Assembly: GCF_018449635.1 (NCBI RefSeq)
Contig: NZ_JAAVUV010000006.1
Location: forward strand, 124,001-188,000
Length of the DNA: 64,000 bases
DNA from: Caballeronia sp. dw_276
Lineage (GTDB): Bacteria; Pseudomonadota; Gammaproteobacteria; Burkholderiales; Burkholderiaceae
Direction: 5' to 3'
Part shown: piece after piece, positions 1 to 64,000 of the stretch
Layout of the letters: every line of letters starts with the position of its first letter
Position numbering within the stretch: position 1 is the first letter of the stretch
Made by a program: the position numbers and the translations under genes
Notes under the pieces: generated by a model
Databases searched by the model: none
What the model was told of the DNA's origin: nothing
Seen by the model: the letters and a program-made list of their open reading frames with translations, nothing else

Positions 1-150
1 AACTTTTGAAGAGCCGCGGGATCATTGATTAGCATGAAATGTTTCTTTCCTCTGGTAATGTGAGCAATTGTTTGATGGTTTGCCGCCCCCGGACCAGAGG
101 CGGATAATTGAACTCTGACCATTCTTAAAGCGCACTGCGCCTCTATCGGA

Positions 151-1608
151 ATGAGCGAAAACAAGTCGTCAAACTCGGGCAAGCCCGAAAATACCGCGGG
201 TTCAATGGGCTCCGGTTCGCACTCAGGTGCGCATATCCCCAATCCCGATCCGGCCGTCCCGTCCGCGTCATCCCAAAAAACCACCGATGTCCCCGCGGCC
301 GCGCAGCCAGGCCCCGGTGCAAGCGCTGCGGAGCGGGCCTCGACGGATGCGCCATCGAGCGCATCGACCGTCGAACCCGTCGACGCAGCCAAAGCCCAGC
401 GCGACGATGCAGCCGAAGCTCGCAAGTCGGCGGCGAGCGCTACGTCCGCGCAAGAAAGTGCGGCCCATGCGCCATCCGCGAGCAAGCCGCTTGGTCTAAA
501 GCCGGGCTTGGCCGCGGAGATCGAGTCGGCGACCGAAGCGCAGGCGAGCCTCGCGGAAGAGGTCCAAACCGCGACCGAAGCGCAAGCCGCGGAAACCGTG
601 GAAATAAACACGGAAACCGTGACATCGCGCGCCAGTGCACTGCCTCCGGAATTCACGGCGGCGCCTGATTTCGGCACGTTCCATCCGCCGCCCATACCGC
701 CGGAAGCGCCTGGCGGCAAGCAAGCGCCGCCCGCTTATTTGCGACAGAGCGATTCCGCATGGTCGGTGTTCGGCCGCGTGATCAAGGCGCGTGCCCGGCA
801 GATCTTCGATCGCGCCGGACAGCGCATCACGCAACGAACACTGAAGATTGGTGTATCGGCGCGGATCTTCCACCCTGAACCGGGTGCCAAAGGCCTGCGC
901 GGCAAGACGCTTCAGTACCTGGAAGAATCGATTGCACACTGGGTGATGTCGCGCGACGTGCTCGTGTTCATGATCCCAACGGTCGGTCATCAGGGCATGC
1001 TGCATCCGAGCAACATCCGGCTGCGCGATTACGCCAAGCATCTCGATGGCCTGTTGCTTCAGGGCGGCGCGGATGTATCGCCGCAATCCTACGCGGAAGC
1101 GGCGACGCGCCACGAATGGCCCGGGGACCGTGTCCGCGACATGTATGAGCTTGAGCTGCTGCATGAGTTCATCGAGTCGGGCAAGCCGGTCCTCGGCGTA
1201 TGCCGCGGTTGTCAGCTCATCAACGTGGCGTTCGGCGGCACGCTGTATCAGGACATTGCCACCGACGTCCCGACGGCCGGCATCCACGTCAATGAGCAAT
1301 ACGACCAGCATCGTCATCCGATTCGTTTCCCCGATGGCTCGACGCTCGTCAACATGTTCCCCGGCCGCCGCGACGCGCTCGTCAATTCGATCCACCATCA
1401 GGCAGTCAAGACGATTGGCCGCGATCTGAACATCGAGGCGGTATCTGCGGCGGATGGCATTATCGAAGCCGTGCGTTACAGGAAGGCGCCGTTCGTGATG
1501 GGCGTGCAATGGCATCCGGAGTTTCATCGTGCGGGCGGCGACGAGTTGCTCGACTGCACGCCGCTGCTCGATACATTCCTGCGCGTGGCGCGCGAAACGC
1601 GCTTCTGA
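151..1608 (+). CDS. Class I glutamine amidotransferase, gamma-glutamyl-GABA hydrolase (PuuD-like, peptidase C26) with long N-terminal extension
   Basis: The protein has 485 residues. The C-terminal half (about 232-480) is a class I amidotransferase domain. The oxyanion-loop segment GGADVSPQSY is at about 305-314, the nucleophile elbow GVCRGCQ puts the catalytic Cys at 351, and QWHPEF gives His455 and Glu457. The family hydrolyses gamma-glutamyl amides such as gamma-glutamyl-GABA in putrescine breakdown. The Arg after the nucleophile (CRG) matches PuuD-type enzymes. PuuD is about 254 residues, so residues 1-230 are extra. They are rich in Ala, Ser, Pro and Glu, have imperfect TEAQA-type repeats at about 127-147, and are probably disordered. 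The substrate is inferred from family only. No putrescine genes lie next to it. A shorter protein starting near residue 200-230 cannot be excluded. Confidence 0.85.
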   Translation: MSENKSSNSGKPENTAGSMGSGSHSGAHIPNPDPAVPSASSQKTTDVPAAAQPGPGASAAERASTDAPSSASTVEPVDAAKAQRDDAAEARKSAASATSAQESAAHAPSASKPLGLKPGLAAEIESATEAQASLAEEVQTATEAQAAETVEINTETVTSRASALPPEFTAAPDFGTFHPPPIPPEAPGGKQAPPAYLRQSDSAWSVFGRVIKARARQIFDRAGQRITQRTLKIGVSARIFHPEPGAKGLRGKTLQYLEESIAHWVMSRDVLVFMIPTVGHQGMLHPSNIRLRDYAKHLDGLLLQGGADVSPQSYAEAATRHEWPGDRVRDMYELELLHEFIESGKPVLGVCRGCQLINVAFGGTLYQDIATDVPTAGIHVNEQYDQHRHPIRFPDGSTLVNMFPGRRDALVNSIHHQAVKTIGRDLNIEAVSAADGIIEAVRYRKAPFVMGVQWHPEFHRAGGDELLDCTPLLDTFLRVARETRF

Positions 1609-1640
1609 AGCTGCGTTCGGAACGAGCTATGCAAAACGAC

Positions 1641-1674
1641 AAAGGCCGCTTCAACGTCAGTTGAAGCGGCCTTT
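1641..1674. terminator. Bidirectional rho-independent terminator
   Basis: A perfect 14-bp inverted repeat (AAAGGCCGCTTCAA, 6-nt loop, mirror arm) lies between two convergent genes. It starts with A-tracts and ends with T-tracts, so it can serve both the amidotransferase gene and the DUF2968 gene. Confidence 0.9.
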
Positions 1675-1696
1675 GATTTGTTTGCGGCAATGAAAC

Positions 1697-2401
1697 TTAC
1701 TGCACGATTCCCGCTTCGTTCTGATCCTGAAGCTGCTTGACCTGCTGTTGCAGCGCGCGCAAACGGCGCTCGGCGTTGGATTTGTCGTTCTGCAACGCCA
1801 TGGATTCAGCCTGCATTTGCTGCTGCCGTTGCGACACTTCGCTTTCCTGTGCGCGGGCAATGGAAAGGTCCGCTGTCAGCCGCTGCGCCCGATCGTTCGA
1901 CACCGCGATCACGCGTTCCAGCAACGCCTTTTGCGCCTGCAGTTGCGTGCGCTGGATCTCGCCCTCGGCGAGCGAATAACTCTTCCGCGCGAACTGCGCA
2001 TAGACCGTTTCCGCGTGCATGTTGTCCTGCGACTTCACCACGCGCCAGAAATTCTTGTCCTGGAACAGCGCGACGTAATACACCATCTCTTGCGGATAGA
2101 AAAAAAGCGCCGCGCCATAGTTGCCGTTGTACGTGACGCGCAACTCGGTGAGCTGTTTCGCCTGAACCATCTGTCTGAGTTCCGATACGTTGCCCGCGGC
2201 CTGGCCGCTGGTCGTGCCGTCGCTGCCATCTTTGAAATCATCCATGGAGCCATAGGCGGGTACCGGACGGACGGGGTCGGCAAGACCCGTTGCTGAGAGC
2301 AGCGTGCCTACGGGCTGATAAGCATTGACGACGGTCGAGCCGAATCCGATGACAACAACAAACAATGCTTGCAGAAGGGTGGAGGTGGAACAGGACTTCA
2401 T
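1697..2401 (-). CDS. DUF2968 family exported protein with C-terminal coiled coil
   Basis: The 234-residue protein has a Sec signal peptide (a hydrophobic run at residues 8-24, with a cleavage-like VNA-Y site at about 27). A central globular part (about 75-145) contains the segment ELRVTYNGNYGAALFFYPQEM. The C-terminus (about 155-228) is rich in Gln, Glu, Arg and Leu and is predicted coiled coil. From memory this matches DUF2968, a Burkholderia-group family of unknown function. A periplasmic location is inferred. The ATG at 2401 begins a clean signal peptide. No biochemical role can be assigned. Confidence 0.75.
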   Translation of the reverse strand: MKSCSTSTLLQALFVVVIGFGSTVVNAYQPVGTLLSATGLADPVRPVPAYGSMDDFKDGSDGTTSGQAAGNVSELRQMVQAKQLTELRVTYNGNYGAALFFYPQEMVYYVALFQDKNFWRVVKSQDNMHAETVYAQFARKSYSLAEGEIQRTQLQAQKALLERVIAVSNDRAQRLTADLSIARAQESEVSQRQQQMQAESMALQNDKSNAERRLRALQQQVKQLQDQNEAGIVQ

Positions 2402-2501
2402 AGTGCGAGGCTTCTAGATTGATTGAGGGTCGATGCAAGGCGTGACGCATTCAAAACACGCCACGCCTTTGCCGCCACGAGACCGTCCGGTCGACGCGCG
2501 A

Positions 2502-3776
2502 TTACTTCAGGAATTGCGATCCCGGATCGGTGACACGGCGTTGGCTGAGATCGGAACTCCAGTTCGATGAATCGCCCGAACCCGAGCGCGAAGTTGCGCG
2601 AACGGTCTGGCGGGAGGCGCCGCTGTTGTCGTCGAGGACGGCTGAGTGCGCGAGCATGTTGTACATCTCGGCAACGCTAAGCGATGAACCCGACGAGGCC
2701 GTGCGCATATCGTCGCGCGGCTGGGAGCGGCGGCCTGGCGACGCAAGCGGCGCGTCGAATCCGCTGCTGCGATAAACCGGCGTGCCCTGATATTCGTGAC
2801 CATGGCGTCGTTGTACGACTTCGTAGCTGCGCGCCTCGCGGTTCGCGGCTGCAAAACGCTTGCCCTTGGCGTTGACCTTTACGCGGTCACGCTCCGGCGC
2901 TTGTGCAACAACTTGCGGTTTCGTTTGCGCGATAACCGGCGGCTTTGTTGTACGCGCCGTCGCCTTGCTGGCGCTGGCCGGCGTGGTGTTGCTGGCGACC
3001 ACAGTGGCGCGCGATGACGGCTTGGCGCTTGCATTCGAAACCATGCTTGCCGGCGCCGCAACCGCCGGCGCGGAAGGTGTCTGCAATGCAGGCAAAGCCG
3101 CGACCGCAACAGTCGAAGGCTTTGACGAAGCCACGGCGGCAGGTTGGGTAGAAGCTATAGCCGAAGTAGAGGCGGAAGAAGCACTAGAAGTAGCAGCCGG
3201 CGCAACTGCAGCGACAGACGGAGCCGCCGCAACCACCGCAGGCTTGGCCACGGGCGTTTCCTTCAACGCAACCACGGCCGGCTGTGCTTCCGGATTCTGA
3301 TGACCGATCCGTGTACCAAACAACGCCCACGCGATAAACGCAGCGCAAGCCAGTGCAATCGCGCCGCCGGCAACCTGTTTGCGACGATCGTTTGCAGGCG
3401 GAGTTCTGACCATGCGATCGTCCGGCGCGGTGAACGGCTCGAATGCGAACGGCGCGGGTTCCGGGGGCGGTGGTTCGGCTTGGAAGGACGCAGCGGCAAG
3501 GGTGTTCTGCTCGGTCTGCAGCATTTGGTCATTGCGTCTGAACTTGCCCCAGAGGCTTGCCGGCGTGTACGGAAAACGCTCGTTGGGAAGCGAGAGCGGA
3601 CTGACATAAGCCGTAAGAAATCGCGCCGCGTAAAACGGAATTTCGTATTCGGTCAAAGCCGGGCGCGCGCTCGTCAGCGTCCACTCTTCGCCATACACGG
3701 CGCTAGGCATACCGGCAAGCGGGTACAAAGTTGGCAGAAGAAGATCGCCTTGTACAACGACCAGAGGAGCATTCAT
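2502..3776 (-). CDS. Hypothetical single-pass membrane protein with Ala/Pro/Ser-rich periplasmic region
   Basis: I do not recognise a family. Of the 424 residues, about 1-95 form a compact hydrophobic/aromatic N-terminal segment, 96-130 are Pro-rich, and one transmembrane helix spans about 135-154 after an RRK positive cluster. About 160-300 are low-complexity Ala/Val/Ser/Pro/Thr and 300-424 are Arg/Ser-rich and polar. The positive cluster before the helix suggests N-in/C-out topology, with the low-complexity part reaching into the periplasm like a TonB- or SPOR-type linker, but I see no TonB or SPOR domain. It lies on the same strand as the DUF2968 gene, about 100 bp upstream of it. A two-gene envelope unit is possible but unproven. 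Confidence 0.6.
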   Translation of the reverse strand: MNAPLVVVQGDLLLPTLYPLAGMPSAVYGEEWTLTSARPALTEYEIPFYAARFLTAYVSPLSLPNERFPYTPASLWGKFRRNDQMLQTEQNTLAAASFQAEPPPPEPAPFAFEPFTAPDDRMVRTPPANDRRKQVAGGAIALACAAFIAWALFGTRIGHQNPEAQPAVVALKETPVAKPAVVAAAPSVAAVAPAATSSASSASTSAIASTQPAAVASSKPSTVAVAALPALQTPSAPAVAAPASMVSNASAKPSSRATVVASNTTPASASKATARTTKPPVIAQTKPQVVAQAPERDRVKVNAKGKRFAAANREARSYEVVQRRHGHEYQGTPVYRSSGFDAPLASPGRRSQPRDDMRTASSGSSLSVAEMYNMLAHSAVLDDNSGASRQTVRATSRSGSGDSSNWSSDLSQRRVTDPGSQFLK

Positions 3777-4132
3777 CTTTTTCTCATTTCCGAAAGCGGG
3801 CGTCAGGACTGCTCAACGAACTAACAAGCGGGGCAGCCGTGTGGACATCGCCCGGATGTTGCTGCCAAGGTGACAGATACTTCACCTTGCCGGACCCGCC
3901 ACAGAACAGCCCTCGATCATACCCAGCAGCGGCTTGGGCGTCGCTCAGAACCTTCTTAGTTCCGCCTTTGGAAGGCACTCGGAGTGAAAAAAAATCGCTG
4001 ATTGATACGGACGCAACGCACGTTTCAGCGGACCACGCCGAACCGATCCGGATGCTTAGTGCACCGTCCGGCGAGAGGCGTTGAGCGAGATTACGCCAGC
4101 GGTTCCGTGAAGGCAAAGCAAACCCCGAGGCA
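3777..4132. other. 356-bp intergenic region with one short hairpin
   Basis: No convincing gene. A reading frame on the minus strand crosses this stretch and the 3' end of the acetyltransferase gene, but it resembles no known family. A 7-8 bp hairpin (AAGGTGA 3867-3873, TCACCTT 3882-3888) lies about 90 bp upstream of the membrane-protein start on its template side. It could be a leader structure for that gene, but there is no T-tract. I see no clear promoter. Confidence 0.4.
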
Positions 4133-4675
4133 TCAGCCGATCGGACGGGTATAGCGCAGCGCAATGATATTGATGCCGCCCATCGTGTCATCTTCACGTC
4201 CCGCCAAACGCCATCCACGCGACTCATAGAACCCGATAGCCGCAACATTCGGTTCGAGCACATAGAGATGCAGGTTCTTCGCACCGCGGTCCGCCGCCCA
4301 TTTCGCGGCGGTTTCGAGCATCGCGGTGCCGAGACCCGTTCCCTTCGCTTCCGGCATGGCGTGCAAGTTATCGACCAGCACGCTGCCGGTTTCGTCGGGT
4401 GCGATCACGCATACGAACCCTGCCGCCTTCCCGTCGATGTACGCAATAAACACTTCGCCCGCGCCATCGGCGAGTTCGTCAAAACGCGTGCTCCAGTGCG
4501 CTGCGCGGTCGCCGGCCAGTTCGTCGTCGAGATACGTGTCCGGCAGGATTCCCCGATACGCTTTTGCCCAACTCCTTGCATGCATGTCGGCGATAAGCGC
4601 CGCTTCCTTTAATGTCGCCGGTTGCAAAACGAGCCCCGCCGGCGGTTGCGAATTTGTAGGCTTATAGATAGGCAT
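4133..4675 (-). CDS. GNAT family N-acetyltransferase
   Basis: The product is about 180 residues when started at the ATG at 4675. A TTG 11 codons upstream (4708) keeps the frame open but has no better ribosome site. The GNAT acetyl-CoA-binding segment AMPEAKGTGLGTAMLE (a Q/RxxGxG/A-type loop) lies in the middle, followed by the C-terminal NVAAIGFYESRGWRLAGRE strand-helix typical of the fold. The family moves acetyl from acetyl-CoA to an amine of a small molecule or protein. The sequence does not reveal the acceptor. The gene is transcribed away from the citrate symporter gene and I see no operon partner. Confidence 0.85.
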   Translation of the reverse strand: MPIYKPTNSQPPAGLVLQPATLKEAALIADMHARSWAKAYRGILPDTYLDDELAGDRAAHWSTRFDELADGAGEVFIAYIDGKAAGFVCVIAPDETGSVLVDNLHAMPEAKGTGLGTAMLETAAKWAADRGAKNLHLYVLEPNVAAIGFYESRGWRLAGREDDTMGGINIIALRYTRPIG

Positions 4676-5012
4676 ATGTAAGGCAAAGTTAAGCTGTTTT
4701 AGCGGCAAATACGCGAAGTTTGCATGGGCGCGTTTCGCGTTCGCGTTGTAATATTGGCGGCGTGTACAGTGCGCGAAATTTACAGGTTGATGTTCTGGTT
4801 AACCCTTATTCGTCACTATCTTTGTTGTTTTGCGTCATTTTGAGAAGTTTTTGCCGGTTTGCAACCGGCGAAGCTTACACAGGCATTCGGCGTTTTGCCA
4901 CCGCGCAACCCAAAGCCGGGTGCAATCAACTCCAGCGTTTCATGCCGCGTCGATCCATGCTCTTGGCGTGCGAATCGGCCGGCGTTTTCCGATACAAATC
5001 TTAGAGATAGTC
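4676..5012. other. 337-bp divergent intergenic region
   Basis: This lies between the acetyltransferase gene and citA and should hold both promoters. The citA frame stays open upstream to a start-like codon at 4830, but the added 61 residues do not resemble any MFS N-terminus and the CitA family starts near 5013. The sequence is less GC-rich than the neighbouring genes between about 4780 and 4860, which fits promoter DNA. I cannot define a -35/-10 pair with confidence. Confidence 0.4.
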
Positions 5013-6311
5013 ATGTCCACCCCTTCACATGCAACGCCCGTGAACGAGTCGAAGGCGAAGTCCGTATTTCGCGTCGTCAGCGGCAACTTCCTCGAAATGT
5101 ACGACTTCATGGTCTATGGCTACTACGCCTCGGCCATCGCGAAGACGTACTTTCCGAGCGGTAACGAATTTGCATCGCTGATGCTTGCGCTCTCGGTGTT
5201 CGGCGCCGGCTTCCTGATGCGGCCGATCGGCGCCATCGTGCTCGGCGCGTATATCGATCATCATGGCCGCCGGAAGGGCCTGATTCTCACGCTGACCATG
5301 ATGGCGATCGGCACGCTGCTGGTCGCGGTGATCCCGGGGTACGCGACCATTGGGGTGCTTGCCCCGATCATCGTTCTGGCCGGGCGCTTGCTGCAAGGCT
5401 TTTCGGCCGGCGTAGAGCTGGGAGGCGTGTCGGTGTATTTGTCCGAGATCGCGACCAAGGGCAACAAGGGTTTTTATTGCTCGTGGCAATCGGGCAGCCA
5501 GCAAGTCGCGGTGGTGTTCGCGGCGCTGATCGGCGTGGTCATGAGCCGGATCTTGCCGCCCGACCAGATGACGGCCTGGGGATGGCGTGTGCCGTTCATC
5601 ATCGGCTGCCTGATCGTGCCGTTCCTGTTCATCATCCGCCGTTCGTTGCAGGAAACCGATGAGTTCCTCGCGCGCAAACACCGGCCGTCGATGAGCGAGA
5701 TCATGAAGTCGATGGCGTCCAACTGGGGCATCGTGCTCGCGGGCATGGGCATGGTGATCATGACGACCGTGTCGTTCTACATGATCACCGCGTACACCCC
5801 GACGTTCGGCAAGGAAGTGCTCAAGCTTTCTTCCATCGACACCTTGGTGGTGACGGTGTTCGTTGGCTTGTCGAACCTCGTGTGGCTGCCGCTTTCAGGC
5901 GCGGTGTCGGACCGCGTCGGCCGCCGGCCGGTGCTGCTGTTCTTCACGGTCCTGACCATTCTTACGTCGTATCCGGCCGTGCAATGGCTCGTCGCCGATC
6001 CGTCGTTCCTGCGGCTGCTGGGCGTGGAATTGTGGCTTTCGTTCCTGTACGGCAGCTATAACGGCGCAATGGTGGTCGCGCTGACCGAAGTCATGCCGGT
6101 CGAAGTGCGCACGACAGGCTTCTCGCTTGCATATAGCCTTGCCACGACTATCGGCGGCTTCACGCCGGCAATCTCGACTTACCTGATCCACGCGACCGGC
6201 AACAAGGCGGCGCCGGGCGTATGGATGGGGCTCGCCGCCATCTGCGGGTTGATCGCGACGTTGGTCTTGTACCGGTCAACGGAAGCGCGGAATCAGTACA
6301 AGACGGCCTGA
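5013..6311 (+). CDS. citA: Citrate-proton symporter, MFS metabolite:H+ symporter family (CitA)
   Basis: The protein has 432 residues, against about 434 for enterobacterial CitA, and shares long stretches with it as I recall that sequence: [72 protein letters not shown] and [21 protein letters not shown]. These include the loop 2-3 MFS signature (DHHGRRKG) and its repeat in the second half (SDRVGRR). Twelve transmembrane helices are expected in the inner membrane, importing citrate or a related tricarboxylate with protons. The ATG at 5013 was chosen because the longer frame adds a non-homologous stretch. The gene stands alone with its own terminator. A tricarballylate transporter (TcuC) is the main alternative. 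Confidence 0.88.
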
Positions 6312-6339
6312 CGTTTCTTTGTTTGTGTCGTCAAAACGA

Positions 6340-6369
6340 AAAACCCCTCGCCGTGGCGAGGGGTTTTTT
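6340..6369 (+). terminator. Rho-independent terminator of citA
   Basis: A 13-bp perfect stem (AAAACCCCTCGCC / GGCGAGGGGTTTT) with a 2-nt GT apex (so the top pairs probably open) is followed by T residues. It lies 28 bp after the citA stop. The A-rich left arm also lets it serve the converging TPR gene. Confidence 0.92.
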
Positions 6370-6385
6370 GCATCTGAAGCTGGCG

Positions 6386-8242
6386 TCAGGATGATGCAGC
6401 AACATCCTTGACCACCCGTTCGATAACCTCATCCCAAGCGCCGGGTTTTGCCTGCCGGAACAAATGCGCTTTGGGATACCACGCGCTCGAAGGGGTATCG
6501 ATACCCCAGCGCCAGTCGGCGGCGAACGGCAGCATCAGCCACAGCGGTTTTCCGAGCGCGCCGGTCAGATGCGCTACGGCGGTATCGATGGAAACCACGC
6601 CGTCCAGACGGTCGATGATCGCGGCGGTATCGGCGAAATTTTCCAGCTTGTCTTCGAGCCGCTGGATGAAACGCGCGCGCGGATGGTTGTCGAGCAGGAC
6701 GCGCTCTTCCGCGGTGAGCGTGGGCTGCAGCACGATCCAGTCGATGCCTTCCAGCCTGAACAAAGGTTCCAGCACCGCGAGCGGCGCGGAACGCGTTTCG
6801 CCGGGCTGAATGCGCCCCGACCACGTGATGCCGAGCTTGCGCTTCGATTGGCCGCCGAGCGACCCGCGCCACTTCTTCCGATATGCCGCCGGCACCACGA
6901 GATACGGCGTGCGCGCTGGCACCATCTCCGTATTCGATACCCCGAGCGCCAGCGGCAAGCTGAGCAGGGGAATGAAGGCGTGGGCGTCGGAAGGTGGGGG
7001 TGTCGCCGTGCTTTTCAGCATGACGCCGGCCGCGTGCGCCGCCGGTTCGAGCAGCGCGACCAGCGCCGGCTGCACTTCCAGCACGATCTGGCCGACGAGC
7101 TTCGCGGCGAACGGCACGAACCGCACGAACTGCAAGGTATCGCCGAAACCTTGTTCCGAGCGTATCCAAAGTGTCTGGCGAGGCATGGGCGCGCCTTTCC
7201 AGACGGGGAGGGCCGGCGCCGGGACGCTGGTCGGCGCGCGCAGCCGCCATTCGTAAGCGCTCAAGCCGCGGGCGTAATCACCGAGCGAAAGCAGCGTCAG
7301 CGCCCGGTTGAGGTTCGCCGCGACGAGGCCGGGATCGAGGCGCAACGCCTGATCGAAGGCGCGCAGCGCCGGTTTATGCGCGCCGAGCGCGAGATGCGCA
7401 TTGCCGAGTCCGAGCCACGCCACGCCGTACTTCGGATCGAGCCCGACGGCGCGCTCGAATTGCGGCAAGGCGGCTTCATGCTCGCCGATGCCCGCAAGCG
7501 CGTGCCCGAGCCCGAAGTGCGCGGGCGCGAACTGCGGCTGCATCAGGAGCACTTTCCGCAGCACAGGGACGGCTTCGTACGGGCGGCCGGCGGCATCGAG
7601 GAGATTGCCCAGGTTGAAATGCGCCGCCACGTAGTTCGGCTCGGCGGCGATTGCTTCCCGGAATTGTTCGATGGCGCCATGGGTATCGCCAAGTGCATTG
7701 AGCGCCATGCCGAGGTTGTTGTGCGCGCCCGCGTGGCCCGGCCGGATCTGCAACGCGCGGCGAAACGCCTTCGCGCCTTCCTCGAAACGACGCATGCCGA
7801 GCAGCGCGTTGCCGAAATTGTTCCAGGTGGGGGCGTCGCCGGGTTGCAGGCGCAGGGCTTTTTCGAAGGCATCTGCGGCGTCTTCGTGGCGGCCCGCCGC
7901 CGCGTATGCGTTGCCCAGGTTGTATTGCGCGAGCGAAAAACCGGGCTCCAGATGCAGCGCGTTGCGAAACCGTTCGATGGCGTCATCGATCCGGCCAAGC
8001 GCCTTCAGCGCATTGCCAAGGTTCAGTTGCAGGGCCGGATCGGCCGGACGCAGATCCACCGCACGGCGCACCAGATCGGCCGCTTCCGCGTGCTGGCCTT
8101 GTTGGTGGCGCAGCACGCCGAGCAGATGAAGTGCGTCGACGTGAGAAGGCTCTGCGGCGAGCGCGGCCTGATAGTCGCGTTCCGCTTCGGTGAGGCGACC
8201 GTCGCGATGTGCCGCGAAGCCGCGCGCAAAAACTGTATCCAT
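6386..8242 (-). CDS. TPR-repeat protein with C-terminal GT9-like glycosyltransferase domain
   Basis: Started at the ATG at 8242 the protein has 618 residues. A GTG 36 nt upstream is the alternative. Residues about 1-340 are about ten tetratricopeptide repeats, visible as recurring xxWxxLGNAxxxxGxxxxAxxxFxxALxLxP patterns (for example LNLGNALKALGRIDDAIERF). The C-terminal 260 residues have a GT-B-like fold signature: LWIRSEQGFGDTLQFVRF resembles the N-terminal motif of heptosyltransferase-like GT9 enzymes, and VVSIDTAVAHLTGALGKPLWLMLP matches the nucleotide-sugar-binding end (D-T-A-x-x-H). This is the layout of bacterial OGT-like or TPR/GT9 proteins of unknown acceptor. It is probably cytoplasmic and stands alone. 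Confidence 0.8.
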   Translation of the reverse strand: MDTVFARGFAAHRDGRLTEAERDYQAALAAEPSHVDALHLLGVLRHQQGQHAEAADLVRRAVDLRPADPALQLNLGNALKALGRIDDAIERFRNALHLEPGFSLAQYNLGNAYAAAGRHEDAADAFEKALRLQPGDAPTWNNFGNALLGMRRFEEGAKAFRRALQIRPGHAGAHNNLGMALNALGDTHGAIEQFREAIAAEPNYVAAHFNLGNLLDAAGRPYEAVPVLRKVLLMQPQFAPAHFGLGHALAGIGEHEAALPQFERAVGLDPKYGVAWLGLGNAHLALGAHKPALRAFDQALRLDPGLVAANLNRALTLLSLGDYARGLSAYEWRLRAPTSVPAPALPVWKGAPMPRQTLWIRSEQGFGDTLQFVRFVPFAAKLVGQIVLEVQPALVALLEPAAHAAGVMLKSTATPPPSDAHAFIPLLSLPLALGVSNTEMVPARTPYLVVPAAYRKKWRGSLGGQSKRKLGITWSGRIQPGETRSAPLAVLEPLFRLEGIDWIVLQPTLTAEERVLLDNHPRARFIQRLEDKLENFADTAAIIDRLDGVVSIDTAVAHLTGALGKPLWLMLPFAADWRWGIDTPSSAWYPKAHLFRQAKPGAWDEVIERVVKDVAASS

Positions 8243-8306
8243 TGAGGGAAATCGAATGCGAACGCGCCATTTTCCCACACGTTCAACGCCGATCCCGATT
8301 TTTGCA

Positions 8307-8351
8307 TTGACGTCATGGGTGCTGTCTCAATAACATATGAACACCTGTTCA
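8307..8351 (+). promoter_or_regulatory. Promoter with SmtB/ArsR-type operator
   Basis: A -35 element TTGACG (8307-8312) and a -10 element TAACAT (8331-8336) are separated by 18 bp. Overlapping the expected transcription start is a perfect inverted repeat TGAACA-CC-TGTTCA (8338-8351), the core of operators used by SmtB/CzrA-type zinc sensors. It ends one base before the ArsR start codon, so binding would block RNA polymerase. It probably autoregulates the arsR-CDF pair. Confidence 0.8.
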
Positions 8352-8352
8352 A

Positions 8353-8712
8353 GTGTTGATTGGATCGATCTTGTCTTCCTCGTTGCTTCCAAACGATGTT
8401 TCAACCGACGAGCGTGTCGTTCCGCTCGCCGATCTGTTCCGCCTGCTTGGGGATCCAACGCGCCTGCGCATTGTGTTGACGTGCGTGGAACGGCGATCGT
8501 CGGTGGGCGCAATTGCCGAGTCGCTGGGTTTGTCGGCGTCGCTCGTCAGCCACCATTTGCGTTTGTTGCGGGCGGCGCGAATCGTGCGTGCCGAGCGCGA
8601 GGGTAAGCAGGTTTTCTATCTCGCCGCCGACAAACACATCAGCGGCATGCTGGCCGAACTGCTCGAGCATATCGCCGAGCCGCATGCCGACTTCAGACCG
8701 GACAATGAATAA
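8353..8712 (+). CDS. ArsR/SmtB family metal-sensing repressor (alpha5 zinc-site type)
   Basis: The 119-residue winged-helix protein has recognition segment VGAIAESLGLSASLVSHHLRLLRAARIVRAEREGKQVFYLAAD. Its C-terminal helix reads DKH...EH..E, exactly Asp-x-His-(10)-His-x-x-Glu, the alpha5 interfacial zinc site of SmtB (Asp104, His106, His117, Glu120). The alpha3N Cys pair of cadmium/lead/arsenic sensors is absent. It should therefore repress without metal and release DNA on zinc or cobalt. The GTG at 8353 is only about 10 nt from the predicted transcript start. In-frame TTG codons at 8371 and 8383 are alternatives. The stop codon is directly followed by the ATG of the CDF gene. Confidence 0.9.
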   Translation: MLIGSILSSSLLPNDVSTDERVVPLADLFRLLGDPTRLRIVLTCVERRSSVGAIAESLGLSASLVSHHLRLLRAARIVRAEREGKQVFYLAADKHISGMLAELLEHIAEPHADFRPDNE

Positions 8713-9711
8713 ATGGCACCTCAATCGACGCATCAGCACGAGCATCACGAGCACACGCATGAAGGCCACGACCACGATGGTCACGATCACAAAGGCCATC
8801 ATCACCACCACGCGCCGCAAGCCGGGCAGGGCCGCACCTTCGCCATCGCGGTTGGGCTGAATGTGGTGATCGTGATCGTGCAGGCGGTGTATGGGTTTAT
8901 CGCGCATTCGACCGCGCTGCTTGCCGACGCCGGCCACAATCTCTCCGATGTCCTCGGCCTTTTGCTCGCCTGGGGCGCGGTCTGGCTCGGCACCCGCAAG
9001 CCGTCGGAACGATACACATTCGGCCTCGGCAGTTCATCGATCCTGGCTTCGCTCGCCAACGCCGCGCTGCTGCTGTTCGCGTGCGGCGCGATCGTGCTCG
9101 AAGCCGTCCAGCGCCTGCTCAACCCCGCGCCGGTCGCGGGACTCGACGTGTTTATCGTTGCGACGATCGGGCTGGTGGTCAATGGTTTTTCCGCCTGGCT
9201 TTTCATGCGCGGCAGCAAGGAAGACCTGAACATCCGCGGCGCGTTCCTGCACATGGCGGGCGACGCCGGCATCTCGGCTGCGGTCGCCGTCAGCGGCCTC
9301 GTGATCCTCTATACCGGCGCGAGCTGGATCGATCCGGTGATGAGCATTCTCGTGGTCGCGGTGATCGTGGCCGGAACGTGGGGACTCGGCCGCGACGCCA
9401 TGCGCCTCGCCATGGCCGCCGTGCCGCCGGGCGTGGACAAGCCGCGGATCGAAAAGTATCTGGCGGATTTGCCGGGCGTCACCGATGTCCACGATCTCCA
9501 CGTCTGGGCGCTTTCCACAACGGAAAACGCAATGACCGCGCATATCGTGATGCCGGCCGGCCATCCGGGCGATGTTTTCGTCGACGGAATCGTAGGGACG
9601 CTGCGCCGCGACTACGCCATGCACCATGCAACGCTGCAAGTGGAAATGGGCACGACGGAACATCATTGCGCGCTGGATGAAAAGTCCCACACGGGGGCGC
9701 ACGCGCACTGA
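8713..9711 (+). CDS. Cation diffusion facilitator (CDF) zinc/cobalt/cadmium efflux transporter, CzcD/ZitB-like
   Basis: The protein has 332 residues. The N-terminal 35 residues are a His-rich tail (HQHEHHEHTHEGHDHDGH and further). Six transmembrane helices follow. Helix 2 carries HNLSD and helix 5 carries HMAGD, the two HxxxD halves of the tetrahedral metal site that is typical of zinc-selective CDF proteins. The C-terminal cytoplasmic domain (about 240-320) has the ferredoxin-like metallochaperone fold (VTDVHDLHVWALS...MTAHIVM) and a His-rich end. It sits in the inner membrane and exports divalent metal by proton antiport. The start codon touches the stop of the ArsR gene, so the two are translationally coupled and co-regulated. 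Confidence 0.93.
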   Translation: MAPQSTHQHEHHEHTHEGHDHDGHDHKGHHHHHAPQAGQGRTFAIAVGLNVVIVIVQAVYGFIAHSTALLADAGHNLSDVLGLLLAWGAVWLGTRKPSERYTFGLGSSSILASLANAALLLFACGAIVLEAVQRLLNPAPVAGLDVFIVATIGLVVNGFSAWLFMRGSKEDLNIRGAFLHMAGDAGISAAVAVSGLVILYTGASWIDPVMSILVVAVIVAGTWGLGRDAMRLAMAAVPPGVDKPRIEKYLADLPGVTDVHDLHVWALSTTENAMTAHIVMPAGHPGDVFVDGIVGTLRRDYAMHHATLQVEMGTTEHHCALDEKSHTGAHAH

Positions 9712-9773
9712 GCGTCGTTGGCGCGATTCGACCGGCGTACACTTGGAGCCAGTGACGTTTGATGGAGAAGCGC

Positions 9774-11480
9774 ATGCCCGCGCCGCAGCCGAACCGACAC
9801 AAAACGCTCGACGTATCGCCGGTGCTCATCGCGGGCGCCGGTCCGACGGGCCTCGCCGCCGCCATGAGCCTTTCCCGCGCCGGCATTTCCGTGCGTCTTA
9901 TCGATAAAGCTCCTGAACCTTTGCCGTGGTCGCGCGCCATCGGCATCCAGGCGCGTACGCTCGAATTATTCGAGCAGCACAGGCTGGTTGAGCCGTTTCT
10001 TGAACTGGGGCACCGGGCACGGATTGGCAACCTTTATTCGAACGGGCAGCGTCTTACGCAGCTCGATTTCGATCCCTTGCAAACGCGTTATCCGTATCTC
10101 CTTTTCCTCGATCAATCCGTCACTGAACGCTTGATGACGGAACATCTTGAAACGTTCGATGTGCGTGTGGAGCGCGGCGTCGAGCTGACGCATTTCAATC
10201 AGGGATCGGCGGGTCTGGAAGCGACGCTGCGGCATGCCAACGGTGCCGAAGAACATCTGCGGCCGTCGTATCTGATTGGAGCGGACGGCGCGCACAGCAC
10301 GGTGCGGCATGGTTTGAATATCGAGTTCACCGGAAAGACCTTCGAGCAGATTTTCCTGCTCGCCGATCTCCAAGCCGATACCGAATGGCCCGACGACGAA
10401 TTCCATATTTTCGCGTCGGGCGAGGGCATCGCCACGTTGTTCCCGATGGGCGGCGGCCGCACGCGTTTGATCGCCGATCAGCGTGTCGCAGCGCAATCTC
10501 CGGACGCGCCTGAGAGCCTGCAAAAAAGCGCGACCCCTACGCTCGATGAATGCCGCGAGATCGTCGCGCGGCGCATTCATCATCGGGTGACGGTGTCGAG
10601 TCTCGGGTGGTCATCGTATTTCCGTTTGAACAATCGCATGGCGGACCGGATGCGTTCCGGGCGCGTATTCCTCGCCGGCGACGCCGCGCATGTCCACAGT
10701 CCGGCCGGCGCGCAAGGCATGAATACGGGCGTCCAGGAAGCGCTTAACCTTGGGTGGAAGATCGCGCGGATGCTGGCGGGCGTGGCGCCGGATCGACTAC
10801 TCGATACGTACCACGCCGAGCGTCATCCCATAGAACGTGAAGTGCTGCGGACGTCGAGTTTCATGACGCAGATGGCGGCCGCCGAGCATGGTCCGATGAA
10901 GCTGATTCGCGACCACGTGATGCCGGCGTTATCGGCGATCGGGCCTTTGCGCGATGCCGCACGGCGCACGGTCAGCGAGTTGTCGGTGCAGTATCGGAAA
11001 AGTCCGTTGACGCTCGAGCATGGGCTCGATGGCGGCCCGCGTGCCGGTGACCGTGCGCCCGATGCGTGGGTGCATGTCGTCGATGGTCCGCTCGGGCGCG
11101 CACCCGGTGTCGGTTGTCTTTTCGATCTCCACGATCCCGCGTATTTCTCGCTGTTCCTGATGGTGAAGCCGTCGGAGGAAGATGACATTGCTATTGCGCC
11201 CGCGACTTTGACGGTCGCGCACGCGCTGCGCGACAAGGATCTCGACGATCTCGCGAAATCCGTGGAAGAGGCGTTGCCGAATACGGTGCGCGTATGGCGC
11301 ATCACCGATAAAGGCGATGACGGCGCGCGTTCGTTGACGCAAGCGTATGGAAGGACGCGGCCGTGTTTTTATCTGGTGCGCCCGGATGGATATATTGCCG
11401 CGCGCGGACGCGCGCCTTCGGATACGCAGGGCTTGTTGAGGCACTGCGAGACGTGGTTCGGGGCGGGGCGGGAGGAGTGA
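9774..11480 (+). CDS. FAD-dependent aromatic monooxygenase (PheA/TfdB, class A flavoprotein hydroxylase)
   Basis: Started at the ATG at 9774 (GGAG six bases upstream) the protein has 568 residues. Earlier in-frame TTG/ATG codons (9759, 9762) are alternatives. The N-terminal Rossmann motif is LIAGAGPTGLAAAMSL, the DG motif of class A hydroxylases is GADGAHSTVRHGL, and the second FAD motif is GRVFLAGDAAHVHSPAGAQGMNTG. A thioredoxin-like C-terminal domain of the phenol-hydroxylase type occupies about the last 170 residues (QAYGRTRPCFYLVRPDGYIAAR). The enzyme should hydroxylate an aromatic substrate using NAD(P)H and oxygen. No ring-cleavage or degradation genes are adjacent, so the substrate is unknown. 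Confidence 0.88.
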   Translation: MPAPQPNRHKTLDVSPVLIAGAGPTGLAAAMSLSRAGISVRLIDKAPEPLPWSRAIGIQARTLELFEQHRLVEPFLELGHRARIGNLYSNGQRLTQLDFDPLQTRYPYLLFLDQSVTERLMTEHLETFDVRVERGVELTHFNQGSAGLEATLRHANGAEEHLRPSYLIGADGAHSTVRHGLNIEFTGKTFEQIFLLADLQADTEWPDDEFHIFASGEGIATLFPMGGGRTRLIADQRVAAQSPDAPESLQKSATPTLDECREIVARRIHHRVTVSSLGWSSYFRLNNRMADRMRSGRVFLAGDAAHVHSPAGAQGMNTGVQEALNLGWKIARMLAGVAPDRLLDTYHAERHPIEREVLRTSSFMTQMAAAEHGPMKLIRDHVMPALSAIGPLRDAARRTVSELSVQYRKSPLTLEHGLDGGPRAGDRAPDAWVHVVDGPLGRAPGVGCLFDLHDPAYFSLFLMVKPSEEDDIAIAPATLTVAHALRDKDLDDLAKSVEEALPNTVRVWRITDKGDDGARSLTQAYGRTRPCFYLVRPDGYIAARGRAPSDTQGLLRHCETWFGAGREE

Positions 11481-11504
11481 GGTTGTCGTGAGGATGGCGA
11501 AAAA

Positions 11505-11527
11505 AAGGACCGCACTCAGCGGTCCTT
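11505..11527. terminator. Bidirectional terminator between monooxygenase gene and fdsD
   Basis: A 9-bp perfect stem (AAGGACCGC, 5-nt loop ACTCA, mirror arm) lies between converging genes. It is preceded by a run of seven A residues, which becomes the U-tract for the minus-strand fds operon. Confidence 0.85.
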
Positions 11528-11549
11528 CCTGCAGCAACGTCCCAACCCC

Positions 11550-11792
11550 CTAAGCCGCAACCGCCGGCGTCAGCACCTCTCGATGCTTGGTCAACGCCTT
11601 CACCACGATCGGATGAAGCTTCGCGCTCATCTCGGGATCATCCAGCGCTTCGAGAATCGGCGTTCGCATCCGCGGCGCCCAGTACTTGTGAATATGATTG
11701 GCGATGCCATCGAGCGCTTCCTCGTGATCCGGCATCGAATCGAAGAATTCGCCAATCTGATTTGCCATGTCCACCAGGCTGTTCACATCCAT
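11550..11792 (-). CDS. fdsD: NAD-dependent formate dehydrogenase delta subunit
   Basis: This 80-residue protein begins MDVNSLVDMANQIGEFF and contains ANHIHKYWAPRMRTPIL, the hallmark of the small FdsD subunit of soluble NAD-linked formate dehydrogenases. It is the last gene of fdsGBAD and starts 2 bp after the fdsA stop. FdsD is needed for a stable, active complex in related bacteria, but its exact role is not settled. It has no cofactor-binding cysteines. In Cupriavidus, fdsC lies between fdsA and fdsD. Here it does not. Confidence 0.92.
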   Translation of the reverse strand: MDVNSLVDMANQIGEFFDSMPDHEEALDGIANHIHKYWAPRMRTPILEALDDPEMSAKLHPIVVKALTKHREVLTPAVAA

Positions 11793-11794
11793 GA

Positions 11795-14704
11795 TTATTT
11801 CCCCGATGTAACCGGCAATTCACGCAAGTTCAGGAACTCCAGCTGCTGAACATTGAACGCCGAATATTCCTTCTGCCATTGCGACGGCTGTTCCACCGGC
11901 ATCACCTGCACGGCCGTCACCTTGTACTCGGGACAGTTCGTGGCCCAATCGGAGGAATCGGTGGTGATCACGTTCGCGCCGGATTCCGGGAAGTGGAAGG
12001 TCGTGTACACCACGCCCGGCTGCATGCGCTCGGTGATCTTCGCGCGCAATACGGTCTGCCCCGCGCGCGATTCGATACCGACCCAATCGTCCGCCTTGAT
12101 CCCGCGTTCCTCGGCGTCGTGTGGATGAATCTCCAGCCGGTCTTCGTCGTGCCAGCGCGAATTCTCCGTGCGCCGAGTCTGCGCGCCAACGTTGTACTGC
12201 GACAGAATCCGTCCCGTCGTCAGCAACAACGGGTATTTGCGCGTGACCTTCTCCGGCGTGGCGATGAACTTCGTGATGACGAAGTGACCCTTGCCGCGCA
12301 CGAATTCATCGATATGCATGGTCGGCGTGCCTTCCGGCGCTTGCGCATTGCAAGGCCACTGGATGCTGCCGAGTTCATCGAGACGCTTGTACGACACACC
12401 CGTGAACGTCGGCGTGAGACTGGCGATCTCGTCCATGATCTGCGACGGATGCGTGTAGCCCATTTCATAACCGAGCGCGCGCGCCAGCTTGATCGTCACT
12501 TCCCAGTCGGCGAGACCCGGCAGCGGCGGCATGACCTTGCGTACGCGCGAGATGCGGCGTTCTGCGTTCGTGAACGTGCCGTCCTTTTCGAGGAACGATG
12601 AACCCGGCAGGAACACGTGCGCATACTTGGCGGTTTCGTTCAGGAAAATATCCTGCACGACGATACATTCCATCGACGACAACGCCTTCGACACGTGCTG
12701 CGTATTCGGATCCGACTGAACGATGTCCTCGCCCTGGCAATACAGGCCGAGGAAGCTGCCGTGAACGGCGGCATCGAACATGTTCGGAATGCGCAGGCCC
12801 GGTTCCGATTGCAGCTTCACGCTCCACGCTTCTTCGAACAATGCGCGCACAGCCGCGTCGCTGATATGGCGATAACCCGGCAACTCGTGCGGGAACGAAC
12901 CCATGTCGCACGAACCCTGCACGTTGTTCTGGCCACGCAGCGGATTCACGCCGACACCTTCACGGCCGATGTTGCCCGTTGCCATCGCCAGGTTCGCGAT
13001 GCCCATGACGGTCGTCGAGCCTTGCGCGTGTTCCGTCACGCCGAGGCCGTAATAGATCGCGCCGTTACGTGCGTTCGCATAGATGCGCGCTGCTTCGCGC
13101 ACGGCTTGCGCCGGGACGCCGGTGACCGCTTCCATGGCTTCAGGCGAATTTTCTTCCAGCGATACAAAGTCGCGCCATTGCTGGAACGCGCGCGGCTCGC
13201 AGCGCTCCGCGACAAACTCCTCGTCCACCAGCCCTTCGGTGACGATCACATGTGCGAGCGAGTTGACGATTGCCACGTTCGTGCCCGGACGCAAAGCCAG
13301 ATGATGCGAAGCCTTCACGTGCGGCGTGTTGACGATATCGATCCGGCGCGGATCCACCACGAGCAATTGCGCGCCTTCACGAACACGACGCTTGAGACGC
13401 GATGCGAACACCGGATGGCCATCGGTCGGATTTGCGCCGATCACCATGATCACGTCGGCTTTCTCAACCGATGCAAAGGTCTGCGTTCCCGCCGATTCAC
13501 CCAGCGTCGTCTTCAGGCCATAACCCGTCGGCGAATGGCAAACGCGGGCGCATGTATCGACGTTGTTATTGCCGAACGCCGCGCGCACGAGTTTCTGCAC
13601 GAGGTAGGTTTCCTCGTTCGTGCATCGTGACGATGTAATCCCGCCAATCGAATCCACGCCGTACTTGTCCTGAATACGACGGAATTCGCTGGCCGCATAC
13701 GAAAGCGCTTCTTCCCAGCTCACCTCGCGCCACGGATCGGTGATCTTCGCGCGGATCATCGGCTTGGTGATGCGGTCCTTGTGCGTCGCGTAACCCCATG
13801 CAAAGCGGCCTTTGACGCAGGCGTGGCCGTCGTTGGCATCGCCGTTCTTGTTCGGCACCATGCGCACGACCTGGCTGCCTTTCATCTCCGCTTTCAGCGA
13901 GCAGCCGACGCCGCAATACGCGCACGTCGTCACGACCGAATGCTCGGGCTGGCCCAGCATGATCACGGTCTTTTCCTGCAGCGTCGCCGTCGGGCAAGCC
14001 GCCACGCACGCGCCGCACGACACGCATTCCGATTCCATGAACGGCTGGTTTTCGCTGGCCGCCACGCGCGATTCAAAACCGCGTCCCGCGATGGTCAGTG
14101 CGAACGTGCCTTGCGTTTCTTCGCACGCGCGCACGCATCGATTACATACGATGCACTTCGACGCGTCGTACGTGAAATACGGATTCGATTCGTCCTTCTT
14201 GTCCTTCAGGTGGTTCGCGCCTTCGTAGCCGTAGCGGACTTCGCGCAAGCCGACCACGCCCGCCATGTCCTGCAGTTCGCAGTCGCCATTGGCGGGGCAG
14301 GTCAGGCAATCGAGCGGGTGATCGGAGATGTACAACTCCATCACGTTCTTGCGCAGCGATTGCAGCTTGTCCGTTTGCGTGCGCACTTTCATGCCCGCTT
14401 CGACAGGCGTCGTGCACGATGCCGGGTAACCCCGCTTGCCTTCAATCTCCACCAGGCACAAACGGCACGAGCCAAACGGTTCGAGCGAATCGGTCGCGCA
14501 GAGTTTCGGCACGTTCACGCCGGCTTCGATAGCCGCGCGCATCACCGACGTTCCGGCAGGCACCGTGACCGGCGTGCCATCGATATCGAGCGTCACGTCG
14601 ATATCCGCATGACGCAGCGGCGTGCCGTAGTCGGTATCGTCGAAGGGATCGCGCATCTTGGTCTTGCAGGCGCAATTGCCGGAACCGCAGGAAGAACTGG
14701 ACAT
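11795..14704 (-). CDS. fdsA: NAD-dependent formate dehydrogenase alpha (catalytic, Mo-bis-MGD) subunit
   Basis: The protein has 969 residues. An N-terminal [2Fe-2S] ferredoxin domain (about 35-110, CATDSLEPFGSCRLC) is followed by the NuoG-like HPLDCLTCPANGDC motif. Two [4Fe-4S] ferredoxin motifs lie near 184-195 (CIVCNRCVRAC) and 227-238 (CVSCGACVAACP), then the CAYCGVGC cluster at about 261. The molybdopterin domain carries the Mo-ligand Cys in ARVCHSP (Cys389, His390). The C-terminal domain is MGD-binding. It oxidises formate to CO2 in the cytoplasm and passes electrons through the clusters to FdsB. AAGGAG lies 7 nt before the start. The first 20 residues hold an extra CGSGNCAC cysteine-rich stretch. 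Confidence 0.97.
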   Translation of the reverse strand: MSSSSCGSGNCACKTKMRDPFDDTDYGTPLRHADIDVTLDIDGTPVTVPAGTSVMRAAIEAGVNVPKLCATDSLEPFGSCRLCLVEIEGKRGYPASCTTPVEAGMKVRTQTDKLQSLRKNVMELYISDHPLDCLTCPANGDCELQDMAGVVGLREVRYGYEGANHLKDKKDESNPYFTYDASKCIVCNRCVRACEETQGTFALTIAGRGFESRVAASENQPFMESECVSCGACVAACPTATLQEKTVIMLGQPEHSVVTTCAYCGVGCSLKAEMKGSQVVRMVPNKNGDANDGHACVKGRFAWGYATHKDRITKPMIRAKITDPWREVSWEEALSYAASEFRRIQDKYGVDSIGGITSSRCTNEETYLVQKLVRAAFGNNNVDTCARVCHSPTGYGLKTTLGESAGTQTFASVEKADVIMVIGANPTDGHPVFASRLKRRVREGAQLLVVDPRRIDIVNTPHVKASHHLALRPGTNVAIVNSLAHVIVTEGLVDEEFVAERCEPRAFQQWRDFVSLEENSPEAMEAVTGVPAQAVREAARIYANARNGAIYYGLGVTEHAQGSTTVMGIANLAMATGNIGREGVGVNPLRGQNNVQGSCDMGSFPHELPGYRHISDAAVRALFEEAWSVKLQSEPGLRIPNMFDAAVHGSFLGLYCQGEDIVQSDPNTQHVSKALSSMECIVVQDIFLNETAKYAHVFLPGSSFLEKDGTFTNAERRISRVRKVMPPLPGLADWEVTIKLARALGYEMGYTHPSQIMDEIASLTPTFTGVSYKRLDELGSIQWPCNAQAPEGTPTMHIDEFVRGKGHFVITKFIATPEKVTRKYPLLLTTGRILSQYNVGAQTRRTENSRWHDEDRLEIHPHDAEERGIKADDWVGIESRAGQTVLRAKITERMQPGVVYTTFHFPESGANVITTDSSDWATNCPEYKVTAVQVMPVEQPSQWQKEYSAFNVQQLEFLNLRELPVTSGK

Positions 14705-14720
14705 ATGTGTGCTCCTTCTT

Positions 14721-16277
14721 TTAAGCCGCTTTCTGCGACGGCTTGCGCGAAAGACCGAAGTCTTCGGGGAAATGATCGAGGGCGGACATCACCGGATAGG
14801 GCGTCATGCCGCCCATCGCGCAAAGCGATCCGGCAAGCATGGTGTCGCAGAGTTCGCGCAGCAGCGTGACCTGTTTCGGCGATGTATCGCCGGCACGGAT
14901 CTTCGCGATGACTTCCACGCCGCGCGTCGAACCAATGCGGCACGGCGTGCACTTGCCGCAGGATTCGACGGCGCAAAAGTGCATTGCGTACTGGGCGAGA
15001 TCGGCGAGGTTGGAGGTGTCGTCGTGAATCACGATGCCGCCGTGGCCGACCACCGCGCCGACTGCCGCGTACGCCTCGTAATCCATGGGAATGTCCCACT
15101 GGCTTTCGGGCAGATATGTGCCGAGCGGACCGCCGACCTGAACCGCGCGCGCCGGACGACCGGTCGACGTGCCGCCGCCGTATTCATAGATCAGTTCGCG
15201 CAACGTTACGCCGAACGCCAGTTCCACGAGGCCGCCTTGCTTGACGTTCCCGGCGATCTGGAACGGCAGCGTGCCGCGTGAACGGCCCATGCCGAAGTCA
15301 CGATAGAACGCCGCGCCCTTGGCGAAGATGATGGGTACGGTCGCCAGGGTGATCACGTTGTTGATCACCGTCGGCTGACCGAACAAGCCGACCAACGCAG
15401 GAACCGGCGGCTTCGCGCGCACCACGCCGCGTTTGCCTTCCAGCGATTCGAGCAGCGCCGTTTCCTCACCGCACACATACGAACCGGCACCTTTGGCGAC
15501 TTCGAGCTCGAAGACCTTGCCGCTGCCCAGCACGTTCGCGCCAAGCCAGCCGGCTTCGCGCGCTTTATCGATCGCGCGATTCAGCGTGGTGATCGCGTGC
15601 GGATATTCGCTGCGTACGTAGATATAACCCTTCGTCGCGTTCGTCACGATCCCCGCAATGATCATCCCTTCGATCAACATGTACGGATCGCTTTCCATCA
15701 CGAGCCGGTCGGAGAACGTGCCGGAATCGCCTTCGTCGGCGTTGCAGACCACGTACTTTTGCGGCGCTACAGCAGCGCGAACCGTGCGCCACTTGATGCC
15801 GGCCGGGAACGCCGCACCGCCGCGTCCGCGCAAGCCCGATTCGAGCAGCGCTTCGCAGGCGGCGTCGCCATCGGTTTCCAGCGCGCGGCGCAAACCTTCG
15901 AGGCCGCCGTGGGCGACGTAGTCATCGGTGGAAAGCGGGTCCGTGATGCCGATGCGCGCAAACGTCAGGCGTTGCTGCTTGGCGAGCCACGGCAGGGTAT
16001 CGACCACGCCGATGCTTTTTTCATGCGCACCGCCATTGATGAAGTCCGCATCAAAAAGAGCGGGGACATCGTCTTCATCGACGTTCGTATAGCCGATCCG
16101 GCCTTCCGCCGTCTCTACCTCTACCAGCGGTTCGAGCCACAACATGCCGCGCGAACCGTTACGCACGATCTCGACTTCAATGCCGCGTTTCAGAGCTTCC
16201 GAAGCAACAGCCAACGCGACGCGATTCGCGCCAAGCGCCAACGCCGATGAGTCGCAGGGGACGTAGATGCGTGTCAT
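14721..16277 (-). CDS. fdsB: NAD-dependent formate dehydrogenase beta (FMN/NADH) subunit
   Basis: The 518-residue protein is homologous to the NuoF subunit of complex I, with an N-terminal thioredoxin-like domain as in NuoE/NuoF fusions. GLRGRGGAAFPAGIKW is the NADH/FMN-binding glycine-rich motif. NADEGDSGTFSDR follows, and ESCGKCTPCRIG near residue 430 is the [4Fe-4S] ligand set. It takes electrons from FdsA and reduces NAD+ at FMN. Its start overlaps the fdsG stop by 4 bp (ATGA), showing translational coupling, and its stop is 16 bp before fdsA. Confidence 0.96.
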   Translation of the reverse strand: MTRIYVPCDSSALALGANRVALAVASEALKRGIEVEIVRNGSRGMLWLEPLVEVETAEGRIGYTNVDEDDVPALFDADFINGGAHEKSIGVVDTLPWLAKQQRLTFARIGITDPLSTDDYVAHGGLEGLRRALETDGDAACEALLESGLRGRGGAAFPAGIKWRTVRAAVAPQKYVVCNADEGDSGTFSDRLVMESDPYMLIEGMIIAGIVTNATKGYIYVRSEYPHAITTLNRAIDKAREAGWLGANVLGSGKVFELEVAKGAGSYVCGEETALLESLEGKRGVVRAKPPVPALVGLFGQPTVINNVITLATVPIIFAKGAAFYRDFGMGRSRGTLPFQIAGNVKQGGLVELAFGVTLRELIYEYGGGTSTGRPARAVQVGGPLGTYLPESQWDIPMDYEAYAAVGAVVGHGGIVIHDDTSNLADLAQYAMHFCAVESCGKCTPCRIGSTRGVEVIAKIRAGDTSPKQVTLLRELCDTMLAGSLCAMGGMTPYPVMSALDHFPEDFGLSRKPSQKAA

Positions 16278-16771
16278 ACCAGGTCCTCCACGCTCGTGTG
16301 AACGCGCGCCTCTTCATACAGCCGATCGAACTTTTGCGGGGTGACGCGGGCGTACAACTCGCCGTTGATCGTCATGGCCGGTGATAACGCGCATTGCCCG
16401 AGGCAATACACGGTTTCCAGTTCGGTATCGGGTTGATGACCGGAGTCGAACTTGCAGCCGGTATGCCCTTCGATATGCTCGGCCAACGCCTCCGTTCCCA
16501 TGCTTTTGCACGCCTCGGCGCGGCAAAGCTGCACGGTCACGCGCGCCGGCGGTTCGGAGCGGAAGTGGTGGTAATAGGTGATCACGCCATGCACTTCGGC
16601 GCGCGACAGCGACATCGCCTGGGCAAGCGGGCCGATGACATCGGCGGGAATGTAGCCGGCCTCGTCCTGGATCGCGTGCAGCACGGCGATCAGCGACGCA
16701 CCCGGTTTCAAATGGCGTGCAATCCGCGCTTCGGCGGGTTCTTGCGGGGTATTACTGGCAGTCTGGCTCAT
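16274..16771 (-). CDS. fdsG: NAD-dependent formate dehydrogenase gamma subunit (NuoE-like [2Fe-2S])
   Basis: The protein has about 165 residues. An ATG eight codons upstream (16795) is the alternative start. I prefer 16771, which has GGAGA about 8 nt upstream. It is a thioredoxin-fold [2Fe-2S] protein like NuoE: HAIQDEAGYIP and VHGVITYYHHF in the N-terminal helical part, then QLCRAEACKSMG (two cysteine ligands) and VYCLGQCALSP (two more). It forms the electron-transfer unit with FdsB. It is the first gene of fdsGBAD and is divergent from the regulator gene. Confidence 0.94.
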   Translation of the reverse strand: MSQTASNTPQEPAEARIARHLKPGASLIAVLHAIQDEAGYIPADVIGPLAQAMSLSRAEVHGVITYYHHFRSEPPARVTVQLCRAEACKSMGTEALAEHIEGHTGCKFDSGHQPDTELETVYCLGQCALSPAMTINGELYARVTPQKFDRLYEEARVHTSVEDLV

Positions 16772-16795
16772 GGGGGAGTCTCCATCGCTCGGCAT

Positions 16796-16899
16796 ATGTT
16801 TTATAAATGCATATATCGGTCTTATAATCGCTGTACCGAGCCTCTGATATGCAAGATACGAGGCTATCCAGTCGATGGCAATAGGAACAACAACTGCAT
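16796..16899. promoter_or_regulatory. fdsG-fdsR divergent control region with GCATAT repeats
   Basis: This is a short AT-rich region compared with its surroundings. The hexamer GCATAT occurs at 16792-16797, 16809-16814 and 16896-16901, and its reverse ATATGC at 16847-16852. The central copy is part of the palindromic ATGCAT. These spaced copies are good candidate operator half-sites for the divergently encoded regulator. That assignment is inferred from position only. Confidence 0.45.
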
Positions 16900-17982
16900 A
16901 TGATCGACGTCGAATGCCGGACCGAACTTGTCTTGCGCGATGCAGCAGGCCGCGAAGCCAGTCTCAGCGCGGCAGTGCCGCTTTTGCTGCTCGTTTCTCA
17001 GACCGGAAGTATTGCGCAGGCGGCATCGGCTAAGGGTTTGTCCTATCGGCACGCATGGGGCTTGTTGCGCGAAATTGAGACACGGTTGGGTGGCGCGCTG
17101 ATCACCAAGTCGCGCGGACGCGGGTCGGTGTTGTCGGAATTGGGCGAGGCGGTTTTGCGGGCGCAGCGTTTGTCGAACGAACGGCTCGATGGTCCGCTTC
17201 AGGCCCTGGCGAGCGAAGTGGCCGGCGAGTTGAACCGGCGATTGTCGCGCACGATCAGCGAGATTCGCATTCACGCGTCGCATGGTTATGCGGTTGCTGC
17301 GCTGGTCGGTGCGCTGGCCGCAAAACGGATTCCCGCCGATATCAAATACCGCGAAAGCGCCGAAGCCGTGAGCGCCCTGGCGCGCGGCGAATGCGAACTT
17401 GCGGGCTTCCACTTGCCGATTGGCGAGTTTCGCGCGAGCTGCGCGGAGATCTACCGGCCATGGCTGGACGCGGGACGACACGGGCTGATCCATTTGACGC
17501 GCCGCACGCAGGGACTGTTTTTGCCGAAGGGCAATCCGAAAGGCATACGTGGCCTGCGCGACCTTGCCCGCGACGACATCCGCTTCGTCAACCGGCAGCC
17601 CGGTTCGGGCACGCGCATGCTGCTCGATCTGGCGCTGCGCCAGATCGGCGTCAACCCCGCGACCATCAACGGCTACGCGACCGCCGAACTGACGCATTCG
17701 GCGATCGCCGCGTTTGTGGCGAGCGGCATGGCCGATCTCGGTTTCGGCGTACAGCCGGCCGCGCAGCAGTTCGCGCTCGATTTCATCCCGATCATCGACG
17801 AAGACTATCTGTTTGCATGTGACCGCGACAAGCTCGACGATGCCAGCCTTGCCGGCGTGCTCGACGTTCTTCGCAGCGATGCATTTAAAGGGAGCGTGGC
17901 GCAACTCGAAGGCTACGACCCGCTGCATTGCGGCGAGCTGGTCGATCTCGACGCGGCGCTCGGCGGTTCCACGGAGACGTGA
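16900..17982 (+). CDS. ModE-like HTH / PBP-domain transcriptional regulator of the fds operon (FdsR-like)
   Basis: The protein has 360 residues. The N-terminal winged helix (about 20-95) reads SIAQAASAKGLSYRHAWGLLREIETRLGGALITKSRGRGSVLSELG, which is the ModE/LysR-type DNA-binding pattern. Residues about 130-340 form a periplasmic-binding-protein-like domain with GSGTRMLLD, typical of the PBP-like fold fused to ModE-type HTH. It faces the fdsGBAD promoter across about 100 bp, as fdsR does in Cupriavidus. It probably activates the operon on formate, and possibly senses molybdate because the target is a molybdoenzyme. The ligand is inferred, not shown. Confidence 0.8.
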   Translation: MIDVECRTELVLRDAAGREASLSAAVPLLLLVSQTGSIAQAASAKGLSYRHAWGLLREIETRLGGALITKSRGRGSVLSELGEAVLRAQRLSNERLDGPLQALASEVAGELNRRLSRTISEIRIHASHGYAVAALVGALAAKRIPADIKYRESAEAVSALARGECELAGFHLPIGEFRASCAEIYRPWLDAGRHGLIHLTRRTQGLFLPKGNPKGIRGLRDLARDDIRFVNRQPGSGTRMLLDLALRQIGVNPATINGYATAELTHSAIAAFVASGMADLGFGVQPAAQQFALDFIPIIDEDYLFACDRDKLDDASLAGVLDVLRSDAFKGSVAQLEGYDPLHCGELVDLDAALGGSTET

Positions 17983-18178
17983 TCCACGACAGCGCGCTGT
18001 AAGCTAATGTAATACGCCGATACAAGCGCGAAGGCCGCGCAACCGGCCGATTGCGGAGCTTGAGTTTAGAATCAGGTTTCGCGGTCCGGAGTTCCGGCGG
18101 AAGCTTTCCCGAAACAATGCCTGACCGAACGTTTAACCGAAGTCGGCTCATCGACTTGCTACTGACTGTACTGCTGCC

Positions 18179-18442
18179 ATGAAACTGCTTTTAAGTGTTG
18201 CCGCGTCGATTGCGTTTGTTGTTGGCGCCGTCTCCTTTGTGCCCGTTGCGTTCGCGCAGAATTCACCCGGTATCCCCGGCGGCATCCTGCAAGATCAGTT
18301 TCGGCTGAAAGAGCATCCGCAACTGCAATTCGCGGCTTCCGCGCCTTCTGACAAGTACCAGAATAAAGAGACGGCGAAGCGCCGGCGCGGCGATCTGGGC
18401 GATCCGAACGGTTGCAACCTGCAGTGCCCGAAGGACGAATAG
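18179..18442 (+). CDS. Small secreted protein of unknown function
   Basis: The 87-residue protein has a clear Sec signal peptide (MKLLLSVAASIAFVVGAVSF, cleavage-like AFA-Q at about 27). The mature part is about 60 residues, polar and basic in the middle (KRRRG), ending in GDPNGCNLQCPKDE with two cysteines three residues apart that could form a disulphide or bind metal. I recognise no family. It lies about 200 bp after the fds regulator gene and has no operon partner. It looks real because of the signal peptide. Confidence 0.65.
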   Translation: MKLLLSVAASIAFVVGAVSFVPVAFAQNSPGIPGGILQDQFRLKEHPQLQFAASAPSDKYQNKETAKRRRGDLGDPNGCNLQCPKDE

Positions 18443-18907
18443 TCAGCATCGGGCGTCAAAGCGCCACTTCTTGTCGCACGCGGCTTCGCTTGATCACTGA
18501 TTGCGAAGCGCGTGCGATTCACCCGCCGCATGTTTTCTCCGGTTTCATCCTTTGCTAGGCCATGCCTAAACGGCAGCGTTAACCCTGCTTCCTAGTTTCG
18601 TTTTCCTTTCATATTTCCCTTCGCCGAGCGCTTCATTTTCCTCAGCGTCTGTTACCACTCATTACCGACCGATTAATGCTACTTGATGGCGGCGTGCACG
18701 GCATGCGCTCGGGTATCTTATCGTTGCGTGCGTTGAACGGTCTTCAGTGACAGACGTACTAAACTTTCATAAAAAACAATTAAGCGAGCCAGCTTAGTGG
18801 CCGCACGCAAACGAGGCGTGCCGAGAGGGCCACGTGGACACGTAGTGTCCATTTGACGGCATGGGCAAGCAGGATACGCTTTAGAAAGGCGAGGGGAAGA
18901 CAACCAA
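18443..18907. other. 465-bp intergenic region with hairpin and palindrome
   Basis: No gene seen. It holds a long hairpin (18475-18516, listed separately) and, 58 bp before the glycosyltransferase start, a 6-3-6 palindrome GGACAC-GTA-GTGTCC (18836-18850) that could be an operator. Base composition is clearly more AT-rich between about 18540 and 18790, which suggests promoter DNA or an acquired segment. Confidence 0.45.
18475..18516. repeat. Long imperfect hairpin (14-bp stem, one bulge)
   Basis: The left arm 18475-18489 and right arm 18503-18516 pair over 14 bp with a single bulged G and a 13-nt loop. It lies 33 bp after the stop of the small secreted protein gene. There is no T-tract, so it is not a classical terminator. 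It may stabilise the 3' end of the mRNA. Confidence 0.5.
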
Positions 18908-19984
18908 ATGAGAATTCTTCAAGTCGTTCTTGCACCCCGGTTATCAGGGGCCGAGGTGCTCGCGAAAGGCGTGGCGATCGGGCACCAGCAAGGCGGTCAC
19001 GATGTGTGCATTACTTCGCTGATGCCGGAGCACGACGATTTCGAACATATAAGCGCCGAGTTGCGAGCGAACAATGTCCTGTGCCTGTTCCCGCAGCGTT
19101 CGCTCGGCAAGGTCGGCCGGCTGCTGTTCCTGCATCGCGCCATCCGCCGCTTCAAACCTGACATCATCTTCGCGCACGCCACCATTCCCGCGCTGTACGT
19201 CCGAGCGTTGCCAACACGCGTACCTATCGTCTGGGTCATGCATTCCGGCGCGAACGACTTCGCGAACAACGCGCTGCTCTTTGCCGAACGTCTATTGTCG
19301 GGACGGGCGAAAGCGGTGATCGGGGTGTCGCAGAAAAATATCGATGATTACGTGAAGGAAGTCGGTTCGCATCCTTCCATGATCGTGGTGCCGAATGGCG
19401 TCGATATCTCGCGGTTCACGCAAACGAGCGAACCGTTGCCATCGACGGGCATCAGGCAGATCGTCCAGATCGGCCGGTACATTCCCGAGAAGAACCAGTT
19501 GCAGACCGTCCAGGCGTTCGCACGCGTGGCCGCGGTCGATCCCGATGTGCGTCTGCTGCTATGCGGCGTGATCGAGAACCTTGCGTATCACGCGTCGATC
19601 GTGAAACTCGTGGATGAGCTGGGCTTGAACGATCGCGTAAAGATTGTCGGTCCGCAGTCCAACGTGGCCGAAATCCTGCGCGAGTCGCGCGCCTTTGCAA
19701 TGCCTTCCAGTTTCGAGGCGCATAGCATCGGCTTTCTCGAGGCATTGGCGTCAGGTATTCCGGTGGTCGGAAACGCGATTCCGTCGTTTGCGTTCGCAGA
19801 CAGTTTCCCCGGCGTCGCGCTGCTCGACACCAGCGATGCCGACGCCTACGGCCGCGCATTGCTCGCTGCGCTTTCCCAGCCGCGCGCGACGCGTCCGCTG
19901 AACGGGCTCACGTTGCAAAGTACGGCTGACCGGTATCTCGCGATTGCGTCGGACGTGCTCAACTTGCAGGTCCGGATGGGGTGA
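18908..19984 (+). CDS. Glycosyltransferase family 4 protein
   Basis: The 358-residue GT-B enzyme begins MRILQVVLAPRLSGAEVLAKG, where the N-terminal strand-loop binds the acceptor. The C-terminal half contains VVPNGVDISRF, QIGRYIPEKNQLQTVQAFARV and the retaining GT4 donor-site segment MPSSFEAHSIGFLEALASGIPVVG with its EAxxxGFLEALASG (E-x7-E) motif. It should move a sugar from a nucleotide donor onto a lipid- or surface-linked glycan at the cytoplasmic face. It stands alone, faces the secreted PIG-L gene and is preceded by a long AT-rich control region. Donor and acceptor are unknown. Confidence 0.87.
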   Translation: MRILQVVLAPRLSGAEVLAKGVAIGHQQGGHDVCITSLMPEHDDFEHISAELRANNVLCLFPQRSLGKVGRLLFLHRAIRRFKPDIIFAHATIPALYVRALPTRVPIVWVMHSGANDFANNALLFAERLLSGRAKAVIGVSQKNIDDYVKEVGSHPSMIVVPNGVDISRFTQTSEPLPSTGIRQIVQIGRYIPEKNQLQTVQAFARVAAVDPDVRLLLCGVIENLAYHASIVKLVDELGLNDRVKIVGPQSNVAEILRESRAFAMPSSFEAHSIGFLEALASGIPVVGNAIPSFAFADSFPGVALLDTSDADAYGRALLAALSQPRATRPLNGLTLQSTADRYLAIASDVLNLQVRMG

Positions 19985-20000
19985 TTTGCAGCGCATTGAA

Positions 20001-20037
20001 AAACGCGCCGCCGAGAGTATCGGCGGCGCGTTTTTTT
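20001..20037. terminator. Bidirectional terminator between glycosyltransferase and PIG-L genes
   Basis: A 14-bp perfect stem (AAACGCGCCGCCGA, 5-nt loop, mirror arm) is followed by seven T residues on the plus strand, 17 bp after the glycosyltransferase stop. The distal T-run reaches the stop codon of the converging gene. Confidence 0.92.
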
Positions 20038-22447
20038 ATTGCAGGTTCCTAAGCCACAGCGACTCGGAAAAGAGCCCCGGCATCTCGCTCCAGATTTGCG
20101 CCGAGCCTAGCTTGCGCGCGCTGTCGAAGTCATAGCCGATCAACATCGGCGCGCCGCCCGTGTAATAGAACGGTCCAAGCTTCGCGTTGGCGCGCTTGAA
20201 CAGCACGAGCGTCGGCCGTTGCTCACGCTGCACGATGTGCGGCAGTGCATCGGCATAAGACGCTTCCTTCAGCGTTCCGGCGAGCTCGGGCGTACCGAGC
20301 GTGGCTGCGCGTTTGATCGTCCACACATCGATGTCCGGGCCGTCGCCACGGGGTTGCAGCAAAACGAGGTCGTCGGTTCCATCGCCGTCCATGTCGCCGG
20401 CTGCCACTTTTGTCATCGCCGATGAAAACTGCGGATAGCCATTGCCGCGCAAGGTCCCGGCAAACGGGCTGCCGGAGCTCGAAAGCTGCGTGATGGTCAT
20501 CGCGTTGTTCACTGTTTCGATCGCGACAAGTCCGGCTTTTTGGGAACCCGCTGTGTGCACCGGCAGGAAACGCGCGCTCGTGCCGATGTCTTTTGCCTGC
20601 ATCCACAATGCAGGCGCGCGGCCCGTTTTCCCGGCGCTTGCCAGCACCCACAGGTTCAGACCGCCATCGCCGCGTTTGTGCGCGATCATCACATCGGCGC
20701 GGCCGCTGCCCGTGAAATTGCCCGCCACATATTGCTGCGCGTTCGCAGGCGTCCAAGCAGCGCTCGTCTGATACCAGAGCTTCGGCGCTTCGAAGCGCGT
20801 GCCCGTGCTGCGCATCAGCCAGAATGCCGTGCCGCCGTTGCGTGGCGAGATCACCATCAGGTCTTCGCGTCCGTCACCATCGAAATCGCCGAGCAGAAAA
20901 CGCACGCTGTCGAAGCACAGTGTGTTGGCCGAACAAGTGGGCGCCGTGGCGTGTGCGTCGAACGGTACGGCGTTGAGATACCAAGATTCGGCGGTTTCCA
21001 GCCGCGACATATCCGCAACCCAGACGTTGAAGCCCGGTCCGTCCTTGCGGCGCTGCACGTAGACCGCGCTCGATCGATGGTCTTCGGCGTCGCCCCCGCG
21101 CACGTTCCCGAATAGCGCGCCTTCCTCGCGGTTATCGGTCCATTGCGTTTTTGCCGATGGCGCCCAGCGCGACTCGGTCGTGAGCGACGAACAACCGCCT
21201 GCCACGAGCGCACCATTTCGCCCCGCCAGACAATGGCCAAGCGGCGTGTACACGTAGCCGAAATCCCAGGGCGTCCACTTCTGGGCGGCATCGGCGGAAA
21301 CGGGTGGAGAGCATGCCTCTTCGGTCAACTTGCCATCGCGTTCGGCGACGCACTGTTGCGTGGTTTCATCGACGAGTTGCGCCGTGTTTTTTGTCCCCGG
21401 CGCCGCCGATACCTCCTGCCAATGCCAGTTCTGCGTCGTAGCACCCGTGCACGCGGCGAGCGTGGGCGCCGCGCCTGCCCCCGCCGATGTCACGCATTGG
21501 CTCGAATATTCGTTCACGATCTGCATCGAACGCGGCTGGAAATCCGGCCCTGGATCGCTCGCGTGCGCGCGCGTCCAGTAGCGGCGCGCAACCCAGTTGC
21601 CGTCCCACTGATATTCGCCGAAGACATGGCCGCCGTTGTCGTCGCCATCGATGGCGAAATACGACGCCACGTCGTCGCGTTTCTTTTGGGTATCGGCGGC
21701 GGCGAGGTTCTTGGGCAGGCCGCCAGTCGGATACGTGACGTGATAGCCAATCGGGATGTCGCGTCCGAGCCCTTGCGCCGCGATCCGCGTGATGCGCGCG
21801 GCGTAAATATGATCCGGATGTTCGATAAACGGGACCGTATCCGGATTGAGCGTATAGATTTCAGTCGCGGGCGCGAGCATGGCGCGCACGGTCGCGACCA
21901 ACGCGGCGCGGTCGTACTTGATTGTGTTCGAGCCGTCGGCATTCAAAGGATACGTGTCGATGCTTTCGCCCTTGTCCCACAACAAGCCGAGCGGCACGCG
22001 CCCGCCGCGCACGCCGCCGCCGGGCAGCCGGACTTCGAGCAGCTTCACGCGCGGTTGCTGCCTGAGCAGCATTTGGTGCACGGGTTTGCCGGCGAAATCG
22101 ACCGTCGATTCAATCCAGTCGTCCGCCACGCCCGCCATGCGCGCGTAGGCGAGGCGTGTGCCTTTTTCGCGGAGTTTCACGTAGTCGAAATTTGCGCCGT
22201 TCGCGCCGCCGATCAGATGAACGGTGGTCACGCACCAGCCGGCCGCGAGCTTGTCGCTGATCCCGGGATTGACGAAGAGCAGGTCGTCGTCGAGATGGGC
22301 GACGACGGTGATGAGCGAGCCGGCGCGGCAGTCGGCGGTTGGCGTAGATGTTTGCGCGATGGCCGGTGAGAGCAGGGCGCTGACGGCCCACAGCAGTATC
22401 GATAAGCACGCAACAGCCAATCTCCGCATGGAACGGCTTTCTTGCAT
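20036..22447 (-). CDS. Secreted PIG-L family deacetylase with ricin-like and FG-GAP/VCBS repeats
   Basis: I start this at the ATG at 22447 (strong GGGGGA ribosome site) rather than at a codon 59 residues upstream, giving 803 residues. Residues 1-31 are a signal peptide ending AIA-Q. Residues 45-240 are a PIG-L (LmbE-like) zinc deacetylase: AHLDDD gives His51 and Asp54, and HPDH at 210-213 gives the third ligand. Residues about 308-432 have ricin-B-like QxW repeats (QNWHW, QKWTP). Residues about 515-720 have three calcium-binding FG-GAP-type repeats (GDFDGDGREDL, GNFTGSGRADV, GDMDGDGTDDL). It probably removes acetyl groups from an N-acetyl sugar outside the cell while bound to glycan. Confidence 0.82.
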   Translation of the reverse strand: MQESRSMRRLAVACLSILLWAVSALLSPAIAQTSTPTADCRAGSLITVVAHLDDDLLFVNPGISDKLAAGWCVTTVHLIGGANGANFDYVKLREKGTRLAYARMAGVADDWIESTVDFAGKPVHQMLLRQQPRVKLLEVRLPGGGVRGGRVPLGLLWDKGESIDTYPLNADGSNTIKYDRAALVATVRAMLAPATEIYTLNPDTVPFIEHPDHIYAARITRIAAQGLGRDIPIGYHVTYPTGGLPKNLAAADTQKKRDDVASYFAIDGDDNGGHVFGEYQWDGNWVARRYWTRAHASDPGPDFQPRSMQIVNEYSSQCVTSAGAGAAPTLAACTGATTQNWHWQEVSAAPGTKNTAQLVDETTQQCVAERDGKLTEEACSPPVSADAAQKWTPWDFGYVYTPLGHCLAGRNGALVAGGCSSLTTESRWAPSAKTQWTDNREEGALFGNVRGGDAEDHRSSAVYVQRRKDGPGFNVWVADMSRLETAESWYLNAVPFDAHATAPTCSANTLCFDSVRFLLGDFDGDGREDLMVISPRNGGTAFWLMRSTGTRFEAPKLWYQTSAAWTPANAQQYVAGNFTGSGRADVMIAHKRGDGGLNLWVLASAGKTGRAPALWMQAKDIGTSARFLPVHTAGSQKAGLVAIETVNNAMTITQLSSSGSPFAGTLRGNGYPQFSSAMTKVAAGDMDGDGTDDLVLLQPRGDGPDIDVWTIKRAATLGTPELAGTLKEASYADALPHIVQREQRPTLVLFKRANAKLGPFYYTGGAPMLIGYDFDSARKLGSAQIWSEMPGLFSESLWLRNLQ

Positions 22448-22574
22448 GATTCCCCCGTATGGCATTTTTGTCTGTTGAATCCGTGAATCTGGCAGCTTGA
22501 AGTGTAGCGGCGCGACGTTCCGTTGCCGAGCGAACACGGAGGGAGGGAATGGCGGATTGTGGGGAGCCCAAAAG

Positions 22575-22610
22575 CAAAACCCCGCATGCCTTGCGGCACG
22601 CGGGGTTTTG
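22575..22610 (-). terminator. Rho-independent terminator of ssrA
   Basis: An 11-bp stem (CAAAACCCCGC / GCGGGGTTTTG) encloses a loop that can itself pair (ATGCC/GGCA). It lies 30 bp beyond the 3' end of the tmRNA on its strand, with a U-rich end in that direction. Confidence 0.85.
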
Positions 22611-22639
22611 TTCATCCGGCACAAGACCGGAAGCGATAT

Positions 22640-23008
22640 TGGTGGAGGCGGCGGGAATCGAACCCGCGTCCAGTAGCGCTCTACGACCAGTTCTACATAC
22701 TTAGTTCTATCATTTAATTTAACCTGGCGACGCGGACGAACACGCTTCGCTTCGGCGATTCACTAAATTTTCGACCTTGGCGTCGCGACGCCGACAAGGC
22801 TTATCTGACGTATATGACCTCTCTCGGTATTGCTACCGGTCTTGCGACTCTAGTCCGTCAGTAAACTAGGGAGAGGCAGGCGGCCCTTAGGCTGCCAGTG
22901 CGAACGTTTCGTCGTTTGCAGTTACGTTTTTCCCATTGATTTACGAGGTGACGGGTCCTCGGTATGCCCTAGCCGCTTCGCAACCCCTGTCGAAACCAGG
23001 TCGCCCCC
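22640..23008 (-). ncRNA. ssrA: Transfer-messenger RNA (tmRNA)
   Basis: The 369-nt RNA begins GGGGGCGACCTGG and ends CGCCTCCACCA with an encoded CCA. The two ends form a 7-bp acceptor stem with one G-U pair, and the T-arm GGGTTCGATTCCC is intact. The resume frame, on the minus strand from 22919 to 22887, encodes the degradation tag ANDETFALAA and a TAA stop. The A-N-D...A-L-A-A pattern is standard for proteobacteria. The molecule is one-piece, not permuted. With SmpB it rescues stalled ribosomes and marks the unfinished protein for ClpXP. Confidence 0.98.
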
Positions 23009-23020
23009 GAAGCATTGCGT

Positions 23021-23050
23021 ATTATCTCACAGATCCAATCGCCAATCGAA
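23021..23050 (-). promoter_or_regulatory. Probable ssrA promoter
   Basis: On the minus strand GATAAT (23026 to 23021) lies 12 nt before the first tmRNA base (23008), a good -10 element. A weaker -35 (TTCGAT) sits 18 bp further up. Confidence 0.6.
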
Positions 23051-23091
23051 CCGGCGAAAGCAATCCGAAGGGCGTCGCAACGCATTGCAAC

Positions 23092-23907
23092 TTACTGCAC
23101 ATCCCTGAGCAATTGCTGCAATTCGATAGTCGTTTCTACTACGTGATCAGCGTGCCAACGATCGGGCGGCAAGTCCGTCCCGCAGTATCCGTAAGCTGCC
23201 GCTACGGTGACCATGCCGGCCGCGAAACCCGCCTGGACATCCCGCAGATCGTCGCCCACATAGACAACCTGTTCCGGTTTTTCTTCCATCAACTCGGCGG
23301 CGTGCAGCAACGGCGCCGGGTGAGGCTTCGAATGCGACGTGGTGTCGCCGCACACCAGACATGCGGCCCGTTCGGCCAAGCCCAGCAACGCCACGAGCGG
23401 TTCAGCCAGCCGCGTGACCTTGTTCGTCACGATGCCCCAACGCACGCCGCGCGCATCGAGCTGATCGAGCAGTTCATCGATACCCGGAAACAGCGTCGTT
23501 TCAATGCACAGATCCGCTTCGTAGTTCGCCAGAAATTCCTCGCGCATGGCGGCGTAATCCGGATGCTCGGGACTGATCTCGAACGCGCCGCCAAGCAAAC
23601 CCCGCGCTCCCGCCGATGCCAGCGGCCGCAACGTCTCCAGCGGCCGCATTTCCAGCCCACGGTCGTGGCGCATCTTGTTGACGGCGGCGACCAGGTCGGG
23701 CGCGGTATCGGCAATCGTGCCGTCGAGGTCGAACAACACCGCCTGGCATAGCTTCAGCCGGTCTTTGTCCGATTCGTGCTGCGGCGAGGGCGTTGGATCG
23801 TCGCTCATGAAAGTCCGTACGGGTTCAATGACGCTCGGCGGCGTCGGGTCCGCGTCTGTGGAGTTCGAATTGTCCTTTGGGCGATCGTTCATGTTCGTTC
23901 CCGTCAT
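23092..23907 (-). CDS. gph: Phosphoglycolate phosphatase (HAD superfamily)
   Basis: This is a HAD hydrolase with motif [17 protein letters not shown] (nucleophile Asp and general acid Asp), motif II GIVTNKV, the conserved Lys in SKPHPAPLL and motif [14 protein letters not shown]. It dephosphorylates 2-phosphoglycolate and related side products, and in UbiG-linked clusters is often called Gph. The ATG at 23907 overlaps the ubiG stop as ATGA, so I use it. Starts at 23892 and 23808 are possible. The last gives 238 residues, the usual family length, and would drop a polar low-complexity tail of about 33 residues. Confidence 0.9.
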
Positions 23908-24602
23908 GCCGCGCGACGGCAAGCCATCAGGTAGTTGATGCTGGTGTCGTCGGAGAGGCCGAAACGCTTGGCGAGCGGCCGGTAAGTAATCCCCTTGATC
24001 TCGACGATATCTAATTGCGCCGAACGCACATGTTGCGCAAGTTCTGACGGCTTGATGAAACGCGCATAGTCATGCGTGCCGCGCGGCAGCATCCGGGCGA
24101 TGTACTCCGCCCCGATCACCGCAAACAGGTAGGCTTTCGCGTTCCGGTTCAACGTGGAGAAGAACACCCAGCCGCCCGGCTTCACCAGCGTGGCGCAAGC
24201 CTGGACGATTCCTGCGGGGTCCGGGACGTGTTCGAGCATTTCCATGCAGGTGACGACATCGTAGGTACCCGGTTCGCGTGCAGCGAGCGCTTCGGCCGCG
24301 ATTTCCTCGTATTCCACTTCAACGCCGCTTTCCAGGCTGTGCAGGTCGGCCACGCCCAACGCACTCGACGACAAATCCACGCCTTTAACCTTCGCGCCTC
24401 GCACAGCCATGGACTCTGACAGGATCCCGCCGCCACAGCCGATATCCAGCGCGCGTTTGCCCGGCAGGTGAGCAAGGCCGTCGATCCAGTCGAGCCGCAC
24501 TGGGTTCAACTCATGCAGCGGTTTGAACTCGGCGTTCGGGTCCCACCAGCGATGAGCCAGCTCGCTGAATTTCTGAAGCTCGTGGGGATCGGCGTTGATC
24601 AT
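23904..24602 (-). CDS. ubiG: Ubiquinone biosynthesis O-methyltransferase
   Basis: From [12 protein letters not shown] at 24602 the protein has 232 residues, the family length. A start 15 codons upstream is less likely. [29 protein letters not shown] is the UbiG-specific N-terminus. The S-adenosylmethionine motif I is [17 protein letters not shown], with post-motif [14 protein letters not shown]. It carries out both O-methylations of ubiquinone synthesis at the membrane surface. It is translationally coupled to gph downstream, a common betaproteobacterial pair. Confidence 0.96.
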
Positions 24603-24721
24603 GTGCGGATAGCCTTGGAACAAAAGTCGTGAACGGTCAGGCACCAAGTATATAGGCGGTGACGGGACAGGGTAAAACGGGGCGGGGAGGGAATGTCTGG
24701 TTCGGGCCGGCGCGCGCCCAT

Positions 24722-24749
24722 AAAAAAAGCCCCGCCGAAGCGGGGCTTT
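24722..24749 (-). terminator. Rho-independent terminator of ompA-family gene
   Basis: A 10-bp perfect stem (AAAGCCCCGC, CGAA loop, GCGGGGCTTT) is followed on the minus strand by seven U residues. It lies 25 bp after the stop of the OmpA-family gene. Confidence 0.93.
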
Positions 24750-24773
24750 GATCCTGCGGCAATCAGTCGCGAA

Positions 24774-25430
24774 TTATTGCGGCTGACGCGAGGTTCCAAC
24801 AACTTCCACTTCCACGCGACGATCCGGTGCGAGGCAAGCGATAAGCTGCTTGTGGTTCTTCTGGTTGCAACCAGTGGTAACCGGGTTGCGCTTGCCCTTG
24901 CCTTCCGTATAGATACGGTTGGCTTCGATGCCCTTGCTGACCAAGTATGCCTTGACAGCTTGTGCACGACGCAGGGACAGACGATCGTTGTACTTGTCCG
25001 AACCAATGCGGTCGGTGTAACCCGTAGCAACCACGACTTCCAGGTTCAGGTCGCCAATCTTCGATGCGAGATCGTCAAGCTTAGCCTTACCAGCCGGCTT
25101 CAGGATTGCCTTGTCGAAGTCGAACAGAGCGTCAGCTTGGTACGTAACCTTCTGGCTTTGGATGACCGGAGCAACCGGAGCGACCGGAGCCGGCGGCGTC
25201 GGTGCTTGCGCAACCAGCGCGCCATCGCACTTTGCGTTTGCCGTAGCCGGGGTCCAGAACGCATCGCGCCAGCAAAGCTCGTTCGTACCGTTCATCCACA
25301 CATATTCGCCCGTGCCGTTCACCCAGTTGTCATTGACTGCCTGACGTGAAGCCGGGACCGATTGCGCCATAGCCGATGCAGCCATAACTGCGGTAGCTGC
25401 AATGAACGCGAGCTTTGAAAGTTTATTCAT
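24774..25430 (-). CDS. OmpA-family outer-membrane/peptidoglycan-associated protein
   Basis: The 218-residue protein has a signal peptide (MNKLSKLAFIAATAVMAASAMA-Q), a short N-terminal region with a Cys pair (ELCWRD...AKCDG), a Pro/Ala hinge (about 77-90) and a C-terminal OmpA domain (about 95-210). That domain has the peptidoglycan-binding signature TGYTDRIGSDKYNDRLSLRRAQAV (Asp and Arg ligands for diaminopimelate) and CLAPDRRVEVEV. There is no 8-strand beta-barrel, so it is not classic OmpA. It matches the OmpA-like proteins abundant in Burkholderia envelopes. AGGAG lies 7 nt before the start and the gene has a strong terminator, so it is probably highly expressed alone. Confidence 0.9.
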   Translation of the reverse strand: MNKLSKLAFIAATAVMAASAMAQSVPASRQAVNDNWVNGTGEYVWMNGTNELCWRDAFWTPATANAKCDGALVAQAPTPPAPVAPVAPVIQSQKVTYQADALFDFDKAILKPAGKAKLDDLASKIGDLNLEVVVATGYTDRIGSDKYNDRLSLRRAQAVKAYLVSKGIEANRIYTEGKGKRNPVTTGCNQKNHKQLIACLAPDRRVEVEVVGTSRQPQ

Positions 25431-26101
25431 ATTTCTCCTCTCGAAATTGAGATTACCGCAGGTTTACTGCGAGCCTTGTTGACAAAGACAAGTCATACAT
25501 TGCTCGAAGTATAACATTACCGCGGAACAAAACGCTGTGTGTAGACTTCGAGCAGTGTCTAACTTTGTGCGTTGGCATTTTGCCATATCGTTCCCTTGCA
25601 ACGATAAAAATATCCCCGGGGCCCCAATGCCCGCAACCTTATGTGGTGCATGCGCAACAAGACGGGGCATGGGAAAAGCAGGGTTTGATATGCGCGTCTT
25701 ATGCGCATGATACGTGCCCACCCGGAACTTTTTCGCAAAACATCAATACATTTTTTTCGGGCGTTTTTCGCGCTTGATCGGGACGGCCAAAACCCGGGAA
25801 TCGCGATCATAGCGGGTTAGTCTGACGTTTTCACATAGTCGCGCGAAGCAAATTGTAAGCTTGCGCTACAAATGCGTTCCGATCCCTCGGAAAAGTTCCC
25901 TTGCGCTTGTCCTTGCCGTTCGCCTGCGTGTGCACTGTATGTATATACGCGCCGCTGCCGGGCGCGGATGCCGCGCATGTTAGAATCGCGTGATGCGTTG
26001 CGTTCGCAATGCCGATGCTAAACGCCGGTGATTTGAAGGGGAAACGTCGCGAAAGGGACGTTTATTCCGCGCCGGCGCCGCACAGTTCAAGACACGGATA
26101 A
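25431..26101. other. 671-bp divergent intergenic region between ompA-family gene and gyrA
   Basis: No gene is supported. Short minus-strand frames here have no ribosome site or family resemblance. The region should contain the leader and promoter of the ompA-family gene (see 25508-25516) and the gyrA promoter. A TAGAAT -10-like element lies at 25981-25986, about 115 bp before gyrA, with no clear -35. The sequence is AT-rich between about 25560 and 25780 and holds no strong hairpin that I can define. Confidence 0.5.
25508..25516 (-). promoter_or_regulatory. Extended -10 promoter element for the ompA-family gene
   Basis: On the minus strand the sequence reads TG-T-TATACT, an extended -10 element (TGnTATAAT type) about 78 nt upstream of the start codon. 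It has no good -35, as is usual for extended -10 promoters. Confidence 0.45.
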
Positions 26102-28780
26102 ATGGATCAATTCGCCAAAGAGACCCTGCCAATCTCCCTTGAGGAGGAAATGCGCCGCTCATATCTCGATTACGCGATGAGCGTGATCGTGGGGCGAGCG
26201 CTCCCCGATGTCCGCGACGGCCTGAAGCCTGTCCACCGTCGTGCGCTGTACTCCATGCACGAACTGAACAACGACTGGAATCGCGCCTATAAGAAGTCGG
26301 CGCGTATTGTCGGCGACGTGATCGGTAAATATCACCCGCACGGCGATCAGTCGGTGTACGACACCATCGTGCGGATGGCGCAGCCGTTCTCGCTGCGCTA
26401 CATGCTGGTGGACGGACAGGGCAATTTCGGTTCGGTCGACGGCGACAACGCCGCGGCCATGCGATACACCGAAATCCGCATGGCGAAGATCGGCCACGAA
26501 CTGCTGGCGGATATCGACAAGGAAACGGTCGACTTCGGCCCGAACTACGACGGCAGCGAAAGCGAGCCGCTCGTTCTGCCGGCGCGGATTCCTAATCTGC
26601 TGATCAATGGCTCGGCCGGCATCGCGGTCGGCATGGCGACGAACATTCCGCCGCATAACCTGCGTGAAATTGTCGATGCCTGCATGCATCTGCTGAACAA
26701 CCCTGATACGACCATCGACGAGCTGATCGAGATCGTGCCCGCGCCTGATTTCCCGACGGCCGGCGTGATCTACGGCGTCTCGGGCGTGCGCGACGGTTAT
26801 CGCACGGGGCGCGGACGCGTCGTGATGCGTGCGACCACGCACTTCGAAGAGATCGATCGCGGTCAGCGCATGGCGATCATCGTCGACGAAATTCCGTATC
26901 AGGTGAACAAGCGCACGCTACTTGAGCGCATCGCCGAGCTGGTGAACGAGAAGAAGATCGAAGGCATCTCGGACATCCGCGACGAATCCGACAAGAGCGG
27001 CATGCGCGTGGTCGTCGAACTCAAGCGCGGCGAAGTGCCCGAAGTGGTGCTGAACAACCTGTACAAGCTGACGCAGCTTCAGGACACGTTCGGCATGAAC
27101 ATGGTCGCGCTGGTCGACGGCCAGCCGCGCCTGCTCAACCTGAAGCAGATGCTGGAGTGTTTCCTGTCGCATCGGCGGGAAGTGCTGACGCGGCGCACTG
27201 TATACGAACTGCGCAAGGCGCGGGATCGCGGCCACGTGCTGGAAGGCCTGGCGGTGGCGCTCGCGAATATCGACGAATTCATCCGCATCATCAAGGCCGC
27301 TCCTACTCCGCCGATCGCGAAGCAGGACTTGATGAACAACGCGTGGGATTCGGAAATCGTGCGCGAAATGCTGTCGCGTGCGGAAACCGAAGCGTCGGGC
27401 GGGCGTCAGGCGTACCGGCCGGAAGGTTTGAATCCAGCGTACGGCATGCAGGCCGATGGCTTGTACAAGCTTTCCGACGTTCAGGCGCAGGAAATTCTGC
27501 AGATGCGCCTGCAACGCCTGACCGGTCTCGAGCAGGACAAGATCGTCGGCGAGTACAAGGACGTCATGGCGCAGATCGCCGATTTGCTCGATATCCTCGC
27601 GCGGCCGGAGCGGATTCGCCAGATCATCGTCGAGGAATTGACGACGGTTCGCGCCGAGTTCGGCGACGAGCGCCGTTCGCGCATCGAACTGAACGCCACG
27701 GAATTGAATACCGAAGACCTGATCACGCCGCAGGAAATGGTCGTGACCATGTCGCATACCGGGTACGTGAAGTCGCAGCCGCTGTCGGAATACCGGGCGC
27801 AAAAGCGCGGCGGCCGCGGCAAGCAGGCTACGCAGATGAAGGAAGACGACTGGATCGACACGCTGTTCATTGCGAATACGCACGATCACATGCTGTGCTT
27901 CTCGAATCGCGGGCGCGTGTACTGGATCAAGGTCTACGAAGTTCCACAAGGTTCGCGGAACTCGCGTGGCCGTCCGATCGTCAATATGTTCCCGCTGCAG
28001 GACGGCGAGAAGATCAATGTCGTGCTGCCGATCAAGGAATTCTCGGCTGACAAGTACGTCTTCATGGCTACGTCCTTGGGTACGGTCAAGAAGACACCGC
28101 TGGAAGCTTTCAGCCGGCCGCTGCGCAAGGGCATCATTGCGGTCGGGCTGGACGAGGGCGATTTCCTGATCGGCGCGGCGATCACGGACGGTGAGCACGA
28201 CGTCATGTTGTTCTCGGATTCGGGCAAGGCAGTTCGCTTCGACGAAAACGATGTTCGCGCCATGGGCCGTGAAGCGCGCGGCGTGCGCGGCATGCAACTG
28301 GAAGATGGGCAGCAGGTTATCGCGCTGCTGGTTGCGGGCGGTGAGAACCAGTCCGTGCTGACCGCGACCGAGAACGGTTTCGGCAAGCGCACGCCGATTG
28401 GCGAATACACTCGTCACGGCCGTGGTACGAAGGGCATGATCGCTATCCAGACGTCGGAACGTAACGGCAAGGTCGTCGCCGCAACGCTCGTGGAGCCGGA
28501 AAGCGAGATCATGCTGATCACCAATACGGGTGTGCTGATTCGTACGCGCGTGTCGGAGATCCGTGAGATGGGCCGTGCAACCCAAGGTGTTACACTCATT
28601 AGTCTTGACGACGGCACGAAGTTATCCGGCCTGCAGCACATCGCCGAGGCGGAAGTGGCGGTCGAACTCGACGCGGATCTGGAAGGTGACGCGCCTGACA
28701 CACTCGACACACCATCGGCCAGCGACGCTGGCGACAGTCCCGACGACACGTCCGAGGGCGGCGAGGACACAACGTCCTGA
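26102..28780 (+). CDS. gyrA: DNA gyrase subunit A
   Basis: The 892-residue protein has the catalytic Tyr122 in [10 protein letters not shown], a breakage-reunion domain to about 520, and a C-terminal beta-pinwheel with the GyrA box (QKRGGRGKQ) that identifies gyrase rather than ParC. It makes negative supercoils with GyrB. The quinolone pocket reads [10 protein letters not shown], with Gln at residue 83 and Asp at 87. Position 83 is Ser in E. coli and Thr in Burkholderia as I recall. The last 45 residues are an acidic Asp/Glu/Ser/Thr tail. It heads the serC-pheA-hisC-tyrA-aroA-cmk-rpsA gene order. Confidence 0.98.
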
Positions 28781-28910
28781 TCGCTGCCTGCCGACGAGCA
28801 CTCGTTCTGTTTCTGAAAGCTTGAATCTATAAGCTGCGCGAATCTTGGCAAGTCCCCAAGTGACATGCCAACTCGCGCAGCGGTAGAAACGAAAATTTTT
28901 TAAGGGAGTA

Positions 28911-29519
28911 ATGATGCAAAAACAGTTTAAACAATGGATCTTGCTGGCTGCTTTGGTACCGGCTTTCGCATCGGCTCAATCGCTCCAGAGCCAATCGGCA
29001 GCGCCGGCATCGACTGCGGCTACAGCGGCTCCGGATCCGGCGAAGCAAGCTGCGATCAAGAGCCTGCTGGACGCAATCGACGCGCAAAAGCTCGTCGGCG
29101 CCATTGGTAACAGCGCACAAATGCAGTCGAAGCAACTGGTTCCGGCCATCCTGTCCGACGCTTTGAGCGAAAACAAGACGCTGAACGACAAGCAGAAACA
29201 AGCTGCCGTTCCTCAGCTCCAGAAGGACACGGTACCGAAGCTGGTGGATTCGGCTGGTCAAGTGTTCGCAACGGATTCGTTCCGCCAGGATGCAATGCAA
29301 GCTCAGTACGACGCATACGCGAAGTACTACACCACGGCTGAAATCAACGACCTGACGACGTTCTACAAGAGCCCGACAGGACGCAAGTTCATCCAGGTTC
29401 AGGACCAGGTTGGTCGTGACGTGGTGAACGGCCTGATGCAAAAGTACATGCCGCAAGCAATCAAGGCGACGCGTACGCAAGCAGACAAGGAAGTGGCATC
29501 GGTCAAGCCGGCTAAGTAA
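28911..29519 (+). CDS. DUF2059 family exported protein
   Basis: The protein has 202 residues with a signal peptide (QWILLAALVPAFASA-Q) and an Ala/Ser/Pro linker to about residue 45. A helical DUF2059 domain (about 120-185) contains YAKYYTTAEINDLTTFYKSPTGRKF, the family signature. The family is periplasmic and of unknown function. A strong AAGGGAG precedes ATGATG at 28911. It lies between gyrA and serC and has its own downstream terminator, so it interrupts the otherwise conserved gyrA-serC order. Confidence 0.88.
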   Translation: MMQKQFKQWILLAALVPAFASAQSLQSQSAAPASTAATAAPDPAKQAAIKSLLDAIDAQKLVGAIGNSAQMQSKQLVPAILSDALSENKTLNDKQKQAAVPQLQKDTVPKLVDSAGQVFATDSFRQDAMQAQYDAYAKYYTTAEINDLTTFYKSPTGRKFIQVQDQVGRDVVNGLMQKYMPQAIKATRTQADKEVASVKPAK

Positions 29520-29591
29520 GCGCAAGCCGGGCGCCGAATCCCGCGGCCGCTGACGCGGCCCTAGTTTGGCGGGTTTTCGGGACGGTGCGAT

Positions 29592-29632
29592 AATGGCTGT
29601 TTGCGTGCATACGCAAACAGCCATTTCTTTTT
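29592..29632 (+). terminator. Rho-independent terminator after DUF2059 gene
   Basis: A 15-bp perfect stem (AATGGCTGTTTGCGT, GCAT loop, mirror arm to 29625) is followed by TCTTTTT. It lies between the DUF2059 gene and serC, so serC needs its own promoter in the remaining 58 bp or depends on read-through. Confidence 0.88.
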
Positions 29633-29689
29633 CAGGCGCGGTTTTGATGTTTTCCTGACCGCGTCCGGCTTTTCGGGATCTCTATTCTT

Positions 29690-30772
29690 ATGCGCGTGTT
29701 CAATTTCTCCGCTGGTCCTGCTGCAATGCCCGAAGAAGTACTCCGTCAAGCCGCCGACGAAATGCTCGACTGGAACGGCAGCGGCATGAGCGTGATGGAA
29801 ATGAGTCATCGCGGCGCCGAATTCATGTCGATTCACGAAGCGGCGCTTTCCGATCTTCGCGACTTGCTCAAGGTGCCGTCGTCGCACAGGATCTTGTTTT
29901 TGCAGGGCGGCGGGATTGGCGAAAACGCCATCGTGCCGCTGAACTTGCTTGGTTCGCGCACGACGGCGGACTTCGTGGTGACCGGTTCCTGGTCGCAGAA
30001 ATCGTTTAAGGAAGCGCAGAAATACGGCACGCCGCACATCGCGGCAAACGGCAAGACGGATCAAGGTTTCACGCACGTCCCGAAGATCGCCGAATGGCAT
30101 CTTTCAGACGATCCCGCGTACGTCCATCTCTGCACGAACGAAACCATCGATGGCGTGGAGACCTTCGAGATCCCCGATCTCGGTTCTGTGCCGCTGGTTG
30201 CCGACGCTTCGTCGCACATTCTTTCGCGCCCAATGGACATTGCCAAATACGGTGTGCTCTTTGGCGGCGCGCAGAAGAACATCGGCATGGCGGGTGTGAC
30301 GGTCGTGATCGTGCGCGAGGATCTGCTCGATCGCGCGTTGGCGATCTGTCCTTCGGCATTCGAATGGAGGACCATCGCCGCGAACAATTCGATGTACAAC
30401 ACGCCGCCCACGTACGCAATCTACATTGCCGGCCTCGTGTTCAAGTGGCTGAAGAAGCAGGGCGGCCTGGAAGCCATGGAGGCGCGCAGCATCGAGAAAT
30501 CGTCGCTGCTGTATGACACCATTGATTCAAGCAGTTTCTATTTGAACAAAGTTGAGCGTCAGTCGCGCTCGAGAATGAACGTACCGTTTTTTCTCGCCGA
30601 CGAAACCCGTAACGAAGCATTCCTGGCCGGCGCCAAAGCGCGCGGCCTGCTGCAGCTGAAAGGCCACAAGTCGGTCGGCGGCATGCGCGCGTCCATCTAT
30701 AACGCGGTGCCGCTCGAAGCGGTGAAGACGCTTGTCGAGTATATGAAGGAATTCGAGCAGACCAGCGCTTGA
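29690..30772 (+). CDS. serC: Phosphoserine aminotransferase
   Basis: This 360-residue class V aminotransferase begins [28 protein letters not shown], the SerC N-terminus. The PLP lysine is in [18 protein letters not shown], and phosphate-binding residues lie in MSHRGAEF and in [14 protein letters not shown]. It makes phosphoserine from 3-phosphohydroxypyruvate and also serves pyridoxal phosphate synthesis. It is the first enzyme gene of the supraoperon, 50 bp before pheA. Confidence 0.97.
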
Positions 30773-30822
30773 TCTGTCCTTCAATGCTTCACCAGGCTCA
30801 TCCGACTTAAACCAGACATCGC

Positions 30823-31905
30823 ATGGACGACGACCTTAATTCTCAACTCAAACCGCTGCGTGAACGCATCGATGCGCTCGACGCGCAGCTCATCGCGCTC
30901 CTGAATCAGCGCGCCGCGGTCGCGCTCGAAGTGGGCGAGGTAAAGAAGCATTTCAACGCGCCCGTGTTCCGTCCGGAGCGTGAACTGCAAGTGATTGCGC
31001 GGCTTCAGGACATGAGCGAAGGACCGCTCGGCGGCGATCACATCAGCTCGATCTGGCGCGAAATCATGGCCGCGAGCCGCGCGCTCGAACAAACGCTGCG
31101 CGCTGCGTTTCTCGGGCCGGTCGGCACGTACAGCGAGCAGGCGATGTTCGAATATTTCGGACATTCCATCGAGGGCTTGCCGTGTCCTTCCATCGACGAA
31201 GTGTTTCGTTCTGTAGAAGCGGGAGCGGCCGAGTTTGGCGTCGTGCCGGTCGAGAATTCAGCGGAAGGCGCGGTATCGCGGACGCTGGATTTGTTGTTGC
31301 AGACGTCGCTTGTCATTGGCGGCGAACTGGCTTTGCCGATTCACCATAATTTGCTGACCGCGTCGGGCACGCTCGACGGCGTCACGCGCGTGTTCGCGCA
31401 TCCGCAAGCCCTCGCCCAATGCCAGCATTGGCTGACCGCGAATGCGCCTACGTTGACGCGCCAGGCGGTATCGAGCAACGCGGAAGCGGCGCGGTTGGCT
31501 GTCGGCGATCCGACCATCGCGGCAATCGCCGGCGATCGCGCGGCGACGCATTACGGCCTGGGTGTGGTCAGTTCGATGATCCAGGATGATCCGCACAATC
31601 GCACGCGCTTCGTGATGATCGGCAAGGAGCGCACAGGCGTGAGTGGGTTCGACCAGACGTCGCTGATCGTGTCCGTGGCGAACGAGCCGGGCGCATTGTT
31701 GAAATTGCTGGAACCGCTGGCTCGGCATGGTGTATCGATGACGCGTTTCGAGTCGCGCCCGGCGCGCGTCGGCACGTGGGAGTACTACTTTTACATCGAT
31801 GTGGAAGGCCATCGCGACGATACGGCTGTGGCCGGCGCGCTCGCCGAACTCGGCGAAAAGGCCGAATTCCTCAAGGTTCTCGGGTCGTACCCGCGCGCTC
31901 GCTGA
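30823..31905 (+). CDS. pheA: Bifunctional chorismate mutase / prephenate dehydratase (P-protein)
   Basis: The protein has 360 residues. Residues 1-90 are an AroQ chorismate mutase helix bundle (LRERIDALDAQLIALLNQRAAVALEVGEVK). Residues about 92-270 are prephenate dehydratase starting AAFLGPVGTYSEQA and containing the catalytic NRTRFVMIG motif. Residues about 280-355 are an ACT domain with the phenylalanine-binding GALL and ESRP motifs (EPGALLKLLEPLARHGVSMTRFESRP), so allosteric inhibition by phenylalanine is expected. It converts chorismate to phenylpyruvate. It sits 50 bp after serC and 27 bp before hisC. Confidence 0.97.
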   Translation: MDDDLNSQLKPLRERIDALDAQLIALLNQRAAVALEVGEVKKHFNAPVFRPERELQVIARLQDMSEGPLGGDHISSIWREIMAASRALEQTLRAAFLGPVGTYSEQAMFEYFGHSIEGLPCPSIDEVFRSVEAGAAEFGVVPVENSAEGAVSRTLDLLLQTSLVIGGELALPIHHNLLTASGTLDGVTRVFAHPQALAQCQHWLTANAPTLTRQAVSSNAEAARLAVGDPTIAAIAGDRAATHYGLGVVSSMIQDDPHNRTRFVMIGKERTGVSGFDQTSLIVSVANEPGALLKLLEPLARHGVSMTRFESRPARVGTWEYYFYIDVEGHRDDTAVAGALAELGEKAEFLKVLGSYPRAR

Positions 31906-31932
31906 TTCCCTGATAAAAACGCTGGAGAAACT

Positions 31933-33048
31933 ATGACATCGCAATTCGGCCCTTCCTACGTGCGCGCGATCGCGCCTTATATTGCCGGCAAGCCGATCTC
32001 GGAAGTGGCGCGTGAATTCGGACTGAACGAAGCGGATATCGTGAAGCTCGCGTCGAACGAAAATCCGCTGGGCATGCCCGAATCCGCGAAGCGCGCGATG
32101 GCAGAAGCCATGGCCGAACTCGGCCGATATCCGGATTCGAACGGCTTCGAGTTGAAGGCCGCGCTTGGCGAACGTTATGGCGTGCCGCCGGAATGGATCA
32201 CGCTCGGCAACGGCAGTAACGACATTCTCGAAATCGCCGCGCACGCGCTGGTGGAGAAGGGCCAGTCAGTCGTGTATTCGCAGTACTCGTTCGCCGTGTA
32301 CGCGCTTGCCACGCAAGGTCTGGGCGCGCGCGCGATCGTCGTGCCGGCTGTGAAATACGGTCACGATCTCGACGCGATGCTCGCTGCAATCGCCGACGAT
32401 ACGCGCCTTGTGTTCGTCGCGAATCCGAACAATCCGACGGGCACGTTCATTGAAGGTCCGGCGCTCGAGGCGTTTATCTCGCGTGTACCGCGTCACGTCG
32501 CGGTTGTGCTGGACGAGGCGTACACGGAATATCTCGCGAAGGACAAACGCTACGATTCGATTGAATGGGTGCGTCGATATCCGAACCTGATCGTGTCGCG
32601 GACGTTCTCCAAGGCGTTTGGTTTGGCCGGATTGCGCGTGGGGTTTGCCATCGCCCAGCCGGAACAAACCGATTTGCTGAACCGTCTGCGTCAGCCGTTC
32701 AACGTGAATTCGCTTGCGCAAGCCGCGGCCATCGCTGCATTGAAGGACACGGCGTTTCTCACGAAAAGCGCGGAGATCAACGCGGCGGGTTATCGCCGGC
32801 TCACCGAAGCGTTCGATAATCTCGGCCTCGAATACGTTCCGTCCGACGGCAACTTCGTGATGGTGCGCGTAGGCCCCGACGACGCCGCCGGCCAGCGCGT
32901 GAATCTCGCCTTGCTCAAGCAAGGCGTGATCGTGCGCCCGGTCGCGAACTACGGTTTGTTGCCGTGGCTGCGTATCACGATTGGTTTGCCGGAAGAAAAC
33001 GAGGCGTTTATTGCCGCGCTCGAAAAGGCGTTGTCGGCGACGGCCTGA
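31933..33048 (+). CDS. hisC: Histidinol-phosphate aminotransferase (HisC2/HisHb type)
   Basis: This 371-residue class I/II aminotransferase has LASNENPLGMPESAK at the N-terminus, VFVANPNNPTGTF, the PLP Asp/Tyr stretch VVLDEAYTEYL, and the Schiff-base lysine in SRTFSKAFGLAGLRVGF. A GGAGAAA site precedes the ATG. In this supraoperon the enzyme is usually a broad-specificity member that also transaminates aromatic keto acids, so it may finish tyrosine and phenylalanine synthesis as well as act in histidine synthesis. That dual role is inferred from context. Confidence 0.95.
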   Translation: MTSQFGPSYVRAIAPYIAGKPISEVAREFGLNEADIVKLASNENPLGMPESAKRAMAEAMAELGRYPDSNGFELKAALGERYGVPPEWITLGNGSNDILEIAAHALVEKGQSVVYSQYSFAVYALATQGLGARAIVVPAVKYGHDLDAMLAAIADDTRLVFVANPNNPTGTFIEGPALEAFISRVPRHVAVVLDEAYTEYLAKDKRYDSIEWVRRYPNLIVSRTFSKAFGLAGLRVGFAIAQPEQTDLLNRLRQPFNVNSLAQAAAIAALKDTAFLTKSAEINAAGYRRLTEAFDNLGLEYVPSDGNFVMVRVGPDDAAGQRVNLALLKQGVIVRPVANYGLLPWLRITIGLPEENEAFIAALEKALSATA

Positions 33049-33095
33049 TTTGTTTCATTGGGCTTGAACTATAAAGCCCTCGTTTTTTCACCCTT

Positions 33096-33116
33096 CGCGC
33101 CTTCGGGCGCGTTTTT
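33096..33116 (+). terminator. Short UUCG terminator between hisC and tyrA
   Basis: A 6-bp GC-only stem CGCGCC-TTCG-GGCGCG with a stable UUCG tetraloop is followed by five T residues. It ends 11 bp before the tyrA start codon, leaving almost no room for a promoter, so it probably gives partial termination within the supraoperon. Confidence 0.75.
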
Positions 33117-33127
33117 ATCGATGTCTC

Positions 33128-34066
33128 GTGGCTGCGTTCTCATTCAATAAACTCGTGATTTTCGGCGTCGGTCTGATCGGCGGATCGCTTGCGCGCGGCC
33201 TGCGTGTACACGCCGTGCGCGAGCGCGCGGGTGCGACGGGCGAAATTATCGGCGTCGGCCGTTCGGCGAAGTCCGTCGAGCGTGCGCTGGAACTCGGCGT
33301 GATCGATTCGGCCGTGCTTCTCGATGACTACAACGCACTCAAGCAAGCATTGCACGATGCTGATTTCGTGCTGATTGCGGCGCCTGTTGCGCAAACTGAA
33401 CCATTGCTGCGAAGGATCGTGCCGTTCCTCGACGCACGCACTATAGTCACCGATGCCGGCAGCACGAAAAGCGACGCAGTCACCGCAGCGCGCGCCGCGC
33501 TCGGCGCGCGCGCTTCGCAATTCGTGCCGGGCCATCCGATTGCCGGCCGTGAATCGAGCGGCGTTGATGCAGCGCTGCCCGATCTTTACGTCGATAAAAA
33601 CGTCGTGCTCTGTCCGTTGCCCGAGAATGCGCCGGCATCCGTCGAGCGCGTCGCCGAGATGTGGCGCGCGACGGGCGCCTCCGTGCATCAGATGAGCGCG
33701 GAGCAGCATGACGGCGTGTTCGCTTCGGTGAGCCATTTGCCGCACGTATTGTCGTTCGCGCTCGTCGAACAGATTCTGGAAGCGCCGGACGCAGCGCTGA
33801 AGTTCTCGTTCGCGGCTGGCGGATTCCGCGATTTCACGCGCATCGCGGCGTCGAGCCCGGAAATGTGGCGCGACGTGTGCATCGCGAACCGGGCGGCGCT
33901 CCTGACCGAGATCGACGCCTACACCAAGGTGCTGGCGCGTTTCCGTCAGGCTATCGACGCGGCGGACGCGGCCGCGCTCGAAGCCGCATTCGAACGCTCG
34001 CGCACGGCGCGCAGTCAATGGCAACAAGGCGGTGGGCTCAAAGCCGCCGACGATTCCGCACAATAG
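33128..34066 (+). CDS. tyrA: Prephenate (or arogenate) dehydrogenase
   Basis: The 312-residue protein has the NAD-binding motif LVIFGVGLIGGSLARGL right at the N-terminus, then TDAGSTKSDAV, FVPGHPIAGRESSGV and an all-helical dimerisation domain. It makes 4-hydroxyphenylpyruvate from prephenate. No ACT domain follows, so regulation is at the active site if present. The start is a GTG at 33128 with no recognisable Shine-Dalgarno, just after the UUCG terminator. The Rossmann motif leaves no room for a later start. It is 16 bp from aroA. Confidence 0.93.
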   Translation: MAAFSFNKLVIFGVGLIGGSLARGLRVHAVRERAGATGEIIGVGRSAKSVERALELGVIDSAVLLDDYNALKQALHDADFVLIAAPVAQTEPLLRRIVPFLDARTIVTDAGSTKSDAVTAARAALGARASQFVPGHPIAGRESSGVDAALPDLYVDKNVVLCPLPENAPASVERVAEMWRATGASVHQMSAEQHDGVFASVSHLPHVLSFALVEQILEAPDAALKFSFAAGGFRDFTRIAASSPEMWRDVCIANRAALLTEIDAYTKVLARFRQAIDAADAAALEAAFERSRTARSQWQQGGGLKAADDSAQ

Positions 34067-34082
34067 TTAACTGGACTTGCAC

Positions 34083-35387
34083 ATGGAACACCTCGATCTC
34101 GGACCTTTTTCGCGTGCGTCCGGCACGGTCCGGCTGCCCGGATCGAAGAGCATTTCGAACCGCGTTTTGCTGCTCGCCGCGTTGGCCGAAGGCGAAACCG
34201 TCATCACCAATCTGCTCGATTCCGACGATACCCGCGTGATGCTCGCCGCGCTCGACAAGCTTGGCATCAACGTGAAAAACGATGGCGAGCGTTGCGTGGT
34301 GAAGGGCACGGGCGGCGGCTTTCCGGTGAAATCGGCTGAGCTTTTCCTGGGCAACGCGGGAACGGCGGTGCGTCCGCTGACGGCGGCGCTGGCGTTGAAC
34401 GGCGGGGAATACCGCGTGCACGGCGTGCCGCGCATGCACGAACGGCCGATCGGCGATCTCGTCGATGGCCTGCGGCAGATTGGCGCGAAGATCGATTACG
34501 AAGCGAACGCCGGTTTCCCGCCGCTGCGCATTCATCCGGCCGAGATTTCCGTCGATCAGCCGATCAAGGTTCGCGGCGACGTTTCCAGCCAGTTCCTGAC
34601 CGCGTTGCTGATGAGCTTGCCGCTCGCGCAAAGTTCGCGCGGCCCGATTGTGATCGAAGTGGAAGGCGAGCTGATTTCCAAGCCGTACATCGATATCACG
34701 ATCAAGCTGATGGATCGGTTCGGCATGACCGTCGAGCGCGACGGCTGGTCGCGCTTTACGTTGCCGGCGGGCGGGCGTTACACGTCACCGGGCACGATCG
34801 CGGTGGAAGGCGACGCGTCGTCTGCGTCGTATTTTCTCGCGGCCGGCGCGCTGGGCGGCGGGCCGCTGCGCGTTGAAGGCGTGGGCCGCGCGAGCATTCA
34901 AGGCGACGTGAATTTCGCCGACGCGCTGATCCGCATGGGCGCGAACGTGATGCTCGGCGACGACTGGATCGAAGTGCGCGGCGTGGAATCCGACGACGGC
35001 AAGCTGATGCCCATCGACATGGATTTCAACCTGATCCCGGACGCCGCAATGACCATCGCGGTCGCCGCGTTGTTCGCGAACGGCACGACCACGCTGCGCA
35101 ATATTGCTAGCTGGCGCGTGAAGGAAACGGACCGCATCGCCGCGATGGCCGCTGAATTGCGCAAGGTCGGCGCAACGGTGGAAGAGGGCGCGGATTACCT
35201 GGTGGTCACACCGCCGGCGCAGTTGACGCCGAACGCGGCCATCGATACCTACGACGACCATCGCATGGCCATGTGTTTTTCGCTCGTGAGTCTGGGCGGC
35301 GTGCCGGTGCGCATCAACGATCCGAAATGCGTGGGCAAGACCTTCCCGGATTACTTCGAGCAATTTGCCAGGCTGGCGAAGGCGTAA
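34083..35387 (+). CDS. aroA: 5-enolpyruvylshikimate-3-phosphate synthase
   Basis: The 434-residue enzyme has [27 protein letters not shown] (substrate-binding SKSxSNR), [16 protein letters not shown] (the PEP/glyphosate-binding GNAGTAxRP, unmodified, so class I) and [20 protein letters not shown]. It joins shikimate-3-phosphate and PEP. I use the ATG at 34083 rather than a TTG two codons earlier. Its position between tyrA and cmk is the conserved supraoperon order. Confidence 0.97.
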
Positions 35388-35442
35388 TGATCGTGACTAA
35401 TATATATAAGCGCGCTGTTTTCGGCCGACCGGGGCGTCTGCG

Positions 35443-36123
35443 ATGAAACCGACCCGTCCCTTTCATCAAACGCCGGTCATTACCATCGACGGCCCGACGG
35501 CTTCGGGCAAAGGCACCGTCGCCGCCGTGGTCGCGGCTACCCTGGGCTTCCACCTGCTTGATAGCGGCGCGTTGTATCGGCTGACGGCCTTGGCGAGCGC
35601 ACGTTACAACATTGAACCCGATAACGGCGATGCGCTTGCGGAACTTGTCGCCGAACTTCACATCACGTTTCGCGAGGGCTGCGCGCAGCTCGACGGCGTG
35701 GATGTCTCCACCGAAATCCGCGCTGAGGAAATCGGCAAACGTGCCTCGGCCATTGCGGTCCACGCTCAGGTTAGGACGGCGCTGATTGCCCGTCAGCGGG
35801 CGTTCCGCAGGCCTCCAGGGCTGGTCGCGGACGGCCGCGACATGGGAACCGTTATTTTCCCCGATGCAACGCTCAAGGTATTTCTCACGGCGAGTGCAGA
35901 AGCGCGCGCCGCGCGCCGGCATAAGCAATTGATACAAAAAGGCTTTTCTGCTAATATGGAAGACTTGCTGCGAGATTTGCGCGAGCGGGACGCACGGGAC
36001 AGCAGCCGTGCAGCCGCACCGCTCAAGCCCGCAGTGGACGCGAAGACGCTGGACACCTCCGGGCTATCCATCGACCAGGCAGTCGATCAGATCATCGGTT
36101 GGTACACGGCGGTTCACGTTTAA
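35443..36123 (+). CDS. cmk: Cytidylate kinase
   Basis: The 226-residue P-loop kinase has [19 protein letters not shown] (Walker A), [14 protein letters not shown] (nucleotide monophosphate site), [16 protein letters not shown] and the C-terminal lid with [19 protein letters not shown]. It phosphorylates CMP and dCMP for nucleotide recycling. It is followed by the rpsA leader, the standard cmk-rpsA pairing. Confidence 0.97.
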
Positions 36124-36140
36124 GTTGCCGCAACTCGTTG

Positions 36141-36205
36141 CAAAAAGCCGACAAGTTGTTGGCTTTGCGTTGGAGCTCCATGAGAAACATGGAGCGTGTT
36201 TTAAC
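36141..36205 (+). promoter_or_regulatory. Structured rpsA leader (possible attenuator)
   Basis: Two hairpins lie in the 174-bp cmk-rpsA gap. One is AAAGCC (36143-36148) with GGCTTT (about 36161-36166). The other is a perfect 8-bp stem GCTCCATG / CATGGAGC (36175-36182, 36188-36195) with loop AGAAA, followed by GTGTTTT. The second looks like a weak terminator. The pair may be an S1 autoregulatory leader. Confidence 0.5.
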
Positions 36206-36297
36206 CCCTCAACCCCGTGTGGTGCTCGCTTCTTTTGTAATTGGCCCGAATGTTTCGGGCAGGCAAACGCGTAGTAGCCGCGCAACTATAGATTTTT

Positions 36298-38013
36298 ATG
36301 TCCGACCTGCAAACATCTACCCCGAATACCGAATCTTTTGCGGCTCTGTTCGAAGAGTCGTTGACCAAGCAGGACATGCGTGCGGGTGAAGTCATCTCCG
36401 CCGAAGTCGTGCGCGTCGACCACAATTTCGTGGTCGTCAACGCTGGTTTGAAGTCCGAAGCCTACATTCCGCTCGAAGAATTCCTGAACGACGCGGGCGA
36501 GGTAGAAGTGCAGGCGGGCGACTTTGTTTCAGTGGCTATCGACGCCCTGGAAAACGGTTATGGCGACACCATCCTGTCGCGTGACAAGGCGAAGCGTCTG
36601 GCTTCGTGGCTGTCGCTGGAAAAAGCGCTGGACAACAACGAACTCGTGACCGGCACGATCACGGGCAAGGTCAAGGGCGGCATGACCGTCATGGTCAACG
36701 GCATCCGCGCGTTCCTGCCGGGTTCGCTGGTTGACACGCGTCCGGTCAAGGACACGACCCCGTACGAAGGCAAGACCCTCGAATTCCGCGTGATCAAGCT
36801 CGACCGCAAGCGTAACAACGTCGTGTTGTCGCGTCGCGCCGTGATCGAAGCGACCCAAGGCGAAGAGCGCGCGAAGCTGCTCGAAACGCTGAAGGAAGGC
36901 GCGATCGTGGAAGGCGTGGTCAAGAACATCACCGACTACGGCGCATTCGTGGACCTCGGCGGTATCGACGGCCTGCTGCACATCACGGACATCGCATGGC
37001 GTCGTGTGCGTCACCCGAGCGAAGTTCTGTCGGTTGGCCAGGAAGTTACCGCGAAGATCCTCAAGTTCGACCAAGAGAAGAACCGCGTTTCGCTCGGTAT
37101 CAAGCAACTTGGCGACGATCCGTGGGAAGGCATTTCCCGCCGTTACCCGTCGGGCACGCGCCTGTTCGGTAAGGTTACCAACATCACCGACTACGGCGCA
37201 TTCGTCGAAGTGGAATCGGGCATCGAAGGCTTGGTTCACGTGTCGGAAATGGACTGGACGAACAAGAACGTTGCACCGTCGAAGGTTGTGCAACTCGGTG
37301 ACGAAGTCGAAGTCATGGTTCTCGAAATCGACGAAGACCGCCGCCGTATCAGCCTCGGCATGAAGCAGTGCAAGCCGAACCCGTGGGATGACTTCAGCCG
37401 CAACTTCAAGAAGGGCGACAAGCTGGAAGGCGCCATCAAGTCGATCACCGACTTCGGCGTGTTCATCGGTTTGCCGGGCGGCATCGACGGTCTGGTTCAC
37501 CTCTCGGACCTGTCGTGGAGCGAAACGGGCGAAGAAGCTGTTCGCAAGTACAAGAAGGGCGACGAAGTCCAGGCCATCGTTTTGGGCATCGATGTCGAGA
37601 AGGAACGCATCTCGCTGGGTATCAAACAGCTCGAAGGCGATCCGTTCAGCAACTTCGTGGCAATGAACGACAAGGGCGCGACGGTTGACGGCGTGGTCAA
37701 GTCGGTTGACGCGAAGGGCGCAGTCGTGACGTTGACGGCAGACGTGGAAGGTTATCTCCGCGCGTCGGAAATCGCTCAGGACCGCGTGGAAGATGCTCGC
37801 AACGTGCTGAAGGAAGGCGACAAGGTCAACGCGATGATCATCAACATCGATCGCAAGTCGCGTGGCATCAACCTGTCGATCAAGGCCAAGGATTCGGCTG
37901 AGCAACAGGAAGCCATCCGTGGTCTGGCTTCGGCTGACTCGAGCACGGCTGCAACCGGCACGACGAACCTTGGCGCGCTGTTGAAGGCCAAGCTCGACGG
38001 CCAGAACGGCTAA
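36298..38013 (+). CDS. rpsA: 30S ribosomal protein S1
   Basis: The 571-residue protein has six S1 RNA-binding domains. They are seen as repeated [26 protein letters not shown] and [27 protein letters not shown] units, with [15 protein letters not shown] and [15 protein letters not shown] domain ends. It unfolds mRNA and helps initiation at weak ribosome sites. Codon usage is strongly biased, as in other highly expressed genes. The start at 36298 follows a long leader. It is 20 bp before ihfB. Confidence 0.98.
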
Positions 38014-38033
38014 GCCGCAGGTATTGCTGCAGC

Positions 38034-38372
38034 ATGACCAAATCGGAATTGGTCGCCCAACTGGCGCTGCGATTTCCGCAACTTGTACTTAAAGATGCGG
38101 ACTTCGCAGTGAAGACGATGCTTGATGCGATGTCGGACGCTTTGGCGAACGGTCATCGCATCGAAATCCGCGGCTTCGGCAGTTTCGGCCTCAATCGCCG
38201 GCCATCGCGTGTTGGCCGCAATCCCAAGTCGGGTGAGAAGGTGCTGGTACCGGAGAAATTCGTACCGCACTTCAAGCCGGGCAAGGAGTTGCGCGAACGT
38301 GTTGACGGACGGGCGGGCGAACCGCTGAAACAGTCGAACGAACCGGACAGCGACGAAGACGACGATGTTTGA
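38034..38372 (+). CDS. ihfB: Integration host factor beta subunit
   Basis: This 112-residue member of the HU/IHF family has [29 protein letters not shown] at the N-terminus, [34 protein letters not shown] (the DNA-bending beta arm with the intercalating proline in GRNPKSG), and a C-terminal acidic extension (SDEDDD) of about 18 residues beyond the usual 94. It bends DNA with IhfA for recombination and promoter activity. It lies 20 bp after rpsA, the conserved pair. Confidence 0.96.
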
Positions 38373-38427
38373 CTGGCGTCCAGATTCCTTCTGGTTCAAG
38401 CGCCGCACAGCCAGCGGCAAATGACCG

Positions 38428-38456
38428 AAAAAAGCACCCAACAGGGTGCTTTTTTT
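38428..38456 (+). terminator. Rho-independent terminator after ihfB
   Basis: A 9-bp stem (AAAGCACCC, AACA loop, GGGTGCTTT) ends in a run of T residues, 58 bp after the ihfB stop. It closes the rpsA-ihfB unit. Confidence 0.92.
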
Positions 38457-38661
38457 ATGCCCATGCGGCAATACGCGGCGGTATTCAGATATGCCGGCCG
38501 GCCTATGTCTCCGTGCCTTTGCGCTTTGCTCCATACGCATCAATTACAATACCGGACGCTCATGACCTCCGGCGATGTGGCGCGCACTTTGCGCATCTCA
38601 TGTGCGCCGCGCCTTTGGTCGCGGGTTGCTTCATCCAGTTACCGCCGTCAAAGAGACCCAT

Positions 38662-38955
38662 ATGAAATTTTTTGTCTGGCTGATTCGTATCCTCGTTTTC
38701 ATCGTGTTGCTGGTGCTCGCGCTCGCCAACACGCAAACCGCGACGCTCAATTTCCTCGCCGGCTATTCGTGGGACGCGCCGCTGATCTTGATTGGTTTGG
38801 CATTTTTTGTGGTCGGCTTGCTGGCCGGATTGCTTTCTTCGTTGCCAACGGTGTTTCGCCTGAGGATGGAAAATGCCCGGCTTAAGCGGGAATTGCGTAC
38901 GGCACGGGATGTTCCTGTCGTGCCGCAAGATCCGCCCATGCCGCCGCTGATTTGA
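38662..38955 (+). CDS. lapA: LapA domain-containing inner-membrane protein (DUF1049)
   Basis: The 97-residue protein starting MKFFVWLIRILVFIVLLVLALANTQ has two transmembrane helices (about 5-22 and 38-60) and a charged C-terminal tail with a short coiled coil (RLRMENARLKRELRTAR). This is the LapA/YciS family. An upstream in-frame codon at 38575 would add 29 residues that do not fit the family. It lies next to lapB, as in E. coli, and the two help control lipopolysaccharide assembly. Confidence 0.9.
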   Translation: MKFFVWLIRILVFIVLLVLALANTQTATLNFLAGYSWDAPLILIGLAFFVVGLLAGLLSSLPTVFRLRMENARLKRELRTARDVPVVPQDPPMPPLI

Positions 38956-39025
38956 TCGGCACGCGCCGGGCGTCCGCGTTGCGCAGCCCGCCGTGTCTGG
39001 CAATTAACCTCAAACAAGAAATCGC

Positions 39026-40201
39026 ATGGATCTAGACTTCTGGTGGCTGCTTGTCATTCCGGTCGCGTTCGCTCTTGGCTGGATGGCTTCCCGCTATGAT
39101 CTGAAAACGCTGCTGTCCGAAAACGCCAACCTGCCGCGCTCGTACTTCCGCGGCCTCAATTTCCTGCTGAATGAGCAACACGACAAGGCCATCGATGCTT
39201 TCATCGAAGTCGCGAAGCTCGATCCTGAAACCATCGAATTGCACTTTGCACTTGGCAATCTGTTTCGTCGGCGCGGCGAGACCGACCGTGCGATCCGCGT
39301 GCACCAGAATCTTCTGAGCCGTCCCGATCTGCCAGTCGCCGAGCGCGACCACGCACTGTATGAACTCGGGCAGGATTTCTTGAAAGCAGGCTTGCTGGAT
39401 CGCGCCGAGGAAACATTCCGGTCGCTCGAGGCGGGCGAGTACGCGCTGGGCGCGCAGCGTGCGCTTCTGACCATTTACGAGATCGAGAAGGACTGGAATA
39501 AGTCCATCGCCACGGCCGAACGTATCGAACAGATGGGGGCGGCTTCGTTGGCGAAGGAGGTGGCCCAGTTTCATTGCGAACTCGCGCAAGAAGCACTGCA
39601 GCGAAAGAATCCCGACGATGCACGCGCCGAGTTGAAACTGGCCCTCGCGGCGAACCCGGAAAACGTGCGGGCGACTATCCTGGTAGGCGATGTCGATGCA
39701 GCCGGCGGTGATCTTGAAGCGGCCATCGCCTGCTGGCGACGGGTTGAGGCGCAGAACGCCGCGTATCTGCCTTTGGTCGCGGAAAAGCTGGTACAGGCTT
39801 ATTCGCAACTTGGCCGCACTGCGGAGGGCGTGGATCTGCTCGTCGACTTCGTGAATCGCTATCCGACCAACGATCTGCTCGATGTAGCGTTCAAGCATGT
39901 CTCGGAATTGCGTGGGCTTGACGCCGCGCACACGCTCGCGCGGCATCAGATGCAAACGTCGCCGAACCTCGCAGGCATGACGCGGCTGCTCGAAGCGCAA
40001 GTTGCGACGGCCGAGGAACCGCGCCGCAGCGAACTCGAACTCATGCGCGCGCTGGTCAAGCAGCGGACCAAAAACTTGCCGCGCTACACGTGCCAGAATT
40101 GCGGTTTTCGCGCCCGTCTTTTTTACTGGCAGTGTCCGGGCTGCAGTGGCTGGGAAACCTATGCGCCGCGCCGGGTCGAGCCGATCACCGCAGCCGCCTG
40201 A
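39026..40201 (+). CDS. lapB: Lipopolysaccharide assembly protein B (TPR and rubredoxin-like)
   Basis: The 391-residue protein begins with a single N-terminal membrane anchor (WWLLVIPVAFALGWMASRYD). It then has several TPR repeats (FRGLNFLLNEQHDKAIDAFIEVAKLDPETIELHFALGNLFRRRGETDRAIRVHQNLL) and a C-terminal rubredoxin-like metal site CQNCGF...CPGCSGW. These features define LapB (YciM), which guides LpxC degradation by FtsH and so limits lipid A synthesis. It follows lapA by 70 bp. Confidence 0.95.
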   Translation: MDLDFWWLLVIPVAFALGWMASRYDLKTLLSENANLPRSYFRGLNFLLNEQHDKAIDAFIEVAKLDPETIELHFALGNLFRRRGETDRAIRVHQNLLSRPDLPVAERDHALYELGQDFLKAGLLDRAEETFRSLEAGEYALGAQRALLTIYEIEKDWNKSIATAERIEQMGAASLAKEVAQFHCELAQEALQRKNPDDARAELKLALAANPENVRATILVGDVDAAGGDLEAAIACWRRVEAQNAAYLPLVAEKLVQAYSQLGRTAEGVDLLVDFVNRYPTNDLLDVAFKHVSELRGLDAAHTLARHQMQTSPNLAGMTRLLEAQVATAEEPRRSELELMRALVKQRTKNLPRYTCQNCGFRARLFYWQCPGCSGWETYAPRRVEPITAAA

Positions 40202-40349
40202 AGGCAGGTTGTATCGATCGCCAACCGCCGGCCCTCATCATTCAGCAGGAACCACGGTCCTGCAGGGTGCATGCAACGTTTAAATCGATCGGACCTCGTG
40301 GCCCTCGTGGCCTGATTCTTCGACACTCACCGGATTCTCCGGAACGCAT

Positions 40350-41741
40350 ATGAAAATATCCATCATCGGGACGGGCTACGTCGGACTTGTTACCGGCGCT
40401 TGCCTCGCTGAAATCGGCAACGACGTGCTGTGCCTCGACGTCGATCCGAGCAAGATCGCCATCCTCAACAGCGGCGGCGTGCCGATCCACGAACCGGGCC
40501 TCCACGAGATGCTCAAGCGCACGCGCGCGGCCGGCCGGATTCGCTTTTCGACGGACATCAAGGAGAGCGCCGAGCATGGCGAGATCCAGTTCATCGCCGT
40601 CGGAACGCCGCCGGACGAGGACGGCTCGGCCGATCTGCAATACGTGCTCGAAGCGGCGCGCAATATCGGCCGGTACGCGAACGGCTTCAAGGTCATCGTC
40701 GATAAATCCACCGTGCCGGTCGGCACTGCGCAGCACGTTCGCCGCGTGGTCGAAGAGGAACTGCGTTTGCGCGGCATCGAGCCGACAGGGCAAAACGGCT
40801 TCTCCGTGTTGTCCAATCCGGAATTCCTGAAAGAAGGCGCGGCGGTCGATGACTTCATGCGTCCTGATCGAATCGTGCTCGGCGTTGACGACGACGAAGC
40901 CGGCCAACGCGCGCGCGAGAAGATCAAGCTTCTCTACGCGCCGTTCAACCGCAATCACGAACGCACGCTGTATATGGACGTGCGTTCGGCTGAATTCACG
41001 AAGTACGCGGCCAACGCCATGCTGGCTACACGCATTTCGTTCATGAACGACCTGTCGAATCTCGCCGATGCAGTCGGCGCGGACATAGAAGCGGTGCGTC
41101 GCGGAATTGGCTCGGATCCGCGCATCGGTTATCACTTCTTGTATGCGGGCTGCGGTTACGGCGGCTCGTGTTTCCCGAAAGATGTTCAAGCGCTCGCGCA
41201 AACGGCACGTGAAAACGGGCATCGGCTGAGGATTCTCGAAGCGGTCGAAGAAGTGAACGACCTGCAAAAGGAAGTGCTCGTCACGAAGATCACGAAGCGC
41301 ATGGGCGAGGACCTTCGCGGGCGAACATTCGCCGTGTGGGGCTTGGCGTTCAAGCCGAATACCGATGACATGCGCGAAGCATCGAGCCGCCGGTTGGTTG
41401 GCGCATTGCTGGAGCGCGGCGCGACGGTGCGTGCCTATGATCCCGTGGCGCTGGCTGAGAGCCGCCGCGTTTTTGCGCTCGATCTCGCCGATAAACCCGA
41501 TCAGCTCGAACGCCTGCATTTCGTCGATTCGCAAAAGGATGCGTTGCCCGGCGCGGATGCGCTCGTGATCGTGACCGAGTGGAAGGAATTCAAGAGCCCG
41601 GACTTCGCGCATCTGAAGAGCGAGCTCAAGATGCCCGTCATCTTCGATGGCCGCAACCTGTATGAACCTGAAGCGATGGCGGAACTCGGCATCGATTATT
41701 TTGCAATAGGACGTCCCCATGTCGAACTCACTCACGCCTGA
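40350..41741 (+). CDS. ugd: UDP-glucose 6-dehydrogenase
   Basis: The 463-residue enzyme has the NAD-binding motif [56 protein letters not shown] and the catalytic Cys motif [16 protein letters not shown]. The C-terminal domain includes [20 protein letters not shown]. It makes UDP-glucuronate, used for surface polysaccharides and, in Burkholderia, for aminoarabinose on lipid A. Its last 23 bp overlap hldA, tying it to heptose synthesis. Confidence 0.96.
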
Positions 41742-42693
41742 AGTCGCGTCGGCTGCTCCCGTCACGCCGGTCCCGCGCGCGCGCATCGCTGCGGCGCGCG
41801 TGCTGGTCGTAGGCGACGTGATGCTCGACCGCTACTGGTTCGGCGACGTGAACCGCATCTCGCCGGAAGCGCCGGTGCCGGTCGTGCACGTGCAGCGCAA
41901 GGAAGACCGGCTTGGCGGCGCGGCCAATGTGGCGCGCAACGCGGCGGCGCTTGGTGCGCAAGCGGGCCTCTTGTGCGTGGTCGGACACGATGAACCGGGC
42001 GAATGCATCGTCCAGTTGCTGGACGAAAGCCGTGTGACCGCACATCTCGAGCGCGATCCGGCGTTGCTCACGACCATCAAGTTGCGCGTTTTGTCGCGGC
42101 AGCAGCAATTGCTGCGCGTGGACTTCGAGAACTCGCCCACGCACGAAGTGTTGAGCGCATGTCTTGCGCGCTTCGAAACTCTTTTGCCGCAACACGATGT
42201 GATCCTGATGTCGGATTACGCGAAGGGCGGTTTGACGCATGTCACGCAGATGATCGCCGACGCGCGCCGCGCCGGCAAACCGGTTCTCGTCGATCCGAAG
42301 GGCGACGATTGGGACCGGTATCGCGGCGCCACGCTGATTACGCCGAACCGCGCCGAGTTGCGCGAAGTGGTTGGACGTTGGAGTTCGGAAGAAGACTTGC
42401 TCCAACGGGTGACCGCACTGCGTGAATCGCTGGAAATCAGTGCACTGCTGCTGACGCGCTCGGAAGAGGGCATGACGCTGTTCACGGCCGACCAGGTCGT
42501 CCACACGCAGGCCGATGCACGCGAAGTGTATGATGTTTCGGGTGCTGGAGACACGGTCATTGCAACCGTTGCAACCATGCTGGGCGCGGGTGTGCCGCTG
42601 ATTGACTGCATCGCTTACGCCAACCGTGCGGCGGGAATCGTCGTCGGAAAGCTGGGTACGGCGACCGTCGACTACAACGAACTTTTCGCCTGA
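41719..42693 (+). CDS. hldA: D-glycero-beta-D-manno-heptose-7-phosphate kinase
   Basis: This 324-residue PfkB-family sugar kinase has [45 protein letters not shown] and the C-terminal anion hole [20 protein letters not shown] with the catalytic Asp. It is the kinase half only. The nucleotidyltransferase (HldC) half of E. coli HldE is absent and must be encoded elsewhere. It overlaps the end of ugd and is followed 19 bp later by hldD, so the three are probably one transcript for the LPS core heptose. Confidence 0.95.
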
Positions 42694-42712
42694 CCTTTCG
42701 GCTAAATCCACC

Positions 42713-43705
42713 ATGACAATCATCGTTACCGGCGCGGCCGGGTTTATCGGCAGCAATATAGTCAAGGCGCTCAACGAGCGCGGCGAACAACGGGTGATCG
42801 CGGTTGACAACCTCACGCGCGCCGACAAATTCAAGAATCTGGTCGATTGCGAGATCGACGATTACCTCGATAAAACCGAGTTCGTCGCGCGTTTCAAACG
42901 TGGTGATTTCGGCAAGGTCAAAGCGGTTTTCCATGAAGGCGCGTGCTCCGACACCATGGAGACCGATGGCCGCTACATGATGGAAAACAACTTCCGCTAT
43001 AGCCGTGACGTGCTGGACACGTGCCTCGAAAATGGCGTGCAGTTCCTGTATGCATCGTCGGCGGCGGTTTATGGCGGGTCGAGTGAATTCGTGGAAAGCC
43101 GCGAACTGGAAAAGCCGCTGAACGTGTACGGCTACTCGAAATTCCTCTTCGACCAAATCATCCGCCAGGTTCTCCCGACAGCAAAAAGCCAGATTGCCGG
43201 TTTCCGGTACTTCAACGTTTATGGCCAGCGCGAAACCCACAAGGGGCGCATGGCGTCCGTGGCGTTCCACAACTTCAACCAGTTCCGTGCTGAACGAAAG
43301 GTCAAGTTGTTCGGCGAATACAACGGTTATGGCGCGGGCGAACAGACCCGCGATTTCGTATCCGTGGAAGACGTGACGAAGGTGAATCTGCATTTCTTCG
43401 ATCATCCGGAGAAGTCCGGCATCTTCAATCTCGGGACAGGGCGTGCGCAGCCGTTCAACGACATTGCATCGACCGTCGTCAATTCGTTGCGCGCCATCAA
43501 CGGCGAAGCGCCCTTGTCGCTGGCCGAGCTCGTGCAGCGCGGGTTGATCGAATACATTCCGTTCCCCGACGCGCTGCGTGGCAAGTATCAATGCTTCACG
43601 CAAGCTGATCAGTCGAAGCTGCGCGCGGCCGGCTACGACGCGCCGTTCCTGACGGTTCAGGAAGGCGTCGACCGCTATGTGCGTTGGCTATTCGGTCAGC
43701 TATAA
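42713..43705 (+). CDS. hldD: ADP-L-glycero-D-manno-heptose 6-epimerase
   Basis: The 330-residue short-chain dehydrogenase/reductase has the N-terminal Rossmann motif [16 protein letters not shown], the catalytic SSAAVYGG segment and the YGYSKFLFD Tyr-x-x-x-Lys pair, with family-typical [23 protein letters not shown]. It makes ADP-L-glycero-D-manno-heptose for inner-core LPS. The ATG at 42713 was chosen because the longer frame runs back into hldA. Confidence 0.97.
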
Positions 43706-43779
43706 AAGCACTTGCCATTTTTCTAAACTGGGTCTCCCGGTCGGCGATCAGCGCGGACCGGTTTTCAAGGGAGACTCAC

Positions 43780-44136
43780 ATGATCAAGAAGTTTGTTGCG
43801 GCGTTCACTCTGGCTGTATCCATGGCATCGGCTTTTGCAGCCGTCGATATCAACGCGGCCAATTCCGATGCTTTGCGCGGTATCAAGGGCATTGGTCCGG
43901 CCAAGGCGAAGGCCATTCTCGACGAACGCGAGGCGCACGGTCCATTCAAGGATGCGGCCGAGCTCAGCAAGCGCGTCAAAGGAATGGGCGGCAAGACCGT
44001 CGAACGCTTGCAGGCCGAAGGCCTGACTATCGGTAACGGATCGGGCGCCGCGGTGGCTGCCGCCGGTGCAGCAGGAAAGCCTGCTGCAGGCACCGCCGCC
44101 AAGCCGGCCGTCGGCGCGGTTGTCGTCAAGAAGTAG
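43780..44136 (+). CDS. ComEA-like helix-hairpin-helix DNA-binding protein, exported
   Basis: From the ATG at 43780 (AAGGGAG site) the protein has 118 residues. A signal peptide (MIKKFVAAFTLAVSMASAFA-A) is followed by VDINAANSDALRGIKGIGPAKAKAILDEREAHGPFKDAAEL, the tandem HhH unit of ComEA. The C-terminus is Ala/Gly/Lys low complexity. In competent bacteria such proteins bind incoming DNA in the periplasm. A role in DNA uptake is plausible but no other competence genes are here. Confidence 0.88.
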   Translation: MIKKFVAAFTLAVSMASAFAAVDINAANSDALRGIKGIGPAKAKAILDEREAHGPFKDAAELSKRVKGMGGKTVERLQAEGLTIGNGSGAAVAAAGAAGKPAAGTAAKPAVGAVVVKK

Positions 44137-44298
44137 CAGTACGACGCATCGGCCCGCGCGCCGGCTGGCCGATGCGCTTCCGGTTTTGGGCAAACTTGCT
44201 TTCAAAGCCTATACGCCCCCTTGCCCGATAGGGCCGGGCGGCATCAAAAAGACCCGTGGGCTACAATCAAAAGCTCTACGCTTTGCAACAAACCTGCT

Positions 44299-45201
44299 AT
44301 GGCTTACAAAACTATTGAAGACACCATCGGCAATACGCCGCTGGTGCAACTGGTCCGGATTCCGGACGACGAGATTCGCGCGCGAAACAACGTGATCCTC
44401 GGCAAGCTCGAGGGAAACAACCCGGCGGGTTCGGTGAAGGATCGGCCGGCTTTATCGATGATCAAGAAAGCGGAAGAGCGCGGCCGAATCAAGCCTGGCG
44501 ACACGCTGATTGAATCGACCAGCGGCAATACCGGCATTGCGCTCGCCATGGCTGCCGCCATTCGCGGCTACAAGATGGTCCTCCTGATGCCGGAAGACCT
44601 GTCGGTCGAGCGCCGTCAGAGCATGGCCGCATATGGCGCGGAAATCGTGCTGACGCCGGTGACCGGCGGCATGGAATACGCGCGCGACCTGGCCGAACAA
44701 ATGCAGCGCGATGGCAAAGGCATCATCCTGGATCAGTTTGCCAATCCCGATAATCCGCTTGCCCACTACGAGACCACGGGTCCGGAATTGTGGCGTGACA
44801 CCGAAGGGCGTATCACCCACTTCGTCTCCGCAATGGGTACGACCGGCACGATCATGGGCGTGTCGCAATATCTGAAGGAAAAGAACGAGAAGATTGAGAT
44901 CGTCGGCGCGCAGCCGGAAGAAGGGTCGCGCATTCCGGGCATTCGCAAATGGCCGGAGGCGTACTTGCCGAAGATTTTCGACCGAAGCCGGGTGGATCGT
45001 ACGGAAAGCGTCAGCCAGGCGGCGTCTGAAGCCATGGCACGGCGCCTGGCATCGGTGGAAGGCATCTTTTGCGGTATCTCTGCCGCCGGCGCATGCGAAG
45101 TGGCGTTGCGCGTGGCGCGTCAGGTCGAGAACGCGACCATCGTGTTCGTGGTCTGCGATCGTGGCGACCGGTATTTGTCGACGGGTGTGTTTCCGGCTTG
45201 A
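44299..45201 (+). CDS. cysM: Cysteine synthase B (O-acetylserine sulfhydrylase)
   Basis: The 300-residue PLP enzyme starts at MAYKTIEDTIGNTPLVQL. The PLP lysine is in NPAGSVKDRPALSMI, and the substrate loop is STSGNTGIALAMAAA. SAMGTTGTIMGVSQYLKEKN and the RSRVDRTE segment near residue 225 favour the CysM type over CysK. It makes cysteine from O-acetylserine and can use thiosulfate. It stands alone with a terminator. Confidence 0.95.
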   Translation: MAYKTIEDTIGNTPLVQLVRIPDDEIRARNNVILGKLEGNNPAGSVKDRPALSMIKKAEERGRIKPGDTLIESTSGNTGIALAMAAAIRGYKMVLLMPEDLSVERRQSMAAYGAEIVLTPVTGGMEYARDLAEQMQRDGKGIILDQFANPDNPLAHYETTGPELWRDTEGRITHFVSAMGTTGTIMGVSQYLKEKNEKIEIVGAQPEEGSRIPGIRKWPEAYLPKIFDRSRVDRTESVSQAASEAMARRLASVEGIFCGISAAGACEVALRVARQVENATIVFVVCDRGDRYLSTGVFPA

Positions 45202-45221
45202 TACCGGCAAACAGAAGACGT

Positions 45222-45250
45222 TAAAAAGCCCGGAATGTCCGGGCTTTTTA
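45222..45250. terminator. Bidirectional terminator between cysM and mltB
   Basis: A 13-bp perfect stem (TAAAAAGCCCGGA, loop ATG, TCCGGGCTTTTTA) lies between convergent genes, with A/T runs on both sides. Confidence 0.92.
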
Positions 45251-45270
45251 ACTTCTGAATGAAGCGCGGA

Positions 45271-46452
45271 CTATCGCGAAGCGACTGGTCCGCCCGTATT
45301 CATCTGAGCCTTCACTGCTTCACCCAACTGATACACCGCGAGTGCATAGAAGAAACTGCGGTTGTACCGGGTCAGCACGTAAAAGTTCTTCAATCCAAGC
45401 GTGTACTCGGTAGCCCTACCCGGCGTTGGCAGATCGACGACCGTGACCGGCGTGCCCGCTTCCGCCGCGGTATTGAGTCCCGGCTCGCCCATCAGCATGC
45501 CCGCCTTCGTAAGCTGCGCCAGCGACCAGTGCGGTTCGGGCTGACCATCGGCGGCGGCTTGCGCGATTCCCTGGCTACCGACATCGCCCGCGATCTTCCA
45601 GACCACCGGACGTCCGGACTCCCAGCCATGCTGCTTCAGGTAGTTCGCCACGCTGCCGATGGCGTCCGCCGTGCTCGTGCGCAAATCGATATGGCCGTTG
45701 CCATCGAAGTCCACGGCGTATTTCACGATGCTGCTAGGAAGGAATTGCGGAATGCCGATAGCGCCCGTGTACGAGCCCAACACGGTAGTCGGATCGATCT
45801 GTTGATCGTGCGTCCAGACCAGCAGGTCTTCTAGGTTCTTGCGGAACGTCGCCTGACGTTCTTCGCGATTCGGCGTATTAGGGTAGTCGAAGGTCAGCGT
45901 GGTCAACGCGTCGAGCGCGCGGAAATTACCCATGTAGCGGCCATAGATGGTCTCCACGCCAATGATCCCGACGATCGCCTCGGGCGGTACGCCATATTGA
46001 TCCGATGCACGTTGCAGCGCGGCCTGGTTCGCGCGCCAGAACTTCACGCCGGCCGCAATACGCACCGGCTCGATAAAACGCGACTGGTACGCACGCCAGT
46101 TCTTGGCGGCCGGCGTAGGCGAAGGCAGGACGAGCTTGACGGCCGTTGCGGAATAACTCACGCGATTGAAGAGGGCGTGCAGCGAGCCGGAATCGAAGTC
46201 ATAACGCGCGACGAGATCGTTTATGAACGCGTCCACATTGGGATTGTTCGCGTAGCGCTGTGGCACGATCTCTTCTTCGAAGTCCTGCCCTTGCTGTACC
46301 GCGGGTTGGGGCGAGCCTTGCGCCGCTGCCCGGCCGATGCCGACTGCGCCGATCACGCCAACGAGGCAGGCAATCGAGGCGAGGCGCATTGTTACGAGGC
46401 GCGCGGATCGCGCCGAAAGAGGCAAGACGGACGAAGCAAACTTGAAGTTCAT
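45271..46452 (-). CDS. mltB: Membrane-bound lytic murein transglycosylase B
   Basis: Started at the ATG at 46452 the protein has 393 residues with a signal sequence. A start at 46389 would give a shorter one. The catalytic Glu is in VGIIGVETIYGRYMGNFRALDALTTLTFDYP (Glu167), with the MltB-specific GAIGIPQFLPSSIVKYAVDFDGNGHIDL and NYLKQHGWESGRPV. It cleaves glycan strands to 1,6-anhydro-muropeptides in the periplasm. I see no lipobox cysteine, so it is probably a soluble or signal-anchored Slt35-like form rather than a lipoprotein. Confidence 0.94.
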   Translation of the reverse strand: MNFKFASSVLPLSARSARLVTMRLASIACLVGVIGAVGIGRAAAQGSPQPAVQQGQDFEEEIVPQRYANNPNVDAFINDLVARYDFDSGSLHALFNRVSYSATAVKLVLPSPTPAAKNWRAYQSRFIEPVRIAAGVKFWRANQAALQRASDQYGVPPEAIVGIIGVETIYGRYMGNFRALDALTTLTFDYPNTPNREERQATFRKNLEDLLVWTHDQQIDPTTVLGSYTGAIGIPQFLPSSIVKYAVDFDGNGHIDLRTSTADAIGSVANYLKQHGWESGRPVVWKIAGDVGSQGIAQAAADGQPEPHWSLAQLTKAGMLMGEPGLNTAAEAGTPVTVVDLPTPGRATEYTLGLKNFYVLTRYNRSFFYALAVYQLGEAVKAQMNTGGPVASR

Positions 46453-46749
46453 AGTGTGCGAAATTGTGGCGATGTAACGCGAGGCGCGCTGGAAATACGC
46501 GCAGGGCATACGAGAGTCGGGTCAGTATAACCGACGTGTTTTCGAGGCGATCCCGAAAGCCCGTCGATGGGCGCGCACGCACACAAAAGCGGTGTTCATC
46601 TGCGGATTGATTTCAGTGTGGTAACTTAACAAGAACCCGCGCGATGCGGCTTTCGGCCACGCTTACGGCAATGGAACGTATCGCGTACGACAAAAACACC
46701 TGAACGATTCGAGACACGCGCAAGATGCTCAGCTCGCGCGGCAAAAACC

Positions 46750-47673
46750 ATGGCTACCGGCTTCTATACCCATCCAGATTGCCTTCTTCACGACATGGGG
46801 CCGTGGCATCCCGAATGTCCGGCGCGCCTGCAGGCAATTGAAGACCAGTTGATTGCGAGCCGTATCGATTCCGGGATCGAGCGCGAAGAAGCGCCGCTCG
46901 CAAGTGTCGAGGATCTGGCGCGGGTTCACACGCGAGCGCATATCGACTTTGTGAAGGAGACGGCGCCGTTAGTGGGACGCGCCGAAATCGATCCCGATAC
47001 CCTGATGTCGCCCGGTACCTATCAAGCGGCGTTGCGCGCGGCGGGCGCGGCGATCGCGGCAACCGACGCGGTGATCGCCGGCACATACGACAACGCGTTC
47101 TGCAGCGTGCGTCCGCCAGGACATCATGCCGAACCCGCGCGCGCGATGGGCTTCTGCTTTTTCAACAACATTGCCATCGCCGCACGGCATGCGCTTGAAG
47201 TGCATGGGCTGCAACGCGTGGCGATCATCGACTTCGATGTGCATCACGGCAACGGCACCGAAGCCGCGTTTTCCGGCGACCCGCGCGTCCTCATGTGCAG
47301 CTTTTTTCAGCATCCGTTCTACCCCTACAGCGGTGCCGACAATCACGCGCCGAACATGGTCAACCTGCCGATGCCCGCGCGTACGAAAGGCATGGCCGTG
47401 CGTGAAGCCGTCGACATGATGTGGTTGCCGAAACTCGATGCGTTCAAGCCCGAGATGATCTTCGTCTCGGCGGGTTTCGATGCCCATCGCGAAGACGATC
47501 TCGGCAACATGGGTCTCGTCGAGGACGACTATACGTGGCTCACCGAGCAGATCCGAGCGGTGGCGAAGCGGCATTCGAAGGGGCGGATTGTGAGTTCGCT
47601 CGAGGGCGGCTACAACCTCTCGGCGCTCGGGCGCAGCGTGGTCGCGCATGTGCGCGCGCTGGCCGAAATTTAA
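46750..47673 (+). CDS. Histone deacetylase-like amidohydrolase (HDAC superfamily, class II)
   Basis: The 307-residue protein has GPWHPECPARLQAIEDQL, the active-site SVRPPGHHAEPARAMGFCFFNN (His-His charge relay), the zinc ligands in IIDFDVHHGNGTEAAF, the third zinc Asp in VSAGFDAHREDDL and the C-terminal LEGGYNLSALG. This matches bacterial HDAC-like amidohydrolases near class II and AcuC. It should remove acetyl from lysine or polyamine nitrogens in the cytoplasm. The substrate is not shown by context. Confidence 0.93.
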   Translation: MATGFYTHPDCLLHDMGPWHPECPARLQAIEDQLIASRIDSGIEREEAPLASVEDLARVHTRAHIDFVKETAPLVGRAEIDPDTLMSPGTYQAALRAAGAAIAATDAVIAGTYDNAFCSVRPPGHHAEPARAMGFCFFNNIAIAARHALEVHGLQRVAIIDFDVHHGNGTEAAFSGDPRVLMCSFFQHPFYPYSGADNHAPNMVNLPMPARTKGMAVREAVDMMWLPKLDAFKPEMIFVSAGFDAHREDDLGNMGLVEDDYTWLTEQIRAVAKRHSKGRIVSSLEGGYNLSALGRSVVAHVRALAEI

Positions 47674-47679
47674 GGCGCG

Positions 47680-48576
47680 CTACATCCGCATTCTTTGCAG
47701 GTCCGCCCGCACGAGCGTCCAGTCGATCAACGCCTTGATCACGCGGTCGCGGTCCAGGTCGTTGAGCGTCTCGTGATAACTGCCTTCCAGCATCAATAGC
47801 GTCTTGTCTGTCGAGCCGGCATGGGCTTCGAATTCGCGGCTGCCGTCGGGATTGGTGAGGGCGTCGTGCGTGCCGTGGAAAACGAACAACGGCAATTTGA
47901 TCGATGCCCGTTTCGCTTCGATCCGCGCCATCGCCTCGCCGATTTGAGCGACCGTCCGCGCGGGAATCGCCTGGTGATGTACGAGCGGATCGCGCCGGTT
48001 CGCTTCGACCACGCCATTCGCGCGCGACAAGGTGGCGGGGTCGATGGTCATCGCGGGAAAGCGCGGCATGAAGCGGCTGATCGTGCCGCCCATCGCGAGT
48101 TTCCAGCGTGGCGCGCTGGCCGGCATTTTCAGCGCCGCGCTAGACAGAATCAGACCCGCGAGCTTGAGGCCGCTATCCGCCAACCGTTCGGCTGCGTACA
48201 ACGCCGCGATGGCGCCACCCATGCTGTGACCCATCAGCAGCAATGGCACGTCCGAAGGGGCGGTCGTTTTTGCGGCGGTGAGCAGGGCGTCGGTATCGAG
48301 CAGATATTCGTTGAAGGAATCGATCCACACACGCTCGCCGGGCGACTTGCCGTGACCGCGCAGATCCATCGCGATCAACTCGATGCCCGCCGCGTTCAGT
48401 CGCAACGCCAGCGCCTCGTAACGCCGCGCGTGTTCAGCCAGTCCATGAACCAGCGCGATTCTTGCCAGCGCTTTGGGAAAAGACGGGGCTGCCTCCCATC
48501 GATGAAGATAAAGATCGGTGCCATCGCGCGTGGCAATACTGCTGGTTGAATACGTGCTGCGCTCGACTTTTGGCAT
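47680..48576 (-). CDS. Alpha/beta hydrolase, monoacylglycerol lipase / lysophospholipase family
   Basis: The 298-residue serine hydrolase contains RIALVHGLAEHARRYEALALRL (oxyanion HG), DLRGHGKSPGERVWIDSF, the nucleophile elbow MGHSMGGAIAALYAAERL, the acid Asp in FVFHGTHDALTNP and the base His in GSYHETLND. This combination is that of PldB / monoacylglycerol lipase enzymes. No signal peptide is present, so it acts in the cytoplasm. It converges on the HDAC-like gene, with only 6 bp between them. Confidence 0.91.
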   Translation of the reverse strand: MPKVERSTYSTSSIATRDGTDLYLHRWEAAPSFPKALARIALVHGLAEHARRYEALALRLNAAGIELIAMDLRGHGKSPGERVWIDSFNEYLLDTDALLTAAKTTAPSDVPLLLMGHSMGGAIAALYAAERLADSGLKLAGLILSSAALKMPASAPRWKLAMGGTISRFMPRFPAMTIDPATLSRANGVVEANRRDPLVHHQAIPARTVAQIGEAMARIEAKRASIKLPLFVFHGTHDALTNPDGSREFEAHAGSTDKTLLMLEGSYHETLNDLDRDRVIKALIDWTLVRADLQRMRM

Positions 48577-48839
48577 GGTGAATTCGCAATATCAAGATGG
48601 CGCCGATGATAGCGTCTGCGCCGCGCGAAAGGCTTTTAGAGCAATTCCCCGATTGTCTTGTACAACGGATCGCGCGTAAAATAGTACGATCGTTCTGTAA
48701 AGAGTAAGCTTTGACTGATTGGCCTGGCTTGACGAATTCTCCAGCGGCCGGTTGTCACCGATCCGCCGTTAGCGTTCGATGACTTGAGTCACTCGTTATA
48801 ATGGGATTGGTGACGTATTCGTAACTCAGGAGCGTGTGC

Positions 48840-49589
48840 ATGAAAATCTTGGTACCAGTCAAACGCGTGGTCGACTACAACGTGAAAGTCCGGGTAAAGC
48901 CGGATGGCAGTGCAGTCGATATCGCGAACGTAAAGATGTCAATGAACCCGTTCGACGAAATCGCCGTCGAAGAAGCCGTGCGTCTGCGCGAAGCGGGCGT
49001 GGCGACCGAGGTGATTGCCGTGTCGTGTGGCGTGACGCAATGTCAGGAGACGTTGCGCACGGCCATGGCCATCGGCGCAGATCGGGCGATTCTGGTTGAA
49101 TCGACTGAGGAATTGCAGCCGCTGGCGGTCGCGAAGATCCTCAAGGCACTGGTCGATAAAGAACAGCCGCAACTGATCATCCTCGGCAAGCAGGCCATCG
49201 ACGACGACTCCAATCAAACCGGTCAGATGCTTGCCGCATTGGCTGGTTTGCCGCAGGCGACGTTTGCATCGAAGGTGACGGTGGCCGACGGAAAAGTCTC
49301 GGTCGCGCGCGAGATCGATGGTGGCTCAGAAACCCTCTCGCTGACTTTGCCCGCCGTGATCACCACCGACTTGCGCCTGAACGAGCCGCGTTACGTCACG
49401 CTGCCGAACATCATGAAGGCGAAGAAAAAGCCGATGGAAACCATCAAGCCGGCCGACCTCGGCGTGGATGTCACACCGCGTCTGAAGACGCTCAAAGTCG
49501 CCGAGCCGCCGCAGCGCTCCGCGGGCGTGAAGGTGCCGGACGTGAAGACGCTGGTCGAGAAGCTGAAGACCGAAGCCAAGGTTCTGTGA
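48840..49589 (+). CDS. etfB: Electron transfer flavoprotein beta subunit
   Basis: The 249-residue protein starts [23 protein letters not shown] (CAGGAG site). The AMP-binding and recognition regions include [21 protein letters not shown] and the C-terminal [21 protein letters not shown], the loop that contacts partner dehydrogenases. With EtfA it carries electrons from acyl-CoA dehydrogenases to the ubiquinone pool. It is followed by etfA after 13 bp and an acyl-CoA dehydrogenase, a fitting unit. Confidence 0.96.
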
Positions 49590-49602
49590 GGGAGTTGAGA
49601 AA

Positions 49603-50538
49603 GTGACCATTCTTGTAATTGCAGAACACGACAACGCATCCATCAAGCCGGCAACGCTGAACACGATTGCGGCTGCATCGAAGATTGGCGGCGACGTTCA
49701 CGTGCTGGTCGCGGGTTCGAACGCGCAAGCCGCAGCCGATGCCGCCGCGAAGATCGCGGGTGTAGCGAAGGTTTTGTTGGCCGATGCACCGCAACTCGCC
49801 GATGGACTCGCCGAGAATATCGAAGGAACCGTGTTGCAGATCGCGAAGAATTATTCGCATATCCTGGCGCCGGCAACCGCTTACGGCAAGAACGTCGCGC
49901 CGCGGATTGCAGCGCATCTGGACGTGGCGCAGATCAGCGATATCACCGCCGTCGACAGCGCCGATACCTTCGAGCGTCCGATCTACGCGGGCAACGCGAT
50001 CGCAACCGTTCAATCGAGTGATGCCATCAAGGTAATCACGGTGCGTTCGACGGGTTTCGATCCGGTCGCGGCGGAAGGCGGCAGCGCATCGGTCGAGAAG
50101 ATCGAAGCCGCCGCGGACGCCGGCATCTCGAAGTTCGTGAGCCGCGAAGTGACTAAGCTGGACCGTCCGGAACTGACGTCGGCGCAGATCATCGTGTCGG
50201 GTGGACGAGGGCTCGGTAACGGCGAGAACTACACGAAAGTGCTCGAACCACTCGCCGATAAACTGGGCGCGGCGCTGGGTGCATCGCGTGCAGCGGTCGA
50301 TGCCGGGTTCGTGCCGAACGATTATCAGGTCGGGCAAACGGGCAAGATCGTGGCGCCTAATTTGTATGTGGCGGTTGGCATTTCGGGCGCCATTCAGCAT
50401 CTGGCCGGGATGAAGGACAGCAAGGTCATCGTCGCGATCAACAAGGACGCCGAAGCGCCGATCTTTGGCGTGGCGGACTACGGCCTCGTGGGCGATTTGT
50501 TCACCGTCGTGCCGGAGCTGGTGAAAGAGCTGGGATGA
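49603..50538 (+). CDS. etfA: Electron transfer flavoprotein alpha subunit
   Basis: The 311-residue protein has a GTG start ([11 protein letters not shown]). The C-terminal FAD-binding domain has [85 protein letters not shown], the FAD signature of EtfA. GGAG lies 9 nt upstream. A terminator follows, so the downstream acyl-CoA dehydrogenase gene may need its own promoter or partial read-through. Confidence 0.96.
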
Positions 50539-50562
50539 TCGGTTGATGAAGTAGCGCTGCAA

Positions 50563-50594
50563 AAAAGGGGCGACGCATGTGCGCCCCTTTTCAC
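50563..50594 (+). terminator. Rho-independent terminator after etfA
   Basis: A 10-bp stem (AAAAGGGGCG 50563-50572, CGCCCCTTTT 50582-50591) encloses a 9-nt loop and is followed by TCAC. It lies 24 bp after the etfA stop and just upstream of the acyl-CoA dehydrogenase ribosome site. Confidence 0.82.
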
Positions 50595-50615
50595 ATCTAG
50601 TGGGGGAGACAAGAC

Positions 50616-52406
50616 ATGAGCTATCACGCGCCCGTCAAGGACATGTTGTTCGTGATGAAAGAACTTGCGGACATTGAAGGCATCGCGGCGTTGCCGGGTT
50701 TCGAGGACGCGAACCTCGACACCGCGCGCGCCGTGCTCGAAGAAGCCGCGCGATTCAACGGCGAAGTGGTCGCACCGCTGAACGTTGAAGGCGACAAGAA
50801 TCCGAGCGCGTGGAAAGACGGCGAAGTGATCACCACGCCGGGTTTCAAGGAAGCGTTCAAACGATTTGGCGAAGGCGGCTGGCAAGGCGTGCTGCATCCT
50901 GTCGAATACGATGGACAGGGCCTGCCGAAACTCATCGCCACGCCGTGTATCGAAATGTTGAATGCGGCGAATCTCTCGTTTGCGTTGTGTCCGCTGCTGA
51001 CCGATGGCGCCATCGAAGCGTTGCTCACCGCCGGCACCGACGAACAAAAGCAGCTTTACGTGCCGAAGCTGATTTCAGGCGAGTGGACCGGCACGATGAA
51101 CCTCACCGAGCCGCAAGCCGGCTCCGATCTCGCGCTCGTGCGAACACGCGCCGTGCCGCAAGGCGACGGTACGTTCAAGCTCTTCGGCACGAAGATCTTC
51201 ATCACGTACGGCGAGCACGACATGGCAAAGAACATCGCGCATCTTGTGCTGGCGCGCACGCCCGGTGCGCCCGATGGCGTGAAGGGCATCTCGCTGTTCA
51301 TCGTTCCCAAGTTCCTCACCGATAAATCCGGCGCGCTCGGCGAACGCAACGACGTGCATTGCGTATCGATTGAACACAAGCTCGGGATCAAGGCGAGCCC
51401 GACCGCCGTGCTGCAATTCGGCGATCACGGCGGCGCGGCAGGCGAGTTGATCGGCGAGGAAAATCGCGGGCTCGAATACATGTTCATCATGATGAACGCG
51501 GCCCGCTTCGCGGTCGGGCTGCAGGGCGTGGCGGTTTCAGAGCGGGCTTATCAAAAAGCGGTCGCGTTCGCGAAGGATCGCGTGCAAAGCCGGCCCGTCG
51601 ATGGCTCGGCCAAGCAGCCGGTATCGATCATTCATCACCCGGACGTACGGCGCATGCTTCTGACCATGCGCTCGCTGACCGAGGCTTCGCGCGCGCTCGC
51701 CTACGTGGCGGCGGCGCATTGCGACCTCGCGCATCATCATCCCGATGAAACCGAGCGCGCAAATCATCAGGCTATCTACGAGTTTCTCGTGCCGATCGTG
51801 AAAGGGTGGAGCACGGAGCTTTCCATCGATGTCACGAGCCTCGGCGTGCAGGTTCATGGGGGCATGGGGTTCATCGAGGAAACGGGCGCGGCGCAGCATT
51901 ATCGCGATGCACGCATTCTTTCCATCTACGAAGGCACGACTGCGATCCAGGCCAATGATCTGATCGGGCGGAAGACTGTGCGCGACGGCGGTGCGACAGC
52001 GCTGGCAATCCTGGCGCAGATGGATCAGACCATCGCGCTATTGGCCGATCGCGACGGACAGGCGTTCACGTCGATGCATCGTCATTTGAGCGCCGGAAGT
52101 CTTGCGTTGGCGCGGGTAATCGAGTTCATGGTCGCGAAGGTGAAAAGCGACCCGAACGCGGTGTTTGCCGGCAGCGTGCCTTATCTGAAGCTCGCGGGAA
52201 TTGTGCTTGGCGGATGGCAGATGGCGCGGGCGCTGCTGGTGGCATCGGAAAAGCACGCTGAAGACGAAGCGTTTTATGGCGCGAAGATCGCCACCGCGCA
52301 GTTCTTCGCCGAGCATGTCTTGTCGCAGGCGCCGGGCATCGAGGCATCGATTGTCAGCGGCAACGGGCAAGAAGGATATCTCGCGATGACCGAAGCGCAG
52401 TTCTGA
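50616..52406 (+). CDS. Acyl-CoA dehydrogenase (long form with extra C-terminal domain, DmdC-like)
   Basis: The 596-residue flavoprotein is longer than classical acyl-CoA dehydrogenases (about 380). The core contains GTMNLTEPQAGSDLALVRT (FAD/substrate loop), GTKIFITYGEHD, MNAARFAVGLQGVAVSERAYQKAV and the catalytic Glu in SIYEGTTAIQANDLIGRK. The last 140 residues form the acyl-CoA dehydrogenase C-terminal domain found in the 3-methylmercaptopropionyl-CoA dehydrogenase (DmdC)/FadE5 group. It passes electrons to EtfAB, encoded next door. The acyl chain used is not known. Confidence 0.92.
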   Translation: MSYHAPVKDMLFVMKELADIEGIAALPGFEDANLDTARAVLEEAARFNGEVVAPLNVEGDKNPSAWKDGEVITTPGFKEAFKRFGEGGWQGVLHPVEYDGQGLPKLIATPCIEMLNAANLSFALCPLLTDGAIEALLTAGTDEQKQLYVPKLISGEWTGTMNLTEPQAGSDLALVRTRAVPQGDGTFKLFGTKIFITYGEHDMAKNIAHLVLARTPGAPDGVKGISLFIVPKFLTDKSGALGERNDVHCVSIEHKLGIKASPTAVLQFGDHGGAAGELIGEENRGLEYMFIMMNAARFAVGLQGVAVSERAYQKAVAFAKDRVQSRPVDGSAKQPVSIIHHPDVRRMLLTMRSLTEASRALAYVAAAHCDLAHHHPDETERANHQAIYEFLVPIVKGWSTELSIDVTSLGVQVHGGMGFIEETGAAQHYRDARILSIYEGTTAIQANDLIGRKTVRDGGATALAILAQMDQTIALLADRDGQAFTSMHRHLSAGSLALARVIEFMVAKVKSDPNAVFAGSVPYLKLAGIVLGGWQMARALLVASEKHAEDEAFYGAKIATAQFFAEHVLSQAPGIEASIVSGNGQEGYLAMTEAQF

Positions 52407-52428
52407 TTCGCTGGGTCTGGTGCAAATG

Positions 52429-52464
52429 AAAAGGCTGTCCCTTTGCGGGGACAGCCTTTTTCGT
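52429..52464. terminator. Bidirectional terminator between acyl-CoA dehydrogenase gene and dadA
   Basis: A 13-bp perfect stem (AAAAGGCTGTCCC, 6-nt loop TTTGCG, GGGACAGCCTTTT) with A and T tails lies between converging genes. Confidence 0.93.
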
Positions 52465-52481
52465 CGTAGCCGCGTTCTAGC

Positions 52482-53774
52482 TTATGCCCGTGCGTATGCC
52501 GGCCTGCCGCTCGCGCGCGCTTCGCCCAAATACCGGTGCACCGACAAATCGTCCGACTGGATGGCCGGCTGCTTGCCCGACATCAGGTCCGCCAGCAACT
52601 GGCCGGAACCGCATGACATGGTCCAGCCAAGCGTGCCGTGCCCGGTGTTCAGGTAGAGATTCGATATTGGCGTGCGGCCGACGATTGGCGTGCCGTCCGG
52701 CGTCATGGGACGCAGACCCGTCCAGAACGATGCCTTCGCCGTATCGCCACCGCCGGGGAACAGGTCGTTCACGCACATTTCGAGCGTTTCGCGGCGCGCC
52801 TGGCGCAGGGATTTATCGAAGCCGACGATCTCCGCCATTCCGCCAACACGAATCCGGTCATCGAAACGGGTGATCGCGATCTTGTAGGTTTCGTCGAGCA
52901 CGGTCGAAACGGGCGCCGCGCCTTCATTCACGACGGGCGCCGTCAGCGAATAGCCCTTCAGCGGATAAACCGGAATTTTGACGAGATCGCCAAGCAGTTT
53001 CGTGGAATACGAACCCAGTGCGACCACGTACGAATCGCCGCGAATCAGCTCGCCGCCACACTGCACGCCGGCGATGCGACCGCCGCTGACCGTGAGCGCA
53101 TCAATCGGCGTGTTGTAGCGAAATTTCACGCCGAGCGCTTCGGCCATGGCGGCCAGACGCGTGGTGAATTTCTGGCAATCGCCGGTTTCATCGTTGGGCA
53201 GACGCAAACCACCCGTCAGCTTCTGCGATACCGCTGCAAGAGCTGGCTCGGCCTTGTGCAGATCGGCGGGCATGAGCAGTTCGAAGGGCACGTTCGCATC
53301 GCGCAAAACGGCGATATCTTTCGCGGCGCCGTCGAGTTGCTGCTGGGTGCGGAACAGTTGCAGCGTGCCTCCGGTACGGCCTTCATATTGAATGCCCGTG
53401 TCCGCGCGCAGCGCCTGCAGACAATCGCGGCTGTACTCTGCCAAGCGAACCATGCGGCCCTTGTTGACCGAATAACGGTCTTGCGTGCAGTTCTGCAGCA
53501 TCTGCCACATCCATTTCAATTGAAACGATGTTCCGTCCAGACGGATGGCAAGCGGCGCGTGTTTTTCGAACATCCATTTCACTGCTTTGAGCGGCACACC
53601 GGGAGCCGCCCACGGCGACGCGTACCCCGGCGAGATCTGCCCCGCGTTTGCGAAGCTTGTCTCGAGCGCTGGTCCGGCTTCGCGATCGATGACCGTAACG
53701 TCATGTCCCGCACGGGCCAGGTAATACGCGCTGGTTACGCCGACAACACCGCTTCCCAAAATTACGACTTGCAT
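52482..53774 (-). CDS. dadA: D-amino acid dehydrogenase small subunit
   Basis: From [23 protein letters not shown] (GGAG site 7 nt upstream) the protein has 430 residues, close to the 432 of E. coli DadA. The FAD motif is [14 protein letters not shown] with [22 protein letters not shown], followed by [10 protein letters not shown] and [17 protein letters not shown]...[16 protein letters not shown]. It oxidises D-alanine and other D-amino acids at the membrane. It is divergent from lrp, the usual regulator pair. No dadX racemase gene lies beside it. Confidence 0.96.
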
Positions 53775-53906
53775 GTCTTGCTCCGTGCAAAGTGACATTC
53801 CGCCGGTCATGCTTCTTGAGTAGCGGGTTGTGTAGTGGTATCGACTATAGTATTGAGAGTGCGGTAGTTTTTGTTATTGTATTTATCTACTTTTCAGTGG
53901 AATCGA

Positions 53907-54395
53907 ATGAGAACTCAGCGAAATTCGGTGCGGGAGCTGGACAAGATCGATCGCCGGATTCTCCGGATCCTTCAACAGGATGGCCGTATCGCCATGAAGG
54001 AGCTTGCGGAGCAGGTCGGGCTGTCGGTGACGCCGTGCATCGAGCGCGTCAAGCGCATGGAGCGCGACGAAGTGATTTCCGGCTACTACGCGCGCGTGAA
54101 CCCGCATCAGCTCGGTGCTTCGTTATTGGTGTTCGTCGAAATCACGCTCGATCACAAGAGCGGCAACATGTTCGAACAGTTTCGACGCGAAGTGCAGCGC
54201 ATTCCCGAGGTTCTGGAATGCCACCTGGTTTCCGGTGATTTCGACTATCTGATCAAGGCACGCATTGGTGAAATGGCCGATTACCGGAAACTTCTCGGCG
54301 ATATCCTGCTGCAACTTCCCGGCGCGGTGCAGTCGAAAAGCTACGTGGTCATGGAGGAGATCAAGGAGAGCCTGGCCATTGCCGTAGAGGGGTGA
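53907..54395 (+). CDS. lrp: Leucine-responsive regulator (Lrp/AsnC family)
   Basis: The 162-residue protein, about the length of E. coli Lrp (164), has VRELDKIDRRILRILQQDGRIAMKELAEQVGLSVTPCIERVKRMERDEVISGYYARVNPHQLG, the Lrp winged-helix N-terminus with its recognition helix, then a RAM ligand domain (LECHLVSGDFDYLIKARI). Its divergent location next to dadA matches Lrp control of alanine catabolism. The start at 53907 fits the family. A codon 12 residues earlier is not favoured. Confidence 0.93.
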   Translation: MRTQRNSVRELDKIDRRILRILQQDGRIAMKELAEQVGLSVTPCIERVKRMERDEVISGYYARVNPHQLGASLLVFVEITLDHKSGNMFEQFRREVQRIPEVLECHLVSGDFDYLIKARIGEMADYRKLLGDILLQLPGAVQSKSYVVMEEIKESLAIAVEG

Positions 54396-54401
54396 ATCCG
54401 C

Positions 54402-54438
54402 TTGCGAACGGAGAGATTTACTGTATATTTGTACAGTA
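54402..54438 (+). promoter_or_regulatory. LexA (SOS) box overlapping a sigma70 promoter
   Basis: The sequence at 54419-54438 matches the E. coli LexA consensus at 18 of 20 positions, including the invariant CTGT-N8-ACAG core (54421-54436). A -35 TTGCGA (54402-54407) and a -10 TATATT (54424-54429), 16 bp apart, are overlapped by the box, so LexA binding would block transcription of the radical SAM gene that starts at 54459. Confidence 0.88.
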
Positions 54439-54458
54439 TTTTCTATCGTGCGTCGATC

Positions 54459-55595
54459 ATGGCCTTGCCTGACTCCGAATATCCCGTTGCTCCGCCCGCG
54501 CCACTCAAAGGCAGAGGCGCGGTCAAGAACATTCAGGGCCGATATGAGAAGGACGAGCGCGAACGTGTCGACGACGGCTGGACGCACACAGATCAGGATG
54601 GCGAAGAAGAAGGAGTGCCAGCGCTGCGCACCCAGGTGTTCGAGGAACACGCCAAGAGCATTCTCACGCGCAACTCGTCACCCGATATTCCGTTCGGGGT
54701 ATCGCTGAATCCTTACCGGGGGTGTGAGCACGGTTGCATCTATTGCTTCGCCCGTCCCACGCACAGTTATCTAGGTTTGTCGCCCGGACTCGATTTCGAG
54801 AGCCGCATCTATGCGAAGGTCAACGCCGGAGAGTTGCTCGAGCGCGAACTGGACAAACCGTCGTACCAGCCGGAGCCCATCGCGCTCGGGGTCAACACGG
54901 ACGCGTACCAGCCTGTCGAGCGGAACCTGCGAATCACGAGGCGCGTAACGGAAATCCTCAGCGAGCGCGGACATCCGTTTGCCGCGATCACGAAGTCATC
55001 GCTGATCGAGCGGGATATCGACTTGCTGGCGCCAATGGCGCACAAAGGTCAGGTGATGGTCGCGGTGACTATCACCACGCTCGACGCCGAAATCGCCCGG
55101 ACGCTCGAACCGCGCGCCGCGACGCCGGCCAGGCGACTGCGCACCATTCGTACCTTAGTCGACGCAGGCATTCCAGTTGGTGTCAGCGTCGCTCCCATGA
55201 TCCCGTTTGTCACCGAACCCGACATGGAGCGCGTGCTCGAAGCATGCGCAGAAGCCGGTGCCACGAGCGCGAGCTATATTGTCTTGAGGCTGCCGTGGGA
55301 AGTCGCGCCGTTGTTCAAGGATTGGCTCGCGGCGCATTTTCCCGATCGGGCCGACCGTGTGATGGGACGTGTGCGCGATATGCGCGGCGGCAAGGATTAC
55401 GACTCGGATTTTTCAAAGCGGATGAAAGGCGAGGGTCTATGGGCTGACATGCTCAAGCAGCGCTTTCATCATGCGGCGCGACGGTTTGGGCTCAACCAGC
55501 GGCATCGCGGCATTCTGGATATGTCGGCGTTTCGGCGCGAGGGGAAGGCGCCGAAGCGGTCTGCAGTGGAAAGCCCGCAGATGAAGCTGTTTTGA
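54459..55595 (+). CDS. PA0069-family radical SAM protein (spore photoproduct lyase-like)
   Basis: Started at the ATG at 54459 the protein has 378 residues. An earlier codon would overlap the LexA box. The radical SAM motif is CEHGCIYC (Cys-x3-Cys-x2-Cys) in SLNPYRGCEHGCIYCFARP, followed by LGVNTDAYQPVE, AITKSSLIERDIDLLAPMAH, VTITTLDAEIARTLEPRAATPARRL and MIPFVTEPDMERVLEACAEAGA, the pattern of the PA0069/Rv2578c group related to SplB. A DNA-repair or DNA-damage function is inferred from the SOS box. The reaction is unknown. No operon partner follows. Confidence 0.88.
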   Translation: MALPDSEYPVAPPAPLKGRGAVKNIQGRYEKDERERVDDGWTHTDQDGEEEGVPALRTQVFEEHAKSILTRNSSPDIPFGVSLNPYRGCEHGCIYCFARPTHSYLGLSPGLDFESRIYAKVNAGELLERELDKPSYQPEPIALGVNTDAYQPVERNLRITRRVTEILSERGHPFAAITKSSLIERDIDLLAPMAHKGQVMVAVTITTLDAEIARTLEPRAATPARRLRTIRTLVDAGIPVGVSVAPMIPFVTEPDMERVLEACAEAGATSASYIVLRLPWEVAPLFKDWLAAHFPDRADRVMGRVRDMRGGKDYDSDFSKRMKGEGLWADMLKQRFHHAARRFGLNQRHRGILDMSAFRREGKAPKRSAVESPQMKLF

Positions 55596-55626
55596 AGGGC
55601 CTGGCGCAGAACCCCTCCCGGGTACA

Positions 55627-56121
55627 TTACTGCGACAACTCTTTGGCCGCCTGAACCTGACCTTCGAAGTAGGTCTGGAAGGTGAGTGCGAGACCTGCCA
55701 TCAACATGAACGCGCCAAACAGCAGGGAAAAAATCACGACGAAGATCACGGTCCAACCCGAGTCGCTGTGTTGTCCCGTTTGCGGATTGAACTGGGCGTC
55801 CCATTTTTCATCGGGCCGCAGCCCGTACACGATCGCCGATAAAAACGCCGCCAGCAGCGAAGCGGCGCCCGGCACGACGAGCATCCAACCGAGGACTGAC
55901 GCGCGTTCGGTCGCGGCGAGCAACATGTAACCTACGATGCCGAGCAGAAGCCCCACAATGTGCGCCCAGCCGAATTTGTCGCGCAAACCATACAGATAGA
56001 AGCGATGCGCGCCAATGCTGCCGAAGAAGAAGGCAAGCGCGGCAGTCAGCGTTTTCGACCGAAAACGCCCGTGCGGCGCCGGATTTGAAGGGTGCGTAAC
56101 GGTGGACGACGGGTTGTTCAT
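55627..56121 (-). CDS. TM2 domain-containing membrane protein
   Basis: The 164-residue protein has KTLTAALAFFFGSIGAHRFYLYGLRDKFGWAHI near residues 23-55, the TM2 domain signature (a short hydrophobic helix with GxHRFYLG-like core). Further transmembrane helices lie at about 56-72, 79-97 and 123-148. The family has an unknown function in bacterial membranes. The gene converges on the radical SAM gene with 31 bp between. Confidence 0.82.
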   Translation of the reverse strand: MNNPSSTVTHPSNPAPHGRFRSKTLTAALAFFFGSIGAHRFYLYGLRDKFGWAHIVGLLLGIVGYMLLAATERASVLGWMLVVPGAASLLAAFLSAIVYGLRPDEKWDAQFNPQTGQHSDSGWTVIFVVIFSLLFGAFMLMAGLALTFQTYFEGQVQAAKELSQ

Positions 56122-56503
56122 CGGGAAGCTGAATGAAAAGCGTTAATGACGGGTCGACGCGGACGTTGGCGTGAAACGGCATTCTACGCTTCGGCCGTTG
56201 GTCTAGGCGGGCAGTCGCCGTTTGTAGCGGGGCGCGAAGATATGGCAAATGCACATCCGACCGTTTAAGCGCGCGTGGATAAATTTTCGCTACTCGAAAT
56301 TCCATCCGGCTCAATGAGACAGACCCGGAAGTCTCGAAAAGCCCGGCACACGGTGCTTTACGATTGTTGGCCGCTGGCCGGACGCCGTGCAAAGTGGCCC
56401 TTCTCATCTTGATTAATCGATGCAAGTGTTTGTTAAGGCATCGCTTTGCCGCTATAATCGCGTGTTTTGGTAGTTCCGAACCCCGGTTTTCAAGGATTTC
56501 AGC
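56122..56503. other. 382-bp divergent intergenic region upstream of rpsP
   Basis: No gene seen. The rpsP promoter (56430-56458) is clear at its right end. The rest should hold the promoter of the TM2 gene, but I cannot define it. Confidence 0.5.
56430..56458 (+). promoter_or_regulatory. Sigma70 promoter of the rpsP operon
   Basis: TTGTTA (56430-56435) and TATAAT (56453-56458) are separated by exactly 17 bp. The -10 is perfect. Transcription should start near 56465, about 40 nt before rpsP. Confidence 0.88.
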
Positions 56504-56758
56504 ATGGTTATCATCCGCTTGGCTCGTGGCGGCTCCAAGAAGCGCCCGTTTTACAACATCGTCGCAACCGATTCGCGTAGCCGCCGTGATGGCCGCTTCA
56601 TCGAACGCGTGGGTTTCTACAACCCCGTTGCGACCAAAGGCGAAGCACTGCGCATCGCTCAAGACCGCCTGACGTACTGGCAAGACAACGGCGCGCAACT
56701 GTCGCCGACGGTTGCACGTCTGGTCAAGCAATCGCAACAAGCTCAGCCGGCTGCTTAA
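56504..56758 (+). CDS. rpsP: 30S ribosomal protein S16
   Basis: The 84-residue protein begins [41 protein letters not shown], the S16 N-terminus. It is first in rpsP-rimM-trmD-rplS, the conserved bacterial order, directly downstream of a strong promoter. Confidence 0.98.
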
Positions 56759-56837
56759 GTGCGGTTGCTGCAGTCAATCGGTCGGGTACTAGTGATCCGG
56801 TCGATTTTCGCTGCCGATGTTCGCGGGAGATTGGCTC

Positions 56838-57545
56838 ATGTCGACGCGTGATTCTGCTTCAGACTCAGGTTTGAAAGCCGCACGTGGCGAAAAGCCTGAG
56901 CAGAACGATGCCACGTTTGGCGCATTTGTCCGCAAGCCGGCAACGCGCCGCGTGGCTATCGACGCTTTAGACGACTCGGGATCAATCGAGGCCGTTGAAG
57001 CTTTGCCCGACGACGCTATCGAAGTCGGCGCCATTGTTGATGCATACGGCCTGAAGGGCTGGGTCAAGATTGCGCCGCACGCGCATGCGGGTCATGGCGG
57101 CGACGCAATGCTCGCGGCAAAGCGCTGGTGGCTGGTCAAGGGAAACGAGCGCAAGTCGGTTCGTTGCCTGCAGTCGAAGGTGCATAGCGACACGGTAGTC
57201 GCGCATTTTGCCGGCTGCGACGACCGCGATACTGCCTATGCATTGCGCGGTCACAGCATTCACGTGTTGCGCAGCGACTTTCCGAAGCTCACTGGCGAAG
57301 ATGAATTCTACTGGGTCGATCTGATCGGCCTGGATGTCGTGAATGAAGCGAACGTGGCCTTGGGCCAGATTGCGGGCATGATCGACAACGGCGCGCATTC
57401 CATCATGCGCGTGGAATTTCCGACTACCGGCAAGGACGGCTCGCCCACAATCGGCGAGCGGCTCATTCCGTTTGTCGGCGTGTACGTCAAGTCGGTCGAT
57501 CAGGCGGCGCGCAAGATTGTCGTCGACTGGGATGTCGACTATTGA
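56838..57545 (+). CDS. rimM: Ribosome maturation factor RimM
   Basis: The 235-residue protein (GGGAGA about 7 nt before the start) is longer than typical RimM (about 180) through a 55-residue polar N-terminal extension. The family core begins [16 protein letters not shown], with [18 protein letters not shown] and the PRC-barrel ending [30 protein letters not shown]. It matures the 30S head around S19. It lies between rpsP and trmD. Confidence 0.95.
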
Positions 57546-57578
57546 TTCATCGGCATCATCGATCACAAGGAGAGGGCG

Positions 57579-58349
57579 ATGCAGTTTGACGTCGTGACGC
57601 TCTTTCCCGAGATGTTTCGCGCGCTGACCGACTGGGGCATTACCAGCCGGGCAGTGAAGCAGGAACGGTTTGGTTTGCGCACGTGGAATCCTCGCGATTT
57701 CACCACGGACAATTACCGGACCATCGACGATCGTCCTTATGGCGGCGGCCCAGGCATGGTCATGCTGGCGCGCCCTCTGGAAGACGCGATCTCGGCTGCG
57801 AAAGCGGCGCAGGCAGAGCAAGGCATCAGCGGTACGCGTGTGGTGATGATGTCGCCGCAAGGCAAGACGCTGGACCATGAGCGAGTCATGCAAATCGTTC
57901 AGGAGCCTGGGCTGATTGTGTTGTGCGGCCGGTATGAAGCGATCGACCAGCGTTTGATCGATCGTGTGGTGGACGAAGAAATCAGTCTTGGTGACTTCGT
58001 TTTGTCCGGCGGTGAATTGCCGGCCATGGCACTCATGGACGCGGTCGTGCGCCAGTTGCCCGGCGTGCTGAACGACTCGCAGTCGGCGGTCCAGGATAGT
58101 TTTGTGGATGTGCTGCTCGATTGCCCGCACTACACGCGCCCGGAAGAATACGGCGGTGTGCGGGTTCCCGATGTGCTGCTTGGCGGCCATCACAAGGAAA
58201 TCGAAGCGTGGCGGCGGCGTGAATCGCTTAAGAATACGCAGGAAAAGCGGCCCGATCTCATCGATCGTGCTCGCAGGAATAAAATGTTGAGCCGTGCCGA
58301 CGAGGTATGGCTTGCGAGTCTCGCCAAGGAAGGGTTGAAGGCGCAGTAG
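57579..58349 (+). CDS. trmD: tRNA (guanine37-N1)-methyltransferase
   Basis: The 256-residue SPOUT-fold enzyme has [55 protein letters not shown], the knot loop [15 protein letters not shown] and [34 protein letters not shown]. It methylates G37 of tRNAs to prevent frameshifting. It is 33 bp after rimM, in the conserved order. Confidence 0.98.
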
Positions 58350-58487
58350 GCTTATCGGCTATGTTTCGAGGCGGGACAAAAGGGCGGCGCCACGCTTGAA
58401 TCAAGCCGGCGCCAGATGTGAACCCATCCTCTACCGGGGCCACCAACATGGCAAACAACTCCGGCAAGATGGCTCCAGGAGTCAGTA

Positions 58488-58874
58488 ATGAATCTGATTG
58501 AGCAACTCGAAAAAGAAGAAATCGCGCGCGCACTCGGCGAGAAGTCGATCCCCGAATTCGCCCCCGGCGATACGGTGATCGTCAGCGTCAACGTGGTTGA
58601 AGGTACGCGCAAGCGTGTCCAGGCTTACGAAGGCGTTGTGATCTCGAAGCGCAACCGTGGTTTGAACTCGAATTTCATCGTCCGCAAGATTTCGTCGGGC
58701 GAAGGCGTCGAGCGTACGTTCCAGACCTACTCGCCGCTGCTCGCGAGCATTGTCGTGAAGCGTCGTGGTGACGTGCGTCGTGCAAAGCTGTACTACCTGC
58801 GCGAACGTTCGGGCAAGTCGGCGCGGATCAAGGAAAAGCTCGTGTCGAAAGACCGTGCTGCTGCAAAGGCGTAA
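58488..58874 (+). CDS. rplS: 50S ribosomal protein L19
   Basis: The 128-residue protein has [62 protein letters not shown], the L19 signature, and a basic C-terminus. It is the last gene of the operon, with a terminator 26 bp downstream. Confidence 0.98.
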
Positions 58875-58898
58875 TTTTTGCGCTGAACGCTGCACCGG

Positions 58899-58926
58899 AA
58901 AAAGCACCCTCGCGGGTGCTTTTTTC
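58899..58926 (+). terminator. Rho-independent terminator of the rpsP-rplS operon
   Basis: A 9-bp stem (AAAGCACCC, TCGC loop, GGGTGCTTT) followed by T residues lies 26 bp after rplS. The same stem arms occur in the ihfB terminator at 38431. Confidence 0.93.
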
Positions 58927-59002
58927 TTTGGTGTGGTCAAATCATGTTTTGCGCCTTCGTTTGCGGCGCCTGAATCAAACTACCCAAGAAGCCAAGTTAC
59001 AC

Positions 59003-59704
59003 GTGTCTGCCCCCAAGCCGTCGACTCCCCGCATTCTCGAGCCCGAAATCCTGCCGATCGAATCGACCAGCGCAGACTTGCCGCGCGTGCGTGACGAAGT
59101 TCTGACGCCCGACGGCATGCGTGCAAGGTTCGCGCAGACGCTCGACTGGACGCCGGACGCGCGCGACGACAAGATCAAGGCGCTTGGGGGCGATCCGCGG
59201 GTGGCATCGGTGTTGATTGCGCTGGTTGTACGTGAAGCGGGCTTGAGCGTGTTGCTCACGCAGCGTGCCGATCACTTGTCGAACCATGCCGGGCAGATCA
59301 GCTTTCCGGGCGGCCGCCAGGAACCCGAAGATGCCGATGCCGCTGCCACCGCGCTTCGTGAAGCGCAAGAGGAAGTGGGGCTCGAGGCCGAACATGTAGA
59401 AGTGCTGGGCGAATTGCCCGACTACCTGACAGGTACTGGATTTCGCGTGACACCGGTGGTCGCGCTCGTGCATCCACCGATCGAGCTTCACGCCGATACC
59501 CTCGAAGTCGCTGATATCTTCGAAGTCCCGCTCGCGTTCCTCATGAACCCGGCCAATCATCAAGTGCGTGTGTTTCGCTGGGAAGGCGGCGAACGTCGTT
59601 TTTTTGCGATGCCTTTTACACCTGCGGAGAATGCGGCTCCCTATTTCATCTGGGGTGCAACGGCGGGTATGTTACGTAATTTCTATCGCTTCCTCGCCGC
59701 GTGA
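59003..59704 (+). CDS. CoA pyrophosphatase (NUDIX hydrolase, NudL-like)
   Basis: The GTG at 59003 gives 233 residues. An in-frame codon at 58916 would begin inside the operon terminator, so I reject it. The NUDIX region reads GGRQEPEDADAAATALREAQEEVGL, with UPF0035 features LTQRADHLSNHAGQISFPGG before it and PYFIWGATAGMLRNF after. The family cleaves coenzyme A and acyl-CoA to phosphopantetheine and 3',5'-ADP. It stands between the ribosomal operon and the CobD-like gene. Confidence 0.9.
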   Translation: MSAPKPSTPRILEPEILPIESTSADLPRVRDEVLTPDGMRARFAQTLDWTPDARDDKIKALGGDPRVASVLIALVVREAGLSVLLTQRADHLSNHAGQISFPGGRQEPEDADAAATALREAQEEVGLEAEHVEVLGELPDYLTGTGFRVTPVVALVHPPIELHADTLEVADIFEVPLAFLMNPANHQVRVFRWEGGERRFFAMPFTPAENAAPYFIWGATAGMLRNFYRFLAA

Positions 59705-59818
59705 CGCGTAATGTGTCGGCACTCGAATGGCGCTTCGTCCGATGTGTCCCTCTGGCAGCATCGGCGCTGTGCTATCTTTACAAGAAATTCGTAAAACTCG
59801 AATGTCTCGGCGCATCGC

Positions 59819-60757
59819 ATGACTTTTTTCTCTGTATTACTGGCTCTTATCATTGAGCAGTTGCGCGCGCTCTCGCCGCAGAATCCTATATCGGCGTTGC
59901 TTCAGTACCATGCGGAATCCGCAGCTCACGGTTTCGACGCCGGAAAGCAGCGGCATGGCGTACTTGCGTGGCTGATCGTCGTATTGCCATGGACGTTGGC
60001 CGTCGGCCTGGTCTATTACGTCCTGTATCACATCAACTTTGCGCTGGCGTTTCTATGGAACGTCGTGATCGTGTACTTCACGCTCGGGTTCCGGCAGTTC
60101 AGCCACTATTTCACTGACATCCACCTCGCGCTGAACAACGACGACGTTCCGCGTGCCCGCGAGATTCTCAACGAATGGACCGGTATCGATACGCTCGATA
60201 TGCCTGTGAGCGAGATTGTCCGGCATACGCTGGTTCACGCAGTGGTGGCGTCGCATCGTCACGTGTTCGGCGTGTTCTTCTGGTTTTTGATTCCTATCGG
60301 GCCGGCGGGTGCGGTGTTCTATCGGATCGCTGAATATTTGGCACGTTCGTGGGTTCAGCCGACCGACGAACGCACGCCTGCGTTTTCCACGTTTGCTCAG
60401 CGGGCGTTCTTTTTCATCGATTGGGTGCCAGCGCGGTTGACGGCGTTGGGCTTCGCCATTGTGGGGAATTTTGAGGACGCCATTTATGCTTGGCGCAATC
60501 ATGCGAAGCAGTGGCCCGATGCCAATGAAGGTGTTTTGCTTGCGGCGGGGAGTGGGGCGTTGGGGGCACGTCTGGCGGGGCCTTTGGCCGAACCACTCAG
60601 CGTGGAGGCGTTGGCGGTTGGCGATGCAAGCCCGTTGCCAGTCGGCGATGATTGCACGCCACGGACACTTCAGTCTGCAGTTGGGCTTGTTTGGCGCGCT
60701 GTGATCTTGTGGATGCTTTTGTTGCTCATGTTGAGCATTGCGGTTTGGTTGGCCTGA
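59819..60757 (+). CDS. CobD/CbiB-family (AmpE-like) inner-membrane protein
   Basis: The 312-residue protein begins MTFFSVLLALIIEQLRAL, typical of the short CbiB/AmpE-like members in betaproteobacteria. It has about four or five transmembrane segments (near 1-18, 50-70, 75-90, 150-175 and 290-311) and ILNEWTGIDTLDMPVSEIVRHTLVHAVVASHRHVFGVFFWFLIPIGPAGAVFYR, the CobD-type middle part. Cobinamide synthesis is doubtful because no cobalamin genes are near. Treat the name as structural. Confidence 0.82.
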   Translation: MTFFSVLLALIIEQLRALSPQNPISALLQYHAESAAHGFDAGKQRHGVLAWLIVVLPWTLAVGLVYYVLYHINFALAFLWNVVIVYFTLGFRQFSHYFTDIHLALNNDDVPRAREILNEWTGIDTLDMPVSEIVRHTLVHAVVASHRHVFGVFFWFLIPIGPAGAVFYRIAEYLARSWVQPTDERTPAFSTFAQRAFFFIDWVPARLTALGFAIVGNFEDAIYAWRNHAKQWPDANEGVLLAAGSGALGARLAGPLAEPLSVEALAVGDASPLPVGDDCTPRTLQSAVGLVWRAVILWMLLLLMLSIAVWLA

Positions 60758-60810
60758 GGGTTTTCGCTCGCGCTGTTCCGCGGTGAATTTGCTTTGGCTT
60801 TGGTCTGTTA

Positions 60811-60997
60811 GCGTTGCCCCTGTGCGGGGCGGCACTTCATTTCTTTTTCCAAACGGCGAAAAAGAAACGAAGCAAAGAAAACGCCTCCACACCACCACCA
60901 CTAAATTGCCGTCTTCGCACAGCCACGTTGGTGGCACGCATCTACTATGCCCCCCGGCAGTCCGCAGCCGTTGAAAAGAACCTTCTCTTCTTTTAAC
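60811..60997. repeat. Probable Burkholderiales dispersed intergenic repeat with three hairpins
   Basis: This 303-bp gap holds GCCCC-tgtgc-GGGGC (60816-60830), a 10-bp stem TTTCTTTTTC/GAAAAAGAAA (60840-60849, 60858-60867), and a third hairpin GTTGAAAAGAA/TTCTTTTAAC (60970-60997). From memory the start (GTTGCCCCTGTGCGGGGCGGC followed by a CTTT-rich hairpin) resembles a repeat present many times in Burkholderia-group genomes. The rest of the gap holds no gene. Confidence 0.55.
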
Positions 60998-61060
60998 GTT
61001 ACTTTACACGCTTCGCTTATCAGGTAGTACCGCCTGCATGGTCTCGCCGGGTGCGTTGTT

Positions 61061-61387
61061 TTATTCGTCGTTCAGCGGGTCTCTCGCCGTTCCGCATTGC
61101 CAGCACACCGTAAATTGAGCTTCCAAAGTTTCACCGCATTGATGGCATCGCCATGCCTTTGCGTTCGATGCCGGACCGTTTCTCGCACGATCCAATATGT
61201 CCGTGGCTAAAGCCTCGTCGCGGTCGTCGGCTATCCAGATTTCCGGCGCGCATTGATCCGCCGGTATCTCGCCCATCGCGCCACTCAAATAACGGTTGTG
61301 CATCTCGCACGCAATCCCCGCCGTCGACAGCACATTTATCCAGTGATGCGCCGTGATCAGGTTCGGAGCCCGCGTCAGTTTCTTCAT
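61061..61387 (-). CDS. DUF2007 / zinc-ribbon domain protein
   Basis: In this 108-residue protein, residues 1-65 match the DUF2007 fold (LTRAPNLITAHHWINVLSTAGIACEMHNRYLSGAMGEIPADQCAPEIWIAD). Residues 79-102 are a zinc ribbon WRCHQCGETLEAQFTVCWQCGTARDP (two Cys-x2-Cys pairs). The family is called a putative signal-transducing protein, with unknown role. It is on the same strand as rsgA, 9 bp downstream of it, so it belongs to the ste24-rsgA transcript. Confidence 0.82.
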   Translation of the reverse strand: MKKLTRAPNLITAHHWINVLSTAGIACEMHNRYLSGAMGEIPADQCAPEIWIADDRDEALATDILDRARNGPASNAKAWRCHQCGETLEAQFTVCWQCGTARDPLNDE

Positions 61388-61396
61388 GCCATGTGT

Positions 61397-62323
61397 CTAT
61401 CGGACAATTTGGCTGGCCTCATGCACAAGTTGCGCATACAACTGGTGGCGCGCCGGGCGGATCTTGCCTTCGGCCATGGCCTCCAGGATCGCGCAGCCCG
61501 GTTCCTGCAGATGCCGGCAGTTGTAGAAGCGGCATTTGCCAAGAAACGGCCGGAAGTCCGCGAACGCGCGTTCAAGTTGCCCCTCGGACAGGTGATGCAA
61601 TCCGAATTCCTGGAACCCGGGCGAGTCGATCAACGATCCTCCGCCTGGCAGCGGATACAAGCGCGTGAACGTGGTCGTGTGCCGGCCGCTGTTCAACGCC
61701 TTCGAAATTTCCCGCGTCGCCACTTCGGCGTTCGGAATCAGGATATTTACCAGCGTCGACTTGCCCATGCCCGACTGTCCAAGCAGCAGCGTCGAACGGT
61801 TGGCAAGGCGGGCATCGAGTTCATCGTGGACGTGCTGGGGCGCCGCTTTCGCCGATAACTCCACGACCGTGTACCCAAGCTCCCGATACAGCGCCAGCCG
61901 CTTGCGCGCGACCGCGAGCGGCCCTTCCATGTCGATCTTGTTCAACACGATCAGCGGTTCCAGACCATGCGCCTCGGCTGCGATCAGCGCGCGTCCGAGC
62001 AAGTCCTCACTGAAATGCGGCTCGGTACCCAGCACGATCATCAGTTGATCGAGGTTGGCGGCGAAGAGCTTCGATTTGAACTGGTCGGATCGATAAAGCA
62101 GATTTCGCCGCTCGCCAATCTCGACAATCACGCCCTGATCCGCCGATGACTGCTCGTATTGCACGATGTCGCCCACCGCTATCTCGCTGCGTTTGCCGCG
62201 CGGGAAGCATTGCAGCATGGCGCTGCCGTCGGCCGGAGCGACGAGATAATGCCGCCCGTGAGCGGCAATGACCTTTCCTTCTATGCGCGCGTTCGCCGTT
62301 TTCTTTGCGTCGCGCGGCCTCAT
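61397..62323 (-). CDS. rsgA: Small ribosomal subunit biogenesis GTPase RsgA
   Basis: Starting at 62323 the protein has 308 residues. The longer frame adds residues that match nothing. It has an N-terminal OB fold ([18 protein letters not shown]), then a circularly permuted GTPase with G4 NKID before G1 GQSGMGKST and G3 DSPG, and a C-terminal zinc site ([14 protein letters not shown]). It removes immature-subunit factors during 30S assembly. Its start overlaps the stop of the M48 gene by 4 bp (ATGA). Confidence 0.97.
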
Positions 62324-63588
62324 GCGGCGAATTGCATCAGGCGCTCGATGCGCTGCGATGCAGGCGGATGCGACGCGTAGAACGCGGTGTAGATGGGATC
62401 GGGCGTGAGCGTGGACGCGTTGTCTTCGTAGAGCTTGACGAGCGCGTTGACGAGGTCGCGCGGATCGGTCTGGCTCGCCGCGAAGGCGTCGGCTTCGAAT
62501 TCGTGTTTGCGCGAACTCAAGCTGCCAAGCGGCGTCACGAAGAACATGAAGACCGGCAACGCCAGCATGAACAGCACGAGGGCCAGGCCATTGTTGTTGC
62601 CAATCAGCGACGGCCGCACGCCGAGTCCTTCGTAGAACCACACGCATTGCGCAAGCCAGCCAAGTAACGCGAGCATTACGAGGCTAAGCACGAACGTGAC
62701 AACCAGGCGTTTGATCACATGGCGACGTTTGAAGTGGCCGAGTTCGTGCGCGAGCACTGCCTCGATTTCGCTGCCGGAGAGCCGGGCGAGAAGGGTATCG
62801 AAGAAAACGATTCGTTTTGCCGCGCCGAAACCCGTGAAATACGCATTGCCGTGCGCAGAACGGCGGCTGCCGTCCATCACGAACAGGCCTTTCGCGGCAA
62901 AGCCCGTGCGTGACATCAGGTTTTCAATGCGCGCGCGCAAGGCTTCGTCTTTCAACGGCTCGAACTTGTTGAAAAGCGGCGCGATGAACGTTGGGTACAG
63001 AATCAGCACGAGCATCTGGAACGCGACCAGCAGCACCCACGCCCACAGCCACCACAGCGCGCCAGCCTGGTTCATCAGCCGCAAGGTCACGAACAGCACC
63101 GGCAAGCCAATAGCCGCGCCCAGAACCACGCCCTTGATCAGGTCGAGGAAAAAGAGCTTTTTCGTCATCCGGTTGAAGCCGAACTTCTCCTCGATCACGA
63201 AGTGCCGGATGTAATCGAACGGCAGGTCGACCACGCTCGTGATCGCCACCACGATAGCCACGAGCGCCATCTGTCCCACGTAACCGCGGCCAAGCCAGTC
63301 GGTCACCGCGAGATCGATCTGCTGGATGCCGCCAAGCAGCGTCAACGCGATCAGCAGCGCGGCGCTGACAACGACTTCAACCATGGTCAGGCGCGTGCGC
63401 TCGACGGTGTAATCAGCGGCGCGCTGATGGGCGGCGAGCGGGATGGTCTGCAGGAACTGCGGCGGCACGTTTTTGCGGTGCGCCGCGACGTGCCGGATCT
63501 GGCGCGAAGCGAGCCACAACTTTGTGCCGACCATGCCGACCAGCGCTACGACAAACACGACCGAGAACGCGAGATTGAAATTGGACAT
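62320..63588 (-). CDS. Ste24-type M48 family membrane metalloprotease
   Basis: The protein has 422 residues from the ATG at 63588. The zinc motif is HELGH (in [17 protein letters not shown]), with the downstream third ligand in [14 protein letters not shown]. There are about seven transmembrane segments, and [33 protein letters not shown] is the Ste24/CAAX prenyl protease-1 pattern. In bacteria these act in membrane protein quality control, since no prenylated targets exist. It is upstream of and coupled to rsgA. Confidence 0.93.
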
Positions 63589-63773
63589 CAGCAAGGATCC
63601 GATTGATAACGCGCAATGGAAATCGCGCGATTGAATTATGCGAGAATTATAGGTTCTTGGCCGTCACCGCGCGCATGGCTTATCGAGCGTTAGCCGAACG
63701 GCCGGGTCCTGCGACTTCCTGCAAACCTTAAAGCGCCGCTCAAGGCGTCAAACCCATCCAGGTTGCCCTCCCT

Positions 63774-64000
63774 ATGGCCGATCCCGTGCTCGACTCCTCA
63801 ACTTCCGCAAGCCCGTCCGGCCTCGTTCGCAGCGACATGAACCTCGTCTGGCTCGACATGGAAATGACGGGTCTCGAACCCGATAACGACCGCATTATCG
63901 AAATTGCCGTGGTTGTGACGAATTCGACGCTCGACAAGCTCGTCGAAGGGCCGGTGCTCGCCATTCATCAGGACGAAACGGCGCTCGGCAAAATGGACGA
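63774..64000 (+). CDS. orn: Oligoribonuclease, 5' end (truncated by window edge)
   Basis: The first 75 codons are present. [43 protein letters not shown] is the DEDDh exonuclease N-terminus of Orn, with catalytic Asp and Glu in LDMEMTGL. Orn degrades 2-5 nt RNA and pGpG. The ATG at 63774 gives a 21-residue polar extension before MNLVWL. The ATG at 63837 would match the usual length. The gene is divergent from the M48 gene. Confidence 0.92.

Follow-up and report, generated by a model that had tools for sequence, protein, structure and literature searches.

At the locus described here, a gene for a radical SAM protein follows a LexA-type box and ends in a short peptide that resembles the signals by which bacterial proteins bind the sliding clamp (Table 1). 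The window, by which we mean the whole stretch of DNA that was analysed, spans 64 kb.

Table 1. Features of the radical SAM locus (positions in the window)
Feature	Position	Strand	Detail	Basis
Promoter-like pair TTGCGA / TATATT	54402..54429	+	spacer 16; -10 inside LexA box	promoter scan
LexA box	54419..54438	+	TACTGTATATTTGTACAGTA	consensus match and conservation in genus
PA0069-family radical SAM protein	54459..55595	+	378 aa, ATG start	NF033668 score; Pfam Radical_SAM; start by comparison
CX3CX2C cluster-binding motif CEHGCIYC	54723..54746	+	codons 89-96	alignment
Poorly conserved linker	55464..55577	+	from catalytic core (last core residue R335) to tail peptide	alignment
QMKLF, predicted beta sliding-clamp-binding peptide	55578..55592	+	codons 374-378, extreme C-terminus	alignment and published consensus

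The box lies in a 63-bp gap between the stop of an lrp/asnC-like gene (54395) and the radical SAM ATG and, since both genes run in the same direction, control of a neighbouring gene by the box was ruled out. The gene start given in the first-pass annotation (54402) needs correcting: the longest open frame begins there with a TTG, and this codon falls on the -35 hexamer. In 30/30 same-genus loci read, an in-frame ATG stands 48 bases (in one locus 60) ahead of the family match, so that translation most likely starts at ATG 54459 rather than TTG 54402.

Of the 20 positions of the box, 18 agree with the extended LexA consensus TACTGTATATATATACAGTA. The window has no other match to the 20-bp pattern with up to three mismatches, and no such site arose in 100 shuffles. 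The bare core, CTGT-N8-ACAG, counts for less since 32/100 shuffles contain at least one, compared with a single match in the window. A promoter scan of 54200-54700 returned one pair only (shuffle mean 0.3), and its -10 hexamer (54424-54429) falls within the box. The annotated LexA site with its intact core and its overlap with the only good -35/-10 pair are thus both borne out. As expected for a member of the LexA (SOS) regulon, the site lies over the promoter of the PA0069-family gene and is conserved with the gene in close relatives: searching for strict CTGT-N8-ACAG up to 300 bp upstream of the family match, we found it in all 30 same-genus loci examined (the best-scoring 30 of 49 over the cut-off). 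Loss of the box from close relatives that keep the gene, which had been named as evidence against SOS control, is therefore not seen in the genus. Nine further genus loci, eight broken and one cut by a contig end, have the strict box in five cases. As a side observation, gene copies are fragmented or contain stops in nine same-genus genomes (G003, G005, G009, G015, G019, G026, G044, G045, G056), which are mostly small (2.8-5.1 Mb, one 6.2 Mb).

Might the box be a chance palindrome without function? The frequency of the bare core among shuffles could be read this way, as could the host genome, where the pattern with up to two mismatches is not enriched (50 sites against 160 for the reversed control). 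Yet the extended site appears in no shuffle, the box precedes all 21 orthologues examined in a Pseudomonas-like genus as well as those of the home genus, and across Burkholderiales the exact core is found in 39/122 loci with spacer 8 as opposed to 0 or 1/122 with spacer 5, 6, 7, 9, 10 or 11. On the shuffles and the exact spacer controls we reject a chance origin, which seems to us highly improbable.

The host genome (6.79 Mb; named near kin are Burkholderia sp. Leaf177 and Caballeronia sordidicola) holds six perfect TACTGT-N8-ACAGTA sites. Four have a target within about 20 bp downstream, namely the PA0069 gene, a second radical SAM gene (TIGR03916, see below), a umuD-like gene and a helicase-like gene whose similarity to DinG/Rad3 is weak and under curated cut-offs. 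Among six sites with one mismatch, four precede uvrA (at 120 bp), two imuA genes and a second umuD-like gene, the last assigned by its near-identical start; the other two are without a clear target. Since perfect and near-perfect sites precede such genes, TACTGT-N8-ACAGTA is the likely SOS motif of the strain; recA was not seen among the targets. Sites with two mismatches are background as a class, judged by the 50 versus 160 count above, and only perfect and one-mismatch sites carry weight; one of the two-mismatch sites (G000:C6:45816-45835) is followed after 60 bp by the match to the lexA family (G000:C6 45112-45756, minus strand). The remaining two perfect sites, L006 (G000:C55:308590-311609) and L001 (G000:C1:103818-106837), have no obvious SOS target; one is located 256 bp before a GNAT acetyltransferase-like gene, and at the other no ORF of at least 120 aa starts nearby.

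With 482.7 bits against a cut-off of 360, the product belongs to the PA0069 family (NF033668 rSAM_PA0069), in support of the annotated placement in the PA0069/Rv2578c group; it also matches Pfam Radical_SAM and scores 238.9 with the Rv2578c family (NF038135), under the cut-off of 430. The cluster cysteines C89, C93 and C96 are invariant in 39 aligned proteins and reach a conservation of 1.0 in 209. In curated score, cluster motif and C-terminal tail the product shares the traits of its family and differs in nothing essential; the name and description of NF033668 state neither a function nor a clamp peptide. A conserved operon partner was rejected because no neighbour cluster spans all 80 loci from named genomes, the largest covering 15, mainly Burkholderia kin, and including antisense ORFs. 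Searching the PDB with the protein gave chance matches, among them pentatricopeptide proteins, while its profile matched SkfB best (E 8.5e-5); a phage collection returned five weak partial matches, none covering 80%.

Spore photoproduct lyase uses a fourth cysteine outside the cluster to return a hydrogen atom, and SplB is under sporulation control. The first-pass annotation had suggested that the product may act on UV photoproducts, and one could go further and see in it a true lyase of this type, kept in non-sporulating bacteria and directly reversing thymine dimers. Product and SplB (TIGR04070; PDB 4fhc) do share radical SAM membership, CX3CX2C and a distant profile similarity (TIGR04070 E 3.7e-4; in one relative PF20903 SPL E 6e-4 and TIGR04070 E 6e-5), all of it below cut-offs, and homologues have been annotated as splB in the accessible part of one publication (PMC3323433). 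The score, however, is 19.6 bits where 400 are required, the profile comparison with the solved lyase is weak (probability 22), and no fourth conserved Cys column exists in 209 proteins, the maximum outside the three cluster cysteines being 41%, although alignment to the stretch around the catalytic cysteine of the lyase is unreliable position by position. A LexA-type site is another difference from SplB. On bit score, weak structure-profile match and missing fourth cysteine we reject a true spore photoproduct lyase, to our minds an improbable reading; the product is probably not one, and action on UV photoproducts as such a lyase finds no support. Given that the fourth cysteine is missing, another hydrogen donor or another reaction is to be expected.

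What the earlier reading of the gene missed is its C-terminus. Aligned with relatives ending in QLDLF, QLSLF, QGSLF and similar, the product terminates in QMKLF. Our tail survey reduced 347 entries to 255 distinct complete proteins (89 without a stop codon in the available sequence, one too short and two repeats were set aside), 250 of which carry a five- or six-residue clamp-type peptide at or near the C-terminus: Q-x-x-hydrophobic-aromatic/Leu/Ile occurs no more than four residues from the end in 241 (exactly terminal in 218), a six-residue form (QLGLGF, QMQLDF and others) in six, and a peptide 5-15 residues from the end in three. A recognisable tail peptide is absent from five of the 255. 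Among 415 flanking ORFs used as a control, which are mechanical open frames and in part surely non-genes, the pentapeptide is never found within four residues of the end, the six-residue rule is satisfied once, and the pentapeptide lies anywhere in the last 20 residues in nine.

The commonest tail residues across 209 proteins read Q-L-[DS]-L-F, and Met at position 2, as in QMKLF, recurs in 39/199 relatives. The commonest form equals the consensus QL[S/D]LF published for beta-clamp binding, which often occupies the extreme C-terminus, and the tolerated variants resemble published ones as well, as far as the accessible text of the sources goes (PMC3716654, PMC4549789). QMKLF at residues 374-378 fits this description of a clamp client, being terminal and of the QL[S/D]LF type. 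According to the same portions of these papers, Pol II, Pol IV, UmuC and transposases are clients with such peptides, often terminal as here; unlike the product, none of them is a radical SAM enzyme. Between the last conserved (anchor) Arg and the peptide, pentapeptide-bearing members of the 209-protein set have 27-125 residues, and within the 15 positions before the peptide the best conserved is a Pro in 98/199. A comparison of 43 distinct coding sequences, taken from the genus and its near kin, gave 1792 synonymous and 842 non-synonymous codon changes for the peptide, as opposed to 871 synonymous and 6871 non-synonymous ones for the ten preceding linker codons, a difference inflated by comparing linker codons from the end without gaps.

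Clamp binding of the peptide is a prediction, and QxxLF might instead dock to another partner or cap the fold. The peptide could be structural because the last positions of the curated NF033668 profile cover it in many members (to 348/348). On the other hand, it comes after those 27-125 poorly conserved residues, and variants such as QLxLL, QxxLW and QLGLGF look like published five- and six-residue clamp peptides, so we attach little probability to another partner or a cap and continue with the clamp as the preferred docking site.

Is the box as widespread as the tail? The box accompanies the gene in all examined loci of the home genus and in 21/21 intact genes of the Pseudomonas-like genus (protein about 69% identical to a named Pseudomonas sequence), but is missing in many Burkholderiales. 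Among 80 loci from named genomes, five of which have less than 300 bp of upstream sequence, 47 have the strict box, 12 the alphaproteobacterial GTTC-N7-GTTC and 21 neither; GTTC-N7-GTTC was found in 12/12 loci assigned to alphaproteobacteria, an assignment that was inferred for two. In the genus set and the named-genome set, other spacers and mirrored motifs matched at most once per set. A phylum-wide sample of 28 loci contains the alpha motif in 19, all of them among the 23 outside Gammaproteobacteria, and the gamma motif in three, with 0 control matches. Most alphaproteobacterial PA0069-family copies carry a LexA motif of their own. Two loci deserve mention at this point: L121, from a record titled Mycobacterium sp. 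KBS0706, has a PA0069 gene with the alphaproteobacterial LexA motif, its organism name being probably wrong, and on a Sphingomonas parapaucimobilis plasmid (L330) a PA0069 gene lies near a converging dnaE gene and has two alpha-type LexA-like sites 10 and 77 bp before it.

Sampling of 300 Burkholderiales genomes yielded 123 with the gene over the cut-off, of which 122 were read (G116 was left out owing to a contig end). The strict box is present in 37/93 genomes with lexA (TIGR00498 E under 1e-40, a threshold chosen after seeing the data) compared with 2/29 without (Fisher p 5.6e-4, uncorrected for kinship); counted by taxonomic family, 11/24 families have a lexA-bearing genome with the box versus 0/10 families without lexA (p 0.014). 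In the two genomes that break this pattern, G154 and G298, lexA matches are only weak and partial; both were kept in the count. One-mismatch boxes in Burkholderiales (14/122, spacer controls 1 to 13) barely exceed background and were not used as evidence, and 44 of the 93 lexA-bearing genomes miss the box even when one mismatch is allowed. Four lexA-bearing genomes without the usual box (G122, G141, G250, G273) show a CTGG-N8-CCAG palindrome at -44 to -161 upstream of the gene, possibly a changed LexA motif or else chance. The gammaproteobacterial class set comprised 72 genomes over the cut-off, 68 of them used (G441 and G418, partial, were left out, G000 and G106 counted with Burkholderiales), and the box is found in 7/36 genomes with canonical LexA, 0/13 with divergent LexA and 0/19 without, the classes being split at 1e-55 and 1e-35, thresholds again chosen after seeing the data. 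It is lacking in 24 of the 36 genomes with canonical LexA. Some species occur in more than one sample set. Overall, the box accompanies LexA, yet predicted SOS control is patchy across the PA0069 family and, with the box missing in 44/93 lexA-bearing Burkholderiales and 24/36 canonical-LexA Gammaproteobacteria, would be lineage-specific.

LexA control of this type of gene is not a new prediction: a 2012 paper, in the text accessible to us, already proposed LexA sites in front of splB homologues of alpha- and beta-Proteobacteria (PMC3323433), and we infer that the Burkholderia splB of that report is the PA0069-family gene described here. A 2013 study, again from its accessible part, places SplB-like genes in operons with ImuB-C genes (PMC3765255). 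The new element is the C-terminal clamp-type peptide.

The tail reaches beyond the PA0069 family. Five of five distant Rv2578c-like relatives end in a clamp-type peptide, namely Streptomyces (QLTLL), Nonomuraea (QLRLL), Tsukamurella (QESLF), Arthrobacter (QEPLF) and a Gemmatirosa relative (QLSLGI); the sister family NF038135 thus has it in 4/4 actinobacterial examples read, and the Rv2578c profile, scanned against two of the actinobacterial members, ends short of the tail in both. Three shorter radical SAM relatives outside the PA0069 and Rv2578c families are without a clamp-type tail. CGAAC-N4-GTTCT, which we take to be the Gram-positive LexA motif, occurs in the promoters of two of the four actinobacterial genes (Streptomyces, Nonomuraea), the other two having no exact match.

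A separate radical SAM family, TIGR03916 (rSAM_link_UDG), combines the same two features in the same genome. At L002 (G000:C1:464293-467312) a TIGR03916 gene lies 13 bp from a perfect LexA box and, like the PA0069 gene, encodes a clamp-like C-terminal peptide, here QLSLL. The last 20 residues of all 24 TIGR03916 proteins read (a set of 7 and one of 17, not thinned) include a clamp-type peptide of five or six residues, in 21 of them the pentapeptide; an alpha box precedes 12 and a gamma box three of the 17, and a gamma box three of the 7. TIGR03916 is presumably equivalent to COG4277. The latter is described, in the part of the source at hand, as paired with a uracil-DNA glycosylase (PMC8565304). 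From these comparisons of sequences one may envisage a class of SOS-induced radical SAM enzymes tethered to the clamp by a C-terminal peptide, made up of at least two families (PA0069/Rv2578c and TIGR03916) and performing radical chemistry on fork lesions. The tether to the clamp would form the conserved core of this class, with LexA control added in particular lineages. We consider arguments for and against such a class to be evenly balanced.

For the product itself, the reading we lean towards, and hold to be somewhat likelier true than false, is a radical SAM enzyme that is induced through LexA, is tethered to the clamp and processes lesions at forks or gaps. Judging from the box, its retention among relatives and its tendency to accompany lexA, LexA would cover the -10 region and repress the gene until DNA damage relieves repression. 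The product, a radical SAM [4Fe-4S] enzyme by family and motif, would dock with QMKLF, at the end of its variable linker, in the protein-binding pocket of DnaN (the beta sliding clamp), as the near-universal consensus match suggests. Docking of the tail would in turn have the clamp deliver the enzyme to forks that have stalled, to gaps or to newly copied DNA, where it may use a 5'-deoxyadenosyl radical for the in-situ repair or modification of a damaged base or a crosslink. Lacking a fourth cysteine, the enzyme would have to use a different hydrogen donor or do another reaction; we expect one related to that of spore photoproduct lyase but different, for example on an intrastrand or interstrand crosslink. 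That the tail matches a clamp docking signal suggests work on damaged DNA where DNA is copied.

The substrates of radical SAM enzymes are mostly small molecules, RNA or proteins, and a clamp-bound enzyme might have a protein or RNA at the replisome as its target rather than a DNA lesion. This appears unlikely to us, seeing that LexA-type sites recur in several lineages, that the same tail is found in a second SOS radical SAM family and that the product is distantly related to a DNA-repair enzyme. One case counts against a DNA-repair explanation: for a Streptomyces strain whose Rv2578c-family gene harbours a prophage, the accessible text reports no significant fitness effect and calls a link to DNA repair speculative (PMC12924846). 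We nevertheless keep to lesion processing as the preferred role of the product.

Our literature search, with most subscription journals outside its scope, found nothing joining these radical SAM families to the sliding clamp apart from one archaeal review. In its accessible sections a crosslink substrate is speculated for archaeal SplB-like proteins, whose genes adjoin in some genomes that of NreB, a paralogue of the PCNA-binding repair protein NreA (PMC4929162). As far as those sections go, both cases bring an SplB-like enzyme into a possible connection with a sliding clamp; the archaeal link runs via the neighbour NreB, whose PCNA-binding motif is less clear than that of NreA, whereas the motif here is on the enzyme itself. 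SplB-like radical SAM proteins are widespread in non-spore-forming bacteria, and the sources cited name no established substrate for them. If true, a clamp-docking tail on 250/255 sampled members would tell where the enzyme works, the set of activities carried by the sliding clamp would gain radical SAM chemistry, and two enzyme families known separately as SOS genes would become linked.

Finally, in other genomes the gene is interrupted at the CEHGCIYC codons (89-96) by an intein or integrative elements. Two Burkholderiales PA0069 proteins, L245 (G105:C9:108359-110846) and L246 (G197:C7:96959-99446), contain an in-frame insert of about 345 residues directly before the third cluster cysteine. 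It is intein-like, with a LAGLIDADG domain over the cut-off; Pfam intein-splicing scores stay below theirs, and the Rv2578c model that contains an intein can be aligned through the insert, again under its cut-off. A Streptomyces phage with a serine integrase integrates in an Rv2578c-family gene, according to the accessible part of the report (PMC12924846), and the PA0069/Rv2578c-family gene seems to be a recurrent attachment site. In the Pseudomonas-like genus the gene is split between the CEHG and CIYC codons in 4/25 genomes (G690, G700, G701, G712; L414-L424), its parts lying 12, 75 and 29 kb apart in G690, G700 and G712 and on different contigs in the fourth. Near one end of the insert there is a large serine recombinase in G690 and a pair of tyrosine-recombinase-like genes in G712.
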